Shown here piece after piece: positions 1-64,000 of a DNA stretch of 64,000 nt. Location of the stretch: positions 4,092,001-4,156,000 of the forward strand of contig NZ_CP041036.1 in assembly GCF_006385555.1 (NCBI RefSeq), written 5' to 3'. The notes under the pieces were generated by a model. That model did not search any database. It was not told the DNA's origin and was given only the letters and a program-made list of their open reading frames with translations. The number at the start of each line of letters is the position of its first letter. The stretch's first letter is position 1. This DNA comes from Shewanella polaris. GTDB taxonomy: Bacteria; Pseudomonadota; Gammaproteobacteria; Enterobacterales; Shewanellaceae. A program made the translations under genes and the position numbers.

Positions 1-251
1 AGTTGATAACCTAAACGAACTTTATCGCCAAACGCGCCCGCGGGAATATCAGTTAATGACGCAAGTTGTAAATATTCATCAGTTGTTTTTTTCTCGACTG
101 AGGGCAACGCAGCTTGACGATCGGGGAGTGTCGTTGAAGAGTCAGACGATTTTACCGAAGCAGGCTTAGGCGAAATGTCAGTTAATAATTCATTGGCCTG
201 TAAGGGCAAGCTACACAGGATACCAATGCTCAATATCGATAATAATTTCAT
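1..251 (-). CDS. N-terminal fragment of a secreted protein, probably a c-type cytochrome partner of cytochrome c4
   Basis: The frame is open from an ATG at 251 to the window edge, so only about 83 N-terminal residues are present. It begins with a Sec-type signal peptide (basic start, hydrophobic core, cleavage near LQA-NE), followed by a Ser/Thr/Pro-rich stretch. A ribosome binding site AAGGA lies 7 bases before the ATG. The gene starts 10 bases after the stop of cytochrome c4, so the two are probably one operon. In Shewanella a SoxA-like diheme cytochrome follows cytochrome c4, and the phrase GDKVRLGYQL fits the region before its first heme. No CXXCH is visible in the part present, so the identity is inferred from context. 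Confidence 0.5.
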   Translation of the reverse strand, partial: MKLLSILSIGILCSLPLQANELLTDISPKPASVKSSDSSTTLPDRQAALPSVEKKTTDEYLQLASLTDIPAGAFGDKVRLGYQ

Positions 252-261
252 CGCTATGTCC

Positions 262-897
262 TTATTTTATATTGGCAAAAAACTGAGATAAACCATCAAT
301 TTCAGCAGCCGTTAATTTCACCGCTATATTGCCCATCATGTTATCAACATCGCCTTTTCGAGTCCCATTTTGCCATGATAATAATTGGGTTTTAAGGTAA
401 CTGACTTCTTGGCCCGCTAAACGAGGAAATTGACCACCACCTACTCCGGATGGACCATGGCAACTAGTACAAGCTGGAATGGTACGCGACCAATCACCTT
501 GAAAGGCTAATGCTTCGAAAGGATCGCTAATGGCAACCTTGTCACCACGAAATTGTAGCGGAATATCTGCAACTGGCTGTTGACTAAAATATTGTGAAAC
601 CACAGCAATATTGTCTCCCTGAACCGTAGCAGCCATTGCTGACATGGTAGGGTTTTGACGTTTACCTACGTGAAATAACTTAAGTTGATTGTTGATATAC
701 TCGGCTGATAGCCCCGCTAAACGAGGGCCGGTAATACCAATGCCTTGACCTTGAGCACCATGACAGGATGTACATAGCTGAGCGGCGGCTGGAGTAGCTT
801 GTTGTGGGGGCGATATTTCTGCGGCTTCAGCTGCCATAACATTACACATTGTTAGGCCTGCCAATACACTGAGCATATAAAAGGATGTTTTCATCAT
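262..897 (-). CDS. Diheme cytochrome c4 (periplasmic electron carrier)
   Basis: The 211-residue product has a signal peptide ending near VMA-AEA and two CTSCHG heme-binding motifs, one in each half. Each is followed by a GPRLAGL- or FPRLAGQ-type segment, the hallmark of the duplicated cytochrome c4 fold. Such proteins carry electrons from the bc1 complex or quinol side to terminal oxidases or other periplasmic reductases. The ORF could begin at a GTG at 900, but GAGGTGTG stands just before ATG 897, which is preferred. The partial secreted gene follows 10 bases downstream. Confidence 0.9.
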   Translation of the reverse strand: MMKTSFYMLSVLAGLTMCNVMAAEAAEISPPQQATPAAAQLCTSCHGAQGQGIGITGPRLAGLSAEYINNQLKLFHVGKRQNPTMSAMAATVQGDNIAVVSQYFSQQPVADIPLQFRGDKVAISDPFEALAFQGDWSRTIPACTSCHGPSGVGGGQFPRLAGQEVSYLKTQLLSWQNGTRKGDVDNMMGNIAVKLTAAEIDGLSQFFANIK

Positions 898-984
898 CAC
901 ACCTCTTTATTGATTAATTATTGTTCTACCACCATAGACCTAAAATGTTCAAAAAAGAATACCCAAAACGTCGAATCGTTAAAC

Positions 985-1020
985 AAAAAAACCATTAAAA
1001 TATTCATTAATGGTTTTTTT
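985..1020. terminator. Bidirectional terminator downstream of metF
   Basis: An inverted repeat (ACCATTAA / TTAATGGT) is flanked by A- and T-runs. It stops metF transcription on the minus strand and also lies upstream of cytochrome c4. Confidence 0.75.
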
Positions 1021-1043
1021 AGGTGGTAACTATTTGGTGTTTT

Positions 1044-1976
<933 letters not shown>

Positions 1977-2006
1977 CTAATTTAACTCACTTAACTTAAG
2001 TAATTT

Positions 2007-2030
2007 AGCCGTTTGGACGTCTATATGTCC
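2007..2030. promoter_or_regulatory. Tandem MetJ boxes upstream of metF
   Basis: Three adjacent 8-mers, AGCCGTTT, GGACGTCT and ATATGTCC, match the MetJ consensus AGACGTCT at 6, 7 and 5 positions. They lie 79-102 bases upstream of the metF start. Confidence 0.75.
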
Positions 2031-2421
2031 ATATACTAGTTTAACTGCATCCTAAGTCAAGCTAAAAAACCACCAATAGACTAATTTAAGTCTACGCCTA
2101 AACAACAAACAATAAAGATAGTGCTAAATAACCAGCAAAATCCCTTGAACCACTATGCATCTAGTAAATTATTCATCGTATTCATTTGAGTGCACAACCA
2201 ATCAATTGAATTACGGATACACCAACGTGTATAGGCAAATCGTGACCAAACAACCGAGCAATAAACCATAGAGCTAACAACGGGAATTTCGTATGCGACT
2301 GACTGGAAGCTAAGCGTTACTTGACTAAGCTTTCTAAGGTGTTTGATGGGCTAAAGTGAACTGAGTGTCTAAAGCAGAAAGGTCACGCAAAGCAACCTAG
2401 AAAATGTATCGCCAGACATAA
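2031..2421. other. Intergenic region between metF and the VOC gene
   Basis: No supported gene is seen in about 390 bases. The metF promoter is expected at its left edge. A short motif AGACTAATTTAAGTCT near 2080 is palindromic, but no role is assigned. Confidence 0.5.
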
Positions 2422-2444
2422 AAAGCTACCATTTAGGTAGCTTT
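2422..2444 (-). terminator. Rho-independent terminator of the VOC gene
   Basis: The hairpin AAAGCTACC / GGTAGCTTT is followed by a T-run on the minus strand, 25 bases after the VOC stop codon. Confidence 0.8.
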
Positions 2445-2468
2445 CAATTAATGTGTAACCAGATAAAC

Positions 2469-2954
2469 TTACTCGTAATCAGTAGCGTAAGTTTCTTCAT
2501 AAGTGTGTGAGTAAAGCTCAAACAAGTTGCCAAATGGGTCTTCCAAGTACACCATTTGCGCTAGATTACTGTCGTCTTCTGGATGGTAGCGCATAATATC
2601 CATACGCACTTTACCGCCATATTGTTCAGTACGCGCAATGGCCCCTTCAAAGTCATCTGTTTGCAAACAAAAGTGGAAGATACCAAGACGTGTGAAATCA
2701 ACTTCATGACGTTCTTGGCGATCGACCATTTCAAACATTTCAACACCAATGCCGTCACTCGTCACTAGGTGGGCAATGTTAAAGCCTTTAAAACCTTCAC
2801 CAAATACAGCCACACACATTCTGCCAATAGCAGTCTCACGCTCTTCTTGAACCTTAGTGTTACCCATTACAACTCTTAAACCCAGCGCTTTAGTGTAAAA
2901 CTCAACCGCTGTATCCATATCGCCAACCATTAAACCTACGTGATTCATTTTCAT
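2469..2954 (-). CDS. VOC-family (glyoxalase/bleomycin-resistance fold) protein
   Basis: The 161-residue protein begins MNHVGLMVGDMDTAVEFYT, the first beta-alpha-beta module of vicinal-oxygen-chelate proteins, and ends with a second module (FCLQTDDFEGA, YLEDPFGNLFELYSH). His and Glu residues in these modules are the usual metal ligands. It resembles lactoylglutathione lyase-like proteins, but the substrate cannot be deduced. The open frame reaches 3008, but GGAG lies before the ATG at 2954, which also gives a normal VOC N-terminus. It is a single-gene unit with its own terminator. Confidence 0.8.
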   Translation of the reverse strand: MKMNHVGLMVGDMDTAVEFYTKALGLRVVMGNTKVQEERETAIGRMCVAVFGEGFKGFNIAHLVTSDGIGVEMFEMVDRQERHEVDFTRLGIFHFCLQTDDFEGAIARTEQYGGKVRMDIMRYHPEDDSNLAQMVYLEDPFGNLFELYSHTYEETYATDYE

Positions 2955-3380
2955 AACTAACTCCAAAAATACTATTGACTGATTCGTCATTTGTTTCGAT
3001 GGAGCCATCTTACGGCGAACAAAATATAAATAAAAATTATCATAATTTATTAAATTAATAATTCTTATTTATACTTATGACCATTGCTAACCCTAGAGGA
3101 AACAGTTATCAAGGAATAGTTGCACCTTAATCAATAGAACAAGCTCAGAATCCAAAAAACTTGATGAAAATCAGATAGGAAAAAATGAAGTTAAAAGCTG
3201 AATAAATCCCCATAGCGACCCTTTCCCTTCTGTTGTTTACGCAAATAAGGAAAATGTTGCGGGTGACTGAGTTAATTTATTAACCAAGAATCAAGAGAGA
3301 CAGCCGTTGGTTTTCTATTGGTCTGGTGTGGATGAAGCGCCACGACGTTAGTGGCCGCAGGCCATAAAGCCTAAACAATA
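2955..3380. other. Intergenic region upstream of the VOC gene
   Basis: About 430 bases without a supported ORF. The VOC promoter must lie in the AT-rich segment near 3020-3070. Nothing else is recognisable. Confidence 0.5.
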
Positions 3381-3405
3381 AAAAGGCCATTATTAATGGC
3401 CTTTT
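3381..3405 (-). terminator. Terminator of metL
   Basis: The perfect hairpin AAAAGGCCATT / AATGGCCTTTTT has a T-run on the minus strand just after the metL stop. Confidence 0.85.
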
Positions 3406-3414
3406 TCAACAAAA

Positions 3415-5808
3415 CTACTCTTGAAGTAAGTCTTTACAAATATGCACTAAATCCGACTGCACCGCAGCTGCAGTCACCTCACGCCCAGCGCCAGGGCCAC
3501 GAATAATCAATGGGTTGCCTTGATAAAACGCACTGCGAATAACAAACACATTATCGCCCGGGGTTAAATTAGCATAAGGATGATTGTTATCAACCCACTG
3601 CAAACTCACTTCAGCTTGCATTTTTCCCTCGATTTTATCTAATGAAGCCACATAGCGCAGCACTTTGTTTTGCTCGGCAGCTGCAACATACTGCTGTAAT
3701 AAATCATCATCTAACTCGCTAATACGAGGCAAAAAGTCTTCTAATGATAGCTCGGCTAACGCTTTAGGTACTAACGAGTTAAGACCAATATCGTTTAACT
3801 CAACCGACAAACCTATCTCTCGGGCTAAAATAAGTAACTTACGCTGCATATCTCGGCCGGACAAATCATCACGAGGATCGGGTTCCGTTATCCCTAAGCT
3901 CCTAGCCTCTAATACCAATTCAGAAAAGGGTTTCGTACCATCATAGTTTTCAAACAACCAACATAAGGTGCCAGAAAAAATACCACCGACAGCTTCAATA
4001 GTGTCACCACTGTTTCGCAAATCATTTAACGCATGTTGTATCGGTAACCCAGCACCACAACTGGCATTATAACGCCAAAATAAGCGACGATTACTCAACT
4101 GTTGTTTTAGTTCTCGGTAAAAAGGGAGCGGCCCAGAGCCTGCTAATTTATTGGCGCTAACCACGTGAATACCACGAGCAAATAATTGTGGGTATTGCAG
4201 TGTTAATGTGGCGCTAGCGCTGATATCTAACGCGACAATTTCGTCACAAGACAATTGTGCCAGCTGTTCAAATAACTGATCATAATTCCACTCTATGGCG
4301 TTGGCTTGATAATCTTGTTGCCAGTTATCAAGGTCAATCGCATCATTTGAAATCAATGCTTTTTGCGAACCTACCACACCGATTAGTTCAACTGAGGCTT
4401 CTAATTCAAGATCTAAAGTTGGTCGTGCACGCTTAAATAACTCTATCCATGCTTCTCCAATATTACCGACACCCAAAAGTAACACGCCGATACGCATTCT
4501 AGGTCCTGCACAACGACGATGAACCTTTTGAGTCAGTAAGCTGACCTGTGCTTGTGGGACCAAAGTCACTAAGCTGAGTGCATCCTGATAAACCGGCTTA
4601 GCATCACGACTTAATAAGCGGGCAAAACTGCGCCTAAAGTGATGCGCATCGGCACTGACTAATGCCACTAAGCCTAAGTCGGTTTGCACTGTGACGTCGT
4701 CAATCAATAGTTCATTGCCATGCAGAGCCAATAATGCCAACAGTTGCTTTTGGCTTTCGAGGGTAAATGCTAATTCAAATTTATGTTGAGCTAATTCCCA
4801 ATAGGCTAATGGCGTTAGCCCTGCCTCATTAAATATAGTCAGTAAAGGTGCAAGAGCAGAGCCCATTTTAAAACCAATCAATACCACTTCGTTTAAATTA
4901 GTCACAACAGGAGCACTGGCCGATGAACTCTGCGGCGCAATAAGCGTAAAATCGGTATGCGAGGCATAACTTGAGCGCACAGCAAGGCTAACGTGGGTAT
5001 TAAATAATGGTTGTAATGTACGAGAATGTAATACGGGTGAGCCTAAACGCGCTAAACGGTCGGCTTCTGCTAGAGACATACTCTTGAGCAACTTAGCGTC
5101 ATTGATTTTATTCGGATCGGCATTAAAGACCCCTTCAACATCGGTCCAAATCGTCACACGTTCAATGTCCGCTAAACTGGCAATTAATGTGGCACTAAAA
5201 TCTGAACCATTGCGGCCCAGTAATAAAGTATCACCATGACTATTTGCGCAAATAAAGCCCGTTATCACTAAACGCTCTTGTGGATGTCGAGCTAATAAGG
5301 TTTGCACTTTCTCACGCGATTGCGCCACTAAAATATTAGGAATAGCACCTTCATCAGCAACTAAAATAGAACATGCATCAACATTACTGGCTGCTACGCC
5401 CATTTCTCGTAACAATGCAGCCATGAGGCGAGCGGACCAACGTTCACCAAAACTCACCACATGGTTTAATTGGTAATCATTATGTTGTTCTAAGGACAAC
5501 AAACTGACTAACTGAGATTTATCAGTCGACAAACGTTCACGTAAATCACGTGCTTGTTCATTTGACAGTAATTGCTCAATTAACGTCTGCTGATAACTAA
5601 TCAGTACTTGTAGCTCTTCTTGCCACAATTGACCACTGTCACGAAGGCTCAGTAATTTGTATAAGAAGTTAGTCGTTTTACCGGCGGCGGATACCACCAC
5701 AAGATCATCACTTTGACCGTGGGTAAGCAAAATATGTGCAACACGGCGATAGCAGTCTGCATCCGCTAAACTAGAACCACCAAACTTATGTAAATGACTT
5801 CGCGCCAT
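3415..5808 (-). CDS. metL: Bifunctional aspartokinase II / homoserine dehydrogenase II
   Basis: The 797-residue fusion enzyme catalyses the first and third steps from aspartate to homoserine for methionine. The N-terminal aspartokinase shows HKFGGSSLAD and LLGRNGSDFSATL. The C-terminal homoserine dehydrogenase has a nucleotide-binding LLLGVGNIGEAW, then VSANKLAGSG and GIFSGTLCWLFE. The length matches MetL and ThrA; the pairing with metB points to MetL. The frame extends 18 bases further upstream, but MARSHLHKFGG at 5808 follows an AAGGAGTC site. It lies 170 bases downstream of metB on the same strand and is probably co-transcribed and MetJ-controlled. Confidence 0.93.
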   Translation of the reverse strand: MARSHLHKFGGSSLADADCYRRVAHILLTHGQSDDLVVVSAAGKTTNFLYKLLSLRDSGQLWQEELQVLISYQQTLIEQLLSNEQARDLRERLSTDKSQLVSLLSLEQHNDYQLNHVVSFGERWSARLMAALLREMGVAASNVDACSILVADEGAIPNILVAQSREKVQTLLARHPQERLVITGFICANSHGDTLLLGRNGSDFSATLIASLADIERVTIWTDVEGVFNADPNKINDAKLLKSMSLAEADRLARLGSPVLHSRTLQPLFNTHVSLAVRSSYASHTDFTLIAPQSSSASAPVVTNLNEVVLIGFKMGSALAPLLTIFNEAGLTPLAYWELAQHKFELAFTLESQKQLLALLALHGNELLIDDVTVQTDLGLVALVSADAHHFRRSFARLLSRDAKPVYQDALSLVTLVPQAQVSLLTQKVHRRCAGPRMRIGVLLLGVGNIGEAWIELFKRARPTLDLELEASVELIGVVGSQKALISNDAIDLDNWQQDYQANAIEWNYDQLFEQLAQLSCDEIVALDISASATLTLQYPQLFARGIHVVSANKLAGSGPLPFYRELKQQLSNRRLFWRYNASCGAGLPIQHALNDLRNSGDTIEAVGGIFSGTLCWLFENYDGTKPFSELVLEARSLGITEPDPRDDLSGRDMQRKLLILAREIGLSVELNDIGLNSLVPKALAELSLEDFLPRISELDDDLLQQYVAAAEQNKVLRYVASLDKIEGKMQAEVSLQWVDNNHPYANLTPGDNVFVIRSAFYQGNPLIIRGPGAGREVTAAAVQSDLVHICKDLLQE

Positions 5809-5978
5809 TACTGACTCCTTAAACAACTACGACTTTTATTGCGACGGCTTCTTGTTGCAATTAACGCTTTATGCAATAAATAGTGGTGCAATGAACTCTT
5901 TTTTGCATTTTAATCATGCCACAAATGCATATTTTGTTATTTTACTCAAACCACAGCTAACATAAACTCAAATTAAGC

Positions 5979-7142
5979 TTATTTAATTGCCGCTACGGCA
6001 GCTAAACCAGCTTTCAGATCGGCAAGTAGATCTTCAGCGTCTTCAATACCGACTGATAGTCTCAATAAAGTCTCTTTAATACCAGCCTCTTGCCTTGCTT
6101 GTGGGTCCATTGCTCTATGGGTCATAGTGGCCGGAACGGCGACTAAACTTTCCACTCCGCCTAAACTTTCAGCAATACTGAACAAAGACAATGCCTGTAA
6201 AAAGGCAACCACTTCGGCTTCACCGCCCTGCAATTCAAAACTTAACATAGCGCCAAAGCCTTGTTGTTGTTTTGCCGCAATGTCGTGACCTGGATGATCT
6301 TTTAAACCCGGGTAGTGAACCTTGGTAACCACATCACTAGCGCTGAGTAGCTCAACAATCTTTTGCGCGTTACGTTGATGCTCACGAATTCGCACAGCAA
6401 GCGTTCGTAGGCCACGCAGTGTTAAGTAACTGTCAAACGCAGACCCCGTCAGCCCAAGGGTGTTTGACCACCAATGCAATAATTCACCTAATTCAGGATC
6501 TTTAGCCACAACCGCGCCACCGACGACATCGCTGTGACCGTTGATGTATTTAGTGGTTGAATGGATCACTATGTCAGCACCTAATAATAAAGGTTGCTGT
6601 AATATCGGTGATAAAAAGGTGTTATCTACCGACACCAACGCGCCAACGTCATGGCAAGCATGACTGACGGCTTCGATATCAATCACTCTAAGTAAAGGAT
6701 TTGAGGGGGTTTCTAACCACACCATTTTAGGTTTCTGGGCAATGGCTTTACTCAATGCTTGGCTATCTGTTTGATCAACAACTAACAACTTAAATTGGCC
6801 TTTTTTCGCCAAATTAGTAAATAAACGATAACTGCCACCATAACAATCGTGCGGTACAACCAATAAATCATCAGGGCCAAGTAAGCTGGTGACTAAAGTA
6901 ATCGCCGCCATACCAGTACAGGTCACCACACCAGTAGCACCTTGTTCAAGTTTGGCGAGCGCCTCCCCTAAAATACACCGAGTAGGATTACCTGAACGAC
7001 TATAATCAAACTCACGAGGATTATTATGACCATCGAATGAATAATTAGTCGATAAATAAATAGGCGGTACAATTGCACCATGTTGTGTGTCTGTTTCAAT
7101 ACCTTGGCGAACGGCCAATGTGGCGCTTTTATGTTTTGTCAT
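5979..7142 (-). CDS. metB: Cystathionine gamma-synthase
   Basis: The 387-residue PLP enzyme joins O-succinylhomoserine and cysteine into cystathionine. The Cys/Met-metabolism family signature is present: YSRSGNPTR, TGMAAI, VDNTFLSP, and HSTTKYINGHSDVVGG, which contains the PLP lysine. The C-terminal segment SLGGVESLVAVPATMTH is typical of gamma-synthases. It reads away from metJ, and two sets of MetJ boxes lie in the shared promoter region, as in enterobacteria. Confidence 0.93.
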   Translation of the reverse strand: MTKHKSATLAVRQGIETDTQHGAIVPPIYLSTNYSFDGHNNPREFDYSRSGNPTRCILGEALAKLEQGATGVVTCTGMAAITLVTSLLGPDDLLVVPHDCYGGSYRLFTNLAKKGQFKLLVVDQTDSQALSKAIAQKPKMVWLETPSNPLLRVIDIEAVSHACHDVGALVSVDNTFLSPILQQPLLLGADIVIHSTTKYINGHSDVVGGAVVAKDPELGELLHWWSNTLGLTGSAFDSYLTLRGLRTLAVRIREHQRNAQKIVELLSASDVVTKVHYPGLKDHPGHDIAAKQQQGFGAMLSFELQGGEAEVVAFLQALSLFSIAESLGGVESLVAVPATMTHRAMDPQARQEAGIKETLLRLSVGIEDAEDLLADLKAGLAAVAAIK

Positions 7143-7175
7143 AATTGATTCCTAAAATGTCACAAACACACAAGT

Positions 7176-7191
7176 AGATGTCTAGACGTCC
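7176..7191. promoter_or_regulatory. MetJ boxes proximal to metB
   Basis: Adjacent 8-mers AGATGTCT and AGACGTCC, each 7 of 8 to the MetJ consensus, lie 34 bases upstream of the metB start. Confidence 0.85.
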
Positions 7192-7227
7192 AAATTTACC
7201 GAAAAGTTCTGCATCCGTCAACAAAAT

Positions 7228-7251
7228 AGACGCGTAGACGTCTAAACATCA
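7228..7251. promoter_or_regulatory. MetJ boxes between metB and metJ
   Basis: Three contiguous 8-mers, AGACGCGT, AGACGTCT (perfect) and AAACATCA, form a second cooperative MetJ site that could serve both metB and the divergent metJ. Confidence 0.85.
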
Positions 7252-7349
7252 AGAAATCTATTTGCATCGAGGTTAAATAGTCGCAATAATTTGACTAGAG
7301 CTTGTAACGGTTTAAAATCCGCACCGTATTTATCGTTAAGGGTAAGTTA

Positions 7350-7664
7350 ATGACTGAATGGAATGGCGAATATATTAGCCCATATGCCGAACATGGCAAA
7401 AAAAATGAACAAGTAAAAAAGATTACAGTTTCGATACCGCTAAAAGTATTAAAAATACTAACAGATGAACGCACTAGACGTCAGATCAATAATCTGCGTC
7501 ATGCAACTAACAGTGAACTGCTATGTGAAGCATTTTTGCATGCATATACAGGTCAACCATTACCTTATGACGGTGATTTATCAAAAGATGAACCGGACAG
7601 CATTCCAAGTGAAGCTAAAAAGATAATGGATGATATGGGCATCGAATGGGAAGAGCTGGAATAA
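7350..7664 (+). CDS. metJ: Methionine regulon repressor MetJ
   Basis: The 104-residue ribbon-helix-helix repressor uses S-adenosylmethionine as co-repressor. The DNA-binding beta-strand [20 protein letters not shown] and the helix [20 protein letters not shown] are almost textbook, and the length equals that of enterobacterial MetJ. It is transcribed divergently from metB, and boxes in the shared region allow autoregulation. Confidence 0.96.
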
Positions 7665-7739
7665 TCCACAGGTTAGTGACAACGTCATCGACTTGGAAAC
7701 TACCCTAATACGAAGTAGTCTTGTTTTAAAAGAGAACAT

Positions 7740-8480
7740 ATGATGTCGTTTATCGATCCTACAACCTTGATACTGGCATCAATTATCGTTTTTTTAGGCG
7801 CGTTAACCCAGAGCTTAATTGGTTTTGGGTTAGCCGTTGTTGCTAGTCCCCTGCTGTATATTGTTAACCCTCAACTAGTGCCAGTACCAATTATTGCAAT
7901 GGGATTTGCCATTTCTGCAATGACCTTATTTAGAGAACGCAACCACCTGCAATTTAATGGTTTACAATATGCTTTGCTCGGGCGGATCCCCGGCGGATTT
8001 TTAGGCGCTGGGTTATTACTGTTTGCACCACAAGCCATATTAGGTTTAGTGATTGCCGCTATTGTATTTATTGCTGTGATATTAAGTGTTTATCGCATTA
8101 CAGCCCCCATCAATCGCATCAGTTTATTTATCGCGGGGGTATTTTCGGGCATATTTGGCAACATCGCCGCCATTGGTGGTCCACCTATGGCGATTTTACT
8201 TGCAGGCCAAGATCCTAGTAAATTTAGAGCTGCACTGTCTGCATTCTTCGTACTCAGTTCACTGATTGCTTTAGCTATTCTAGCCATAGTCGGCTTGGTT
8301 GAGATGAAACATTTGTGGTTGTCGCTAATGTTATTCCCTTCCGTTGTTACCGGTTACTTGGTCTCTGGATTGTTAATTAACCATGTCGATAAAAATAAAA
8401 CCCGCATTGTGACCTTAATATTATGTAGTATCAGTGCGACTTTGTTAGTGGTTAAATCGACCAGCGCACTAATCAACTAA
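7740..8480 (+). CDS. TauE/SafE-family membrane permease (sulfite-exporter-like)
   Basis: The 246-residue protein is almost entirely hydrophobic, with about eight predicted membrane segments in two related halves. The glycine-rich ALTQSLIGFGLAVVASPLL in the first half and GIFGNIAAIGGPPMAILL in the second are TauE/SafE landmarks. The family exports sulfite, sulfoacetate or related organic anions; the substrate here is unknown. It lies 75 bases downstream of metJ on the same strand, so a sulfur-linked role is plausible but inferred. Confidence 0.8.
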   Translation: MMSFIDPTTLILASIIVFLGALTQSLIGFGLAVVASPLLYIVNPQLVPVPIIAMGFAISAMTLFRERNHLQFNGLQYALLGRIPGGFLGAGLLLFAPQAILGLVIAAIVFIAVILSVYRITAPINRISLFIAGVFSGIFGNIAAIGGPPMAILLAGQDPSKFRAALSAFFVLSSLIALAILAIVGLVEMKHLWLSLMLFPSVVTGYLVSGLLINHVDKNKTRIVTLILCSISATLLVVKSTSALIN

Positions 8481-8859
8481 TCAACTAATCAACCTAGTAA
8501 CTCATAATGAGCTAACTATTCTCTCATTATGAGTAATTAAACCTTACCCAAAAAAATTTTCCCCTAAAGGCTTCCACCAAAATAATACACTAAATTATTT
8601 TTCCCTATCCATAATTGTTGTTCCAAATCCACTGCGAAATTTTTTATCTCTATAGCAAATTGAATATTGTCACGAAAGAGATCCACATCACATAAGTCCA
8701 TTAGATTTGATTCAATTAACTTTTTTTCAATTAGATTTTTCTCATGAACATGATCTACTTCAAATTAACACTACTCACTTTTAGGTAACATTATTCACAG
8801 CAAAGAAATAAACATAAATTGCAAACGCACCACTAATAAGAAGCCCTATAGAGGATAAA
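8481..8859. other. Promoter region of the octaheme cytochrome operon, with a hairpin
   Basis: An inverted repeat ACTCATAATGAG / CTCATTATGAGT at 8500-8534 closes the permease gene, without a T-run. Three short AATCAACT direct repeats precede it. ATCCACATCACA near 8680 resembles half a CRP site. No ORF is supported. Confidence 0.5.
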
Positions 8860-9189
8860 ATGATGAACACATACGTTAAAGTTGGTATCGCACTCGCTAT
8901 TGCATTATCACTAGGTAGCCAAGCAATGGCAGCCGAAGGTGGTAACCCTAAAAAAGGCAAACATCTTTACAAAAAAGAATGTAAAGCTTGCCACAGCGCC
9001 GATAGTGAAGGCCCAGAACTTACTCCGATGGCTAAAACTATGAGTCAATGGGATCGCTTTTTCTCTCGAGATAAACATAAAGCTAAACCTGCCGTTTTTG
9101 AGGCTCTATCAGAAAAAGACTTGAAAGACATTCAACAGTTTTTATATGACCACGCAGCCGATTCTGATCAGCCAGCAACTTGTGGCTAA
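8860..9189 (+). CDS. Small monoheme c-type cytochrome of the octaheme reductase operon
   Basis: The 109-residue periplasmic protein has a signal peptide (cleavage after AMA) and one heme motif, CKACHS. A later methionine in ELTPMAKTM could be the distal ligand. It is followed on the same strand by the outer-membrane barrel and the octaheme cytochrome, an order also found in Shewanella oneidensis. It probably shuttles electrons in the periplasm to that reductase. GAGGAT precedes the start, and a second ATG directly follows the first. Confidence 0.85.
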   Translation: MMNTYVKVGIALAIALSLGSQAMAAEGGNPKKGKHLYKKECKACHSADSEGPELTPMAKTMSQWDRFFSRDKHKAKPAVFEALSEKDLKDIQQFLYDHAADSDQPATCG

Positions 9190-9333
9190 ATCATAAAAGC
9201 TGAGAGCCTTTCGCTCTAAGCAAAACATAAGCAAATAAACAATCCAAAAAATTGGGGCTTCGCCTCAGGGATTTTTACAACAAAAATTTGCCAGATTGAG
9301 TTAATTCATTTGGCAAATTGGGGGAGCAAGACT

Positions 9334-11046
9334 ATGAGAACTCTCATATCAATACTCGTTGCAAATGCACTCTTTATGAGTGGTGCTAGCCTAGCGGCAG
9401 ACACTGATGCACAAAAGATTGCCGATCTAAAACAACAACTCGCGACTATTAACGAAGATCTTGATGATTTAAATTCGCGAGTTGACAAAACCGAGCGTCA
9501 CACTGCGTTAGACAGAATATCCATTACTGGTGATTTTAGAACCAAAGCACATTCATTACATTACCAAAATGTCACTTGGAACCCGGCCATGAATGTCAAT
9601 TTTACTGACTTCGCTACAAAAGCCATGTCAGGTGTATTTGGTGACCCGAGTAGTTCTACCTCGTTATTAGGCCAAATGATGATGGCCAACCCTGATCTAG
9701 CCACCGCATTTCAAAGCGGCCAGCTACAGGGCGTGATGCCAATGGTGTTAGGTCAAAAAACTCAACAAGATATTGATAATGATATTTTTTACACCACTCG
9801 ATTACGCCTAAATATTGATGCAAAAGTATGGGACAACGTCAGCTTTGCCGGACGCTTAACCATGTTTAAGAGCTGGGGAGACTCTACTGGAGTTAAAGTA
9901 TTTGATTCATGGAACTCATTCACAATGGACGGCACAAGTAGTGGCAGCACCAGTGGTGATGAGTTAAAAGTAGAGCGTGCCTATTTTAACTGGAAAGACA
10001 TTAACGGCAGCGGCACTTACCTTTCTATCGGACGTCGCCCTTCAACATATGGTCCACCAAGTCATTATCGTGAAAATGAGCTACGAGGCGGCACACCATC
10101 AGGTCACTTAGTCAATTTCAACTTCGACGGTTTAACCCTAGGTTACAATTTGGGTGATATCACGGGTATTGAAGGCCAAACGGTACGCTTCTGCTATGGT
10201 CAAGGCTTTGAATCTCAATACGGAAATGGCGAATTGTTCGGTGACATTATCACCAAAGACACTCACCTAGGCGGGTTTAATATCGACGTCATCAATGACG
10301 GTAACCACTTCCTACAATTAACTTTGTTCGGTGCTAAAGATGTTAATGATGGCTTTACAGGCACCATGGCATTCCCTACTCAACTCGCGAGTATCTTTGC
10401 CCCAACAATGTATCAAGACATGCAAAAGTTTGAAAACTTTAACTTCGTTACTCGTGTACAACCAAGTGGTGTAATTGGTGATATGTACTTAGGTGGATTA
10501 GGTTATGCCTATGAAACTGATGACGATTTAAAAATGTTTGCTTCACTTGGTTGGACTCGTGCTGAACCTAGCGGTAATGCAGGTTTGTTCGGTGGTATGT
10601 TAAGCGATGCAGTATTTGAAGCAGAGTTGAATAGCACTGCTACTGAAATCATTATGGTGCCAAAAGAAACAGTTGATAATGACACTAAAAATGGTTACGG
10701 CGTGTATATGGGTATACAAGTACCTGCTCCATACGGAAAATTCGGCTTGGAATATAACTACGGTTCAAAATACTGGAGTCCTTTCACCCAAGCGCAAGAC
10801 GACCCTATTGGCAGTAAGTTAGCTACTCGCGGTCATGTTGCCGAAGCGTATTATATCTTTGATATCAATCCTAAGATGTTCATCAAGTTAGCAGGTTTGT
10901 ATTACGACTACGAATATACCGGAAGTGGCTCACCAGTAGGTGCACCACAGAAAGTTGATGATGTAATTGCCGGTACTGCATACTCAATGTTACCAGTGAT
11001 CGACACAGCCTATGACGTCAATGCATCAATAACAGTTAACTTCTAA
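9334..11046 (+). CDS. DUF3373-type outer-membrane beta-barrel protein
   Basis: The 570-residue protein has a signal peptide (after SLAA-D). It then has a short coiled coil (KIADLKQQLATINEDLDDLNSRVDKTE), and a long body of alternating aromatic beta-strands ending in the outer-membrane-type terminus SITVNF. DUF3373 proteins accompany octaheme cytochromes in Shewanella. The role may be structural or a pore, but it is not established. The frame could start at 9310, but GGGGGAG lies before the ATG at 9334, which begins a proper signal sequence. Confidence 0.8.
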   Translation: MRTLISILVANALFMSGASLAADTDAQKIADLKQQLATINEDLDDLNSRVDKTERHTALDRISITGDFRTKAHSLHYQNVTWNPAMNVNFTDFATKAMSGVFGDPSSSTSLLGQMMMANPDLATAFQSGQLQGVMPMVLGQKTQQDIDNDIFYTTRLRLNIDAKVWDNVSFAGRLTMFKSWGDSTGVKVFDSWNSFTMDGTSSGSTSGDELKVERAYFNWKDINGSGTYLSIGRRPSTYGPPSHYRENELRGGTPSGHLVNFNFDGLTLGYNLGDITGIEGQTVRFCYGQGFESQYGNGELFGDIITKDTHLGGFNIDVINDGNHFLQLTLFGAKDVNDGFTGTMAFPTQLASIFAPTMYQDMQKFENFNFVTRVQPSGVIGDMYLGGLGYAYETDDDLKMFASLGWTRAEPSGNAGLFGGMLSDAVFEAELNSTATEIIMVPKETVDNDTKNGYGVYMGIQVPAPYGKFGLEYNYGSKYWSPFTQAQDDPIGSKLATRGHVAEAYYIFDINPKMFIKLAGLYYDYEYTGSGSPVGAPQKVDDVIAGTAYSMLPVIDTAYDVNASITVNF

Positions 11047-11102
11047 CTTGAACTTCTAATTTAGTGCCCCTGAGTGCAAGCTCAGGGGTGAGGATAATTA
11101 TC

Positions 11103-12497
11103 ATGAAAATATCATCAGCACTGGCTGTATTATTGATATTAAGCAGTAGCGCACAGGCTGCCTTTAACCACAAAGAGGCGTTGCCAGGGCCTTTTGCTAA
11201 TGGCCCTGAAGTGACGACACAATGCTTAACATGCCACAAGGAACATGCCGAAGAGTTTATGAAATCTTCACACTGGACTTGGGAATTAGAGCAAAAATTA
11301 CCTGGCCGCACAGTTATGCGCGGTAAAAAGAACAGTATCAATAACTTTTGTGTTGCAATAGCGGGTAACGAACCACGTTGTACTAGTTGCCATGCAGGTT
11401 ATGGCTGGAAAGATTCTACATTTGATTTTAAAGACATGACCAAAGTGGATTGCTTAGTCTGCCACGACACAACAGGAACTTACATTAAAGATCCTGTTGC
11501 TGCGGGCGAAGTATTTGCCACAGTCAACTTAGCCAACGTAGCACAGAATGTGGGTACTCCCGTACGTGATAACTGTGGTACTTGCCACTTTTATGGTGGC
11601 GGTGGTGATGCAGTTAAACATGGCGACTTAGACTCATCAATGTCTTATCCAGACAAAGCTACCGATGTCCATATGGACGCAGACGGTAATGACTTCCAGT
11701 GCCAAACGTGTCATGTCACCGAAAATCACCAGATTACTGGTAATGCGATGGGCGTATCACCTGGAGGAGAAAACAATATTGGTTGTGAAAACTGCCATGA
11801 CGCAGCACCTCACAAAAATAAAACGCTCAATACACACTCACAAACAGTAGCGTGCCAAACTTGTCACATACCAACATTTTCTAAAGTTGAACCAACAAAA
11901 ATGCGTTGGGATTGGTCACAAGCCGGACAAGATCTACCTGACACGACAGATAAATACGGCAAGCACACTTTCAATAAAAAGAAAGGTAGCTTTATTTGGG
12001 AAAAAGACGTTATACCACAATACACTTGGTTTAATGGCCGCGCCGATGCTTACATGCCTGGCGACAAAATGGACCCGACTAAAGTGCTTAAACTTGCCTT
12101 CCCACTCGGAGATATTCGCGACCCTAAAGCTAAGATTTATCCTTTTAAAGTGCATACAGGTAAGCAAATCTATGACACCGAACTCAATATCTTACTAACA
12201 CCTAAAGTTTATGGTGAAGGTGGTTACTGGACTGAATTTGATTGGGACTTAGCAGCCAAATTGGGAATGGAAGCTAACCCAACCATGGTAGAAAAAGGAC
12301 TCAAATACAGTGGTAAGCATGGTTTTGTTGAAACTGAGATGTGGTGGCGTATCAACCACATGGTGTCACCAAAAGACAAGGCGTTACAGTGTAATGACTG
12401 CCACAATAAAGGTGAGCGTTTAGACTGGAAAGCCCTAGGTTATGACGGTGATCCAATGAAAAATCGCAAAGGTGTTAAACACACTAAAGCTAAATAA
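11103..12497 (+). CDS. Octaheme cytochrome c, tetrathionate-reductase type (Otr)
   Basis: The 464-residue periplasmic protein has a signal peptide ending at SAQA and eight CXXCH motifs: CLTCH, CTSCH, CLVCH, CGTCH, CQTCH, CENCH, CQTCH and CNDCH. The spacing, with seven in the first two thirds and one close to the C-terminus, matches the Shewanella octaheme tetrathionate reductase. That enzyme also reduces nitrite and hydroxylamine in vitro; the in vivo substrate is not settled. The ATG at 11103 follows GAGGATAATT. The last gene of a three-gene cluster, it ends at a strong terminator. Confidence 0.9.
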   Translation: MKISSALAVLLILSSSAQAAFNHKEALPGPFANGPEVTTQCLTCHKEHAEEFMKSSHWTWELEQKLPGRTVMRGKKNSINNFCVAIAGNEPRCTSCHAGYGWKDSTFDFKDMTKVDCLVCHDTTGTYIKDPVAAGEVFATVNLANVAQNVGTPVRDNCGTCHFYGGGGDAVKHGDLDSSMSYPDKATDVHMDADGNDFQCQTCHVTENHQITGNAMGVSPGGENNIGCENCHDAAPHKNKTLNTHSQTVACQTCHIPTFSKVEPTKMRWDWSQAGQDLPDTTDKYGKHTFNKKKGSFIWEKDVIPQYTWFNGRADAYMPGDKMDPTKVLKLAFPLGDIRDPKAKIYPFKVHTGKQIYDTELNILLTPKVYGEGGYWTEFDWDLAAKLGMEANPTMVEKGLKYSGKHGFVETEMWWRINHMVSPKDKALQCNDCHNKGERLDWKALGYDGDPMKNRKGVKHTKAK

Positions 12498-12540
12498 CAA
12501 TGCTATAAGCAACTAGTGTAAACGACTAGCGTAAAACAAA

Positions 12541-12578
12541 AAAACCGCCATCAACTTTTACGATGGCGGTTTTTTATT
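12541..12578 (+). terminator. Terminator of the octaheme operon
   Basis: AAAACCGCCATC pairs with GATGGCGGTTTT, followed by a T-run, 44 bases after the stop. It can also act for the convergent pseudouridine synthase. Confidence 0.9.
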
Positions 12579-12612
12579 AACTAAATGTTCTGAATTCGGG
12601 ATAAATAACAAA

Positions 12613-13578
12613 CTAAAAATTTAACCCCTGGCATTGAAAATCTTGCGAAATACCACTAATAGGGTCGGTAAAACGTAATCGTTTAGCCAATAGCTGTAAT
12701 GGCTTATCAAAATTATCCGGCCCTTTAGGCTGTAAAACTGGATAAAATCGGTCATGTAAAATCGGCATACCTAAACTTTGCATATGCACTCTTAATTGAT
12801 GAGTTTTACCCGTAATCGGGCTTAACTCAAACAAACCAAAGCCGTCTTTTACCGCCACTAAACTGATTTCTGAATGGCTATTGGCCTCACCTTCAACTAC
12901 CTGCATAGTAAAGCTGGGATTTGCTGCAACAATCCGATTTTTAACCGTCCAATGCACTGGCAGTATCACTGTGTTATCCGCTAATTGAGCCAACAACTGC
13001 GGCGTTAATGTAGCAATAGCCTGATAATCCTTGGTGATCTTGTCATCTAAAAAAAGCTGATGATAGGCATGCCTAGTTTGCGGGTTTAATGTCATTAACA
13101 TTACCCCAGCAGTATCTTTGTCGAGCCGATGGGCTGGTGCAACGGTATCAATTTGAGTTGCGATACGTAATCGATGCACTAAGCATTCATTAACATAATT
13201 ACCACCAGGGGTTACAGGTAAAAAATGCGGTTTATAAACAACAATGGTGTCATTGTCTTGATATAACACTTGCTCAGCAAACGGTACTTTCGTTTCGGCC
13301 AGCACTTCACGATAATAATATACCCGCGCAGTGGCTTGATAGATGCTGTCTGCAGTAATTAACTCACCATTTTGCCAATGCACCTTGCCAGCTTCAATCC
13401 GTTGCAACCAAACACTGGCATCAATTTGCTTAAAATGCTCTATCAAAAATTCAAGTACCGTGTGGTATTGCTTACCCGCTAACTCACTCACGCGCGGCAA
13501 CACGACATACGATGGTTGCGCTGCAATAGCGGTAGTTGAAGACAATGATTGATCGTGCGGATTTGATAAATTCGGCAT
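12613..13578 (-). CDS. RluA-family RNA pseudouridine synthase
   Basis: The 321-residue protein (start uncertain) carries the catalytic motif HRLDKDTAGVML, whose aspartate attacks uridine, then KDYQAIATL and the C-terminal ITGKTHQLRVHMQSLGMPILHD typical of RluA/TruC enzymes. The target RNA cannot be assigned. The frame is open to 13620 (a GTG), but neither start has a good ribosome binding site; MPNLSNPHD at 13578 gives a more usual N-terminus. Confidence 0.85.
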   Translation of the reverse strand: MPNLSNPHDQSLSSTTAIAAQPSYVVLPRVSELAGKQYHTVLEFLIEHFKQIDASVWLQRIEAGKVHWQNGELITADSIYQATARVYYYREVLAETKVPFAEQVLYQDNDTIVVYKPHFLPVTPGGNYVNECLVHRLRIATQIDTVAPAHRLDKDTAGVMLMTLNPQTRHAYHQLFLDDKITKDYQAIATLTPQLLAQLADNTVILPVHWTVKNRIVAANPSFTMQVVEGEANSHSEISLVAVKDGFGLFELSPITGKTHQLRVHMQSLGMPILHDRFYPVLQPKGPDNFDKPLQLLAKRLRFTDPISGISQDFQCQGLNF

Positions 13579-13693
13579 AAAAGGGCTATTAAGGAAATGA
13601 GATGCAAAAAACAATAGCACTATGTTATCAGGCTAGCCTATAAATGTATCTGCATTAGCGTGTATCGGTAGGTAGCATTCTTTATAAAAAAAC

Positions 13694-14272
13694 CTACACA
13701 TCCACATAGGATTTAAGTAAGTGCAACACAAAATCCATGGTTTTATGACAGTTAGGTTGTTCAACTAGAATCAGCTTATCACGATTATACATAGGTAAAA
13801 CCTCTAACCAACGTTGGCTGACCCACGCAGCATCTTCTAAATGAGTTTGTGAATATAACTCCAGTAAATTAGGATTCACTTGATAAAATTGCTCCAGTGC
13901 GGCGCTAATTATTTCAAACTCACCCACTATGGGTTCTTGGGTCCAATTAGGACAAGGTAGTGCGCGAGCTATCCAGCAACCATTACGTTTTTTTGCCGCC
14001 GATAAGATTTTAAGGCGTTGTGACCCTTCGATAATAATACTTAAACAACCGTTATCTAACTGATTAAAATCAATGATATTGCATTGAGTCGCCGCAATAT
14101 AACAAGGTAAATCACTATTCACTTTTAAAGGGGCAAATGCTAACTCATAGTAACCTTTTAGCACATCGGCAACCACGCACAAATCACTGGGAGTCACGAC
14201 ACTAATTTCAAGTCGTCCACCCGGTAATAGCACTGCATCTTGAATAAATAATGCCACTTCTTTTGTTCGCAT
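13694..14272 (-). CDS. LON substrate-binding-domain-like protein
   Basis: The 192-residue protein begins EVALFIQDAVLLPGGRLEISVVTPSD and has IIEGSQRLKIL, the pattern of the N-terminal LON/PUA-like domain, without any ATPase or protease part. Family members are stand-alone domains of unclear function. GGAG is positioned before ATG 14272, so the longer frame to 14290 is not used. A gap of 115 bases separates it from the pseudouridine synthase on the same strand. Confidence 0.75.
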   Translation of the reverse strand: MRTKEVALFIQDAVLLPGGRLEISVVTPSDLCVVADVLKGYYELAFAPLKVNSDLPCYIAATQCNIIDFNQLDNGCLSIIIEGSQRLKILSAAKKRNGCWIARALPCPNWTQEPIVGEFEIISAALEQFYQVNPNLLELYSQTHLEDAAWVSQRWLEVLPMYNRDKLILVEQPNCHKTMDFVLHLLKSYVDV

Positions 14273-14516
14273 AACAGCCTCCGACACCAAAGGTGAAGTT
14301 ACTGAGCTAAAGTCAAATCAATAAAACAAGTGTAGCAGTGGTTAATAATTCAACAACTTGAGAAAATGTAAATAACACAGATTGCCGACATCACCACTGC
14401 TTACACTAGATACTGTTTACACTAGGGCCTGTTTACACTAGGTTCTATTTAATAGACCTTATTTTATACGACTACATTTCAAAAAAGAGCAAAAAACATA
14501 CAATTACTACGCTAAT

Positions 14517-15572
14517 TTATAAACGTTCAATACGGTCCATTATCGTGCCAGAAGCGACAATATTGGCAAATTCGTCGGCTAATACTTGGCTTTGTTGTAC
14601 ACTTTGCTGCCAATAAGCAATCCGGCTTTCGGTATCTAAATGCTTAAAGTCTTCACGATCAGGAATTTTACCAAAGGGTAAGCTGGCAATAAATTGCTTA
14701 CTCGGCGCTAAAATTAATCCATTGTGGTAATTGGCTTTCGCTTTACGCCACAACAAGGATTTATCGAACCAGCCAGGGCTCATATAAGGATAAAAGTGCG
14801 GATATAAACTTAGCCCAGTTGCTGCAGGTAATGGCATATCAAAATGATAATCGGTTATTCCCCCATCGTAATATTGACCTTTGGGCGATCCTTGCAGATC
14901 ATTAACTGGGTCGAGCAATAACGGGATCGATCCGCTAGCCAATAAACCATGGCGGATATTGTCTTGGGTCAACTTAACCTGTTTAGTGGGTAAATCTTTC
15001 AATCGCCTAAAAGGTGACGCATCGTCTTTATGACTTAATATCACCCGCTCAAAATGCCAGCCTAAACTTTTACGGTTTACCACATTGCTTATCGCCGCCA
15101 TCGACAAGCCCATCATTAAAGCAAACTTGGCATGAATGCGATTTAAATGGCGAGCACGACAAGCCACCATATGATGACGAATTAATGGGTTAGCAATAAT
15201 ATCCGCACCTTGTTGCTCACCTAAAATACCATCCACAATTTGCAATACTTGGGCACTAACCTGCTCTCGGGAAGGCTTTTTATCGTAGCGCTGATGAATA
15301 TAAAAATGCTCTAACCTTGCATAAGCCGCGAGTGGATCTTGTTGCGCCATACAGGCCAAACGCCACGCACCCGATGATGCACCCATGGTATAGAGTGGGT
15401 CTTCGCGTCCCTGAAAAAATTCACTGAATAAATACTTATCTAAGCCTGCGATGGCCAGCCACTTAGGGCCACCAGAGGCCGCAAAAATTTGCGTAAATAA
15501 TGATTGGTCTAAGCCATTCGCTTCGAGTTGTTCGTAAGCTGTTGGTCCAGCAAGTAAACGTAATGCAGGCAA
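14517..15572 (-). CDS. Patatin-like phospholipase
   Basis: The 351-residue protein has the oxyanion-type glycine turn ASGGPKWLAIAGLD near residue 32, the nucleophile elbow GASSG near residue 64, and DGGITDYHFD near residue 217 carrying the catalytic aspartate (DG-G). No signal peptide is seen, so it is probably cytoplasmic or injected. Lipid acyl hydrolysis is expected; the physiological role is unknown. It is a single gene read opposite to its right-hand neighbour. Confidence 0.8.
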   Translation of the reverse strand: MPALRLLAGPTAYEQLEANGLDQSLFTQIFAASGGPKWLAIAGLDKYLFSEFFQGREDPLYTMGASSGAWRLACMAQQDPLAAYARLEHFYIHQRYDKKPSREQVSAQVLQIVDGILGEQQGADIIANPLIRHHMVACRARHLNRIHAKFALMMGLSMAAISNVVNRKSLGWHFERVILSHKDDASPFRRLKDLPTKQVKLTQDNIRHGLLASGSIPLLLDPVNDLQGSPKGQYYDGGITDYHFDMPLPAATGLSLYPHFYPYMSPGWFDKSLLWRKAKANYHNGLILAPSKQFIASLPFGKIPDREDFKHLDTESRIAYWQQSVQQSQVLADEFANIVASGTIMDRIERL

Positions 15573-15677
15573 TGTACAATCCTTATTATATTTGTAATGC
15601 TGTTATCTTGGTAAAACGGTATGCTTTAGGGTTAATACGCTAGCATGCTTTTATGATTTTTATCTTACGGAATTTTT

Positions 15678-16139
15678 ATGATTGTTGATACTCTTGCAAA
15701 TCGTCACTTATACACTCAACTGAGCCCGAGACTAGCCAAAGCTCTAGCCCATCTCGCGAGCACAGACTTTAGCCAGCTTGAAGTCGGAAGTTACTCACTT
15801 GAAGGTAAAGATATTTTCGTTATCGTTAATGATTATGAGACTAAACCTAAAGAAATAGAGCCATTCGAAGTGCATCAACAATATATTGATGTGCAATATG
15901 TGGTGAGTGGCGAAGAAGAGTTTGGCTATCTGCCCTTAGCTAATCAAACGCCTTCTAAGCCCTATTTTGACAAGCATGACTATGCAGAATACGACTATGA
16001 ATCTAACCGGCATGATGCGGCGTTTATTCCTCTAAAAGCGGGCATGTTTGCTTTATTTTTTCCTGGTGACATCCATATGCCGGGCACTAGTGCTAAAACT
16101 CAGCAAGTTCGTAAAGTGGTGATAAAAGTACGGGTATAG
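15678..16139 (+). CDS. YhcH/YjgK/YiaL family protein (cupin-like sugar-processing protein)
   Basis: The 153-residue protein matches the DUF386 family. It has EVHQQYIDVQYVVSGEEEFGY, where the His and Glu residues bind a metal, and LFFPGDIHMPG near the end. Family members include an anomerase for N-acetylneuraminate and the EbgC beta-galactosidase subunit. No sugar-catabolic gene is nearby, so the substrate is unknown. Confidence 0.85.
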   Translation: MIVDTLANRHLYTQLSPRLAKALAHLASTDFSQLEVGSYSLEGKDIFVIVNDYETKPKEIEPFEVHQQYIDVQYVVSGEEEFGYLPLANQTPSKPYFDKHDYAEYDYESNRHDAAFIPLKAGMFALFFPGDIHMPGTSAKTQQVRKVVIKVRV

Positions 16140-16416
16140 CGATGCCATTTTAATCAATGACAAATATTCAGTACTAAGGCTAAACCACTAGCAATAAGTC
16201 ATTAACAATATTCATGAGCAATAAAATCGCTATTTGAATGAAACCTACTAAAGTTAATTCGAGCACGGTATTCAAGCACAATAAACACCTATACAGAGCT
16301 ATTAGCACTTAAGATAGAGCGTTTAAGATGGACTCAATAGACTACTGAATAGATAATTCAATAGCGTTGTAGCCCCCAAGCTAAAGACAAATATACACTT
16401 ACCCTGTGTAAAATAG
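16140..16416. other. Intergenic region ending in a strong terminator
   Basis: No ORF is supported. The distance of 280 bases between the YhcH-like stop and the terminator leaves room for a small RNA, but no promoter was identified with confidence. Confidence 0.35.
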
Positions 16417-16452
16417 AAAAAGCCCCGAGACTCTCCGCTCGGGGCTTTTTTT
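16417..16452 (+). terminator. Strong rho-independent terminator
   Basis: AAAAAGCCCCGAG pairs with CTCGGGGCTTTTTTT around an 8-base loop. It lies 278 bases after the YhcH-like gene, an unusual distance. Confidence 0.9.
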
Positions 16453-16581
16453 GTCAATTACAGACACATATCATCATTGATAACACTCATATGGTAAGTT
16501 GAACCTTTGAAGTGGTATTTTTTAATGCGATGAAGATCAATCCTTGTTAAAATCAGGGCAACTTTATAGGAGAGTCTTTCA

Positions 16582-17505
16582 ATGGCAATGTATGTAGTGG
16601 GTCACAAGATCCCTGATTCAGATTCAATTTGTGGTGCTATAGCATTAGCATATTTAAAAAACCAAATCGGTGAGCCAGCAATAGCGGCCCGTTTAGGCGA
16701 ATTATCACCAGAAACCGCATTTATTTTAGAGAAATTTGGTTTTGAAGCGCCAGAATACAAAACCAGTTACGCGGGTGAAGAAGTCTATATTGTTGACCAT
16801 TCAGAAATTACTCAAGCGCCAGATGATATCGCTCAAGCAACTATCGTGGGCATTGTTGACCACCATAAACTAGGCGATTTAACCACTTCTACTCCGCTAG
16901 AATGTTGGATCCGTCCAGTAGGTTGCAGTAACACAGTCATCAAAATGATGTACGATTTTTACCAAGTAAAAATCCCTGCGAACATCGCTGGTATCATGAT
17001 GTGTGCCATTTTAAGTGATACCGTTATTTTCAAATCACCCACCTGCACCACAGCTGACATTCGCTGTGTTGAAGCCTTAGCTAAAATTGCTGGTATTGAA
17101 GACTTTAAAGCACTTGGTATGGAGATGTTTAAAGTAAAATCAGCAGTTGAAGGCACGCCTGCGCGTGACCTAGTAATGCGTGACTTTAAAGACTTCAACA
17201 TGAACGGAAACTTAGTCGGTATTGGCCAATTAGAAGTTATCGATTTGTCTGTATTTGACGATATCAAAGCTGACTTAGAAGCAGATATTGCTAAATTAAA
17301 AGTCGAAGGTCATCGCCACAGCGTATTATTACTGCTAACCGACATCATGAAAGAAGGTTCAGAAATGTTAGTGGTTTCTGATTTACCAGACTTGACTGAG
17401 CGTGCTTATGGTAAACCTACCGTCAACGGTCGTGTTTGGCTAGACGGCGTACTAAGCCGTAAAAAACAAGTGGTGCCAGCACTACAAGATGTGTTTGCAA
17501 AGTAA
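16582..17505 (+). CDS. ppaC: Manganese-dependent inorganic pyrophosphatase
   Basis: The 307-residue cytoplasmic family II pyrophosphatase has the DHH-phosphoesterase motifs VVGHKIPDSDSICGAIAL (first metal ligands), IVDHSE, and VDHHKLGD, plus a C-terminal DHHA2 domain with the substrate-binding SRKKQ. It hydrolyses pyrophosphate to drive biosynthesis. AGGAG is placed 9 bases before the ATG. The gene is followed by its own terminator. Confidence 0.95.
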   Translation: MAMYVVGHKIPDSDSICGAIALAYLKNQIGEPAIAARLGELSPETAFILEKFGFEAPEYKTSYAGEEVYIVDHSEITQAPDDIAQATIVGIVDHHKLGDLTTSTPLECWIRPVGCSNTVIKMMYDFYQVKIPANIAGIMMCAILSDTVIFKSPTCTTADIRCVEALAKIAGIEDFKALGMEMFKVKSAVEGTPARDLVMRDFKDFNMNGNLVGIGQLEVIDLSVFDDIKADLEADIAKLKVEGHRHSVLLLLTDIMKEGSEMLVVSDLPDLTERAYGKPTVNGRVWLDGVLSRKKQVVPALQDVFAK

Positions 17506-17531
17506 ATCGTTGTGAACGTCTTGAAAAAAAG

Positions 17532-17562
17532 AAAAAGCTGAATCAATTGATTCAGCTTTTTT
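17532..17562. terminator. Terminator between ppaC and the DUF1850 gene
   Basis: The perfect hairpin AAAAAGCTGAATC / GATTCAGCTTTTT has T-runs on both strands and serves two convergent units. Confidence 0.9.
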
Positions 17563-17603
17563 ATGCTCTAATGCCAATCATTAATCTGTCTCATTACCGT
17601 TCA

Positions 17604-18008
17604 TTATTCAGGTATATCACAACCCCATAGCTCTATTGATGGTTGCTTTGCCGTTGGCTCGCCAATCCAATAACTCATTGGATGACACTGTTGCTCGGTC
17701 TGAGTCGATGACACACATAACTGATAATCGCCTGCTTCTGGGGTGCGACCTAACTTTAGTATTGGCAACACGGGTAAATGCGGTTTGTAATGCCAGCTGC
17801 CGTCTTTTAACACCGCATCGGCAGGAATTTCCATCCCGGCACCACTGCCTTTAACCCTTGCTTGCTCTAAAATAAACCCCTCATTAATTAAGCGATAATC
17901 TTCCGCCCAACGAATTTTTTCAATAGTATGAGTCCACGACAATGTCATTTGCTCTGCAGGCACTTGAGCCCATATTGAACCTGCTAGCCCTAGGCATAAA
18001 CCTAACAT
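17604..18008 (-). CDS. DUF1850 protein of a TRAP transporter cluster
   Basis: The 134-residue secreted protein has a signal peptide-like start. The core MTLSWTHTIEKIRWAEDYRL is the DUF1850 signature (a beta-rich domain beginning with a conserved HS/HT motif and W-E-D-Y). Such proteins are encoded beside fused TRAP permeases. The start overlaps the permease stop, so translation is coupled. The function of the domain is unknown. Confidence 0.8.
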   Translation of the reverse strand: MLGLCLGLAGSIWAQVPAEQMTLSWTHTIEKIRWAEDYRLINEGFILEQARVKGSGAGMEIPADAVLKDGSWHYKPHLPVLPILKLGRTPEAGDYQLCVSSTQTEQQCHPMSYWIGEPTAKQPSIELWGCDIPE

Positions 18009-20065
18009 TATTTATCCTGTGCTAAACGTTGTAACTTACGAGCACGCCATAAATGTTGTAAAATAAATGCCACGACCAAACCAAAGCCTAACTCATCACT
18101 TAACGGTGTCGCCATAATCAAACAACCACCAGCAATAAAACCTAAAACACGCTCCCACCAATAAAGGTTTTGTAATAAATACCCTGTAAATATCACACCC
18201 CAAATGCCAATCGCAACCGCCGCTTTAAGTACCACAAAAATGGTATCCAGTATGCCGCCACCTTGAAGCATTAATGCCGGATCATATACCGCCATAAACG
18301 GAATAATAAACCCTGCTATAGCAATTCGAATAGCCCATAAACTTATTTTTAAACCCTTTTCTTTCGCAATAGGTGCCGCCGCAAAACACGCTAATGCAAC
18401 CGGTGGTGTAAGGTCAGCCATAATGCCAAAATAAAACACAAACATGTGCGACACGATCAACGGCACACCTAAATCTAATAATGCTGGGGCGGCAATGGAG
18501 CTGGTAATAATATAATTAGGGATGGTTGGGATCCCCATGCCTAATACCAAACACGTCACCATCGTCAGCAATAAAGACAAAAATAAATTATCTTGCCCGA
18601 CGGCTAAAATATAACCTGCAAACGTAGATGCTATACCCGTAAGTGACACAATCCCAATAATCACCCCAACCAATGCACACGCAATACCAACAGGCACAGC
18701 GTGACGAGCACCTTCAACTAACGCGTGCAAACATAAGGTTAGGGTTTCTTTACCACCTTTAACAAACCAACAAATCACCACCAGCATAGCGATAACGCCA
18801 AACATTACCCCAATGCCTAACTGGAAAAAGCCAGCACATAACACCCCTAGCGCTATCCAAAAAGCAAACCGCATTGCGGCTGATGATAGATTAAGGATAA
18901 TCGCTGAACCTAAAATCACAATCGCAGTGAGTGCTAAACCAACCATGCCAGAAAACAGCGGTGTACGACCGGAAAATAACAAACCAATCAAAATAAATAG
19001 CGGAATGAGTAAGTACCAACGCAACTTAATTGCCGCCCACGGATCAGGACATTGATCTTTGGGTAAGCCAGATAAATTGGCGCGTTTAGCTTCTAAATGC
19101 ACCATCCAGAACACCGAACAAAAATACAATACTGCGGGGATCATCGCCGCTTTAGCAATTTCAATAAATTGAACGTTAATGGTTTCAGCCATAATAAAGG
19201 CTACGGCACCCATAATCGGCGGCATAATTTGGCTGCCCATACTGGATGTGGCTTCTACTCCACCCGCAAAAGCAGAGCGATAACCAAAACGCTTCATTAA
19301 TGGAATCGTAAACTGGCCAGTTGTCACCACATTGGCCACCCCCGAACCCGTAATGGTACCCATGAGTGCCGATGACACCACCGACACTTTTGCAGGCCCT
19401 CCTACTTTATGGCCAAATAAGCCCATAGCAAAGTCGGTAAATAAGCGGATCATTCCAGCCTGCTCTAAAAAGGCACCAAACAGAATAAACAAGAAAATAT
19501 AGGTCGCAGATACATAGGTTGGTGTACCATATAAGCCTTCTGTACCAAAGGCCAACTGGTTAATAATTTGGTCAAAACCATAGCCTCGGTGCATCAATTC
19601 ACCAGGCAAATACTCACCAAACAACCCATAAGCCAAAAACAAACCGCAAATGATCGGCAGTGCAATCCCCATCACCCGTCTTGCTGCTTCAAACAATAAC
19701 ACGACCAATACGACACCTATTATCATGTCATTTTGAGTTAAGTCACCAGAACGTTGAATTAAGTCTGCTTCAAATACCCATTGATATACAGCGGTTGTCA
19801 TCCCCGCTAAACCGAGCACCCACGCCAATGGTTGCCATGGCTGACTCTTGCCGATGCCTGGATAACTAATAAACACCACTAATAATAAAAAACCCACGTG
19901 CACGGCGCGTAATACTTGGGTCGAAACAGGATGAAATGCCGCTGTGGTAATTTGAAAAATAGAAAAAATAAGTGCTACAGCAAACAAGGCTTTTGGCCAA
20001 TTACGAGTGTCGGCGCTAAGGCCTTGCTCATGCTCGTTTGTCAGGTTATTGGTTTGATCGTTCAT
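18008..20065 (-). CDS. Fused TRAP transporter permease (small plus large membrane subunits)
   Basis: The 685-residue inner-membrane protein has about 16-18 hydrophobic segments. The first quarter corresponds to the DctQ-like subunit, the rest to the DctM-like subunit with GSGVANVVTTGQFTIPLMKRFGY, GSQIMPPIMGAVAFIMAE and GMGIPTIPNYIITSS motifs. The fusion is characteristic of TAXI-type TRAP systems, which import small organic acids or amino acids with a sodium gradient. The solute-binding gene lies upstream and DUF1850 downstream. Confidence 0.92.
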   Translation of the reverse strand: MNDQTNNLTNEHEQGLSADTRNWPKALFAVALIFSIFQITTAAFHPVSTQVLRAVHVGFLLLVVFISYPGIGKSQPWQPLAWVLGLAGMTTAVYQWVFEADLIQRSGDLTQNDMIIGVVLVVLLFEAARRVMGIALPIICGLFLAYGLFGEYLPGELMHRGYGFDQIINQLAFGTEGLYGTPTYVSATYIFLFILFGAFLEQAGMIRLFTDFAMGLFGHKVGGPAKVSVVSSALMGTITGSGVANVVTTGQFTIPLMKRFGYRSAFAGGVEATSSMGSQIMPPIMGAVAFIMAETINVQFIEIAKAAMIPAVLYFCSVFWMVHLEAKRANLSGLPKDQCPDPWAAIKLRWYLLIPLFILIGLLFSGRTPLFSGMVGLALTAIVILGSAIILNLSSAAMRFAFWIALGVLCAGFFQLGIGVMFGVIAMLVVICWFVKGGKETLTLCLHALVEGARHAVPVGIACALVGVIIGIVSLTGIASTFAGYILAVGQDNLFLSLLLTMVTCLVLGMGIPTIPNYIITSSIAAPALLDLGVPLIVSHMFVFYFGIMADLTPPVALACFAAAPIAKEKGLKISLWAIRIAIAGFIIPFMAVYDPALMLQGGGILDTIFVVLKAAVAIGIWGVIFTGYLLQNLYWWERVLGFIAGGCLIMATPLSDELGFGLVVAFILQHLWRARKLQRLAQDK

Positions 20066-20196
20066 GAAATGCCTCTACACTTATATCACTAAATAATCTC
20101 AACTTTGGGAAAAAATAAGTAAACGATTAATAATGGCCTTAATTGAGCAACGCTATTTATTATCCTAAGTTAAAGAATAAAAAATACAACCAATAC

Positions 20197-20229
20197 AAAA
20201 AGCGCTTGCTGGGTTACCAAACAAGCGCC
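20197..20229 (-). terminator. Hairpin between the TAXI and TRAP genes
   Basis: GCGCTTG pairs with CAAGCGC and is followed by a T-run on the minus strand. It probably lowers read-through so that the binding protein is made in excess over the permease. Confidence 0.7.
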
Positions 20230-20247
20230 AATCAAAGGACTCATATT

Positions 20248-21201
20248 CTATAGCGCATTCACTTCTTTATAATAACGTTCTGCACCAGGGTGTAATGGAA
20301 TAGGCAGATCTTTGGCCGCCGTGGCTAAACTGATAGCCTTCGCAGCCGAGTGTGCAGTACCTAAACGGTCTAGGTTCTCAAACATCAACTTAGTCATTTG
20401 ATACGCAATCTCGTCCGATACACCACTGTGACTTACAAGCAAATTCTGAATTGCTACCGTACTGATATCTTCTGTTTGGCCTTCGTAGGTATTAGCCGTA
20501 ATCACCCCAACTTGATAAGCAGGATTATTAATTTTAGCCACAACATCTGCAGGGATAGCCACAAAGTTGATATCCATTGTTGCGGCTAAATCACGAATGG
20601 CTGCCATACCTAAACCAGATGATTGTAAAGTTGCATCCAGTTGGCGATTTTTAATCAGCTCAACAGATTCGGCATAAGGTAGAAATTCCACGTTACCCAT
20701 ATCGTCGTAACTCAACCCTGCGGCTGCAAAAATGGCACGTGCGTTGAGTTCAGTACCTGACTTAGGCGCCCCGACAGAAATACGTTTGCCTTTTAAATCT
20801 GCAAGGCTGTTAATACCAGCATCTTTATTGGCGACAATTTGGATATAGTTAGAATAAGTTGCCGCAATAACACGTAATTTGTCTAACGGCTTTTTAAAAC
20901 CAGCCTCTGTGTCACCTTTCCATGCAGCCGATACAGAATCACCTAACGCAAGCGCTAACTCACCGCGACCAGCTTGTAATAAGTTAAGGTTTTCGACAGA
21001 TGCTTTGGTTGCTTGCACAGAGGTTTTAGAGCCCTCAATGCCATTGCTGTAAAGTTGAGATAAAGCCACACCAATAGGATAGTAAACGCCACTAGTGCCA
21101 CCAGTGAGAATATTAATAAAGGTCGGTGCTGCCATCACTGCGGTACTGATAGATAACACAGCTGCTGCGCCGATCATGCAAAATCGTTTGGTTAATTTCA
21201 T
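20248..21201 (-). CDS. TAXI-family TRAP solute-binding protein
   Basis: The 317-residue periplasmic protein has a signal peptide ending at VMA-AP and the family motif FINILTGGTSGVYYPIGVALSQLY directly after it. KRISVGAPKSGTELNARAI in the middle is also typical. It captures the substrate for the downstream fused permease. The ligand is unknown. Confidence 0.92.
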   Translation of the reverse strand: MKLTKRFCMIGAAAVLSISTAVMAAPTFINILTGGTSGVYYPIGVALSQLYSNGIEGSKTSVQATKASVENLNLLQAGRGELALALGDSVSAAWKGDTEAGFKKPLDKLRVIAATYSNYIQIVANKDAGINSLADLKGKRISVGAPKSGTELNARAIFAAAGLSYDDMGNVEFLPYAESVELIKNRQLDATLQSSGLGMAAIRDLAATMDINFVAIPADVVAKINNPAYQVGVITANTYEGQTEDISTVAIQNLLVSHSGVSDEIAYQMTKLMFENLDRLGTAHSAAKAISLATAAKDLPIPLHPGAERYYKEVNAL

Positions 21202-21458
21202 TTACAATATCCTTATTTTTTATATGATTATGAATTTTATTGTGTTGTTACACTACCACTGACATCCTAGGCAATCTATATAGACTAAAGGCTAATAACA
21301 GCGTTAAAATATCTTTTTCCAAACTATTTCAGTAACTTCGCTAATTCCCTCAAAAGCATCCTTAGCTTTTATCATCACCAACACCCTCATAAACTTAATT
21401 TATAACTTGATTGAGTGAACAATAAATACGCCTCATTCTTGAGTATAGTGATTAGCAT
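21202..21458. other. Promoter region of the TAXI-TRAP cluster
   Basis: AT-rich, with no ORF. The promoter must lie here, but no operator was recognised. Confidence 0.4.
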
Positions 21459-21489
21459 AAAAAAGGTGCCAACAATGTCGGCACCTTCT
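21459..21489 (-). terminator. Terminator of the glycerophosphodiesterase gene
   Basis: AAGGTGCC pairs with GGCACCTT, with a T-run on the minus strand. Confidence 0.85.
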
Positions 21490-21542
21490 TTAAGTATTTG
21501 ACTGGTTCCTTGTCAGATAATAGACAAGAATACTGTTGGCCG

Positions 21543-22820
21543 TTACATATCCATGCAGTTAGCGTAATAAGTCACTGTAGCTGGCCAGTCAGAAAACACA
21601 CCCATTACCCCAACATCTTTTGCCAGTACATCTAGCAGTTCAAAAGTATCACCCTCATTGTCTATGGCATCTGCAATACTTTGATAATACCAACCGCCAC
21701 CGCCTTCGCTAAGTGGACCCGAACGCTCTAATGACCACGCAATAATTTTTAACCCTGCAGCACTGGCCGCTTTAGCATATTCAGAAGGCACGATGGCCTT
21801 GTTAGCATCTAAGGTCACCAGCATCCATAACGGTGGCGCGATAATCTTTACTCCATCAGCGGCTAAAGTATCCATGCTTGGTGACCAGGTTGTACTATTT
21901 TGCGGATCAAAACCACTCAGATCATAACGATCATCAAGGTATACCGCCTGCTCTGCAAATTCTGGCGCATTGGCGATCCAATATTTTACGTCGTCTAAAT
22001 TAAACGATTGCGGAAATACCTGCGATGCATCCACACCTGCCGCAGCATATTCATCTAACATTTTTTGCGCATAATCTTGTTGGGTCAATCCATCATATGG
22101 CATGCTGACACTGGCCGACTTAAGCTCTGGGGTCATCTTTACTCCAGCAGCTTTAAACAAGGCAATACTTTCAGCATGAGTCATTAAGGTGCCATTACCT
22201 GCATACAAATCGGTGCGCCAATTTGGCGTGCCATCCATAAACTCTTCTACTGTGGTGGCATTGGGATTAAAGCCATCCATTTTACCTTTTAAGGTTTTAA
22301 ATTCAGCTAAGCTGATATCACTCGTACAACAGGTTGCTGTCGCGCTAACGCCATTGGCGGCATCCGCTGGTGAAAAAGGCACTGAACATTTATTGGCAAG
22401 TTCAGGAATAGCTAAAATATTAGTGGTAGTCGCTAAATCACACTGCGAGTGACGGCAAACTAACTCTTTATCTGCGGTAAACGTCACGTCACATTCCACA
22501 ATACCTGCGCCCGAATCGATAGCAGCTTGATAAGCTTCTTTGGTATGTTCAGGAAATTGCATTGACGCACCACGATGGCCAATTGAAAAGTCAGTACGAT
22601 AGAATGAATTTGAAGCACATTGAGCTAATTGATTTTTTAACTCACTATCTTGCATTTGATCAATTAAAAACAATGGTCTAGGCCCAACTTGAGCACTAAT
22701 ACTTTTATCAATATCTACCGACGTTGTATTATCGCTATCGTTACTATTACAGGCTGATAAACATATTAGGCACGTTATTACCGACGCCACGCTCAGTAAA
22801 GCCCTAGTATTCCCTGTCAT
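21543..22820 (-). CDS. Glycerophosphodiester phosphodiesterase, lipoprotein
   Basis: The 425-residue protein has a lipobox LSAC near residue 24, so it is a membrane-anchored lipoprotein. The catalytic region [18 protein letters not shown] followed by [18 protein letters not shown] contains the His, Glu and Asp residues of the GDPD family. Later [10 protein letters not shown] supplies another conserved Glu. It releases glycerol-3-phosphate and an alcohol from phospholipid headgroups. It is longer than the enzymes of about 350 residues because of insertions after the first catalytic region. Confidence 0.88.
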
Positions 22821-22930
22821 GTTATTGCTCCATATTATTATGCTAATGATTTGATGTTAGTCAAGAATGATAACTTGTTGTTTATATGGCATAGTCTACG
22901 GACTGAATATGAATGAAATAGCGAATTTAT

Positions 22931-23590
22931 ATGACAATTGAATCAACTCAAACAACTATGCTTAATCCGACACTGTATTATGTTCATGATCCAATGTGCA
23001 GTTGGTGCTGGGGATATGGCCCCACTTGGAATGCCTTACAAGTTCAGCTACAACAACAGTTTGGCCAGCAATTGAGCCTACAGTATTTGGTCGGTGGTTT
23101 AGCTCCTGATTCTACTGAACCTATGCCAGAACCGATGCAGCAAATGTTACAACAAACCTGGAAAAATATTACACAACAACTGGGAACTGAATTTAACCAT
23201 GACTTTTGGCAACGTTGTCAGCCAAAACGTTCGACTTACCCAGCTTGCCGAGCCAGTATTATTGCTCGCCAATTTGGTCAAGAACGTGCAATGATCAGTG
23301 CCATTCAACAGGCCTATTACCTACAGGCACAAAACCCATCTGATATTGAGGTATTGTGTACATTAGCTGAATCCTTGGATATGAATGCAGCAATGTTTAA
23401 ACAGCAACTACTCAGTGAAGATATTGATCAACAGTTACAACAAGAAATAGCCTTTACCCGTCAACTGCCAATCCAAGGATTTCCATCATTAGTATTAGTG
23501 GTTGATAATCGTGCGTACCCCATCACGCTTGACTATCATCAATGGCAAACCAGCATGGCAGATATTCAGGCCGTGTTGTCTGAACACTAA
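22931..23590 (+). CDS. DsbA-family (FrnE-like) thioredoxin-fold protein
   Basis: The 219-residue protein without a signal peptide has YVHDPMCSWCWGYGPTW near residue 17, with the CXXC active site CSWC, and a cis-proline segment QGFPSLVLV near residue 180. This pattern fits cytoplasmic DsbA-like oxidoreductases or isomerases. The partner protein is unknown. Confidence 0.82.
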   Translation: MTIESTQTTMLNPTLYYVHDPMCSWCWGYGPTWNALQVQLQQQFGQQLSLQYLVGGLAPDSTEPMPEPMQQMLQQTWKNITQQLGTEFNHDFWQRCQPKRSTYPACRASIIARQFGQERAMISAIQQAYYLQAQNPSDIEVLCTLAESLDMNAAMFKQQLLSEDIDQQLQQEIAFTRQLPIQGFPSLVLVVDNRAYPITLDYHQWQTSMADIQAVLSEH

Positions 23591-23728
23591 TTCTTCATAA
23601 AGAATCCACAAAAAAGGCTATATCAACTGAGACTTTGTTCATCCATTGATTAGCCTTTGGCCTTAACGCCCAATATCCTATACTCTTGCCAACAAAACCC
23701 CAAAAGCAAACTAAACACGAGGCAGTGA

Positions 23729-24409
23729 ATGACAAATCGTAAACGAGGATTTTTCGGTTGGGCATGGTTTGTCATGTGGCGTTTCTTGCTATTACTGGCG
23801 CTATTGATACTGCTGCTGAGATTTGTGCCACCACCAACGACGTCATTTATGCTGCAAAGTGATTATCCGGTGAGTCAGCACTGGATAAGCATTGATGAAC
23901 TGCCAGCACACATGCCATTAGCCGTGGTTGCCGCAGAAGATCAGTTGTTTCCCGAACACTTCGGGGTCGATGTTAACTCCATCAGTAAAGCTCTTAACCA
24001 ATACGACGATGGCGAGGGCCTTCGTGGCGCCAGTACCATCACCCAACAAACCGCGAAAAACCTGTTACTTTGGCCGGGGAGAAGCTTTGTTCGCAAAGGA
24101 TTAGAAGCCGTGTTGGCCGTGAGCCTCGAAGCTATTTGGGGTAAAAAACGTATCTTAGAGGTGTATTTAAACGTCGCTGAATTTGGTAAAGGTATTTATG
24201 GTGTAGAGGCGGCTAGCCAACATTATTTTAATAAATCGGCCCGTTATTTATCCAACAACGAAGCTGCGCGGTTAGCGGTATTATTGCCGAGTCCACGCAA
24301 CCGAAACCCTAACAATTTAACCCCATACCTGCGCCAAAGAGTGGCTTGGGGTGAAAAGCAAATGCGCCAACTTGGCTCTGGCTATCTAAAGTCTATTCTG
24401 GCCAATTAA
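23729..24409 (+). CDS. mtgA: Monofunctional biosynthetic peptidoglycan transglycosylase
   Basis: The 226-residue inner-membrane protein has one N-terminal membrane anchor followed by a GT51 domain: AAEDQLFPEHFGVD (catalytic Glu), GASTITQQTAKNL and EVYLNVAEFG. There is no transpeptidase domain. It polymerises lipid II into glycan strands. Confidence 0.95.
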   Translation: MTNRKRGFFGWAWFVMWRFLLLLALLILLLRFVPPPTTSFMLQSDYPVSQHWISIDELPAHMPLAVVAAEDQLFPEHFGVDVNSISKALNQYDDGEGLRGASTITQQTAKNLLLWPGRSFVRKGLEAVLAVSLEAIWGKKRILEVYLNVAEFGKGIYGVEAASQHYFNKSARYLSNNEAARLAVLLPSPRNRNPNNLTPYLRQRVAWGEKQMRQLGSGYLKSILAN

Positions 24410-24684
24410 CGGCAATGTCATACTAGTAGTTATCGCCATTATCCCAAGGGCAATAACTACTCGAGCTAAACCCCATAATGACATGAGAATAACATTGCTC
24501 ATTGTTAAGCAATTAGCCTCTTATATTGCTCAAAAAATACATTCTCCCTGCAATAGTCATCACACACCGAAAGACATGATGCCAAGCAGTAAGCCTGATG
24601 AAAGCCGGAATTAAAGGGATTTGAAGCGTTTTTACTGTTAGAATACGACCTCATTTTTATCCGCTTTTACGATCAAGGCAGGCT

Positions 24685-26619
24685 ATGACCGTTCTTCTAA
24701 TGACTCCACCGATGACCCAGCTGAATACACCGTATCCAGCAACAGCGTATTTAACCGGTTTTTTACGCTCACGCGGCTATGAGGCGGTTCAGCGAGATCC
24801 TGCGATTGAGCTTTTCCTTGAGATGATGACAGCACCTGCGCTGGACATTATTCGTCAGCACGTAGAAGAAAACTTCGAACACTTTGAAGACGACGAACTA
24901 CCAGATGTTATCTTTAATTTTCTGGCTGAATTTGAGCGTTATCACCTCACTGTAGAACCTGCCATTCGCTTTTTACAGGGCAAAGACCCCAGCCTTGCAA
25001 TGCGCATTAACACCCGCCGTTTTTTACCCGAAGGCCCAGCGTTTGATGCTATTGCTGAGATGGAAGCTGTGTCTGGTGACGTATTGCAAGCGGCCTTTGG
25101 CAACTTAGGCGTACAAGATAAAGCCAAATATCTGGCCACCCTGTTTATTAATGATCTGTCGAACGTTATTACTCAAGGTGTTGATCCCTATTTTGAAGTC
25201 AGCCGTTATGGCGAGAAGCTAGCGGCGGCTAATCCAAGCTTTGACAACCTTTACGACACCCTAATGGGTGAACCGAGTTTCAGCTCTGAAATTTTGGAGC
25301 AGTTGGTCGAAATGTATCTGGAAGACACGCAACCTAGCGTCGTCGCATTAACTGTGCCGTTTCCCGGTAATATGTTGGGCGCTTTACGTATTGCGCAAAC
25401 CTGTAAAGCCATTAATCCAGACATTCCTATCGTCATCGGCGGCGGGTTTGTTAATACCGAGCTACGCGCATTAAAAGATCCTCGCGTATTTGAGTTTATA
25501 GATTTTATCTGCCTGGACGACGGCGAACGCCCACTCATCACTCTGCTGGAATACTTTGAAGGCAAGCGTGAGATTGACGATTTAGTGCGAACCTATTTCC
25601 TCGCAGAAGATGAAAATGGCCAACCTTATGTTCACCTCAATCAAAATACCGAGCTACACGATATTCCACAAAGTGAAGTTGGCGCACCCATTTACGATGG
25701 CCTGCCACTGAACGATTATCTGTCTTTATGTGAAATGCTTAACCCGATGCATCGCATTTGGAGTGACGGACGCTGGAACAAACTGACCATAGCCCATGGC
25801 TGTTACTGGCGTAAATGCAGCTTCTGCGACGTGAGCTTGGACTATATCGACCGCTACGATACCGCTGGCGCCGATGCCTTGGTTGACCGCATTGTAGAGC
25901 TGGTTGAAGAAACCGGACAAACTGGCTTCCATTTTGTCGATGAAGCCTTACCGCCAAAAACCTTATTTGCGTTTGCAAAACGCCTCATTGAACGCGGCGT
26001 AGTGATCAGCTGGTGGGGCAATATTCGTTTTGAACGTACCTTTAGCCCGGCGCGCTGCCAATTACTTGCAGACTCTGGTTGTATCGCGGTTAGCGGCGGC
26101 CTTGAAGTGGCATCTGATCGTCTATTAAAACTGATGAAAAAAGGCGTGAGTGTTGAGCGAGTCGCCCATGTTACCAAAGCCTTTAGTGATGCCGGTATTA
26201 TGGTTCACGCCTATTTGATGTATGGCTTCCCAACACAAACCGAGCAAGAAACCATCGACTCGCTAGAAATGGTGCGGCAGATGATGGAGCAAGGTTGTTT
26301 CCAGTCAGCCTACTGGCACCGTTTTGTCGCCACAATTCACAGCCCGATTGGCATAAACCCAGAGCAATTTGGTATCACCCTTGCTGAACGCCCTGAGATT
26401 TTATTTGCTGAAAACGATGTCGACTTCACCGACCCAACCGGAACAAATCATGAAATGCTTGGAGAAGGCTTGCGTAAAGCAATCTACAACTACATGCACG
26501 GTATCGGCTTCGATCAGCCCATGAGTTTCTGGTTCAACGAACCCGTTACCCGCACTTCAATGAAAAAAGACCTAATTTCAAAAGCGATTAGCAACTTTAT
26601 TCTTAGTAATGAAGAGTAG
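24685..26619 (+). CDS. B12-binding-domain radical SAM protein
   Basis: The 644-residue protein starts with a cobalamin-binding-like Rossmann region (LLMTPPMTQLNTPYPATAYLTGFLRSRG; PSVVALTVPFPGNML; IPIVIGGGFVNTELR). A radical SAM domain follows with AHGCYWRKCSFCD near residue 370. The three cysteines are spaced CX4CX2C, not the usual CX3CX2C. ISWWGNIRFER and SGGLEVASDRLLKLMKKGV are further radical SAM features. The substrate is unknown. The gene looks richer in G+C than its surroundings. It stands alone upstream of dCMP deaminase. Confidence 0.85.
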   Translation: MTVLLMTPPMTQLNTPYPATAYLTGFLRSRGYEAVQRDPAIELFLEMMTAPALDIIRQHVEENFEHFEDDELPDVIFNFLAEFERYHLTVEPAIRFLQGKDPSLAMRINTRRFLPEGPAFDAIAEMEAVSGDVLQAAFGNLGVQDKAKYLATLFINDLSNVITQGVDPYFEVSRYGEKLAAANPSFDNLYDTLMGEPSFSSEILEQLVEMYLEDTQPSVVALTVPFPGNMLGALRIAQTCKAINPDIPIVIGGGFVNTELRALKDPRVFEFIDFICLDDGERPLITLLEYFEGKREIDDLVRTYFLAEDENGQPYVHLNQNTELHDIPQSEVGAPIYDGLPLNDYLSLCEMLNPMHRIWSDGRWNKLTIAHGCYWRKCSFCDVSLDYIDRYDTAGADALVDRIVELVEETGQTGFHFVDEALPPKTLFAFAKRLIERGVVISWWGNIRFERTFSPARCQLLADSGCIAVSGGLEVASDRLLKLMKKGVSVERVAHVTKAFSDAGIMVHAYLMYGFPTQTEQETIDSLEMVRQMMEQGCFQSAYWHRFVATIHSPIGINPEQFGITLAERPEILFAENDVDFTDPTGTNHEMLGEGLRKAIYNYMHGIGFDQPMSFWFNEPVTRTSMKKDLISKAISNFILSNEE

Positions 26620-26848
26620 GTAATAACGAATAACCTGGGCTATCTCATTGGAATAAGTAAACGCAACCTAAAAAATGGGCAGTCAAATTCTGCTATACAG
26701 GCGCACTACGACCCTACTTATATAACAAAGGGTAAGTGAGTTTAAGATTAGAATATTGAAGGTTGATTTATCACTGTTCTGCATAGAGAATAGCGCCTAG
26801 TAGAAGTGATAGTTAACATGTTACATAAAGCATAGGAACGGCAATAAG

Positions 26849-27283
26849 ATGATGACAAAATGGGCGAAACGCTTTTTACAGATGGCCGAGCTCGTAGCAT
26901 CTTGGAGTAAAGATCCCTCCACCCGAGTTGGTGCGGTGATCACCGAAAACAACCGCATCGTCTCTTTAGGCTTTAATGGTTATCCTCACGGAATATCTGA
27001 TAGTGCGGAAACCGATAACCGTGAAATGAAGCTGCTAAAAACGCTCCATGCAGAAGAAAACGCCATATTGCATGCCAAACGAGATCTCAGTAGCTGTGAG
27101 ATTTGGGTAACCCACTTTCCTTGCCCAAACTGCGCCGCCAAGATTATCCAAACTGGATTGCGCACTGTGCACAGCCCGCAACCCAACGAAGATTTTTTAT
27201 CGCGCTGGGGAGATAAGATTAAAGTCAGCCAAGATATGTTTGAGCAAGCAGGCGTTCAAGTCGATTGGATGCAAGTAGATTAA
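26849..27283 (+). CDS. Deoxycytidylate (dCMP) deaminase family protein
   Basis: The 144-residue zinc enzyme converts dCMP to dUMP for thymidylate synthesis. Zinc-site motifs HAEENAILHA (about residue 68) and PCPNCAAKI (about residue 91) are intact, and the N-terminal KDPSTRVGAVI is typical. It is intact, but its last 40 codons occur a second time at 29364-29484 in diverged form, flanking inserted genes. A 16-base palindrome GTCAGAGTTCTCTGAC follows the stop. Confidence 0.9.
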   Translation: MMTKWAKRFLQMAELVASWSKDPSTRVGAVITENNRIVSLGFNGYPHGISDSAETDNREMKLLKTLHAEENAILHAKRDLSSCEIWVTHFPCPNCAAKIIQTGLRTVHSPQPNEDFLSRWGDKIKVSQDMFEQAGVQVDWMQVD

Positions 27284-27403
27284 GTCAGAATAGTCAGAGT
27301 TCTCTGACTAAATTAACGTCGTGGCGTTTCGCCCACACCTATTCTAGAAACAAGATCTGATAGCAAGGTTGTCAATTTAGTTCTGACCAATTTGGGATAC
27401 TAT

Positions 27404-27745
27404 TTATTTCCGTATTTGCAGAATATAGAGCGAAACCATCACCCCATAAGCAACTGAAACTAGAAACGATGTAAAATAAAGCATGATGATTTGTGAACTA
27501 GCCGGTTCATTTAACCCAAGACTATTTGCAAAAACTAACACCCCAGATAAAAAAACTGCGAATACAGTGAAAAACAATATTGTCTGTAATATAACGTTAT
27601 GACTAAATTTGGTGACATGAGGTGGTTTTATTTTTATACCACACTTCCATAAATACCTATAAAACAGCGGTGCATAGGCATTATGGGAAATACCTTTGTC
27701 ACTCATTAAACGGCCATACAGTTTTACTCTGTCTTGAAATAACAC
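27404..27745 (-). CDS. Small DUF6404-like membrane protein
   Basis: The 113-residue protein has GISHNAYAPLFYRYLWKCGIKIKPPHV, the DUF6404 core, followed by two hydrophobic helices and a short tail. The open frame reaches an ATG at 27781, but GAGGATTAAT stands directly before a GTG at 27745, and starting there gives the usual family N-terminus. Function is unknown. It lies 59 bases downstream of another small membrane-protein gene, within the insertion that separates the two dCMP deaminase 3' ends. Confidence 0.65.
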   Translation of the reverse strand: MLFQDRVKLYGRLMSDKGISHNAYAPLFYRYLWKCGIKIKPPHVTKFSHNVILQTILFFTVFAVFLSGVLVFANSLGLNEPASSQIIMLYFTSFLVSVAYGVMVSLYILQIRK

Positions 27746-27804
27746 ATTAATCCTCGATACTTGGTCCCTACTTGGTCCCATTTGAGGAGTTGATAATCAC
27801 TTTG

Positions 27805-28050
27805 TTAAAATACTCGTTCGTTATACTGATATGAAACTTTCAATTTTTTGATGGTTCTAACTAACCCAGATACTCCGCAAATACCTGAACAAATTAGTCC
27901 CACTTGCAAAATATTAACTGAATTGAAGCTAAAATCGTTTGAATAGGCAACAACACCTATTAAGTGACCTAACTGAAAAATACCCGCTGCTGTTGCAATT
28001 GAAAAGATGCTTAACCAAAGCCAGTTAAAAAAGTTTTCTTGGTGTTTCAT
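27805..28050 (-). CDS. Small two-helix membrane protein, unknown
   Basis: The 81-residue protein starting MKHQENFFNWLWLSIF has two hydrophobic segments and a basic tail (RTIKKLKVSYQYNERVF). AAGGAAGCGTT precedes the ATG at 28050; the frame open to 28110 runs into the transposase end sequence and is not used. It is not recognised. It probably forms an operon with the DUF6404-like gene. Confidence 0.55.
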   Translation of the reverse strand: MKHQENFFNWLWLSIFSIATAAGIFQLGHLIGVVAYSNDFSFNSVNILQVGLICSGICGVSGLVRTIKKLKVSYQYNERVF

Positions 28051-28081
28051 AACGCTTCCTTGCTGCTTTATGCAATTAATC

Positions 28082-29352
28082 ATGCCACCCATTTTTTGAA
28101 CAAGTAACATAGCTCGTTTTCATTTCTTTGGCGAGAGCTCTGCTTGATTTACTCAACAGATCAATTTCAATCGATATGGCTAAAACATTAACGCTAAATG
28201 AGTTATTTATCCGACATTCGCGGAATTAAGCACAGCAGAAAATCTTGATAGCAATCAAGGATAAGTTGAATTATGGTTTTGAGGAATTAATGCTTACGCA
28301 CACAGCCAACGCTGGCAGTTTGATGCGCCTTGTCGCCGCTTTCGCTCTAGATGTTCACAATATTGTGTTAATGCAGGTAAAGCCCCTACCGCACCTTTGA
28401 ATAATGCACCAAACTCTGTGGTGATTTTCAACCAGTTTTCAGCAGGAATATTTAATCTATTCAGTATGTCTTGGCTGCTTGAGCTAATAGCGCCTCGCTT
28501 ATCTTCTCGAATAATCCGACCGGTATCTTCGACTAGTACTATGTAATCTTTCACACTGAACATTAGCCCGTTAGGCATGTTTAAACGCTCATTCCCAACA
28601 AAAGGTAATAACTCTGCAGGTTGCTCACCTTTAATCGCTGAATTTATACGTCGTTGAATACTGGTGTAGCCTGAGTTTTCAGGGGTGGTAGCCATCCTGG
28701 CACGAATAGGATTTAAATCGACATAGGCCATACAAGCTAACACTGCGGCTTCATCAAGCAAAGCTTGAGATTTAAACCTGCCTTCCCAGAATCTTCCGGT
28801 GCATTTATCTTCTTTATTGGCCTGTCTGGCAATCGGTTCACTCAAGGAGCGCATAAACCAACTGATATCGACTAAGCGTTGTCGGTATTGGTTGATAGAG
28901 TCATTTACCGTCTCTAACTCAAATTCATTCAGGTCTTCACCTTTTACAAATTTATGTGTCAGTAAGGTACCTTTAAAACCTTTATGCCACTGTATCAGCA
29001 CATCTTTATCTGACCAGTGTTTTGCTTTATCTGCATCGACTTTAACAACGACATGTAAGTGATTGCTCATCACTGCATAAGCACAAATATCAATAGCAAA
29101 AATGGTAGCAAGTTCAAGTATACGAGAATCAACCCATTCACGCCGATGTTCAAAATTCTCGCCTGTCGAGTTATCGATACCACACAAAAAGGCTTTACGC
29201 ACCACACGTGAACAACAGTGATAATAAGGAGTGTCTTCTAAGCTAACGATAGTTTGTCTTGGTCTGGCCATCATTCATTACCTACAAGTAAATAAAGATA
29301 ATTAAAGACTAGACCAATGCTTAAATATTCGCCAACTATCTTGGGTGGCCAT
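28082..29352 (-). mobile_element. RAYT transposase unit with inverted ends
   Basis: The transposase gene lies between ATGCCACCCATTTTTT at 28082 and CTTGGGTGGCCAT ending at 29352, an inverted pair. A 35-base element at 29547-29581 joins the same two ends directly. The bounds are inferred from this comparison. Confidence 0.55.
28294..29274 (-). CDS. REP-associated-type Y1 transposase (Transposase_17 / TnpA_REP family)
   Basis: The 326-residue protein opens ARPRQTIVSLEDTPYYHCCSRVVRKAFLCG and has the HUH metal-binding motif SNHLHVVVK, then a GRFWEGRFKSQALLDE block and the AYVDLNPIRARM segment, as in single-strand REP transposases. It is longer than IS200 enzymes because of a C-terminal region of about 100 residues common in Shewanella-type proteins. 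Inverted short repeats flank it. It appears intact. Confidence 0.85.
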   Translation of the reverse strand: MMARPRQTIVSLEDTPYYHCCSRVVRKAFLCGIDNSTGENFEHRREWVDSRILELATIFAIDICAYAVMSNHLHVVVKVDADKAKHWSDKDVLIQWHKGFKGTLLTHKFVKGEDLNEFELETVNDSINQYRQRLVDISWFMRSLSEPIARQANKEDKCTGRFWEGRFKSQALLDEAAVLACMAYVDLNPIRARMATTPENSGYTSIQRRINSAIKGEQPAELLPFVGNERLNMPNGLMFSVKDYIVLVEDTGRIIREDKRGAISSSSQDILNRLNIPAENWLKITTEFGALFKGAVGALPALTQYCEHLERKRRQGASNCQRWLCA

Positions 29353-29363
29353 GTTTTTTATAC

Positions 29364-29484
29364 GTGCCGTTCATAGCCCACAACCCAACGACGATTTCCT
29401 CTCGCGCTGGGGCGATAAGATTAAAGTCAGCCAAGATATGTTTGAGCAAGCTGGTGTTCAAGTCGATTGGATGCAAGTAGATTA
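29364..29484 (+). pseudogene. 3' remnant of a second dCMP deaminase gene
   Basis: In frame with the original, this encodes RAVHSPQPNDDF and on through the identical C-terminus ending DWMQVD and stop. Compared with 27164-27283, only about 8 bases differ in the last 110, most of them silent; divergence is higher toward the left end. It has no start and begins 12 bases after the RAYT right end. It is either a displaced original gene end or an integration footprint. Confidence 0.85.
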
Positions 29485-29546
29485 ACCCTACTTTTTCACC
29501 GTCGTTCCGATAATGGGGCGGACGGTCGCCTCGCAAATTGTTGACT

Positions 29547-29581
29547 ATGCCACCCATTTTTTAACAATCTTGGGTGGCCAT
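29547..29581. repeat. 35-base mini-element made of the two RAYT end sequences
   Basis: ATGCCACCCATTTTTT and CTTGGGTGGCCAT are joined by a few bases. CCACCCA and TGGGTGG can form a hairpin. The two halves match the outer ends of the RAYT unit, as expected of a REP or non-autonomous derivative. Confidence 0.55.
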
Positions 29582-29592
29582 ATTAATTAGAC

Positions 29593-29773
29593 TAACTAAT
29601 TAGCAAAGAGGCTAAGGAAACTTGCTGCCTACTGAAAAGTAGCTAGCTAACAATCACATCAAACAGCGCGTTTTCTCGAACTTTTAATTACATAATAAAG
29701 AGTCACATCTCACGTGTTCGGGCTTGTTCAACACTTGGGATAAGGACGCGGCTTCGCGCGGCCTATCCTTATT
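29593..29773. repeat. Direct repeat, copy A (partial cassette plus attC)
   Basis: 181 bases match 32758-32937 with one substitution and one single-base insertion. The shared segment contains one attC and about 130 bases of ORF-less cassette sequence. Confidence 0.95.
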
Positions 29774-29781
29774 TGTTAGGA
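29726..29781 (-). other. attC site A
   Basis: Outer cores are GTTCAAC (29726) and GTTAGGA (29775) as read on the plus strand, enclosing an imperfect stem with a GGCTTCGC turn. On the minus strand the stop codon of the adjacent cassette gene lies inside its first core. Confidence 0.75.
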
Positions 29782-30510
29782 TTTTTTTCTCGTTAAATAT
29801 TTAAACAATCCAAAAACTCCACCAATTAGGCCGCCAATAATCGAAGCAATTAAGGTTTGCCCCAAATTAATACCAAATAGAGTTGGTGCGTTGTCAGTAA
29901 TGCGGGGCTTATAGACATCAGATGGATCAACGGTGATGCTATGTATCATATTATTATATGTTGGTTTAAGTTTAGAAAACCCGTCCTCTTTTCCATAGCC
30001 CATAAATTGAACAATTCCATATTCAGTAAGTTTGATCGCGATCAGCCCTTTGACTTTCCCAATATCAGCTACTTCCATCGACATCGCGGACCATAGAATA
30101 TGCTTATCTTGGTCATATAAAGTTTCTCCCATGCTCACATTACTTAATAAGTCACCAGCAGACTCTTCGACCTTCTTGATACCTTTTTCAAAGCCATTTT
30201 CGATTTTTTTATATTGCTTTAGCTGTCCTTCAGGGACTCGTCCAGTTCGTTTAACCTGAACTAAAGCATAAGGGTGCTCGAACCAATTTACAGCACTAGT
30301 TGATTGATATCCGTATTCGAACGTTTGAGCCTGACCAGTAGCATTTTTTACAGATTTCTCATATTGGTCAAGTACATCTCTTGGAATTTCTACCCAGTCG
30401 GATGGTATTGATATTTGAAAATCAGTTCCCGCAGTTAAGATATTGTCCTGTGCCACTATGGGGAGAGAGGAAATAATCAAGAATACGGTGAACAATATCT
30501 TTATTTTCAT
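29776..30510 (-). CDS. Cassette-encoded exported protein with C-terminal membrane helix
   Basis: The 244-residue protein has a signal peptide (after IVA-QD) and a region containing FQISIPSDWVEIP, as in lipoprotein-like PsbP/SCP-type domains. It ends with a glycine-rich membrane helix ASIIGGLIGGVFGLF followed by a basic tail. It is not otherwise recognised. The start lies 13 bases after the GTTAGGAT core and the TAA stop sits inside the next core, the standard layout of an integron cassette. No promoter of its own is seen. Confidence 0.75.
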   Translation of the reverse strand: MKIKILFTVFLIISSLPIVAQDNILTAGTDFQISIPSDWVEIPRDVLDQYEKSVKNATGQAQTFEYGYQSTSAVNWFEHPYALVQVKRTGRVPEGQLKQYKKIENGFEKGIKKVEESAGDLLSNVSMGETLYDQDKHILWSAMSMEVADIGKVKGLIAIKLTEYGIVQFMGYGKEDGFSKLKPTYNNMIHSITVDPSDVYKPRITDNAPTLFGINLGQTLIASIIGGLIGGVFGLFKYLTRKKS

Positions 30511-30521
30511 TTTCTATGTAA

Positions 30522-30619
30522 TCCTAACGCCCTGTTAAGAGGCGAAATTTAGTTGGCTAAAATGTTGAGGGACGAAAACAGCCAACTGAATTTTGTCCTG
30601 TTTAAACAGCTTGTTGAAC
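30522..30619 (-). other. attC site C
   Basis: Cores TCCTAAC (30522) and GTTGAAC (30613) enclose 84 bases. The arms AAATTTAGTTGGCT and AGCCAACTGAATTT pair with one mismatch, and GCCCTGTTAA pairs with TTTAAACAGC. It lies directly upstream of the cassette gene. The IS91 element begins right beside its GTTGAAC. Confidence 0.85.
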
Positions 30620-30718
30620 GAAGCCGCTCTGCGGCAGAAAAGATAAAAGCCCATCTTTCTCACCATCATAAATACTTACTAGACCCTGCCTACCTTGGCA
30701 TTACCTAGGAGTATCACC

Positions 30719-31609
30719 ATGGACACTCATGAACAACAACGCTTTGATTTTCTTTATGAACAACATCTTACCAATTTAACTCTGCAAGGCAAGCGGCCTG
30801 CTACCATCGATGCGTACAGTCGCGCAGTTAGGCGCATTAGTGCTTATTTTGACTGTTGCCCTGATAACCTTTCAACCGATGATTTGAAGCGTTATTTTGC
30901 TGATTTAATTGCCTCTCACTCCTGGAGTACCGTAAAACTCGACCGCAATGGATTACAGTTTTTCTACCGGTATGTCCTTAATCAATCTTGGGAGTGGCTC
31001 AACATTGTTAAGCCGCCGCAGGTCAAACGCCTACCGGATATTCTAACCCCTGCCGAAGTCTCAATCGTCATTAGCCTCACCCATAAGCTGCGATATCAAG
31101 TGTGCTTTTTAACCTTATACAGTATGGGGTTGCGCCTCGGTGAAGCAATTTCATTACAGGTTGGCGATATCGATTCAGCGTTGATGCAGGTGCATGTTCG
31201 TGACGCCAAAGGCGGCAAGGATAGGCTAGTACCTTTACCACAACGCACATTGTTAGCGCTTCGGTATTACTGGCAAACCCATCGCCATCCTCGGCATGTA
31301 TTTCCCGGTAAAGATGGCAAGCCAGACTCGCTGATGGACCGCGGTGGTATTCAAAAGGCCATGAAAAAAGTGATTTCTGAGTGCAACATTCACAAATCTA
31401 TCAGTCCACATAATTTACGTCACAGCTATGCGACTCATTTGCTAGAGCAAGGATTAGATTTACGCTCAGTACAACACTTGCTCGGTCACAACAGCCTCAA
31501 CACCACAGCAAGGTATACACGTCTCACTCATATTACCCGTAAAAACACGGCCTTGTCGGTTAACCAGCTCACTAATAATTTGGTGTTGAAGTGGGAGTGT
31601 GACATATGA
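30719..31609 (+). CDS. Tyrosine recombinase of the IS91-type element
   Basis: The 296-residue site-specific recombinase has an N-terminal SAM-like domain (YEQHLTNLTLQGKRPATIDAYSRAVRR). Its catalytic domain has arginine I in GLRLGEA, HNLRHSYATHLL (H-X-X-R) and the tyrosine in TARYTRL. It lacks the extra helix inserted between conserved patches in integron integrases, so it is not IntI. AGGAG precedes ATG 30719. The stop overlaps the transposase start by 4 bases, so the two are one unit. Confidence 0.9.
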   Translation: MDTHEQQRFDFLYEQHLTNLTLQGKRPATIDAYSRAVRRISAYFDCCPDNLSTDDLKRYFADLIASHSWSTVKLDRNGLQFFYRYVLNQSWEWLNIVKPPQVKRLPDILTPAEVSIVISLTHKLRYQVCFLTLYSMGLRLGEAISLQVGDIDSALMQVHVRDAKGGKDRLVPLPQRTLLALRYYWQTHRHPRHVFPGKDGKPDSLMDRGGIQKAMKKVISECNIHKSISPHNLRHSYATHLLEQGLDLRSVQHLLGHNSLNTTARYTRLTHITRKNTALSVNQLTNNLVLKWECDI

Positions 31610-32673
31610 AGTTTATCGATATTTTACGTGACCATCTTGATGCGTTTAATCAAGCTTATGATGGCCAAATAACAACATCAATGCGCCATGCCATTAATGC
31701 CATGCTGAGCTGTCGCGTTCACACCCAAAGAGCTAGCCACTGGGTTTGTCAGGGTTGCACTCATACAGCAGATTTCCCGCTGTCATGTGGTCATCGCAGT
31801 TGTCCCCAATGCCAGTACAACACCACAGCGGATTGGTTAGCTAAGCAACAGGCTAAATTGTTATCTGTCGATTACTTTATGGTGACATTTACTTTGCCAT
31901 ATGAGCTGCGTGTGGTGGCTAAATATCAACCGGAAGCACTCTATCCAGCCATGTTTTCAGTGGCTGCCAGTGTGCTCAAAGACTTTGCACTTAACTCACC
32001 AAAACTTGCCGGTGATATTGGTTTCACTGGCGTGCTGCATACTCACAGCCGGCGGCGAGATTTACATCCGCATATTCACTTTATTATTCCAGCGGGCAGT
32101 TTCAACAAAACCCAACAACACTGGAAAAAGAATAAGGGCAAATACCTGTTCAACGCTTTCAATTTGGCTAAAGTGTGGCGCGCACGTTTACTGGAACAGT
32201 TGGCAAAACTGAATCTCAAACTGCCAACCTCACTGCCGAAAAAGTGGGTGGCTGATTGCCAGCATATGGGTAAAGGTTTGCCTGCACTGCAATATCTATC
32301 ACGCTATCTTTATCGCGGCGTACTGCCAGATAAAAGCATCAAAAGTGATGTCGATGGGCTTGTTAGTTTTGAGTATAAAGACAGTCAAACTCAGTCTACA
32401 AAAGTACGAACCTTACCCGCTACTGAATTTCTCTGGTTAATACTGCAACACGTATTACCGAAAGGGTTACGACGAGTGAGAGACTATGGATTACTCAGAG
32501 GCAATGCCAAAAAACTCAGGCTACAAATACAACTGATGCTGGCGGTTGCTGGGGCTGTATTTCCAATCATTCCCGAGATAAAGCGCAGATTAGCAACACG
32601 CCGTTGCCCCTGTTGTCAGCAACCAATGCACTTTATGGGCATAGTGAAACGACCGACAAACTTAATACCCTGA
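31606..32673 (+). CDS. IS91-family Y2 rolling-circle transposase
   Basis: The 355-residue protein has an N-terminal zinc finger (CQGC, SCGHRSCPQC), the HUH motif HPHIHFIIPAG near residue 157, and two tyrosines in YLSRYLYRG near residue 236 as nucleophiles. A second Cys cluster (CPCCQQP) lies at the C-terminus. It appears full length. It transposes through a single-strand intermediate and can mobilise flanking DNA. ATGA overlaps the recombinase stop. Confidence 0.92.
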   Translation: MKFIDILRDHLDAFNQAYDGQITTSMRHAINAMLSCRVHTQRASHWVCQGCTHTADFPLSCGHRSCPQCQYNTTADWLAKQQAKLLSVDYFMVTFTLPYELRVVAKYQPEALYPAMFSVAASVLKDFALNSPKLAGDIGFTGVLHTHSRRRDLHPHIHFIIPAGSFNKTQQHWKKNKGKYLFNAFNLAKVWRARLLEQLAKLNLKLPTSLPKKWVADCQHMGKGLPALQYLSRYLYRGVLPDKSIKSDVDGLVSFEYKDSQTQSTKVRTLPATEFLWLILQHVLPKGLRRVRDYGLLRGNAKKLRLQIQLMLAVAGAVFPIIPEIKRRLATRRCPCCQQPMHFMGIVKRPTNLIP

Positions 32674-32757
32674 ACCTAATGTTGAAAATGATAATAAGGA
32701 TAATGGCTTAACTGAATACCGTGGAGGGTTAATTTAAGATACTGAAATATAGCGAGT

Positions 32758-32937
32758 TAACTAATTAGCAAAGAGGCTAAGGAAACTTGCTGCCTACTGA
32801 AAAGTAGCTAGCTAACAATCACATCAAACAGCGCGTTTTCTCGAACTGTTAATTACATAATAAAGAGTCACATCTCACGTGTTCGGGCTTGTTCAACACT
32901 TGGGATAGGACGCGGCTTCGCGCGGCCTATCCTTATT
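32758..32937. repeat. Direct repeat, copy B
   Basis: 180 bases nearly identical to 29593-29773, on the other side of the IS91 element. Confidence 0.95.
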
Positions 32938-32945
32938 CGTTATAT
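32891..32945 (-). other. attC site B
   Basis: Almost the same stem as site A, but its outer core is GTTATAT, which pairs with the start of the adjacent lipoprotein cassette (minus strand TTATATGCC against GGCATATAA). Confidence 0.75.
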
Positions 32946-33007
32946 GCCTTTTCATAGTTGCCAATTTAAGTTTTTTATTACTTAAATTACAACGAGTACC
33001 TTATATG

Positions 33008-33364
33008 TTAATTTCCGCACCGTATATAAATTGACTCTCCACCACCTTCATAAAGGTTTCTTGATTCATCAATAATCTTCATGTACTTTTTACACCCTAA
33101 AGGTTTATTTTTGTTTAAACGGATTAGTTTTTTTAACCTTTCCAAGCTTGGAGTACTTTCACCTGTCACTGAGAAATCAACAGCTTCAAAAACAAAATAT
33201 GTTCCCTCACCATAAGATTCTTTAACTGTTATTAGCCAATTTCGATAGTAATGATTTTTATTTATATCTAGAAATCGATTATCAATGCTAACGCAACCAG
33301 ACAGAGTGCTTATAGTAATAAATATAAAACATAAGATTACAAAAAATATATTATTTGAGAGCAC
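33008..33364 (-). CDS. Cassette-encoded lipoprotein, unknown
   Basis: The 118-residue product begins with a hydrophobic signal and the lipobox LSGC, so it is probably a lipoprotein. The rest shows no known domain; two further cysteines are present. The open frame extends to 33442 but would run through the attC. AAGGAGAGA lies before two consecutive GTG codons, and the second (33364) has better spacing. It is AT-rich. The cassette starts at a GTTATAT core just upstream. Confidence 0.65.
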   Translation of the reverse strand: MLSNNIFFVILCFIFITISTLSGCVSIDNRFLDINKNHYYRNWLITVKESYGEGTYFVFEAVDFSVTGESTPSLERLKKLIRLNKNKPLGCKKYMKIIDESRNLYEGGGESIYIRCGN

Positions 33365-33379
33365 CACTCTCTCCTTGGC

Positions 33380-33481
33380 ATATAACGCCCGCCTAACACG
33401 CAATGTGTTGGCGTGGCTTTTTGCGTTGTTTGCCAAAACCATGACAACGAAACATTGTCGGAGTTTAGGCGCTTGTTAGGT
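33380..33481 (-). other. attC site D, VCR-like
   Basis: Cores are ATATAAC (33380) and GTTAGGT (33475), the latter a perfect GTTRRRY. The arms AACGCCCGCCTAA and TTTAGGCGCTTGTT pair, as do ACAATGTTTC and its partners inside. The 102-base length and the GGCGGGCGTTAT end resemble Vibrio cholerae repeats. Confidence 0.9.
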
Positions 33482-33949
33482 GCACTTTATTATCTGTACA
33501 GGTGAATTACAATGCTCTAAGTTCCCTATTAATTCGTTATTATCTGAATAGTTAGGGCAATTACCAATATTAACAGCATGGACGCTACCATTTGGTTTCA
33601 TCTCGACATCGACAAAAGACGCAACAAGCTGGTCTTCTAATTGACGGCTCCAAGTAAAGTGATAATTGGTATTGTGTGATTTTAGGAATGTTCTATCAGG
33701 CACATTAAATTTACTTGTAAAAGAAGTTAAAGCCACATTCTGATTTTTTACATTTATTCTCGCTGAACGTGCTGTCCAAGAGAACGGCCAAGATCTCGTG
33801 ATATCGACAGCTATGTTGCATTCGCCAAGCTCAGAGGTGCGCGATAGTCCAGAGATTACCTCTGCATATTCGATGTTCTTTAAACTACTCGAACCCGCTT
33901 GGCAGAGCCAAATAAAAAGAATAACTATTGGAATCAATTTACGATTCAT
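33476..33949 (-). CDS. Cassette-encoded secreted protein, unknown
   Basis: The 157-residue product has a signal peptide (LFIWLCQAGSSS) and at least four cysteines in the mature part, including two near the C-terminus that could form disulfides. No family is recognised. The TAA stop lies within the perfect core ACCTAAC of the next attC, and the start follows a GTTAGGAG core by 27 bases, the typical one-gene cassette layout. Confidence 0.7.
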   Translation of the reverse strand: MNRKLIPIVILFIWLCQAGSSSLKNIEYAEVISGLSRTSELGECNIAVDITRSWPFSWTARSARINVKNQNVALTSFTSKFNVPDRTFLKSHNTNYHFTWSRQLEDQLVASFVDVEMKPNGSVHAVNIGNCPNYSDNNELIGNLEHCNSPVQIIKCT

Positions 33950-33974
33950 AATGGATACGCCTCACGTCCTTTGC

Positions 33975-34028
33975 TCCTAACAGCTTATTGAACGGCTCGC
34001 ACAATAAAGCCGACCGTTTAAGTTATTG
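33975..34028 (-). other. attC-like site E at the array edge
   Basis: The cores TCCTAAC and GTTATTG enclose 40 bases whose arms (GCTTATTGAACGG, CCGTTTAAGTTATT) pair imperfectly. It is the last cassette boundary seen to the right. Confidence 0.6.
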
Positions 34029-34225
34029 ATTTATATCATCCTACATTCTCTATCTCATTGATGTAAAGCAATTTAATGACTCTGAACCTCCAATATAAAA
34101 CTTCGTTTGCGCGTTAAAAGTGTCGAATTTAAATGCTAAAAAATTAAATTAAACAATATCAATAAATTAGAATTATTCTATTTTTCTCACCGTACTACTT
34201 TAGTTCGATTTTCAATTACGTTTTG

Positions 34226-34268
34226 TTGTTATTCAATCAAAACTCATTATAACTGTATATAAAAACAG
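34226..34268 (+). promoter_or_regulatory. LexA (SOS) box overlapping a sigma70 promoter
   Basis: CTGTATATAAAAACAG (34253-34268) fits CTGT-N8-ACAG exactly. TTGTTA at 34226 and TATAAC at 34248 are 16 bases apart, so the LexA box begins at the -10 element. The promoter points to the right. Confidence 0.8.
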
Positions 34269-34269
34269 T

Positions 34270-34344
34270 ATGGATAACATAAAGGGGGATGTGATGACGG
34301 TAGGGGTATATATAGAAGCGATTTTACCCACACACATTGAGTAA
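34270..34344 (+). CDS. Possible 24-codon SOS-controlled small ORF
   Basis: An ATG starts 2 bases after the LexA box. A second in-frame ATG at 34294 (16 codons) follows AAAGGGGG. Neither product is recognised. This could be a leader peptide, the debris of a lost gene, or chance. Confidence 0.25.
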   Translation: MDNIKGDVMTVGVYIEAILPTHIE

Positions 34345-34567
34345 TTTTTATGTTTCTAGCAAACGAACGGCGTGCTTCCAGTGGTACGCAACAAAGCGCT
34401 TTGTGTTCATTTTCGTTTGAAATTAATGGAGTCAGAATAAACTTTACTGGTTAGCAGCCAATCCAAAATTTTCATCACATTTGACTATCATTAATGGCGC
34501 CGTTAACTTGAACAGAGTAAAAAACTCAGCACGCGTTATCACGTATCACATCAAGCCAAGGAATCAC

Positions 34568-35143
34568 ATGAATATACTGCAACGTTATAACCTACTGTCC
34601 ACCAGCATATTAATGTGTTGTGTCTTTTTTAGTGCGGGAGCGTTCAGTACGCAGAGTACGGCTAATATCGACACCAGTAAACTTGGCGACATAAAAGCGA
34701 TTAAATTTAATAACCAGCAAGTCATTACCGCAGGCTTACCCACAGAGCTGCAATTTGCACAACTCGCTCAAGCAGGTATCAAAACAGTGATTAATCTTAT
34801 TCCTAATGACAACCCGCATGCATTACAAAATGAGCAGCAAATCGTCACTCAGCTCGGTATGAATTATCACAATATTAGTGTGGACTGGCAGCACCCTACA
34901 CAAGAAAATCTAGCGCAATTTTACAGCCTGATGGAGCAAAATGGCGACGCACCAGTGCTTGTGCATTGCGCGGCTAATTATCGTGCCTCAGCCTTTTATT
35001 ATTTATACCAAACTCGCCAAAACAACGCGCCGACGATGGCAGAAGCACTAACACCTTGGGGCGACTTACAACAAAGCTTTGCTGAATATCCTCAGTGGCA
35101 AAAACTGATTGAAGACGCAAAACAGCAATATCAAACTCAATAG
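34568..35143 (+). CDS. Secreted dual-specificity/tyrosine phosphatase-like protein
   Basis: The 191-residue protein has a signal peptide (ILMCCVFFSAGAFS) and a DSP-like domain with QVITAGLPTELQFAQLAQAGIKTVINL and the P-loop VHCAANYRAS (C-X5-R, the catalytic Cys and Arg). It matches bacterial periplasmic phosphatases of unknown substrate. The open frame reaches 34481, but AAGGA precedes the ATG at 34568, and a signal peptide follows from there. Confidence 0.75.
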   Translation: MNILQRYNLLSTSILMCCVFFSAGAFSTQSTANIDTSKLGDIKAIKFNNQQVITAGLPTELQFAQLAQAGIKTVINLIPNDNPHALQNEQQIVTQLGMNYHNISVDWQHPTQENLAQFYSLMEQNGDAPVLVHCAANYRASAFYYLYQTRQNNAPTMAEALTPWGDLQQSFAEYPQWQKLIEDAKQQYQTQ

Positions 35144-35295
35144 CTGTACTGTAAATATCCCAATCTTCTTAGCCTAAATGTGCTTTTACATTAGCTTTAC
35201 TGCAATCAGCTATATCTTAAAAGCAAGATCTGCCCCCCCGATAAAGCACTCAAGAATGATAGCTTTACTGGGTTTGTGTAAATAAAGCGATTCTA

Positions 35296-36252
35296 TTACT
35301 GATTACGATAAGGCGTTAAATCCATTTTATACAATGGTGCTGGCAGTCGTTCAGAGGTGATATAAATACTGTGACCATCTTGGCTAAAACCCACAGCCTC
35401 GGCTTGCTTTATGCTTGGCAACATTATCTGTTGCGGCTGTGTAGCAAACAAGCTTAACCAATCGCTGGGCTGTGGTTGAGTAAAATAGAACGCGTGGGTG
35501 TAAGTTAATACCACAGCCGATAAACCATCAGCTGATATATCCATTGCTGTGGGCTTGCCGGCAAAACCAATCCAAGTATAAATACTGGCGTAATCGAGCA
35601 TAGCCGTGGGTAATGGCGCGATTTCACCCACCCTTTTGGCTTGCTTGTTAACCATTTCAACCGATGAATTATTTGAAGCGTTTTGCCCTGACGGAGCCAT
35701 TAATGGCAGCTCAAATAATATTGGCAGTTTATCGCGCTTAGTCAGTAACAGTATTTTTTGCTTAGCTAGATCAACAGCTACAGATTCACAATCGTGGGCG
35801 CCATCTGGATAAGTAAATGTCATGCTCCAACTGGGTTTAACCGACAGTATTTTTGGTCCATTCAGTTGGCTTAAATCGGGTTCTTTGATTAGGTGTAATT
35901 GATACTTCGATCGTTTCGCTTGGTTATCACCCACATCGGCGATCAATAAGTACGATTCACCTTGGTAAACAAACGAGGCGATGTCTTCCCAATCGTTATT
36001 CTTAACGCCTGTAATGTTAACTATCGCCAGTTGATTACCTTGGGTATCAATGGCAAAAATTCTTGCGGTGTCACCACTGTCGTTATGCAGCCACAATATT
36101 TGATCATTAATACGCGACACAGCTAATCCGCTGGCTTCGTCAATAGACGGAGCAGTAATGCTACCCGCTTGGGTCATGCCTATCGGCATAGCACATGCAC
36201 TGGTTGAGATAGCCAATATTAAGTATAAAAACAGGTAAGAACGTTTAAACAT
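35296..36252 (-). CDS. Secreted beta-propeller-like protein, unknown
   Basis: The 318-residue protein has a signal sequence with Cys in ISTSACA, possibly a lipoprotein. The rest is beta-rich: EASGLAVSRINDQILWLHNDSGD, DWEDIASFVYQGESYLLIADVGDN and DCESVAVDLAKQKILLLTKRD suggest repeats of a propeller as in SdiA-regulated or esterase-like phytase proteins. The function is not known. Confidence 0.65.
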   Translation of the reverse strand: MFKRSYLFLYLILAISTSACAMPIGMTQAGSITAPSIDEASGLAVSRINDQILWLHNDSGDTARIFAIDTQGNQLAIVNITGVKNNDWEDIASFVYQGESYLLIADVGDNQAKRSKYQLHLIKEPDLSQLNGPKILSVKPSWSMTFTYPDGAHDCESVAVDLAKQKILLLTKRDKLPILFELPLMAPSGQNASNNSSVEMVNKQAKRVGEIAPLPTAMLDYASIYTWIGFAGKPTAMDISADGLSAVVLTYTHAFYFTQPQPSDWLSLFATQPQQIMLPSIKQAEAVGFSQDGHSIYITSERLPAPLYKMDLTPYRNQ

Positions 36253-36485
36253 AATGGTTATTAACTCGGACTGCTGTTTACAAAAAAGTAGGCGTATTCT
36301 AACAACAATGTTTTCAAAAAGATTGATTTAACTAAAAGACTCACAAACTATGGGATGACTGAAGTTACACACCAAAAGACCACTTTCTTTGTTGCGAAGA
36401 AAGTGGCCTTATCAGTTTTTAGCTATTGGTATAATGAGTCATACCGTTAAAAAGGTACGTTTTTCAACCTTGTTGTTTAAGTGTA

Positions 36486-39170
36486 TTAATACTCATAACT
36501 AAACTGCAAGGTGAACTCTGTACCTGGGTCTTTGGCATAAACTTCAATATCTTGTTGTTGATACTCAGTGGTTTCACCTAAAATATTCTTCGCTTTTAAC
36601 TTCACTGTGGTGCTAGTGCTCGGGAATAAAGTATAGGTAAAATCAAGGCTATGGAACGGTTTTTCAAATACATCATCCAAACCACCTCGTCCGCCATAAG
36701 CAATACGTTCACCAAACACGTTATACACCAATGTGGCACTGTGATAACTGTCTGACGAATCGTAACTTAACTGTAAGTTGGCTACCCATTGTGAATGGCC
36801 AGTCATACGACGAGTGTTATTAGTCGGGTCAATTTCACCATTGGCAGCAATATCAATTTCTGAGTCGCCAACCGTTAGGTTACCCGCTATAAAGAAGTCT
36901 TGCCAAATGCTGTCTTCGCCGCCTAAAAACTCAAGCTCTTGTAGAAACTCGGTTTCCAGACCGTACACATAACCAGACTCGGCGTTATAAAACTTAAGCT
37001 GACGACCCGCTTCTGAAATACGTTGAATCGGTTCAATCGGTGCATCTACATCTTTATAGAATGCGCCCATGCTGAAGTTGTTGCCAGTATCAGAGTAGTA
37101 TTCCCAACGTAAATCAAGATTGAGAATGTCTGAGCTTTCAAGTTCTGGATTACCGAAGAAGTCAAAACCAGTAACCGGATCTTGGAAGCGAACCGGTGAT
37201 ACTTCACGAAGATCTGGACGAACGATAGTTTTACTCGCCCCAAAACGCCATTGAGTGGTATCGGTTTGTTTCCAGGTTAATGACAGCGATGGGAACCAAC
37301 CATCTTCAGCGATCACATAGTCAGTAAGATCATAACGACCGCCTTCATCAGATATTTCACCTTCTGGGTCAATCGGTAATGTCACACGACGGAAGTCTTC
37401 ATAACGAATACCGGCATAGACTCGCCAAACATCGTCGAAATCGATATCCATGCTCACAAACGCAGCATCGTTTTTCTCTGCGGCGATGTAGTCTTCCGTG
37501 TCAGTTGATGCGTCTTTAAGCTCTAGCCCTAAGGTGTTATTGCTAATGTTTTCATCAGAGAAAATATCATTAAAATCACCGGATAAAATAGCGCCATTGG
37601 TATCAGTAGGGCTTAAATCGACATCAAAACCTAAACGAGTGGCATAACTTTCACGAGTGCGCTCAAAGTATTCATAGCCGGTAGTCAGTTTAACCACTGC
37701 GCCGTCTAAATTAATCGGGTACATAAAGTCCCAACCATAGTTTTGGCTGTCATCTTCTAAGCGACTGTAGACATACTTGGGTGCATCTTGAGTATTAAGA
37801 TTACGTGATAATAACTGGTTGTTATCATCTAAAATCACGTTATAAGTATATGACACTTCATTAGGCGCATAACGTTCTGAACGTGCATCAGAAAACTTCC
37901 AATTAAATTCAGCGTCGTTTAACAACTCAATAAAGTGATGACCTTTAATCTGATTACTGATTAAAGTGCGCTCTTCATAGTCAATTGAATAAACTTGCAA
38001 TGCATTAGGCTCACCCAATGTATCAATGGTTTCTTCAAGTCCTATCGAGACATCATCAGAGGTGTCTTGCAAGTAGGTGGTAAAGGTTTCAATTTTATGG
38101 TTGTAACCAATCTCTAAACCCAAGTTAAGCATGCCAGACACTTGTACAATTGAGTCTGTACCCACGATGTCTTTCTGGTTTTCAACTTGTACTTGGCTAC
38201 TGTCGCCGTCAAGTTCAACTTCACGTTTGGTATAGTTTTCAGCTTGTTTTTTATATGACACAGCTGATAACGCACCAAAAATAATGTCGTCGGTAATGTC
38301 CCAACGATCACCAATGGCGATATCACCGCGCATTGCAGGGTCTGTACTTTGGCTATGTATCGTCATGTCGCGATACATATCTAACGCCAACTCACGGTTA
38401 ACTTGTTGTGCTGCGGAATAATCTAAACCGCCATTTGAACCACTTACCATGTCGATTGGGCTGATACCACCATATTGGTTGATGGTGTTGTTAATACTAC
38501 TCGGTATACTGCGAGTGCCATCATCTTGGCCAGTCCAATCATCGCCACCACCGTTATAGGTGTAGCTGTCATTTGAGTCATTGGTGTTATAACGACCGCC
38601 CACTGACGCTTTAAAAAAGAAGTCCGCAGGTATAGATTTAGTACGAATATCAACGTGTCCGCCACCAAAGGCCGCTGGCGAATTGGCAGACGCTGACTTT
38701 TGCACCGATAACGATTCAATAATCGATGCAGGGAACATATCTAGTGGTACAACATTACGGGTTGGATCCGGTGATGGCACTGTCGCGCCATTAAGCGAGG
38801 TACTTGAATAACGCTCACCAAGACCACGAACATAAATGAATTTGCCATCTTTTAAGGTCAAACCCGTAACACGACGAAGCGCTGCGGCTGCGTCACCGTC
38901 ACCGGTTCTTGAAATTTGTTCTGAGCCCATAATATCGGCTACAGCAATTTGTTCACGACGCTCTTCGGTAGCTTCTGAAGCTGAGCTACGTAAACGTCCT
39001 GTGACTGATATCACTTCAATCGGTTCAATTGGAATCACTTCACCTGGGTCACGTGCAGGTTCTGGTTCTTGCGAGTATACGGGGGTAGCTGTTAATAATG
39101 TCGCCGCAGAAATAACAGAGAGAATGGCAAGGCTTAACTTATTAACGGTAAAACTCGGCTTGGTTTTCAT
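36486..39170 (-). CDS. TonB-dependent outer-membrane receptor
   Basis: The 894-residue protein has a signal peptide (ATPVYSQ), a TonB box-like EVISVTGR and a plug domain with RRVTGLTLKDGKFIYVRGLGERYSSTSLNGATVPSPDP. A long beta-barrel follows, ending FTLQFSYEY. Family members import siderophores, vitamins or larger organic or phosphorylated compounds. The substrate is unknown. It follows the lipoprotein gene after 85 bases and is probably in its operon. Confidence 0.9.
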   Translation of the reverse strand: MKTKPSFTVNKLSLAILSVISAATLLTATPVYSQEPEPARDPGEVIPIEPIEVISVTGRLRSSASEATEERREQIAVADIMGSEQISRTGDGDAAAALRRVTGLTLKDGKFIYVRGLGERYSSTSLNGATVPSPDPTRNVVPLDMFPASIIESLSVQKSASANSPAAFGGGHVDIRTKSIPADFFFKASVGGRYNTNDSNDSYTYNGGGDDWTGQDDGTRSIPSSINNTINQYGGISPIDMVSGSNGGLDYSAAQQVNRELALDMYRDMTIHSQSTDPAMRGDIAIGDRWDITDDIIFGALSAVSYKKQAENYTKREVELDGDSSQVQVENQKDIVGTDSIVQVSGMLNLGLEIGYNHKIETFTTYLQDTSDDVSIGLEETIDTLGEPNALQVYSIDYEERTLISNQIKGHHFIELLNDAEFNWKFSDARSERYAPNEVSYTYNVILDDNNQLLSRNLNTQDAPKYVYSRLEDDSQNYGWDFMYPINLDGAVVKLTTGYEYFERTRESYATRLGFDVDLSPTDTNGAILSGDFNDIFSDENISNNTLGLELKDASTDTEDYIAAEKNDAAFVSMDIDFDDVWRVYAGIRYEDFRRVTLPIDPEGEISDEGGRYDLTDYVIAEDGWFPSLSLTWKQTDTTQWRFGASKTIVRPDLREVSPVRFQDPVTGFDFFGNPELESSDILNLDLRWEYYSDTGNNFSMGAFYKDVDAPIEPIQRISEAGRQLKFYNAESGYVYGLETEFLQELEFLGGEDSIWQDFFIAGNLTVGDSEIDIAANGEIDPTNNTRRMTGHSQWVANLQLSYDSSDSYHSATLVYNVFGERIAYGGRGGLDDVFEKPFHSLDFTYTLFPSTSTTVKLKAKNILGETTEYQQQDIEVYAKDPGTEFTLQFSYEY

Positions 39171-39255
39171 ACTTATACTATCCTGTATGCGGTTCAGAGA
39201 TAGCCGCCCTTTCGAGCGGCTATTAATAGGTCACAGATTTACGTTATCGAGGTGA

Positions 39256-42090
39256 TTACTCTGGCTCGTAAGCCCAACCTTGACGCCAGTCAGTCTGGCC
39301 ATCGAATGCACCAATAAAGTTGGTTGATTCGAAGAAGCTATCTTCTGTGCTTAAGTCTTTACCATTACCCAGTAGCGTTGTATCCGTTGCTGCTGGCATA
39401 CCGTCAGTAATAGTCACTGCTGTTGTAGAGTTACCATCTTGGCCTAAGAACCAAGTTTCTACATTTACAGCATCTGCTGTAGCGGCATTATCTGAGCTGT
39501 ATTTAAATGGCTCGTTACAGTCGATAATTGAGTGAGACATAGTCAGGGTGCTGTTGTTTACGTTATCAACCAAGCCTTCATAAGTCCCATCTAGCTCTAA
39601 ACACTCGCCAGACTCTGTTTCAGCAGTAGTGCCTTTACGGCCTTGAACTAGCACGTTGTATAACTCACCTGCTGTAGCAACACGAAGCAAGATACCTTCA
39701 CCTTTATCGCCACTGCCGTTAGCCGTGTCTGTACCAGGTAAAATAGTGAAGTTAGCTAACATAGGTGCTGATACTGGCGTATCTGTGGCACCTTTATGGC
39801 TGTCGCCTTCAATACCACGGTTTGCATTGCCATCTTCATGGGTGATGTACACAAACTGTGCTTTACCTGTCCAACCGTTAGTCCAATCTAAGCTGTCATC
39901 AAAGTTTTCAGTTAGGTAGACATATTTCAAGTTAACTGCACCACCCCAGAACTCAACGCCATCATCGCCGTTAGCATGTACTTGGATATGGTCAACTTGG
40001 GTACCGCTACCTACTGCAGCAAATGAGATACCGTTCATTTCTTGAGTATCATTCACTTTAAAGCCAGCATACTTAATCACTACGTAGCTGATTTGACCGC
40101 TGTTATCTGCGTTGTCATTACCGCCATATGGGAAGTCACCGACTTCAAACGACGCTGAACAGGCATTATGATCAGGACATGTATTGGTTAAACCATTACC
40201 CAGAATGACCAATCCACCCCACTGACCGCGTTCACCTTCTGCACCAGTAATAATGTCTTCTTCAGAAGTCATTACGATTGGATGTTCAGCGCTGCCTTGA
40301 GCCATAATTTTAGAACCACGGCTAACGGCAATATAGCTGTTAGATGTAGCAAATAATTTAGTACCCGCTTGAATAGCTAATGTTGCAGATGTAGTTTTGT
40401 CAGCACCGACAAGCACTGCGCCACCATCAATTTTGTACATTACGTTTTGACCAGCAAGCAAGGTAGTGTTGCTCAACACATTACCTTCAAGGATACAAAT
40501 TAGCGTAACAGATGAGTCTTTGTATAAACCATCAGTAGCCGCTGAAGCTGTAGTGCCTACAGGGCAAGACGTCAATACTGGTAATTCTGTCGCCACTGGG
40601 TCTACGTCATCGTGAATAGCCGTAGTCCAACCTGTGGTCCAATCGTTAGTACCGTCAAATGCGCCAATATATTCGGCATCAACTAGGCGATCATCTAAGT
40701 TAGCTAAATCTGCTTTACCACCTGTTAATGCAACTGAAGATGAGTTAGGCATGTAATCAGTTAAATCAGCAGCCGCAACTAAGTTACCGTCTTGCCCCTT
40801 GTACCAAGCCTCTACATCTAGTGCTAAAGTACGGCCTTCAGCAGCATCAGCCGAGGCATTTTTAAATGGCTCAACACAATCAATTAAACTGTTTTGCATC
40901 GTTAATTCAGCAGTGTTGGCGTTGTTAACAGTATTGTCATCGTTAACTTCTAAACATTCGCCAGAATCAACATCACCTTTAACTAGGATGTTATAAGCAT
41001 TAACGCCCGTGCCTTTACGGAATAAAATACCTTCTGCATCGTCACCACCACTATTCGTACCGTTAGCCACTTGAACAGTAACGTTAGCTAACGTCGGTTT
41101 TGACATAGGCACTGCGCTGGCATCACTGTTACTGTCGGCTTCAATACCACGGTTAGAAGCATTATCAGCCAGACGAATATAAACGTGCTGTGCACTACCT
41201 TGCCAACCGTTTGTCCAATCTAACGAATCATCAAAGTTTTCAGTCAATACGATGTTTGATACTGAAACATTGCCACCCCAGAATTCAAAACCGTCATCGT
41301 TATTCATGTGAACTTGTACGTGGTCAACTTCAGTACCCGCACCCACACCGGCAAAACTGATGCCGTTCATTTCTTGGGTGTCATTGATTTTGAAACCACC
41401 AAACTCAACCCGTACATACTTAATTGAACCTGAACTGTCTTCAGTATCGTTTCCGCCGTAGCTGTGGTTACCCACTTCAAAAGACGCTGAACAATTGGTT
41501 AAATCAGGACATGTATTGACTGGCGCATTCCCCAGCAACACTAAACCACCCCACTGGCCAGCTTTACCTTCTTCACCTAGAGCGGTTTCAACAGAAGTAA
41601 ATACGATTGGAGCAGCTTCAGTACCTTCAGCCATGATTTTTGAACCACGACTAACCACTAAGTATGAATCACTGCCGCCTAAAATTTTGGTGCCTGGTAA
41701 AATAGATAACTCAACAGCATCGGCATTGTCGCCACCCGCTATTACTGCGCCATCAAGTTGCCATACAACGTCATTACCCAATACAATTTTGTCGCCATCT
41801 TGGCCACCGGTGGTAATCGTTGATGATTCAGTAGAAGGTGCTAACGTACCCTCTAAGATCCAAACTTCTTTTCCATCCACAGCAGTAATCGCAGTGCTTT
41901 TAGTTGCAAAGCCACTGTATGATTTTTCTTGATCTGTCTGAGTTGGTGTAGTTGGAGTGGTTGGCGTAGTAGGTGTAACAGTATCGCTACCCGCATTGAT
42001 ATTAATATCACCACCACAACCAGCAAGCCCTAATGTTGCAGCAAGGGCAGTAGAAAGCGCAGTAAGTTTAAAAATGTTTTTCAGTTCCAT
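39256..42090 (-). CDS. Large lipoprotein with two homologous beta-helix-like domains
   Basis: The 944-residue protein has a lipobox (LGLAGCGGD), a Thr-Pro linker (TPTTPTTPTTPTQT) and two copies of a domain of about 410 residues. Matching blocks are SRGSKIMAEGTEAAPIVFTS / SRGSKIMAQGSAEHPIVMTS, GQWGGLVLLGNA / GQWGGLVILGNG, SASFEVG twice, NDTQEMNGISFA twice and TENFDDSLDWTNGW twice. The pattern suggests right-handed beta-helices with Cys pairs. GGAG is followed by two in-frame ATGs; the second (42090) has proper spacing. It probably works with the TonB receptor encoded next; the ligand is unknown. Confidence 0.85.
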   Translation of the reverse strand: MELKNIFKLTALSTALAATLGLAGCGGDININAGSDTVTPTTPTTPTTPTQTDQEKSYSGFATKSTAITAVDGKEVWILEGTLAPSTESSTITTGGQDGDKIVLGNDVVWQLDGAVIAGGDNADAVELSILPGTKILGGSDSYLVVSRGSKIMAEGTEAAPIVFTSVETALGEEGKAGQWGGLVLLGNAPVNTCPDLTNCSASFEVGNHSYGGNDTEDSSGSIKYVRVEFGGFKINDTQEMNGISFAGVGAGTEVDHVQVHMNNDDGFEFWGGNVSVSNIVLTENFDDSLDWTNGWQGSAQHVYIRLADNASNRGIEADSNSDASAVPMSKPTLANVTVQVANGTNSGGDDAEGILFRKGTGVNAYNILVKGDVDSGECLEVNDDNTVNNANTAELTMQNSLIDCVEPFKNASADAAEGRTLALDVEAWYKGQDGNLVAAADLTDYMPNSSSVALTGGKADLANLDDRLVDAEYIGAFDGTNDWTTGWTTAIHDDVDPVATELPVLTSCPVGTTASAATDGLYKDSSVTLICILEGNVLSNTTLLAGQNVMYKIDGGAVLVGADKTTSATLAIQAGTKLFATSNSYIAVSRGSKIMAQGSAEHPIVMTSEEDIITGAEGERGQWGGLVILGNGLTNTCPDHNACSASFEVGDFPYGGNDNADNSGQISYVVIKYAGFKVNDTQEMNGISFAAVGSGTQVDHIQVHANGDDGVEFWGGAVNLKYVYLTENFDDSLDWTNGWTGKAQFVYITHEDGNANRGIEGDSHKGATDTPVSAPMLANFTILPGTDTANGSGDKGEGILLRVATAGELYNVLVQGRKGTTAETESGECLELDGTYEGLVDNVNNSTLTMSHSIIDCNEPFKYSSDNAATADAVNVETWFLGQDGNSTTAVTITDGMPAATDTTLLGNGKDLSTEDSFFESTNFIGAFDGQTDWRQGWAYEPE

Positions 42091-42654
42091 TGTCATCTCC
42101 GAAGACGGATTTAAGCGTGTGAGTTAGTTGGCTGGATGACAAACTAACCTGCGAAAATGACAAAAAGACTGCGCTTATGTGACACTCACATTTCATTTAC
42201 ATTGCAGAAATATGCAAACTTAATGCGGCTGCGGCTTAGAAGGCGTTTTGGTAGGCTTAATATTTTAACAAAATAGACAAAAAAATAACGTTATCATTGT
42301 TTATATAACAAAACAGGATGATTCACACAGAGCAAATAGCACAGAGCAGTTAACTGGTATTTGGTATACCGTGCACAAACCAAATCACGGCAACTACTAA
42401 CAACAGCTAACAACAATTTACCTTATACTTCAAACACCAATGTTGTATTAAGCATTATCGGTATCAAATAACAATGCCGACCCAATAACTAACCGAGAGA
42501 GCAAATAAGCCAAATATTTTGATTTCTGCTTACTTATCTCATTTCTTAACTTTTTAGAGATTAATAATTAAAAAATGCTTATAAAACGTAGTTGGGCTAA
42601 TTTAATGCTAAAATAGCCATTAAGTACAATCTTCATCACACAAGGAGTGCCCAT
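42091..42654. other. Divergent promoter region with TGACA repeats
   Basis: No ORF is supported. TGACA occurs at 42137, 42158 and 42180, with ACTGCG- and CCTGCG-type bases between, making a direct repeat of 21-22 bases (two helical turns). Confidence 0.5.
42137..42184 (-). promoter_or_regulatory. Candidate operator of TGACA repeats upstream of the lipoprotein/TonB operon
   Basis: The minus-strand TGTCA elements are two 11-base turns apart; the intervening half-sites are degenerate. It resembles a weak Pho box, but with every other unit missing. Confidence 0.35.
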
Positions 42655-43863
42655 ATGCCACCAGATATCATTATTTTAGGGATCTCCATACTTATTGCGA
42701 TTGGCATTTTACTCCATCACCCGTCTAAAACATTGGGTTTACCTTCATTATTGATTTTCATGGCCGTAGGCCTTGCTTTTGGCAATGGTGAATTTGGTTT
42801 TGTATATGATGATCTTCAACTTACCTCACTCATTGGTACCCTCGCGTTAAACACCATAGTATTTGTTGGTGGTCTGAACACCCCAATGACACACATTCGT
42901 TTTGCCTGGAAAGAAGGCGGAATGTTGTCTACTGCAGGCGTTATCCTTACTACCATTATTTTTGGTTTTATCTTGAATGCGTTACTCGACTTTAACCTCA
43001 TTACTTGCATGTTGTTTGCCGCGGTAGTGTCATCTACCGATGCGGCGGCAGTATTCTCTATTTTAGAGTCAAAAAAACTCAAATTAAAACACGGTACTGG
43101 CACTATTTTAGAATTCGAATCGGCTACCAACGATCCCATCGCATTAGTAATGGTAGTCATGCTAACCGACTATATTATCAATAGTGCCAATACCACACCC
43201 ACGGTTCTGTCGGTACTTTCTACTCTAGGACAACAAATTGGTGTAGGTACAATTATTGGATTATTAATGGGTAAAATGGCCGTTTGGGCACTTAATCACA
43301 TTAAACTGCCTGAATTTGGACTTATCCCCGTTTTTATTTTAGCCAGCTTTGCCATCACAGTATCAAGCACCGAAATATTAGGTGGTAACGAACTTATTGC
43401 GGTTTATATTGCAGGGGTGATAATCGGTAACTATTTAAAGAAGGGCGCCGAAGTCAGTAAGCATTTCTTTAATGGCTTATCGTGGTTAGCTCAGTCATTA
43501 ATGTTTATCATTTTAGGTTTACAGATATTCCCGCAGCAATTATTGCCTGTATTTATAGCATCGCTGCTACCTGCCATATTACTTATTGTCGTCGCACGCC
43601 CATTAGCTGTGCAGCTGTGCTACTTGCCATTTAGACAAGCCAATTGGCGCAAGCGTTTGTTTGTTTCTATGATCGGATTAAAAGGTGCAACCCCAATTGT
43701 ATTTGCGCTTATTCCCGCAGCGGCTGGTGTAGAGGGATCCCGTGAAATGATCCACATGGTATTTTTCATCGTGTTGTTCTCGGTCATCATCCAAGGTACC
43801 GCAATTGAGCCGCTCGCCAATAAACTAGGGCTAAAACTGCAACCCAAAAAGCCTGATCTATAA
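42655..43863 (+). CDS. CPA1-type cation/proton antiporter (NhaP-like, short form)
   Basis: The 402-residue inner-membrane protein has about 12 predicted helices. VVSSTDAAAVFSIL and EFESATNDPIALVMVVML carry the acidic residues for transport (ND motif). GLKGATPIVFALIPA is close to the end. It ends at residue 402, without the cytoplasmic nucleotide-binding tail of NhaP2. The exchanged ion (Na+ or K+) cannot be deduced. AAGGAG precedes the start. Confidence 0.88.
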   Translation: MPPDIIILGISILIAIGILLHHPSKTLGLPSLLIFMAVGLAFGNGEFGFVYDDLQLTSLIGTLALNTIVFVGGLNTPMTHIRFAWKEGGMLSTAGVILTTIIFGFILNALLDFNLITCMLFAAVVSSTDAAAVFSILESKKLKLKHGTGTILEFESATNDPIALVMVVMLTDYIINSANTTPTVLSVLSTLGQQIGVGTIIGLLMGKMAVWALNHIKLPEFGLIPVFILASFAITVSSTEILGGNELIAVYIAGVIIGNYLKKGAEVSKHFFNGLSWLAQSLMFIILGLQIFPQQLLPVFIASLLPAILLIVVARPLAVQLCYLPFRQANWRKRLFVSMIGLKGATPIVFALIPAAAGVEGSREMIHMVFFIVLFSVIIQGTAIEPLANKLGLKLQPKKPDL

Positions 43864-43864
43864 A

Positions 43865-43904
43865 AATGATTCAATGCCCCATAGCAATGAGGCATTGAAT
43901 CATT
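43865..43904. terminator. Bidirectional terminator between antiporter and M56 gene
   Basis: A perfect 14-base hairpin, AATGATTCAATGCC / GGCATTGAATCATT, with a T-run on the plus side. Confidence 0.85.
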
Positions 43905-43924
43905 TTCAGCATCTTTAATATTCG

Positions 43925-45145
43925 TTATTTTACAGTGATTCTCTCAACTGATTTCTCAGGCTGATGGATAACATAGTCTAACTGTACTTGTAGGTCTTTA
44001 AACCCATTCGCAGAGGGTTGATACTTCCATTGTTCAAGCGCCTCAACAGCCGATGCATCAAACACTTGTTTCGGCGACGACTTAGTCACCCTAACATTGT
44101 TCACACTTCCATTTTGACTGATATCAAATGACATTTGAACATAACCATTAAGCCCTTCTTTAGCGGCATCAATTGGATAACTAGGCTCAATTCTTATCAC
44201 AGGCATTGCCATAGCATCGGCTTTGTTTTCAACGCTAAGATTATTGCCTGCAAATACTTGCTGATTAAACATAAAGGCACCAACACCAATAGCAAGTGTC
44301 ATTCCAATCAATGCTAAGGTGCTTTTCCCATGTTGCTTTTTCATCTGTAAGATCCTCTCTTTTAAGATGGTTTTATCCCCATAATGGGTGTGTAACATGC
44401 TCAACGGCGCATGCTGTGAATAGGCCAATAGTGTTCTGCTATAGGCAATTTTAGCTTGGGCTTTCATGTCGGCAGTGACTTGCGCATCGCATGACAATTC
44501 TTGATCTTGTCTAAATCGGCGGTAGCTCAACCACATCAACGGATTGAACCAAAACAAAACGGTTAATCCATAAGCCAAGGCATTTGCCCATAAATCACCA
44601 CGTTGATAATGATAAACCTCGTGCTGAATAATGGCTTGCTGCTGACTTTCATCTAGTTGTATAAAGCTCGTTGGCACCAAAATACTGGGAGTAATAAACC
44701 CTGCGAGCATAGGTGATTCAATGTCTGGATGGACTAATACCTTAAGCTTTACAGAGGGAATATCTAGCTGACGCCCACGCTGGATTAATCGTTGCAAGTA
44801 GCTGTATTCCATCACGATATTAGCGACTAATAACGTGATAACGGCACCGTAGAGATAAGGCAGGTATAACAGGTCAAGTAAGCTTGCCGACAACGCAGCG
44901 GTATCGCTAGCAAACACATAATACTGCTGGATGATTGAGGCTGCGTTATTGGTGCCAAACCAGTTAACGTGGTGAGGCAATATCATTTGCAGTAAATCTG
45001 CAATGATTAATAGTGGCACTGATATCCACATAAAGTAGGTATAGTGCGCTCCAAATCTAGACAATAACAACCTGTGCATTGCCAGCAAGGTTAAACACAC
45101 CACGCTCAATGAGATGGTTTGTTCCATAAACCAATTAATCGTCAC
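43925..45145 (-). CDS. BlaR1-like M56 membrane metallopeptidase with TonB-C-terminal domain
   Basis: The 406-residue protein has several membrane helices, the zinc motif HEVYHYQRGD near residue 170, and FNPLMWLSYRRFRQDQELSCDAQV (third ligand Glu). A TonB-like C-terminal domain follows (YPIDAAKEGLNGYVQMSFDISQNGSVNNVRV). It likely senses a signal and leads to repressor inactivation. The start is set at the GTG 45145, which overlaps the BlaI stop (GTGA) after AAGGA; an upstream ATG (45163) is less likely. Confidence 0.85.
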   Translation of the reverse strand: MTINWFMEQTISLSVVCLTLLAMHRLLLSRFGAHYTYFMWISVPLLIIADLLQMILPHHVNWFGTNNAASIIQQYYVFASDTAALSASLLDLLYLPYLYGAVITLLVANIVMEYSYLQRLIQRGRQLDIPSVKLKVLVHPDIESPMLAGFITPSILVPTSFIQLDESQQQAIIQHEVYHYQRGDLWANALAYGLTVLFWFNPLMWLSYRRFRQDQELSCDAQVTADMKAQAKIAYSRTLLAYSQHAPLSMLHTHYGDKTILKERILQMKKQHGKSTLALIGMTLAIGVGAFMFNQQVFAGNNLSVENKADAMAMPVIRIEPSYPIDAAKEGLNGYVQMSFDISQNGSVNNVRVTKSSPKQVFDASAVEALEQWKYQPSANGFKDLQVQLDYVIHQPEKSVERITVK

Positions 45146-45516
45146 TTTTGTTCCTTTTGCCAATCATCAAGTAAGGTTTGCAGTTCGGCGACATCTTCTG
45201 CCGACAGCTTGTTCTTCTGCGCAAAACCGGCAACCAATGGGGTTAACTTGCCAGCAAACATGCGATCCACAAAAGAAAGCGATTCTTTAACGGTATAGTC
45301 TTGCTCAGCAATTAATGGTGAGTAATGGTAAACTCGACCTTGTTTTTCAAAACTGACGGCTTGTTTTTTGACTAAACGATTAAGTAAGGTTTTAACCATT
45401 TTTTCATGCATGTCATGGCTTTTCTCTAACGCATCAACCACTTCACTCGAGGTTAATGGTGAATGTTGCCAAAGCTGTTGCAACACGACTAATTCACTAT
45501 TGCTGATTTCTTTCAT
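45142..45516 (-). CDS. BlaI/MecI/CopY-family repressor
   Basis: The 124-residue winged-helix protein has NSELVVLQQLWQHSPLTSSEVVDALEK and VKTLLNRLVKKQAVSFEKQGRVYHYSPL, the family's DNA-binding core. It is the first gene of a two-gene operon with the M56 peptidase (GTGA overlap). Two palindromes of the BlaI type lie upstream, so it represses itself. Confidence 0.92.
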   Translation of the reverse strand: MKEISNSELVVLQQLWQHSPLTSSEVVDALEKSHDMHEKMVKTLLNRLVKKQAVSFEKQGRVYHYSPLIAEQDYTVKESLSFVDRMFAGKLTPLVAGFAQKNKLSAEDVAELQTLLDDWQKEQK

Positions 45517-45560
45517 GCTATACCGCTCATTTGTTGTTAGAACTTGTTAGGCTAAAAATG

Positions 45561-45576
45561 GATTACAGATGTAATC
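45561..45576. promoter_or_regulatory. BlaI operator 1
   Basis: GATTACAGATGTAATC contains TACA-N2-TGTA, extended to a 7-base inverted repeat. Confidence 0.85.
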
Positions 45577-45587
45577 TATTCATTTAA

Positions 45588-45601
45588 ATTACAGTTGTAA
45601 T
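45588..45601. promoter_or_regulatory. BlaI operator 2
   Basis: ATTACAGTTGTAAT, a second TACA-N2-TGTA palindrome, centred 26 bases from the first. Confidence 0.85.
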
Positions 45602-45647
45602 CTTAAATAAGCAAGTATTATTTTTAAGCAATTTACTAATTAAAATG

Positions 45648-45674
45648 AAAAAGCCTAATCGGATGATTAGGCTT
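45648..45674 (-). terminator. Terminator of the DUF3012 lipoprotein gene
   Basis: AAGCCTAATC pairs with GATTAGGCTT, and a T-run follows on the minus strand. Confidence 0.85.
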
Positions 45675-45790
45675 AAAATTGAGTATCACCTAGCGAGTAG
45701 GCTTTATGTCGATAGTTATTTTGTTCTTCGTTGCAGTGGCCAACCTGTAATAGATGTGCAGCGATATTAACCATCACAGAGAAAATGATA

Positions 45791-45967
45791 TTATTTAAAT
45801 ACGCAGTATTTGGCGTAATCAGCTGCTTCATTGGCAGTCCAATCACCACTCTCTTTTTCTTTCATTTGCTTACACCAAGCATCGCTGCCCACTTCTGGTG
45901 CACATGCCGTTAAGCTAAGGGTTAACAATAACGCACTTGATGCGGCTAACAATTTTGATAATGACAT
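45791..45967 (-). CDS. Small DUF3012-type lipoprotein
   Basis: A 58-residue product begins MSLSKLLAASSALLLTLSLT and has the lipobox LTACA. The mature part has WCKQMKEKESGDWTANEAADY and a final Cys (AKYCVFK), the compact DUF3012 pattern. The two mature cysteines could form a disulfide. Function is unknown. It stands alone with its own terminator, between blaI and the STAS-like gene. Confidence 0.85.
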   Translation of the reverse strand: MSLSKLLAASSALLLTLSLTACAPEVGSDAWCKQMKEKESGDWTANEAADYAKYCVFK

Positions 45968-46128
45968 AAGCTATTTTCCTAAAATAATAAAATCAACATT
46001 AGAGTTAGTTGACCTTTCGAGATGAATTTTGCAGTAGTTAGTGACAATTTACTACAAAGTGGAGCTTATAATAGGTAGTTTTTTACCCAAATAAGCAATA
46101 ACGTAGTAAATAAGCCATTAAGTTGCTT

Positions 46129-46494
46129 CTAGCGATGAGAGCGTTTGGCAATCCAAGCTACCGCATCTTGTTTATGCTCTAATGAAAACCATGCAACTTC
46201 GCCTTGCATAAACGGCCCCATAAGCCTAACTGCATTGCCGACCCAATCGGGGCCGCCAACAAATACTAAAGCATCAAACTCGGGTAACTGTACTTCACCA
46301 CTGCCAGTGAGCGAACCAAACTCCCAGCCTTCCAATAACACATCGGCTTCAATATAAAGACACACTTGGTCCCAGTCTTTTCGGTAACTCTTAATGGCGG
46401 GTTGTAAATGAGTACGATAATCGTGTGCCGATAAACGGCCACTGACAAATAAACTAATGACACCTTTGGTAATATCAGGTATTTGACATAACAT
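46129..46494 (-). CDS. STAS-domain/SpoIIAA-like protein
   Basis: The 121-residue protein has the pattern of the SpoIIAA-like (DUF3478) family: a start GVISLFVSGRLSAHDYRTHLQPAI and middle YIEADVLLEGWEFGS, ending AWFSLEHKQDAVAWIA. It is probably a small cytoplasmic STAS fold. Function is unknown. Confidence 0.75.
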   Translation of the reverse strand: MLCQIPDITKGVISLFVSGRLSAHDYRTHLQPAIKSYRKDWDQVCLYIEADVLLEGWEFGSLTGSGEVQLPEFDALVFVGGPDWVGNAVRLMGPFMQGEVAWFSLEHKQDAVAWIAKRSHR

Positions 46495-46796
46495 AACGGC
46501 AACTCCAGCCTTGTGATCAGGCCATAGAATAGACTTTATACGGTGATGTTATCGTGTAAAGCAGCAATGGTCGTATGATAACAAAACTATTCTATTCATT
46601 TCATTAAATATCTAATATCTCAGATCCTAGTCAGACTTTTTATATCAAGCATCACGGATCTATCACGACAAAATGCCAACACAAGACAAGGCTGAAAAAT
46701 TTCTGAGACTACGGTAAAATAAATATTAGAAAGATAGAATAAATTCTCATGCTATAGAAAAATTAATAGCTAATTTAAGGGAACCACCACAACCAG
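46495..46796. other. Intergenic region between divergent STAS-like gene and arfB
   Basis: No ORF and no clear signal beyond expected promoters. Confidence 0.4.
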
Positions 46797-47213
46797 ATGA
46801 TACAAATTACCCAACGAGTCATATTGCAAGACAATGAAATTGAATGGCAGTTTGTTCGTTCAAGTGGTGCTGGTGGTCAAAATGTCAATAAAGTGTCGAC
46901 CGCAGCCCAACTCAGTTTTGATATTGCCTCATCGTCTTTGCCTGAGTTTTATCAACAAAAGCTATTAGCCAAAGCTGACCACCGTATTACTAAAAGTGGC
47001 AAAGTCATCATTAAATGTCAGCAATCTCGTAGCCAAGATTTTAATCGCCAAACCGCGTTAGAACAATTTATCGAGTTAGTAAAAAGTGTCGGTATTGTGC
47101 AAAAAACCCGTATACCTACTCGAGCAACAAAAGGCAGCCAAACGCGACGTATTGAAACAAAAAAACAACGTGGTGCCACCAAAGCCATGCGTCAAAATAA
47201 GTCAGACTATTAA
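46797..47213 (+). CDS. arfB: Alternative ribosome-rescue factor ArfB (peptidyl-tRNA hydrolase)
   Basis: The 138-residue protein has the release-factor motif SSGAGGQNVNKVSTA with the catalytic GGQ, and a basic C-terminal tail (RATKGSQTRRIETKKQRGATKAMR) that enters the empty mRNA channel. It rescues ribosomes stalled without a stop codon. Confidence 0.95.
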   Translation: MIQITQRVILQDNEIEWQFVRSSGAGGQNVNKVSTAAQLSFDIASSSLPEFYQQKLLAKADHRITKSGKVIIKCQQSRSQDFNRQTALEQFIELVKSVGIVQKTRIPTRATKGSQTRRIETKKQRGATKAMRQNKSDY

Positions 47214-47309
47214 TTTTCCTTGGTAGCTGAAGATTTTGAGGTTTACCAAACGGTTATCTTCAGTAAGAATGAAGGTGTTTAGTTTATTGCCCACCACACA
47301 GGAAGTATC

Positions 47310-47762
47310 ATGAGCAGCATAGCCAAAATTTTAATTATCAACGGCCCTAATCTTAATTTGCTTGGCCGCCGTGAGCCTGGGCATTATGGCCATCAAACCC
47401 TAGCCACCATAGTGAGCGATCTCACTGAAACGGCTAGTAAAGTTGGCGTAACCTTAGAACACATTCAGTCAAATGCTGAACACCAGCTTATTGATGCGAT
47501 TCATGCTACCGATGCACAGTTTATTATTATCAATCCTGCCGCGTTTACCCACACGAGTGTAGCCTTGCGTGATGCGATACTCGGCGTAGCTATTCCGTTT
47601 ATTGAAGTGCATTTATCTAACGTACATGCCCGTGAGCCATTTAGGCATCATTCGTATTTTTCTGATAAAGCCCAAGGTGTTATCAGTGGCCTCGGTGCGC
47701 AAGGGTATGACTTTGCGCTGCAAGCGGCAATTAAATACCTAAAAGAGAATGCTAAAGGATAA
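47310..47762 (+). CDS. aroQ: Type II 3-dehydroquinate dehydratase
   Basis: The 150-residue shikimate-pathway enzyme starts [21 protein letters not shown], with the flexible active-site loop and Tyr. [16 protein letters not shown] and [17 protein letters not shown] contain the catalytic His and substrate-binding residues. The fold forms a dodecamer in this family. It lies 97 bases downstream of arfB and just upstream of the DUF3859 gene. Confidence 0.95.
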
Positions 47763-47765
47763 GAT

Positions 47766-48101
47766 TTGAGTAAGTTAAAAGCTGATGTAAGTATTATTTA
47801 CAGCGGCATATTCAGTCAATGGGACACTCAAAGTGATGACTTGCCGCGTTTGTTACAGGCAACCGTTCATGTGCCCGCGATTATCGACACCGAATTTGGC
47901 TTTATTACTCGGATCAAAAAAGCCAAAAACCAAGTACTCAGTTACTGTATTTATCATCCCGATATACCAGATGACAACGGCCATATCCGCCCACCATTTG
48001 ATGGCGAAGTTTATATCAAAGAAAATGATTGGCGCTTTTATCTGGGCGATTGTATTTGGGGACCAATATACCAATCCTTATTGAAGTATGGTCTATTTTA
48101 G
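47766..48101 (+). CDS. DUF3859-type protein, TTG start
   Basis: The 111-residue protein has IIYSGIFSQWDTQSDDLPRLLQ, TEFGFITRIKKAKNQVLSYCIYHPDIPDDNG and DWRFYLGDCIWGPIYQ, the DUF3859 pattern. TTG is the likely start: AAGGATAAGA lies right before it, and it begins 4 bases after the aroQ stop, so it is probably translated with aroQ. Function is unknown. It seems complete. Confidence 0.7.
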   Translation: MSKLKADVSIIYSGIFSQWDTQSDDLPRLLQATVHVPAIIDTEFGFITRIKKAKNQVLSYCIYHPDIPDDNGHIRPPFDGEVYIKENDWRFYLGDCIWGPIYQSLLKYGLF

Positions 48102-48559
48102 GCGTCGTCACAGTGCCAAGTACAATTCAAATGACTGATGGTGTAGTCATCTCCATCGAGGGCATTTGAGGCAGTAATTGGTATTGTGACACCGCCCCGA
48201 AGGGCGAATTTATTAGTGCGCTCTTCTTTGTTAGTCTTTCTTAACGTACGACTGCATGGATGCAGGAGGTAGAGCAACGCAGGAGCAGTTGCCGAGAACA
48301 ACTATGGCTTCAAAAGACTGCCGCGAATACCACGCTAATAATTTTCGCTAAAAGAACAAACTTCAATGCGGATTGGTATTTATAAAGTGGGTAATTGGCG
48401 CATGACACTAACATTAAATGGCAAAATTATTGCCGACAAAACCTTTAAAGTGCATCTACCAGATTAATTGCGCCCCTCTAATAGTCTCTGTAGCAACTTC
48501 ACTAAGCCAGAATGTTTGCTATAATCCGCGCCAATTGCCCCACCATTTAACGAGCATCC
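48102..48559. other. Degenerate region between DUF3859 gene and methyltransferase
   Basis: No intact gene. A possible 33-codon remnant lies at 48366-48467, and a GC-rich CGCCC/GGGCG hairpin near 48190. Confidence 0.4.
48366..48467 (+). pseudogene. Possible remnant of a DUF3859-like C-terminus
   Basis: An open 33-codon frame encodes GIYKVGNWRMTLTLNGKIIA and a final DKTFKVHLPD, resembling the closing beta-hairpin (W-x-L-NG-F-V) of longer DUF3859 proteins. It follows the intact gene by 265 bases with stops between. The similarity is from memory of the family, so weak. Confidence 0.3.
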
Positions 48560-49567
48560 ATGTCGATTCAAGCTGTTGTAACCGAAGCACTAGCCAAACG
48601 TGCGAGTTTTATTGAGCAAGCAAAACAAAATAACACCGATTGTTATCGGGTATTTCATGGCACTGTTGAAGGTGAGAATGGCCTAAATATCGACCGTTAC
48701 GGTGATGCATGGTTAATCCAAACCTTTCATCAAACATTAACGGCGCAACAACTTGAAGACATATCAAGCATACTTACCGCCCACGCAGACTACCATATCG
48801 TTTACAACGATCGCTCAGGCAGTCATTCTCGTGTGGTAAATAATGTCGAAAATGAAGCCCAAGACTACTCACAATCAGAACAAGTTATCCATGAAAATGG
48901 CATTGCCTTTACTTCCAAACTGCGTCATGAAGGTCAAGACCCACTGCTATTTTTAGACATGCGTATTGGCCGCGAATATGTTTGCGACAATAGCCAAGAC
49001 AAGACGGTATTAAACCTATTTTCATACACTTGTGGTATTGGTACTGCTGCAGCAATGGGCGGTGCTCGTAGAGTCATGAATGTCGACTTTTCATCATTTG
49101 CATTAGCTGCTGGGCAAAAAAATGCTGAGCTAAACAATGTCACCGATGTGTGTGAATTTGTGCAAAGTGATGCGTTTCCGGCATTACGTCAATTAGCGGG
49201 TTTACCCATTGGTGGTCGTCGTAATCAAAAACTGCCTAAATACCCTAAACTGCGCGCAACTCAATTCGATTTAGTGTTTTTAGATCCTCCACGTTTTGCT
49301 AAAAGTGCATTCGGGATTGTCGACTTAGTGAATGATTACCAAGGCTTGTTTAAACCAGCAGTATTAACAACAAAAGTTGGCGGTAAAATTGTCTGTTGTA
49401 ATAATGTCGCTAAAGTTGAGCGTCAAGCATGGTACGACAGTCTTGTACGCTGCGTAGAAAAACAAGGCCGTAAAGTGACCGCAACTCAATGGTTAGCTTG
49501 CCATCCAGACTTTCCCGCATTTGATGACAATCATCCATTAAAAATCGTGGTATTGACTATAGATTAA
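48560..49567 (+). CDS. RlmI-like class I SAM-dependent methyltransferase
   Basis: The 335-residue protein has the SAM motif KTVLNLFSYTCGIGTAAAMGGA near residue 147 and the catalytic-type DLVFLDPPRFAKSAFG near residue 234. The start VFHGTVEGENGLNIDRYG resembles the RlmI family, though a full PUA domain is absent. RNA methylation is likely; the target is not known. Confidence 0.8.
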   Translation: MSIQAVVTEALAKRASFIEQAKQNNTDCYRVFHGTVEGENGLNIDRYGDAWLIQTFHQTLTAQQLEDISSILTAHADYHIVYNDRSGSHSRVVNNVENEAQDYSQSEQVIHENGIAFTSKLRHEGQDPLLFLDMRIGREYVCDNSQDKTVLNLFSYTCGIGTAAAMGGARRVMNVDFSSFALAAGQKNAELNNVTDVCEFVQSDAFPALRQLAGLPIGGRRNQKLPKYPKLRATQFDLVFLDPPRFAKSAFGIVDLVNDYQGLFKPAVLTTKVGGKIVCCNNVAKVERQAWYDSLVRCVEKQGRKVTATQWLACHPDFPAFDDNHPLKIVVLTID

Positions 49568-49594
49568 CGTTAATGATTTGATTATGTGTATAAA

Positions 49595-49625
49595 CAATTC
49601 AGCCACCTTTACGGTGGCTGAATTG
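49595..49625. terminator. Bidirectional hairpin between methyltransferase and phoD
   Basis: CAATTCAGCCACC pairs perfectly with GGTGGCTGAATTG. There is no long T-run. Confidence 0.65.
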
Positions 49626-49649
49626 TATCGGCGAATTCACATCAACGCA

Positions 49650-51413
49650 TTAAGACACCGACGTGACTTTTGGGCTACCTGCGGTACTCGTAGCGCTGTA
49701 ACCACGGGCATCTAACTGAGTAAAAGTCTTATCTAAAATAGTGTCGACATATTGCCAATCACTGCGCACTTCATCTTGAGTAAATGTCAGTAATAAATAA
49801 CCACGATCTTTTAAATTTGCGTATTTAAGATCGCTAATTAAACTCACTATCGCCGCTTCTGTTGCTGGCATTTCATCATCAGCTAAGCCTAAGTAATACT
49901 CAAGCCCAGGTGATGACACAGAGCTAGTGGCAAACTCGACACCAACCACATCACCATCGATGTCGGTTAAATCACTTGCCCAAGCGTTATGGGTGTCACC
50001 AGCAATAACGACTAAATTCTGATTTAGCGATTTTGCCGTTGCATAAATCACTTCACGCTCATAGGCATAGCCGTCCCACGCATCTAGATTGTATGGAATT
50101 GAAGGCAATTGTAATAGCGCTATCACCTCTGGGGTTAACTTGTCTTGATTCGCTTGCAAGTACGTAAGCTCTTCAACCGTTAATGTTGAGTCACCCGCTT
50201 GTGCACGAGCCGCTAGTTGAGCTAACCCGGCAAGCTCAGCAAATTGTGGAATACTCATTTGTTGAGTAGCAATAGCCGCAGGCATTAACATTTTACCCAT
50301 CAAAACTTGCTGACCTAGCACTTGCCATTTAGCTGTAGACTGCAATAACGTTTGCTGTAACCACAGTAACTGAGTCTGCCCAAGTAATGTACGGTTGGTA
50401 TCGGTCACATCAGCTGCAAATGTCGAGCTGTCAAATGATCCTGTAGCAGAGTCAATATAATTTCCGTACTCTAGCTGTTTATCGCGAGCCAATACTCGAG
50501 TATCGAGCATGTGCAAATCAACCAAGTTACCGTAATTAAAACTTCTGTAAATTTCTTCATGGTTACCTTCACTCCAAGGGCGTATTGGCAGCCATTCAAA
50601 GTAAGCTTGTAGTGCAGCTTGTTTGCGCTCATCAAAATCGCCTTCGCCGTCATTATGATTTTCGGCACCGTCTTTCCAAGTATCGTTTGCTACTTCGTGG
50701 TCATCCCATACGGTAATAAACGGCACTTTAGCATGCAGTTTTTGTAAGCTTGAATCGCTACGATATTGGCTGTAACGAGTACGATAATCTTCAAGTAAAA
50801 ACAACTCGCCTTCTGGTAACACTTCACGATCTAACTCAACGGCATGCTCGCTGGCATATTCACCACGAGCATACTCATATAAATAGTCACCTAAATGCAC
50901 CACAGCATCTAAATCATCTTGCTGCGCAGCCATTTCATACACATTAAAATAGCCTGCTGGGAAATTAGCACATGACATTACCGCTAACTTTACCGAATCA
51001 ACACTGCCCTCAGGTAATGTACGAGTCTGGCCCATTTCCGATACTGTGTCACCAGCTTTAAAGCGATAGTAATATCGTTGACCAGCTTCAAGTCCTACCG
51101 CGTCAACTTTAACGGTATAGTCTCGGCTTTGGTTCGTAACAGTTTCGCCATTAGTCACTAACTGACTAAAATCACTGTCGGTGGCAACTTCCCATGACAC
51201 GGTAATATCACCCTCTACATCGGGTGTCACTCGGGTCCATAAAATGACTGCATCAGTTGCAGGATCACCACTGGCGACACCTTGTAAAAATTGGCCTGAT
51301 ACTAAATCGTCATCATCACTACTGCAGCCCATTAATCCATACGACACGACTACAGCACCTACACCTTTGGCTGATATTGCAAGAAAATCACGACGAGTCA
51401 CAAACCGTTTCAT
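49650..51413 (-). CDS. phoD: PhoD-family alkaline phosphatase/phosphodiesterase
   Basis: The 587-residue protein starts with a Tat motif TRRDFL and a hydrophobic stretch ending at a Cys in LMGCSS, so it is exported folded, perhaps as a lipoprotein. Metal-site segments MSCANFPAGYF, HLGDYLYEY, TVWDDHEVAND and VIAGDTHNAW are intact. It hydrolyses phosphomono- or diesters and is induced by phosphate starvation in known cases. A strong Pho box lies 90 bases upstream. Confidence 0.92.
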   Translation of the reverse strand: MKRFVTRRDFLAISAKGVGAVVVSYGLMGCSSDDDDLVSGQFLQGVASGDPATDAVILWTRVTPDVEGDITVSWEVATDSDFSQLVTNGETVTNQSRDYTVKVDAVGLEAGQRYYYRFKAGDTVSEMGQTRTLPEGSVDSVKLAVMSCANFPAGYFNVYEMAAQQDDLDAVVHLGDYLYEYARGEYASEHAVELDREVLPEGELFLLEDYRTRYSQYRSDSSLQKLHAKVPFITVWDDHEVANDTWKDGAENHNDGEGDFDERKQAALQAYFEWLPIRPWSEGNHEEIYRSFNYGNLVDLHMLDTRVLARDKQLEYGNYIDSATGSFDSSTFAADVTDTNRTLLGQTQLLWLQQTLLQSTAKWQVLGQQVLMGKMLMPAAIATQQMSIPQFAELAGLAQLAARAQAGDSTLTVEELTYLQANQDKLTPEVIALLQLPSIPYNLDAWDGYAYEREVIYATAKSLNQNLVVIAGDTHNAWASDLTDIDGDVVGVEFATSSVSSPGLEYYLGLADDEMPATEAAIVSLISDLKYANLKDRGYLLLTFTQDEVRSDWQYVDTILDKTFTQLDARGYSATSTAGSPKVTSVS

Positions 51414-51502
51414 AGCCTATCCTTTTTATCATTAATTGTTTATATGGCTGTGCTTAGCAAAGCCTAAGAGGTCTAATGAGACGCTATTGTGAGAGCTAAT
51501 GA

Positions 51503-51531
51503 TGACATAAAGGTGACAGAAGAATGACAAG
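51503..51531 (-). promoter_or_regulatory. Three-unit Pho box upstream of phoD
   Basis: Three TGACA elements begin at 51503, 51514 and 51525, exactly 11 bases apart. They read TGTCA on the minus strand and match the PhoB direct-repeat consensus CTGTCAT-N4-CTGTCAY. Confidence 0.9.
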
Positions 51532-51607
51532 CTAATCAAAATGATATTGAGCTACGGATAAAGGTTCAACACCGTCAGGTGACTGTAAATACAAATTCAC
51601 ACAAATT

Positions 51608-51681
51608 AAATTGCACACAATTTAGTTGCCATAATAAGAATCTAGCGTTATAGTAAACACAATTAGATTGCGCACAACTTA
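51608..51681. promoter_or_regulatory. Candidate OhrR operators upstream of ohr
   Basis: AAATTGCACACAATTT (51608-51623) and a related AGATTGCGCACAACTT (51665-51680), 57 bases apart, share ATTGC-CACAA. They lie 100-173 bases before the ohr start and would suit a MarR-type regulator such as OhrR. Confidence 0.55.
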
Positions 51682-51780
51682 AATTGATTGATGATGAAGT
51701 CTACTGCATCTAGATATAAGCCATAGCAATCGACTGAATTGATACAACCAACATCTTTAACATACTTTATGAGGTCTATT

Positions 51781-52203
51781 ATGAAAGCGTTATACACCAC
51801 TTCAGCTACAGCACTAGCAGGTCGTAATGGCCAAGTTTCTACTGAAGACAAAAAAGTCGACTTACAATTAAGTTACCCAAAAGAAATGGGTGGCAGCGGT
51901 GAGTTTACTAATCCAGAACAGTTATTTGCTGCAGGGTATGCTGCGTGTTTTTCTAACGCAATTCTACATGTAGCAAGTCAAACTAAGATGGCTATCAAAT
52001 CGGCTCCAACTACAGCGACTGTAGGTATCGGCGCTAATGATAATGGTGGTTTTGCACTCACAGTTGCACTAGCTGTCGAACTTGAACTCGACCAAGCAGA
52101 AGCTGAAAAACTGGTTAAAACAGCTCATCAAGTTTGCCCATACTCAAATGCAGTGCGTGGCAACATCGATGTTAAACTGACTGTAAATGGCCAAGCTATT
52201 TAA
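51781..52203 (+). CDS. ohr: Organic hydroperoxide resistance protein (Ohr, OsmC fold)
   Basis: The 140-residue cytoplasmic thiol peroxidase detoxifies organic hydroperoxides. Both catalytic cysteines are visible: AAGYAACFSNAI (first Cys) and VCPYSNAVRGN (second Cys). The length and KALYTTSATALAGRNG start match Ohr, not OsmC. The frame extends to 51739, but GAGG lies before ATG 51781. It is regulated probably by OhrR through the upstream palindromes. Confidence 0.93.
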   Translation: MKALYTTSATALAGRNGQVSTEDKKVDLQLSYPKEMGGSGEFTNPEQLFAAGYAACFSNAILHVASQTKMAIKSAPTTATVGIGANDNGGFALTVALAVELELDQAEAEKLVKTAHQVCPYSNAVRGNIDVKLTVNGQAI

Positions 52204-52235
52204 GTTTTTTGAGTTAATTCTGCTGATGTAAACAT

Positions 52236-52266
52236 AAAAAAACCAAGACATCAGTCTTGGTTTTTT
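52236..52266. terminator. Bidirectional terminator of ohr and the LLM gene
   Basis: AAAAAACCAAGAC pairs with GTCTTGGTTTTTT. Confidence 0.9.
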
Positions 52267-52328
52267 ATGTTTTGAGTAACTAGCAACTTAGCACTTACTC
52301 AATAAACTAGCTGACTTTGGCTTCGTTA

Positions 52329-53336
52329 TTACTTCACGCTCATTAAAATATCCAAGGCGCGTAAACGATGCTCGTTGTCATACAAGTCATTAGTAAACAT
52401 CAATTCGTCTACTCCAAGCTCCTCAACAAACATCTCTAATCGATGCTTAATGGTTGTTGGGCCGCCACAAATAGACAAACTTAAAAAGCTATCAACATAG
52501 TTCTTTTCTTGCTCGCTCCACAAACCATTCATGCTAGCGATTGGCGGTTTAAGCCACATTTCTTGACCACGAATTAACGCTAAAATACGCTGTTTAGAGG
52601 TAGTACTAAGATGCTCAGCTTCTTCATCTGTTGGTGCAGCAACTAAAGGTAAGCCGACCATGACATAAGGTTTAGCTAACACTGCAGAAGGGGTAAATTC
52701 ACGACGATAAAGTGCGATAGCTTCTGACAGAAAACGCGGTGCAAAATGGCCTGCAAACACATATGGCAAGCCACGTTCTGCTGCTAACTGTGCACTGAAC
52801 AAGCTAGAACCTAATAACCAAATTGGCACATTAGTATCTTCGCCAGGGATCGCTCGCACCGCTTTATAGTTAGTATCTTGGCGCTGTTCACGTGGGCCAA
52901 GTAACGATTGCAACTCGCTTACCTCATCAGGAAAATGTTCCGCCCGTTTATTATCACGGTTGAGTGCTAAGCTGGTCACCGGATCGCTCCCCGGAGCACG
53001 GCCTAAACCTAAATCAATTCGATTAGGATACAAGCAGGCTAACGTGCCAAATTGCTCTGCCACCACTAGCGGTGGATGATTGGGTAACATAATTCCCCCA
53101 GCACCAACACGCATTCGCGCTGTGCCACCAGCAATGTAACCAATTAAAATGGATGTAGCAGAACAAATAATGCCCGGCATATTGTGGTGTTCGGCTAACC
53201 AAAAACGATTTACTCCAAGGCTTTCGGCATGTTGAGCATAACGTAAACTGTCTTGTAGGGTTTCTGATACGGTTGAATCTTCACGCATCGGCGCGAGTTC
53301 GAGTAATGAAAAAGGAATATCTGCCAGTATTGACAT
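52329..53336 (-). CDS. Luciferase-like (LLM) flavin-dependent oxidoreductase
   Basis: The 335-residue protein has FSLLELAPMREDSTVSETL, RFWLAEHHNMPGI, IRVGAGGIMLPNH-type segment (RMRVGAGGIMLPNHPP) and DLGLGRAPGSDP, typical of the single-component LLM family near YhbW-type proteins. Flavin and substrate are unknown. AAGGAG stands before two ATGs; the second (53336) has better spacing. Confidence 0.9.
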   Translation of the reverse strand: MSILADIPFSLLELAPMREDSTVSETLQDSLRYAQHAESLGVNRFWLAEHHNMPGIICSATSILIGYIAGGTARMRVGAGGIMLPNHPPLVVAEQFGTLACLYPNRIDLGLGRAPGSDPVTSLALNRDNKRAEHFPDEVSELQSLLGPREQRQDTNYKAVRAIPGEDTNVPIWLLGSSLFSAQLAAERGLPYVFAGHFAPRFLSEAIALYRREFTPSAVLAKPYVMVGLPLVAAPTDEEAEHLSTTSKQRILALIRGQEMWLKPPIASMNGLWSEQEKNYVDSFLSLSICGGPTTIKHRLEMFVEELGVDELMFTNDLYDNEHRLRALDILMSVK

Positions 53337-53370
53337 CATGGCTCCTTATTTAAGGTATGAATAGGTTGTA

Positions 53371-53895
53371 CTAAAAGGCTTGTAGCATCTCGGGAGAAAA
53401 CTCATCCACATCAATCGTAAACCCTGCTGCATCGATGCGCTGTTGCAGTTTATCTAACTCATTATTTACGTTCGACATGGTTAAGGTGTTGTTATCTAAG
53501 TCATATACTAACGCCAAGCTTTGATAATAAAAACTCAATATCACTAACGCATCGCGATCATTATTTTTGGCGGCTTGTTGAATCGCTTTTAGTTTGCGGT
53601 AGATTTTGTTCTGCAATTGCTTGAGTTGCCATACATAATACACTTCGTAAAACTTGGGTTTGTGACGAAAGTTGCGCACCAATAAACTACACACCATTAC
53701 GGCTAAAATAACCCCACCAAAATTCAAATGAAAATTACCCGTCGATTCAGCGCCCGCTATCGGTTTTACGCCCAAAAAATAAATCATCAATTGGCCAAAC
53801 ACTAGTGACAAAATAATCAATATAGCGACCAAGCCTATCTGCATCTGGTTATTATTCGAACGGTATCGGGTTTTATCTATTTTAACTAACTTCAT
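53371..53895 (-). CDS. DUF3087-type membrane protein
   Basis: The 174-residue protein starts MKLVKIDKTRYRSNNNQMQIGLVAILI and has two membrane helices followed by a soluble region rich in basic residues (YYVWQLKQLQNKIYRKLKAIQ). It matches DUF3087 of marine gammaproteobacteria. Function is unknown. The frame could start at 53922, but the M at 53895 begins the family-like N-terminus. Confidence 0.75.
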   Translation of the reverse strand: MKLVKIDKTRYRSNNNQMQIGLVAILIILSLVFGQLMIYFLGVKPIAGAESTGNFHLNFGGVILAVMVCSLLVRNFRHKPKFYEVYYVWQLKQLQNKIYRKLKAIQQAAKNNDRDALVILSFYYQSLALVYDLDNNTLTMSNVNNELDKLQQRIDAAGFTIDVDEFSPEMLQAF

Positions 53896-54070
53896 CACGC
53901 AGCTCATATCGCTTATTTGCATATAGTTTAACGCGTCATAGCGATTTATAGAATGAAATATTAACGCTTATTAAGTGTGATTAAGTCTACTGGGGGTAAG
54001 TTAGCTGATAATAAGGAGCGATGAAGATCGCTCCCCAAACATTCATACTTCAAAAAAATAGATGCCTCTA

Positions 54071-54838
54071 TTAATTACGGCCAGCCATCACGCCACCATC
54101 AACATCCCATATTGCACCCGTCACCCAAGATGCTTTATCTGATAATAAAAACACTATGCTGTTTGCCACATCGGTAGCATTTCCAATTCGTCCGATAGGA
54201 TGAAATTCATTGAAGCTTTCAAGTACGCTAGCCATATCTTGAGGTTCAATAAAGGCTTGATAAATTGGCGTACTGACCACGGCTGGCGATACTGCATTGA
54301 CACGAATATTATGTGCAGCCAATTCCATTGCCATGTGTTGTGTCAGTGCATGCAAACCGGCCTTAGCCATAGAATACGCACTTGATGGCGTAGCTTTAAT
54401 GGCTTGTTTAGCCCACATAGAACCAATATTCACAATACTGCCACCTTGATGTTTAACCATGTTTCTGGCAACAGCTTGAGAAATAACAAAAATAGCTTTG
54501 TTAAGCTCCATGTAAATATCGTAATCACTCACTTGATGGTCTAAAAATGGCTTGGGACTAAAGTACCCAGCAGCATTAACTAAATACGTAATCTTGTTAT
54601 CGGTTGAGTCGATCATATTGATCAAACGCGCAAGATCTTGGCTGTCGTATAAGTTAGTTTGAAATCCACTTACACGGCCTAGTGCTGACAGTTGTATCAC
54701 AGCTTCGTTGAGCTTATCCGCTTTATTACCAACAATAATGGTATCAATACCTTGAGCAACTAATTGCTTGGCAGTTTCAAAACCAATACCACTTGTACCG
54801 CCAATAATAAGCGCTGTTTCTTGAGTTAACTTCGTCAT
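54071..54838 (-). CDS. Short-chain dehydrogenase/reductase (SDR)
   Basis: The 255-residue protein has the nucleotide-binding [25 protein letters not shown], and catalytic [22 protein letters not shown] (Ser and Y-X3-K). The end GAIWDVDGG is typical. The substrate is unknown. It is divergent from the HxlR regulator 105 bases away, which probably controls it. Confidence 0.92.
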
Positions 54839-54943
54839 TTGTTCACACCTAATATAAGAGTAAGTGTGGTAAGCTTATTGGCAAACTATCCGATTGAATA
54901 GTAAGTACAAATCGGTTGCATAGGTACTTTTAGGTACATATTA

Positions 54944-55279
54944 ATGAATACAAACGAAAAATTATTTGCGCGAAAATCGGCCCCAGAAAAAAGTGCCCGC
55001 ATGGTCGAAACCATTTACGGCTGTAAATGGTCCTTAACTGTGTATCAGCTATTGGCGAACAAGATTAATCGTCCTGGTGAAATGGTCAAATCCGTTGAAG
55101 GTCTCAGCACCAAAGTGTTGAATCAATGCTTGAAGAAAAATATTGAATTCGGCATTTTACATAAAATCAACTATCCCGAGATCCCCCCTAGAGTGGAATA
55201 CGAGGTAACTGAATTTGGGCAAAAGTTTATGCGTATTTTAGATGATATTGAAAAGCTGCAAGACGAAATTGATGCTTAG
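54944..55279 (+). CDS. HxlR-family transcriptional regulator
   Basis: The 111-residue winged-helix protein has GCKWSLTVYQLLANKINRPGEMVKSVEGLSTKVLNQCLKKNIEFGILHK, then a wing with YEVTEFGQKFM. Such regulators often sense reactive electrophiles or flavin substrates. It is encoded divergently from the SDR gene. Confidence 0.9.
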   Translation: MNTNEKLFARKSAPEKSARMVETIYGCKWSLTVYQLLANKINRPGEMVKSVEGLSTKVLNQCLKKNIEFGILHKINYPEIPPRVEYEVTEFGQKFMRILDDIEKLQDEIDA

Positions 55280-55322
55280 CCCGCAGCTAATTATTATTCC
55301 ACTAGTCCCACGTTCACTTGAA

Positions 55323-56795
55323 TCAACGTTCTGATGGCTCATTGGATTCACTTGCCGTAGTAAGCCACACCAACTGAGGTAAAGCATTTAAGTCTAAGCA
55401 ATCTCCTCGTTTGGCAATAGCGCTATGTTTCGGTTTAGTCGCGGGGTCTTTATTCAGTGCTTCAATCAATACTTGCTGTGCTTCTGGTTCACCATGTACC
55501 AATATCACCGCGGGTGATTGCTCAAAATGACGATACCAAGACAATAATTCGGCTTGGTCTGCATGGGCAGATAAACCACCTACAGTATGAATACTTGCAG
55601 CAACCTTAATACTTTGACCATGAATGGTCAGCTCTTCTGCACCGTCGACTAATAATCGTCCGGGTGTGCCCATCGCTTGGAAGCCACAAATAATAATGTC
55701 AGTTTCTTTGCGCCATAAGTTATGTACAAAATGATTACGAATACGACCCCCATTACACATACCACTACCGGCAATCACAATCAGCCCTTCATGAATATCG
55801 TTTAGCTCAATCGATTCTTCAGTACTGTTAATGAATTCAGCACAAGATAATAACGGATGTTGTCCCGGAGATTGACGGGTAAAACGTTTAAAGTCTTCAT
55901 CCATTAATGGGTAATTATTAACATAAACTTCTGTCGCTTTTATCGCCATTGGGCTGTCTAAACAAATACGCCAACGCGATAAATCCCACTCTTTTGCATA
56001 CAAATGAAACAGATAAAGTAGCTCTTGTGAGCGGCCGACAGAAAATGCGGGGATCAATATATTACCGCGGCCTTCATGAATAGTGCTTTTAAAAATTGAT
56101 TTCAGTTCAACCAATGTGTCTTGCCAGCTTCGGTGTAACCTATCACCATAAGTACTTTCCATTAGCACCAAATCAGCTTGTTCGATAAATGTTGGGTCCC
56201 CCAAAATCGGCATACCTGCACGACCTAAGTCACCACTAAAAACCAGTTTTTTCTGTTCGGGTTTATTGCCTAACCATAACTCAACCACAGCAGAGCCTAA
56301 AATATGTCCTGCATCGGATAAACAAACCTCTACTCCATCGGCAACCTGCACGCGTTGGCCGTAATCAACCACCTCAAATTGCGCCATCACGAGATCGACA
56401 TCTTTCTCAGTAAATAACGGTTCAAGCAGCTCTAAATCATTTTTTGCACGCTTTTTATTTTGTCTGTCGGTATCTCTCTCTTGCAACATGGCCGCATCAC
56501 GTAACATGACATCACATAACTCCGCGGTGGCTTTTTGAGTATAAATGGGGCCAGTAAACCCCTGATTAATTAAATAAGGCAGACGACCGGAATGATCAAT
56601 ATGTGCGTGGCTTAACACCACTGCATGAATTTTTGACGCGTCGAATGGAAAGGGATCGTGATTACGTAACGAGTCAGCTTTACTCCCTTGAATTAATCCA
56701 CAATCAAGCAACACTTGCTGCCCATTGACTGTGAGTAAATGGCAAGATCCAGTAACCTCTTGAGTTGCGCCGTGAAACTGCAAAGTCATGTTCAT
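55323..56795 (-). CDS. MBL-fold RNA hydrolase with beta-CASP domain
   Basis: The 490-residue protein has the metal-binding HAHIDHSGRLPYL near residue 60, GSAVVEL and FSGDLGRAG (D ligand). A beta-CASP domain (AFSVGRSQELLYLFH) and a C-terminal RMMBL-like segment (GGLSAHADQAELLSWY; VHGEPEAQQVL) follow. It may process RNA, but the substrate is not established. GAGGGTGACATT precedes the ATG. Confidence 0.88.
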   Translation of the reverse strand: MNMTLQFHGATQEVTGSCHLLTVNGQQVLLDCGLIQGSKADSLRNHDPFPFDASKIHAVVLSHAHIDHSGRLPYLINQGFTGPIYTQKATAELCDVMLRDAAMLQERDTDRQNKKRAKNDLELLEPLFTEKDVDLVMAQFEVVDYGQRVQVADGVEVCLSDAGHILGSAVVELWLGNKPEQKKLVFSGDLGRAGMPILGDPTFIEQADLVLMESTYGDRLHRSWQDTLVELKSIFKSTIHEGRGNILIPAFSVGRSQELLYLFHLYAKEWDLSRWRICLDSPMAIKATEVYVNNYPLMDEDFKRFTRQSPGQHPLLSCAEFINSTEESIELNDIHEGLIVIAGSGMCNGGRIRNHFVHNLWRKETDIIICGFQAMGTPGRLLVDGAEELTIHGQSIKVAASIHTVGGLSAHADQAELLSWYRHFEQSPAVILVHGEPEAQQVLIEALNKDPATKPKHSAIAKRGDCLDLNALPQLVWLTTASESNEPSER

Positions 56796-57166
56796 AATGT
56801 CACCCTCGATAAAATCAATAACAGGCCCTAAATTAAGCGTAGGACATTGGTGAAATAATGTAACGATCTACATCAAGTAAACCACTAAAAATGATTTGTT
56901 TTTTAAGGCACAATAAAAAATCACTTTAAGTGCATAAGAAACCACAAATCAACATTTCCTTACAATAACCAACAAAATACAAACTAATTATTAACAAAAA
57001 AGTTTGCTAAACCATTGAACGATGAAATTTATGATATATATCGCCTTTTGTGAACATATTTCACTTTATGAGTGGATGGAGGGTTTGCTACTCTCCGTCG
57101 ACTCAATAGAAAGAATGTTAAATGAACTAAGCTGTGCTTATCCAAACAACAAGACAAGAGATTAAA
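56796..57166. other. Promoter region of the porin, with a palindrome
   Basis: AT-rich, no ORF. GTGAA-CATAT-TTCAC at 57050-57064 is an exact inverted repeat 103 bases before the start, in a promoter-like position. Confidence 0.45.
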
Positions 57167-58375
57167 ATGAATAAAACTTTAGTTGCAGCGTTGATTTCAA
57201 CTGTTCTGGTAACACCTTCGGCATTAGCCACCGAAATTTTTAAAGATGATGTGAACGCAGTTAGCATTGGCGGTTTTGTCGATGCGCGAGTGATCAATAC
57301 TCAAGGTGAAACTGAAGTCGTTAACGGCGCGTCACGCATTAATTTTGGTTTTGATCGTCAATTACAAGATGGTTGGAAAGCGTATGCAAAATTAGAATGG
57401 GGTGTAAACCCTGTGGGCAGCACAGACATTGTTTATAACAACCGCTTTGAGTCAATTCAAGATGAGTTTTTTTACAACCGTTTAGGTTATGTCGGTCTTG
57501 CACATGACACTTACGGTAGTATCACAATTGGCAAGCAGTGGGGTGCTTGGTATGACGTGGTCTACAGCACAAACTATGGTTTTGTATGGGACGGTAACAC
57601 GGCAGGTGTTTACACTTACAACAAAGATGATGGCGCGGTAAACGGTGTCGGTCGTGGTGACAAAACCGTCCAGTATCGTAATAGTTTTGGCGATGTTAGC
57701 TTCGCTGTACAAGTTCAGCTAAAAAACAGTGAGTTCTATACCTGTGATATTGAAGACATTACTCAAGAAGCTTGTGAAGATTTATGGACAACAGGTTCAG
57801 CAGAAGCTCAGCAAGTTGAATATAACTATACCTATGGTGGTGCAGTAACTTACCAAGCGACTGAAGAATTAGTCCTAACGGCGGGTATTAACCGTGGTGA
57901 GTTTGATGTGACCTTTGGTAACGGTCGCGCATCCACTGCCATTGATCTCATTTACGGTATGGGTATCACTTGGGGTAACTTTGATCAAAATGGCTTTTAT
58001 GCCGCCGCCAACGTGAACAAAAACGAAAATCATGACACCGACAATATTGGCCGTTTAATTGATGAAGCCGTCGGTGTTGAATCCTTGTTCTCGTATATGT
58101 TTGACAACAACATCCGTACGTTTGTGTCATATAACATCCTTGATGCTGGCAGTGATTATGTTATTCAGCCTAACTACAATGCCGATCCAAATGATGTGTT
58201 TAAACGCCAATTTGTGGTCATGGGTTTACATTATGTGTTTAACCCTGAAACCGTTGTTTATTTAGAAGCTCGCCGAGATTACAGTGACTTCACTAGCAGC
58301 GACAAAGACCAACAAGCCAGAATGGAACTGTCTGAAGATGACGGCGTTGCCTTTGGTATTCGTTATTCGCTTTAA
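57167..58375 (+). CDS. General-type porin
   Basis: The 402-residue outer-membrane protein has a signal peptide (LVTPSALA) and a beta-barrel with GGFVDARVINTQGETEVVNGASRINFGFDRQ and RLGYVGLAHDTYGSITIGKQWG, as in gram-negative trimeric porins, ending in GIRYSL. The frame extends upstream to 57134, but ATG 57167 starts the signal peptide. It could pass small anions or sugars; specificity is unknown. Confidence 0.85.
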   Translation: MNKTLVAALISTVLVTPSALATEIFKDDVNAVSIGGFVDARVINTQGETEVVNGASRINFGFDRQLQDGWKAYAKLEWGVNPVGSTDIVYNNRFESIQDEFFYNRLGYVGLAHDTYGSITIGKQWGAWYDVVYSTNYGFVWDGNTAGVYTYNKDDGAVNGVGRGDKTVQYRNSFGDVSFAVQVQLKNSEFYTCDIEDITQEACEDLWTTGSAEAQQVEYNYTYGGAVTYQATEELVLTAGINRGEFDVTFGNGRASTAIDLIYGMGITWGNFDQNGFYAAANVNKNENHDTDNIGRLIDEAVGVESLFSYMFDNNIRTFVSYNILDAGSDYVIQPNYNADPNDVFKRQFVVMGLHYVFNPETVVYLEARRDYSDFTSSDKDQQARMELSEDDGVAFGIRYSL

Positions 58376-58394
58376 TCCAGTTTAATTGCTGATC

Positions 58395-58428
58395 AAAAAA
58401 GGTTCGACATTACTGTCGAACCTTTTTT
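58395..58428. terminator. Terminator between porin and ppiB
   Basis: AAAAAAGGTTCGACA pairs with TGTCGAACCTTTTTT; works in both directions. Confidence 0.9.
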
Positions 58429-58521
58429 ATTGCGCTGACTTTGACTTGATTAGTAAAGGTAGCAAAGGGTAACGAAACGCAACTCATTAACCCGCAAATC
58501 TGCGCTAGTTTTAAGCTAGCT

Positions 58522-59031
58522 CTATGCAATAGTCGGCTCATCAATAATAGTCACTTTCTCAATCACAATAGGCTCACGCGGCACATCATCATGTCCGGCT
58601 ATTGTAGTGGTTTTGACTCGCTCCATTTGCTGAATAACATCCATACCCGCAGTGACTTTTGCAAACACCGCATAACCCCAGCCTGAATTGGTCGTTGCTG
58701 TATGATCTAGAAAATCATTGTCGGCAACATTAATAAAAAACTGCCCTGTAGCCGAATGCGGCGCATCAGTACGCGCCATAGACAAAGTACCCACTACATT
58801 TTTTAAGCCTTTATTGGCTTCATTAGTGATAGGATCGCGAGTTGGCTTTTCTTTCATTTTGGCTGTTAAGCCACCACCCTGCACCATAAAACCTTTAATG
58901 ACCCGATGAAAAATAGTCCCTTCATAAAAACCATCTTGGCAGTATTTTAAAAAGTTTTTTGACGTGACTGGCGCATGTTCCATATCAAGCTCTACAGTAA
59001 AATCGCCAAGGTTAGTGCTAAAGATAATCAT
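58522..59031 (-). CDS. ppiB: Cyclophilin-type peptidyl-prolyl isomerase B
   Basis: The 169-residue cytoplasmic cyclophilin has FHRVIKGFMVQGGG, SMARTDAPHSATGQFFINVADN and WGYAVFAKVTAGMDV, with the catalytic Arg. Without a signal peptide it fits PpiB. The frame open to 59085 is longer than the family; ATG 59031 begins the normal MIIFSTNLGDFTVEL. Confidence 0.92.
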   Translation of the reverse strand: MIIFSTNLGDFTVELDMEHAPVTSKNFLKYCQDGFYEGTIFHRVIKGFMVQGGGLTAKMKEKPTRDPITNEANKGLKNVVGTLSMARTDAPHSATGQFFINVADNDFLDHTATTNSGWGYAVFAKVTAGMDVIQQMERVKTTTIAGHDDVPREPIVIEKVTIIDEPTIA

Positions 59032-59140
59032 ATAATGCCCATGTTCCAAAAAGTAAGGAGTTCCAAAAGTAACAATAACCACCATTATACGACTATTACA
59101 CTTATTGATAACGAAATAACGCCCTTCTATACATTTTTTG

Positions 59141-59500
59141 TTATTGCGCTGTTTGATTAAATAAATCCATCGCGGATTTTGTCATAGCCCTAACCCCAGT
59201 ACGGATAGTTAACTGCATAGATAACCGGGTGCAAACTGACTTGAATGTAAACGTTCAAGTTTATTGCGCTGGTTGATTAAATAAATCCATCGCGGATTTT
59301 GTCATTGCCCTAACCCCAGTAAGGATAGTTAACGGCATAGATAAACGGGTGCAAACTGATTTGAATGTAAACGTTCAAGTTTATTGCGCTGTTTGATTAA
59401 ATAAATCCATCGCGGATTTTGTCATAGCTCTAACCCCAGTACGGATAGTTAACTGATAATCTGGCGCAAACTGGCTAGAGTGTAAAGACGGCAATGTATC
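59141..59500. repeat. Three 120-base tandem repeats at the 3' end of the M20 gene
   Basis: Units begin at 59141, 59261 and 59381, each with TTATTGCGCTG. The third is the true gene end and diverges from the others after about 59453. The first two differ from each other at about 9 of 120 bases. They are copies of the gene tail lying beyond its stop codon. Confidence 0.95.
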
Positions 59501-60727
59501 GCCAGATGCAACACTTGCTTGATACTGTTTAGGATCAACAGCGCCGAGCCAAAATAAGGTAATAGGACGTTTCTCTGGTGTGAGTCCATATAAACCAAAA
59601 TCTTCACCCGCCATTACCGGTGGTGCCACCAACACATTATCACTGCCCAATTCAGCCTCAATACTGGCTTTCACTTTAGCGGCTAATGTTGGGTCGTTGT
59701 AGGTTGAAGGGATCGTTTCATCGTCATGCACATACACCACAGGCATGAAATCATCTGGCAAACCAGCACTGATCGCAATACCTGTAGTAATACGTTTAAT
59801 CGCCGCTATTTGTTGTTCACGAACCTTAGGATTATACGAGCGTAATGTCAGCTGCAACTTCACTTCATCTGAAATAATATTGTGTTTCGATCCGCCATGA
59901 ATAGACCCCACAGTGACAACATTAGGCTCTAACGGTGACACTTCACGGCTAACTATGGTTTGCAGTGCAAGTACAGTGCGTGCAGCAAGTACCACAGGAT
60001 CGATAGTTGAATGCGGATAAGCCCCGTGGCCACCCTTACCCTTTATGGTAATATCGACAGAATCAACGTTCGCCAAAGCATAACCGCTTACCGTGCCCAC
60101 TTTACCCGCAGGAATTGACGCGCTCACATGCAAACCAATAATACTGTCGGGTGTTGGGAATTTGCTAAACAAGCCTTGTTTAAGCATCGCTTTGGCCCCG
60201 CCGCCCACTTCTTCTGCTGGTTGGGCAACCATCATTAAGGTCCCTTGCCAATCGGCTTTATGTTTAACTAATTGCTCTGCAGTACCAATCAAACTGGTCA
60301 TGTGAATATCGTGACCACAGCCGTGCATAATACCAACTTTATTGTTGCTGGCATCTTGCGTTGTCACTGTGGACGCATAAGATTTACCAGTTTGTTCTAT
60401 AATGGGTAATCCATCTATGTCAGCGCGGATCATCACCACTGGCCCCTTGCCATTTTGCAATATGCCAACCACACCGTAACCGCCAAAATTGTCTGTCACC
60501 TCAAACCCCAATTGTGCTAACTCTTGCGCCATCCGCTGACTGGTGGCTTTTTCTTGGTAAGACAACTCAGGGTGTTGATGCAAATGTAGATATAACTTTT
60601 CAAGTTTAGGTAACGCTTGAGTAACAGATTGATCAAGATCGCTCTGTGTTGCAATAGCATTAAATGATAAAGACGAAGCTGAAAACACTAACGCCAATAA
60701 GGGGTACGCAGCACGGGAGCAGATCAT
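59381..60727 (-). CDS. M20-family amidohydrolase (IAA-amino acid hydrolase-like), exported
   Basis: The 448-residue protein has a signal peptide (LSFNAIA-T) and zinc-site motifs MHGCGHDIHM and QPAEEVGGGAKAM. The C-terminal peptidase dimerisation domain has KGKGGHGAYPHSTIDPV. It removes N-acyl groups from amino acids or peptides in the periplasm. Its last 40 codons are repeated twice downstream. Confidence 0.9.
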   Translation of the reverse strand: MICSRAAYPLLALVFSASSLSFNAIATQSDLDQSVTQALPKLEKLYLHLHQHPELSYQEKATSQRMAQELAQLGFEVTDNFGGYGVVGILQNGKGPVVMIRADIDGLPIIEQTGKSYASTVTTQDASNNKVGIMHGCGHDIHMTSLIGTAEQLVKHKADWQGTLMMVAQPAEEVGGGAKAMLKQGLFSKFPTPDSIIGLHVSASIPAGKVGTVSGYALANVDSVDITIKGKGGHGAYPHSTIDPVVLAARTVLALQTIVSREVSPLEPNVVTVGSIHGGSKHNIISDEVKLQLTLRSYNPKVREQQIAAIKRITTGIAISAGLPDDFMPVVYVHDDETIPSTYNDPTLAAKVKASIEAELGSDNVLVAPPVMAGEDFGLYGLTPEKRPITLFWLGAVDPKQYQASVASGDTLPSLHSSQFAPDYQLTIRTGVRAMTKSAMDLFNQTAQ

Positions 60728-60875
60728 ATTGTTATTCTTAATTGTCGGGAATTGAGTATGTTAACCTAGCATAAGCTTAAGCTACTTTGTAATTCGTTTT
60801 AGGTAATCTCAATTCGAATTAAGGGATAAAGTGATTAAATCAATAGGGATATAAAAACAATAACAAGGGAAAATA

Positions 60876-61394
60876 ATGAAAATCATTACTGAAACACCAA
60901 GGTTGATTATCCGAGAATTTACCCTTGAAGATGCACCAGCAGTATTGCATTTTAATACACCAGAGCAAGTCAATCGTTACACTGGCGATGCAGGCGTATG
61001 TAATACCTTAAGCGATGCCGAAAACATCATTGGCAACATTTGGTTGGTGGAATATCAACAATACGGTTTTGGCCGTTGGGCGATGGTGCTTAAAGACACC
61101 AATACTGTGATTGGTTTTTGTGGATTTAAAAATGAAACCCGCATTAATGCCGTCGATATTGGTTATCGGCTCCATCCAGATTATTGGGGAAAAGGGTTAA
61201 CTACAGAAGCTAACCAAGCCTGTATTGACTATGCCAAACAGCATATGGATTTAGACATAGTCTATGCCGATGTTGCAAATGCCAATAGTGCCTCGATAAA
61301 CGTGGCCACCAAACTTGGTATGACCTACCACTCACAATATCAACATGGTGAATTTACGTTCAATCGTTACGAGATATCACTAAAAACTGTCTAG
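60876..61394 (+). CDS. GNAT-family N-acetyltransferase
   Basis: The 172-residue protein has TPRLIIREFTLEDAPAV and DIGYRLHPDYWGKGLTTEANQA, an RimJ/RimL-like acetyl-CoA binding core. The substrate (ribosomal protein, drug or other) cannot be assigned. Confidence 0.9.
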   Translation: MKIITETPRLIIREFTLEDAPAVLHFNTPEQVNRYTGDAGVCNTLSDAENIIGNIWLVEYQQYGFGRWAMVLKDTNTVIGFCGFKNETRINAVDIGYRLHPDYWGKGLTTEANQACIDYAKQHMDLDIVYADVANANSASINVATKLGMTYHSQYQHGEFTFNRYEISLKTV

Positions 61395-61435
61395 TCTCCA
61401 GAAGATAAATAAACGTTATGATGACTCCTGCCAAT

Positions 61436-61474
61436 AAAAAATCCCTTAGTAGCCTAACCACTAAGGGATTTTTT
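61436..61474. terminator. Bidirectional terminator between GNAT gene and hcr
   Basis: AAAAAATCCCTTAGT pairs with ACTAAGGGATTTTTT. Confidence 0.9.
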
Positions 61475-61504
61475 AATGTTTAGCATCCAAAAATCTAACG
61501 TCTA

Positions 61505-62701
61505 CTACATTTTTAACTGCACATTTGAGGTTATTTTAGTTGAACAAGCCAACACAAAACCGGCTGCTATTTCGTCAGGTGTTAACGCCATTTGGCTAGT
61601 TGATTTGACTGTTCCCGACACAACCTGACATTTGCACGCGCCACAAACGCCAGAGCGACAAGCAGCGATAATGGGTAACTTTGCAGACTCGATGCCATCC
61701 AATAACGTTTGATCGCCCGTTAACGGAATCTCTTTATCGCCAATGCTCAACATAAACTGCTCGGTTGATGGATTACTTTCCAGCGCAGCTTTCACACCCA
61801 TAGCACTGCTTTCACCAAAGCTTTCTTGATTGAACTGACTCATATCAAATTCAGCGGCTGCCAACAGTAATTTTACATCGGCCATATAAGATTCAGGGCC
61901 ACACACAAATACAGTACGCTGCTGATAATCTGGTACCAATTTGATTAAGCTTTCTAAGTTTAAGCGACCAATGCCAAAGCCTGTAGCCTCATGTTTATCA
62001 GTGAGTACTTGGCTATTTTCATCTGACTTAAGCATATAATTAAGATTGAATTTTTGGCTTCGTGATGCCATTGATGCCATTGAATCTGCAAACATAATGT
62101 CATTGACACCTTTTGCGCTGTGTACAAAGGCAATATCACTATCGGTAGTGGTATCGCAAAGCCAGCGCGACATCGAATGCATAGGCGTAACACCACAACC
62201 TGCACTTAAAAACAAATATTTGTCGGCAACAATGTCGACTAAATTAAAGATACCATCGGGGCCTGTGACGGTAACGTCATCACCCACATTTAAGGTGTCG
62301 GCCAAATAATTAGACACCAAACCATCTGCGATTCTTTTCACTGTGACAACCAGCGAAAAAGGCCGCGAAGGTGAAGATGAAATAGTGTAGCTTCGGTAAA
62401 CCTTTTCACCATTGATATCTAGCTTAAAGGTAAGAAACTGTCCCGGTTTAAAATGAAACTTAACCGGTGTTAGTCCCTGAAATCGAAAACTAACCACATT
62501 GTGGGTTTCATTCCATTTTTCAACACAGCGCAGTTGCACCTCTCCTCGTTGCCAGCTATCGGCAGCCAAAAGGGCTTCTGGGGTGGTAAGAGCAACGGGT
62601 TCAACCTTTGGCGGTGCCTCACTAACAGGGGTAGGTGATTTAGCGGCTTGGGCAGAAAGTGCTTGAGAAAAAGAAAAACCAACAGAGGGAGAGCTACTCA
62701 T
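61505..62701 (-). CDS. hcr: NADH oxidoreductase for hybrid-cluster protein
   Basis: The 398-residue protein has an FAD-binding core (FHFKPGQFLTFKLDINGEKVYRSYTISSSP), NAD-binding LSAGCGVTPMHSM and a C-terminal [2Fe-2S] domain with CRSGVCGACKCQV. It passes electrons from NADH to Hcp. The N-terminal 50 residues are a low-complexity Pro/Ala extension. It lies 114 bases downstream of hcp on the same strand. Confidence 0.92.
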   Translation of the reverse strand: MSSSPSVGFSFSQALSAQAAKSPTPVSEAPPKVEPVALTTPEALLAADSWQRGEVQLRCVEKWNETHNVVSFRFQGLTPVKFHFKPGQFLTFKLDINGEKVYRSYTISSSPSRPFSLVVTVKRIADGLVSNYLADTLNVGDDVTVTGPDGIFNLVDIVADKYLFLSAGCGVTPMHSMSRWLCDTTTDSDIAFVHSAKGVNDIMFADSMASMASRSQKFNLNYMLKSDENSQVLTDKHEATGFGIGRLNLESLIKLVPDYQQRTVFVCGPESYMADVKLLLAAAEFDMSQFNQESFGESSAMGVKAALESNPSTEQFMLSIGDKEIPLTGDQTLLDGIESAKLPIIAACRSGVCGACKCQVVSGTVKSTSQMALTPDEIAAGFVLACSTKITSNVQLKM

Positions 62702-62733
62702 TTTGATACCTTTAACACAGTAAAAAAGAGAGG

Positions 62734-62759
62734 GACGGTATAGATAATGCTATACCGTC
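62734..62759 (-). terminator. Hairpin between hcp and hcr
   Basis: GACGGTATAG pairs exactly with CTATACCGTC, with a short T-run after it on the minus strand. It may be an attenuator that reduces hcr relative to hcp. Confidence 0.55.
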
Positions 62760-62815
62760 TTTAATCGTTATCGTGCAAATAAGCTTGACTTAGATACACG
62801 ATTTTTTATGGCTAA

Positions 62816-64000
62816 CTACGCCACGTTCATCATAGCTTTTAGGTCTGTTTCAACATCTGTAGTGCTGCGTAAACCAAACTGTTGCTCTAAAATGTTCATT
62901 AAGTTTTCAGACAAGAACCCTGGAGCTGTTGGCCCTGTACGAATGTTTTTAACCCCAAGAGATAACAAGGTTAACAATACTACAATCGCTTTTTGCTCAA
63001 ACCAAGACAACACTAAACTCAGTGGTAAATCGTTAAGATCACATTCGAAAATGTCTTTTAACGCTAACGCTAACTGAATGGCAGAGTAAGCATCATTACA
63101 TTGGCCTACATCAAGTAAGCGAGGCACACCATTAATGTCGCCAAAATCCAATTTATTGAATTTGTATTTACCACAACCTAAGGTCAAAATAATTGAATCA
63201 TCAGGAACTGATTTCGCTAAGTCAGTAAAGTAATTGCGCTCTAATTTGTCGCCATCACAACCACCAATTAAGAAGAAGTGCTTAATAGAACCATTTTTAA
63301 CATTTTCAACTACTGTTGGTGCTGCTGCCATTAATGCATTACGAGCAAAACCGATAGTGATCATGTGTGGGATTTCATCGTAAATAAAGCCTTCAAGCTC
63401 AAGTGCTTTGTTAATCACTTCGCTAAAGTCTTCACCTTCAACATGAGTCACACCAGGCCAACCCACAATGCTACGAGTATAAATACGGTCAGAGTATTCG
63501 CCTACCGTAGGGTCGATAATACAGTTTGATGTCATCACAACTGCACCAGGGAAAGTGGCAAATTCTTTTTGCTGATTTTGCCAAGCGCCACCGTAGTTAC
63601 CCACTAAATGTGGGTATTTTTTAAATGCTGGGTAAGCAAGTGCAGGTAACATTTCGCCATGAGTAAAGACGTTAATGCCCTTGCCTTCAGTTTGCTCAAG
63701 GATAAGTTCTAAGTCTTTCATGTCATGGCCAGACACTAAAATGGCCTTCCCTTTAACAGACTTGGTGTTCACTTGAGTGGGTTCTGGGTGACCGAATGAA
63801 GTTGTTTCACCTAAATCTAACATCGCCATAATGCGATAATTTAATTGGCCAATTTCCATTGCTGTCGCAAACAATTTGTCTGCATCAATAGAATCTTCAC
63901 CTAAAAACGCCATGATTTTATGGAACTCAGCCGCCACATCAACGTCAGTTTGATCTAATACGCGAGCATGCTCCATATAAGCTGCAGCACCTTTTAAACC
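62816..64000 (-). CDS. hcp: Hybrid-cluster protein (hydroxylamine reductase), C-terminal part
   Basis: The open frame has no start within the window and reads in frame to the edge, giving about 394 of the usual 550 residues. Motifs of the cluster-binding half are seen: [39 protein letters not shown] and [27 protein letters not shown]. The N-terminal CxxC-type cluster lies beyond the window. Hcp acts in nitric oxide detoxification under anaerobiosis. Confidence 0.93.

Follow-up and report, generated by a model that had tools for sequence, protein, structure and literature searches.

Mobile elements that enter the attC sites of integrons are named in PMC9229058 as being of two kinds, the IS1111-type elements and the group IIC introns. 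The first, the IS1111-attC group of the IS110 family, consists of insertion sequences with attC as their target (Post and Hall 2008, as cited in PMC9229058), and the second, the group IIC-attC introns, enters attC in the orientation opposite to that of the cassettes (PMC9229058). Three IS91-family elements are described there from variable regions, and the authors state that they saw no insertion sequence interrupting an attC; one ISShvi3, an IS91-family element of Shewanella, adjoins an attC and is termed 'a new gene cassette structure'. That is the one remark on such an element that we found in the literature, and the available part of PMC9229058 gives no exact site, orientation rule, empty site or order-wide spread for the IS91-family elements. 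An HUH element of another family, ISHahl1 (IS200/IS605, with tnpA and tnpB only), lies in one case downstream of a CALIN (a cassette array without an integrase), next to its last attC (PMC7923331), and the IS91-like ISCR elements are linked to class 1 integrons (PMC8876359).

The window analysed here is a stretch of 64,000 nucleotides from Shewanella polaris, in which the first-pass annotation had described a CALIN in minus orientation with five attC-like sites (A to E). Judged from its sequence, the region is a decayed chromosomal integron, with a broken intI and an attI at the right and three cassettes reading leftward, and it contains an IS91-family element (IS-A). To score attC sites we used a covariance model, R1, trained on 10 attCs lying clear of the element; with so small a training set its E-values are approximate, and it performs weakly on class 1 attCs. 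The features, from right to left in window coordinates, are as follows.

34267–34433, plus strand: intI pseudogene relic, start codon at 34294, located by tblastn with the genome's intact IntI (P0004)
33979–34323, minus strand: attI and divergent intI promoter region (site E), core at 33974–33981
33476–33949, minus strand: gene of cassette 1, 157 aa, stop codon inside the core
33379–33481, minus strand: attC of cassette 1 (site D), R1 score 84.9 bits, a training sequence
33008–33442, minus strand: gene of cassette 2, open reading frame of at most 144 aa, overlapping an attC
30613–32938, plus strand: IS-A, 2326 bp, separating core R'' (CATATAAC) from the body of the cassette 2 attC, opposite to the array
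32888–32938, plus strand: right end of IS-A (CTTGTTCAAC, hairpin, CTTATTC), which with the adjoining GTTATATG core makes up site B
31606–32673, plus strand: IS91-type HUH transposase of IS-A (NF033538, 7e-107; PF04986, 7e-43), HxH at residues 154–156, Y230/Y234
30719–31609, plus strand: XerA/XerD-like tyrosine recombinase of IS-A (PF00589, 3e-33; PF13495, 1e-18)
30521–30619, minus strand: attC body of cassette 2 (site C), R1 score 71.3 bits, E 7e-16, outside the training set
29776–30510, minus strand: gene of cassette 3, 244 aa, stop codon inside the core
29593–29774, plus strand: relic of another IS-A, of which just the right end remains (site A), abutting core R'' of cassette 3

The intact IntI matches the relic at 34267–34356 and at 34353–34433 (E 3e-7), and the relic is damaged by an internal deletion between the two matched stretches, an in-frame stop and a change of frame. 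Site E, which had been taken for an attC, is instead the attI, as 33979–34323 shares 85% DNA identity over 346 bp with the attI/intI upstream region of L030, the intact integron of this genome. The array still has at its head, in the correct orientation, an attI, a promoter region and the beginning of the broken intI, and so represents a decayed integron, not a mere cluster of attCs. It resembles a CALIN in having at least two attCs (C and D by R1) and cassettes on the minus strand with no working integrase nearby, and to that extent the first-pass description stands; it differs in retaining an attI and an intI relic. The statement that the window contains no IntI is correct for an intact gene, but it passed over both the relic and an intact intI elsewhere in the genome, which lies 3.4 Mb away on the contig, a distance that shrinks to about 1.2 Mb should the contig be circular. 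An IS110-family gene lies within that intact integron.

The first-pass account of the cassettes themselves was borne out. There are three one-gene cassettes bracketed by sites, the stop codon lies inside the core in two genes (29776–30510 and 33476–33949), and the start and end cores agree for cassette 2 (GTTATATG/CATATAAC) and cassette 3 (GTTAGGAT/ATCCTAAC). The cassette 2 gene probably begins downstream of the attC that its open reading frame overlaps, and the cassette 3 product has, by eye, a signal-like N-terminal and a hydrophobic C-terminal stretch. At the limits used, none of the three genes matched Pfam, NCBIfam, PADLOC or PHROGs, and a search of Rfam gave no match at gathering scores. 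Homologs of the cassette 2 gene with 75–77% DNA identity occur in three genomes (G051, G045 and G121), at loci where R1 finds no attC and the flanks differ; a search for a natural empty site for cassettes 2 and 3 found none. A search of the window with R1 recovered D and C, the best remaining match in the 64 kb being 14 bits (E 0.34). Site B scored 1.2 bits and one right end of a second clade of the element (IS-B) 1.1 bits; since class 1 cassette attCs themselves receive just 10–13 bits, the low score for B is weak evidence against an attC.

Between sites C and B the first-pass annotation had missed a two-gene element, IS-A (30613–32938). Its zinc-binding, Y2-type HUH transposase is of the IS91 type, matching PF14319 and PF04986, carrying the HxH and tyrosine-pair motifs, and reaching 357 bits on NF033538 (cut-off 125). 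The second protein is a tyrosine recombinase that stays below the cut-offs of TIGR02249 (158 bits; cut-off 265) and NF040815 (171.6 bits; cut-off 220) and that matches TIGR02249 in two stretches, lacking profile positions 181–238, the extra stretch of IntI; by this profile it falls outside IntI. Its best solved relatives by sequence are the XerC-like 4a8e and IntI4 (2a3v). The ends carry matching cores, GTTGAAC and GTTCAAC/GTCCAAC. Sites A and B, previously read as ordinary attCs, are repeats of about 186 bp that form the right end of this element, copies of which exist elsewhere; the relic at A matches the full copy's right end at 99% identity over 150 bp and at 97% over 36 bp, and a second full copy lies within a 99%-identical match (C1:2723818–2726236) that also includes an attC. 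These ends indicate that IS-A has entered attCs of the window array twice. In an alignment of 21 of the 41 distinct right ends, the hairpin covaries: 91% of cells are paired and 32 cells are changed on both sides, values reached by none of 500 shuffles for either, although by two other measures 38 and 176 of 500 shuffles scored as high.

A hairpin near the right end and the absence of a target duplication, with at most five shared letters left by a plasmid relative, also fit the IS91 family. Through its IS91-type transposase IS-A can be set beside ISShvi3. The IS1111-attC elements likewise are insertion sequences that target attC, but they do so with an IS110 transposase, whereas IS-A has an HUH transposase and a tyrosine recombinase. 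Group IIC-attC introns share with IS-A the entry into attC opposite to the cassettes; they are, however, retroelements with a ribozyme and a reverse transcriptase, to which the two genes of IS-A show no match. ISHahl1, an HUH element next to an attC, belongs to a different family. ISCR elements are IS91-like and associated with class 1 integrons, yet the IS-A transposase reaches just 20.8 bits on the ISCR clade Ia model (cut-off 925). We know of no report of ISCR1 entering an attC.

That the element inserts into attC at core R'', opposite to the cassettes, is well supported; its anatomy, site, orientation and recurrence across genera can all be read directly from the sequences. A left end can be recognised in 32 Shewanella copies; in 25 of these R1 places an attC at offset 0, on the opposite strand each time, and in seven it finds none. 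Relatives of the element occur in several marine genera, and outside Shewanella an attC lies at the left end of 17 of 19 copies (one of them at offset 1), and R1 finds none at two left ends, one of which (L172) has masked letters at that place. The chance expectation is about 1e-4 per given base and strand (107 matches in 518,779 bases, both strands). At the right end, Shewanella copies are followed by GTT in 35 of 36 cases and by GTTA in 34 of 36, and copies from other genera by GTT in 22 of 23, as read from the printed sequences; the right ends of L111 and L177 are not succeeded by GTT. In 14 of 18 copies the right-end core is the start core of the neighbouring cassette, with 100 of 108 letters in agreement (the best of 10,000 shuffles gave 81). 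Elements with a transposase about 42% identical (L194 and L195) also show the motif at the left end, and there too an attC lies at offset 0.

A relative whose transposase is 71% identical provides an occupied and an uninterrupted site. It lies in a class 1 integron on the conjugative E. coli plasmid RCS41_p, and comparison with p1658/97 (three of six matching plasmid records were examined) delimits an insert of 2336 bp in the attC next to aadA1, at its core R'', with TTGTT common to both ends. A search of E. coli genomes for a near match of this copy found none.

The best explanation of these observations, and one in which we have considerable confidence, is that a decayed integron with attCs was invaded by an attC-targeting IS91-family element. 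We infer that the HUH transposase is the enzyme responsible for the targeting: it would cleave single-stranded DNA after RYYYAAC, movement would start from the right-end hairpin in the manner of IS91, and the element would be joined to the sequence 3' of R''. AAG follows R'' in 10 of 10 R1 training attCs and does not in the attC beside aadA1. Once inserted, the element provides the attC body with a new R''-like core through its left end (GTTGAAC), by which the invaded attC remains recognisable, and the right-end hairpin adjoins the old R'' core. At site C, core R'' (30613–30619) is now provided by the left end of IS-A. The recombinase may assist in the choice of attC or in resolving the products.

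It is doubtful, though worth weighing, that the tyrosine recombinase rather than the HUH enzyme selects and cuts the attC core. The recombinase is related to XerD and IntI, and four IS91 elements without a match to it, the whole of this control set, do not abut attC (0 of 4). It nevertheless lacks the extra stretch of IntI noted above, and two distant elements that carry the recombinase, L083 (on a 3.4-kb contig) and L189, have no left-end attC. Moreover, a hairpin end, an AAC/GTT target and the lack of a long target duplication are also compatible with IS91-type HUH transposition.

An extension that we regard as unlikely is that the element becomes a gene cassette with each jump, its left end serving as the core for the invaded attC and its right-end hairpin and the old core together forming a second attC. 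Were this so, one transposition would make two attCs out of one, abandoned right ends such as site A would be new attCs, and attC sites and cassettes would have one way of arising.

Also improbable is that the elements are gene cassettes outright, with a true attC at the right end, inserted and excised by IntI. IS-B speaks for this idea: it lies in array orientation, 9 of 16 left ends adjoin attI, there is an exact tandem at C1:1064528–1069254, and in the bottom-strand fold of one right end the two core arms are both paired (-13.0 kcal/mol, z -3.8). The matching end cores and the cassette wording applied to ISShvi3 point the same way, as do two loci: in L034 an IS-A-like hairpin at 4245 with a GTTGGAG core is followed by non-element sequence, possibly an excision scar or a decayed relic, and in L189 a weak attC (19.4 bits) with GTTCAAC at its start is found on the strand of the transposase gene, some 270 bp beyond it, in the place of a right end. 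The abutting IS-A copies, however, are opposite to the array, which IntI insertion at R' would not yield. In the fetched loci, products of IntI at the internal right-end core TCGGGCTTGTT number 0 of 51, the CAAC of the element coming next in 51 of 51; the right ends of L125 and L128 have no internal GTTGAAC; and the one right end per clade scored with R1 has the low values given above.

We find it highly improbable that there is no true targeting and that we see an IS91-like element whose target is short (GTTA, for example) and whose copies persist chiefly in neutral arrays: the GTTA after nearly all Shewanella right ends and the 5 of 16 IS-B left ends at sites recognised as neither attI nor attC would suit this, but the abutment on R'', the single orientation and the frequency of left-end attCs relative to chance argue against it. 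The original reading as a plain CALIN with five attCs is hardly tenable, because, although C and D are attCs and A and B show a minimal core-hairpin-core pattern, A and B form the right end of a mobile element that also occurs elsewhere and E is an attI beside an intI relic, so that the reading is rejected for these three sites.

If, as favoured here, an IS91-like clade enters attC at a constant place and in one orientation, it would represent an additional kind of attC invader, one whose HUH enzyme may read a folded single-stranded site. For annotation, it means that such right ends can pass for attCs, and that a decayed integron can be mistaken for a CALIN. Of 114 genera sampled from the order, 12 have transposases of this similarity, and transposases related to that of IS-B are also found on Vibrio and other plasmids.

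The first-pass annotation had proposed five attC-like sites, A to E, in what is a decayed integron within the window C1:4092001-4156000 (contig NZ_CP041036.1, C1, a single 4.65-Mb contig). In the sequence we recover the genes on the minus strand as well as the matching cores that it named. We built an attC covariance model, R1, from an alignment of 10 attC sites lying clear of the element described below, with core and arm pairs written down; 89% of cells are paired and 23 cells are changed on both sides, and 0 of 500 shuffles scored as high for either. The two best R1 matches in the window are C, with an E-value of 7e-16, and D, itself one of the training sequences; the third-ranked match has an E-value of 0.34. 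C and D stand as attCs, A and B as right ends of the element and E as attI:

28294-29274: gene with weak likeness to the REP-associated tyrosine transposase family (40 bits against a cut-off of 80), accompanied by a near-repeat at 29334 and 29563
29726 (A): right end left by a second copy of the element, otherwise lost
30522 (C): attC
30613-32938: intact IS91-family element, IS-A
32891 (B): right end of the intact element
33008-33442: cassette 2 gene, minus strand; relatives at 75-77% DNA identity lie in loci L154, L155 and L156, where R1 finds no attC within the fetched stretches
33380 (D): attC
33975 (E): attI
33979-34323: 85% identity to the intact integron at C1:709k, over its attI and promoter region
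beyond 34323: two remaining pieces of intI

At about 186 bp each, A and B are nearly the same sequence. We assign them as right ends because the end of a second full copy, near C1:2726236, matches both and because the genes between C and B encode a tyrosine recombinase and a transposase of the IS91 type. Both also match a further right-end relic at C1:2623510.

To survey the target of IS-A, we searched 129 Shewanella genomes with its transposase and with that of IS-B, a related clade represented beside the intact intI of the same genome; 44/129 and 39/129 genomes, respectively, had matches at E 1e-20 or better. Fifty-two stretches were fetched from the listed matches, mainly full-length copies, most partial matches being omitted. 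The left-end motif GTTGAAC was found in 32 IS-A copies, and in 25 of these an R1 attC ends exactly there, always on the opposite strand (E 0.002 or better in 23; 0.035 and 0.11 in the two weakest), while at the remaining seven R1 scored no attC. Right ends, whose hairpin covaries, are followed by GTT in 35/36 and by GTTA in 34/36. In 18 copies an attC scoring 24 bits or more follows within 1.6 kb; in 14 of them the six letters that come after GTT are the same at the element and at the cassette start, as would be the case for an element lying at core R'' (the attC core at which IS-A inserts) of that cassette. The last IS-A base before GTT varies (A, C or T), even within one genome (A, A and T in G067; C at B and T at A in the window). 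Two right ends (L125 1187 and L128 6771) carry about 20 other bases in place of the internal GTTGAAC, and both still abut a core.

Across the order, 45/394 genomes, in 12/114 genera including Shewanella, matched at an E-value of 1e-40 or lower. Outside the genus the left-end motif occurs in 19/24 loci, and 17 of these 19 abut an R1 attC, all on the opposite strand (offset 0 in 16 and 1 in one; two weak, E 0.009 and 0.07); GTT follows the right end in 22/23, as read from the output. Four relatives are more distant, with 37-42% identity in the transposase. L194 and L195 show the left-end motif, abutted at offset 0 by an attC; in L196 and L197 an attC (18.8 and 35.2 bits, respectively) closely precedes the recombinase gene. 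L083 and L189 contain the recombinase and no left-end attC. None of four IS91 elements that lack a recombinase match (L190-L193) abuts an attC; in L192 one lies about 900 bp off, at the end of another gene.

A tblastn search of plasmids returned six records, three of which we examined. In the E. coli IncC conjugative plasmid RCS41_p (NZ_LT985243.1 11205-13177), an IS-A relative separates aadA1 from qacEdelta1 in a class 1 integron; these genes are uninterrupted in the empty-site reference p1658/97. The insert is 2336 bp, with TTGTT common to the flanks at both ends. On this alignment insertion took place in the attC next to aadA1, at its core R'', and the position is ambiguous by five letters at most; that attC scores just 12.8 bits with R1 (E 0.29). 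No near match to the RCS41_p copy was found in a search of 20,395 E. coli genome records. The left end is the same in two Photobacterium plasmid copies, where R1 matches weakly at the same offset (16.7 bits, E 0.03; 11.4 bits, E 0.7).

At the level of sequence, these comparisons establish the site and orientation of insertion and the restoration of the core at the invaded attC. A long target duplication is absent in the one occupied/empty pair comparable. IS91 targets GAAC or CAAG next to its right end, the end at which movement begins. In our element the HUH transposase would cleave after RYYYAAC; the joined letters are YAAC.

The right ends of the element may possibly act as attC themselves. 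The fold of one IS-B right end is attC-like, L189 has a weak attC where the right end would be, and L034 4245-4300, where sequence foreign to the element follows an IS-A-like hairpin with a GTTGGAG core, may be a scar of excision, or possibly a decayed relic. However, both right ends scored with the model came out near zero, and internal cores are unrecombined in 51/51.

Returning to insertion, IS-B right ends read GTCCAACAAGCG...AA(A/G)ACG, with GTT next in 19/19 examined. In the core comparison 4/6 are identical and 29/36 letters agree, a value reached in 27 of 10,000 shuffles. By BLAST, 9/16 IS-B left ends adjoin one of two flank types, the first being the attI of the intact integron; the second we take for attI on account of its neighbour in L144, an intI-like match (43% identity). 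By eye, the left flank of L140 resembles the second type; the left end in L031 adjoins another IS-B in tandem, and 5/16 lie at sites not recognised as attI, attC or tandem. Apart from one weak match (16.3 bits), the model attCs around IS-B share the strand of the element, and L198 and L199, which group with IS-B, likewise have downstream attCs on that strand. Compared with L144, the IS-B left flanks of L142, L146 and L149 retain the attI-like sequence and seem to have lost most of intI; decayed integrons with a retained attI may be common in the genus.

PMC9229058 describes one case of an IS91-like element adjoining an attC. In searches of the open-licence PubMed Central literature at the level of abstracts and passages (including PMC11023631, PMC7923331 and PMC8876359) we found no other, and such an element may possibly have been described elsewhere. 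In the intact integron of the same genome (L030; C1:713k-717k), two similar stretches at 9075-10690 and 11700-13310 each contain a gene of IS110 type (by NF033542 at 209 bits in the first, by eye in the second) and lie at cassette ends, like IS1111-attC elements.
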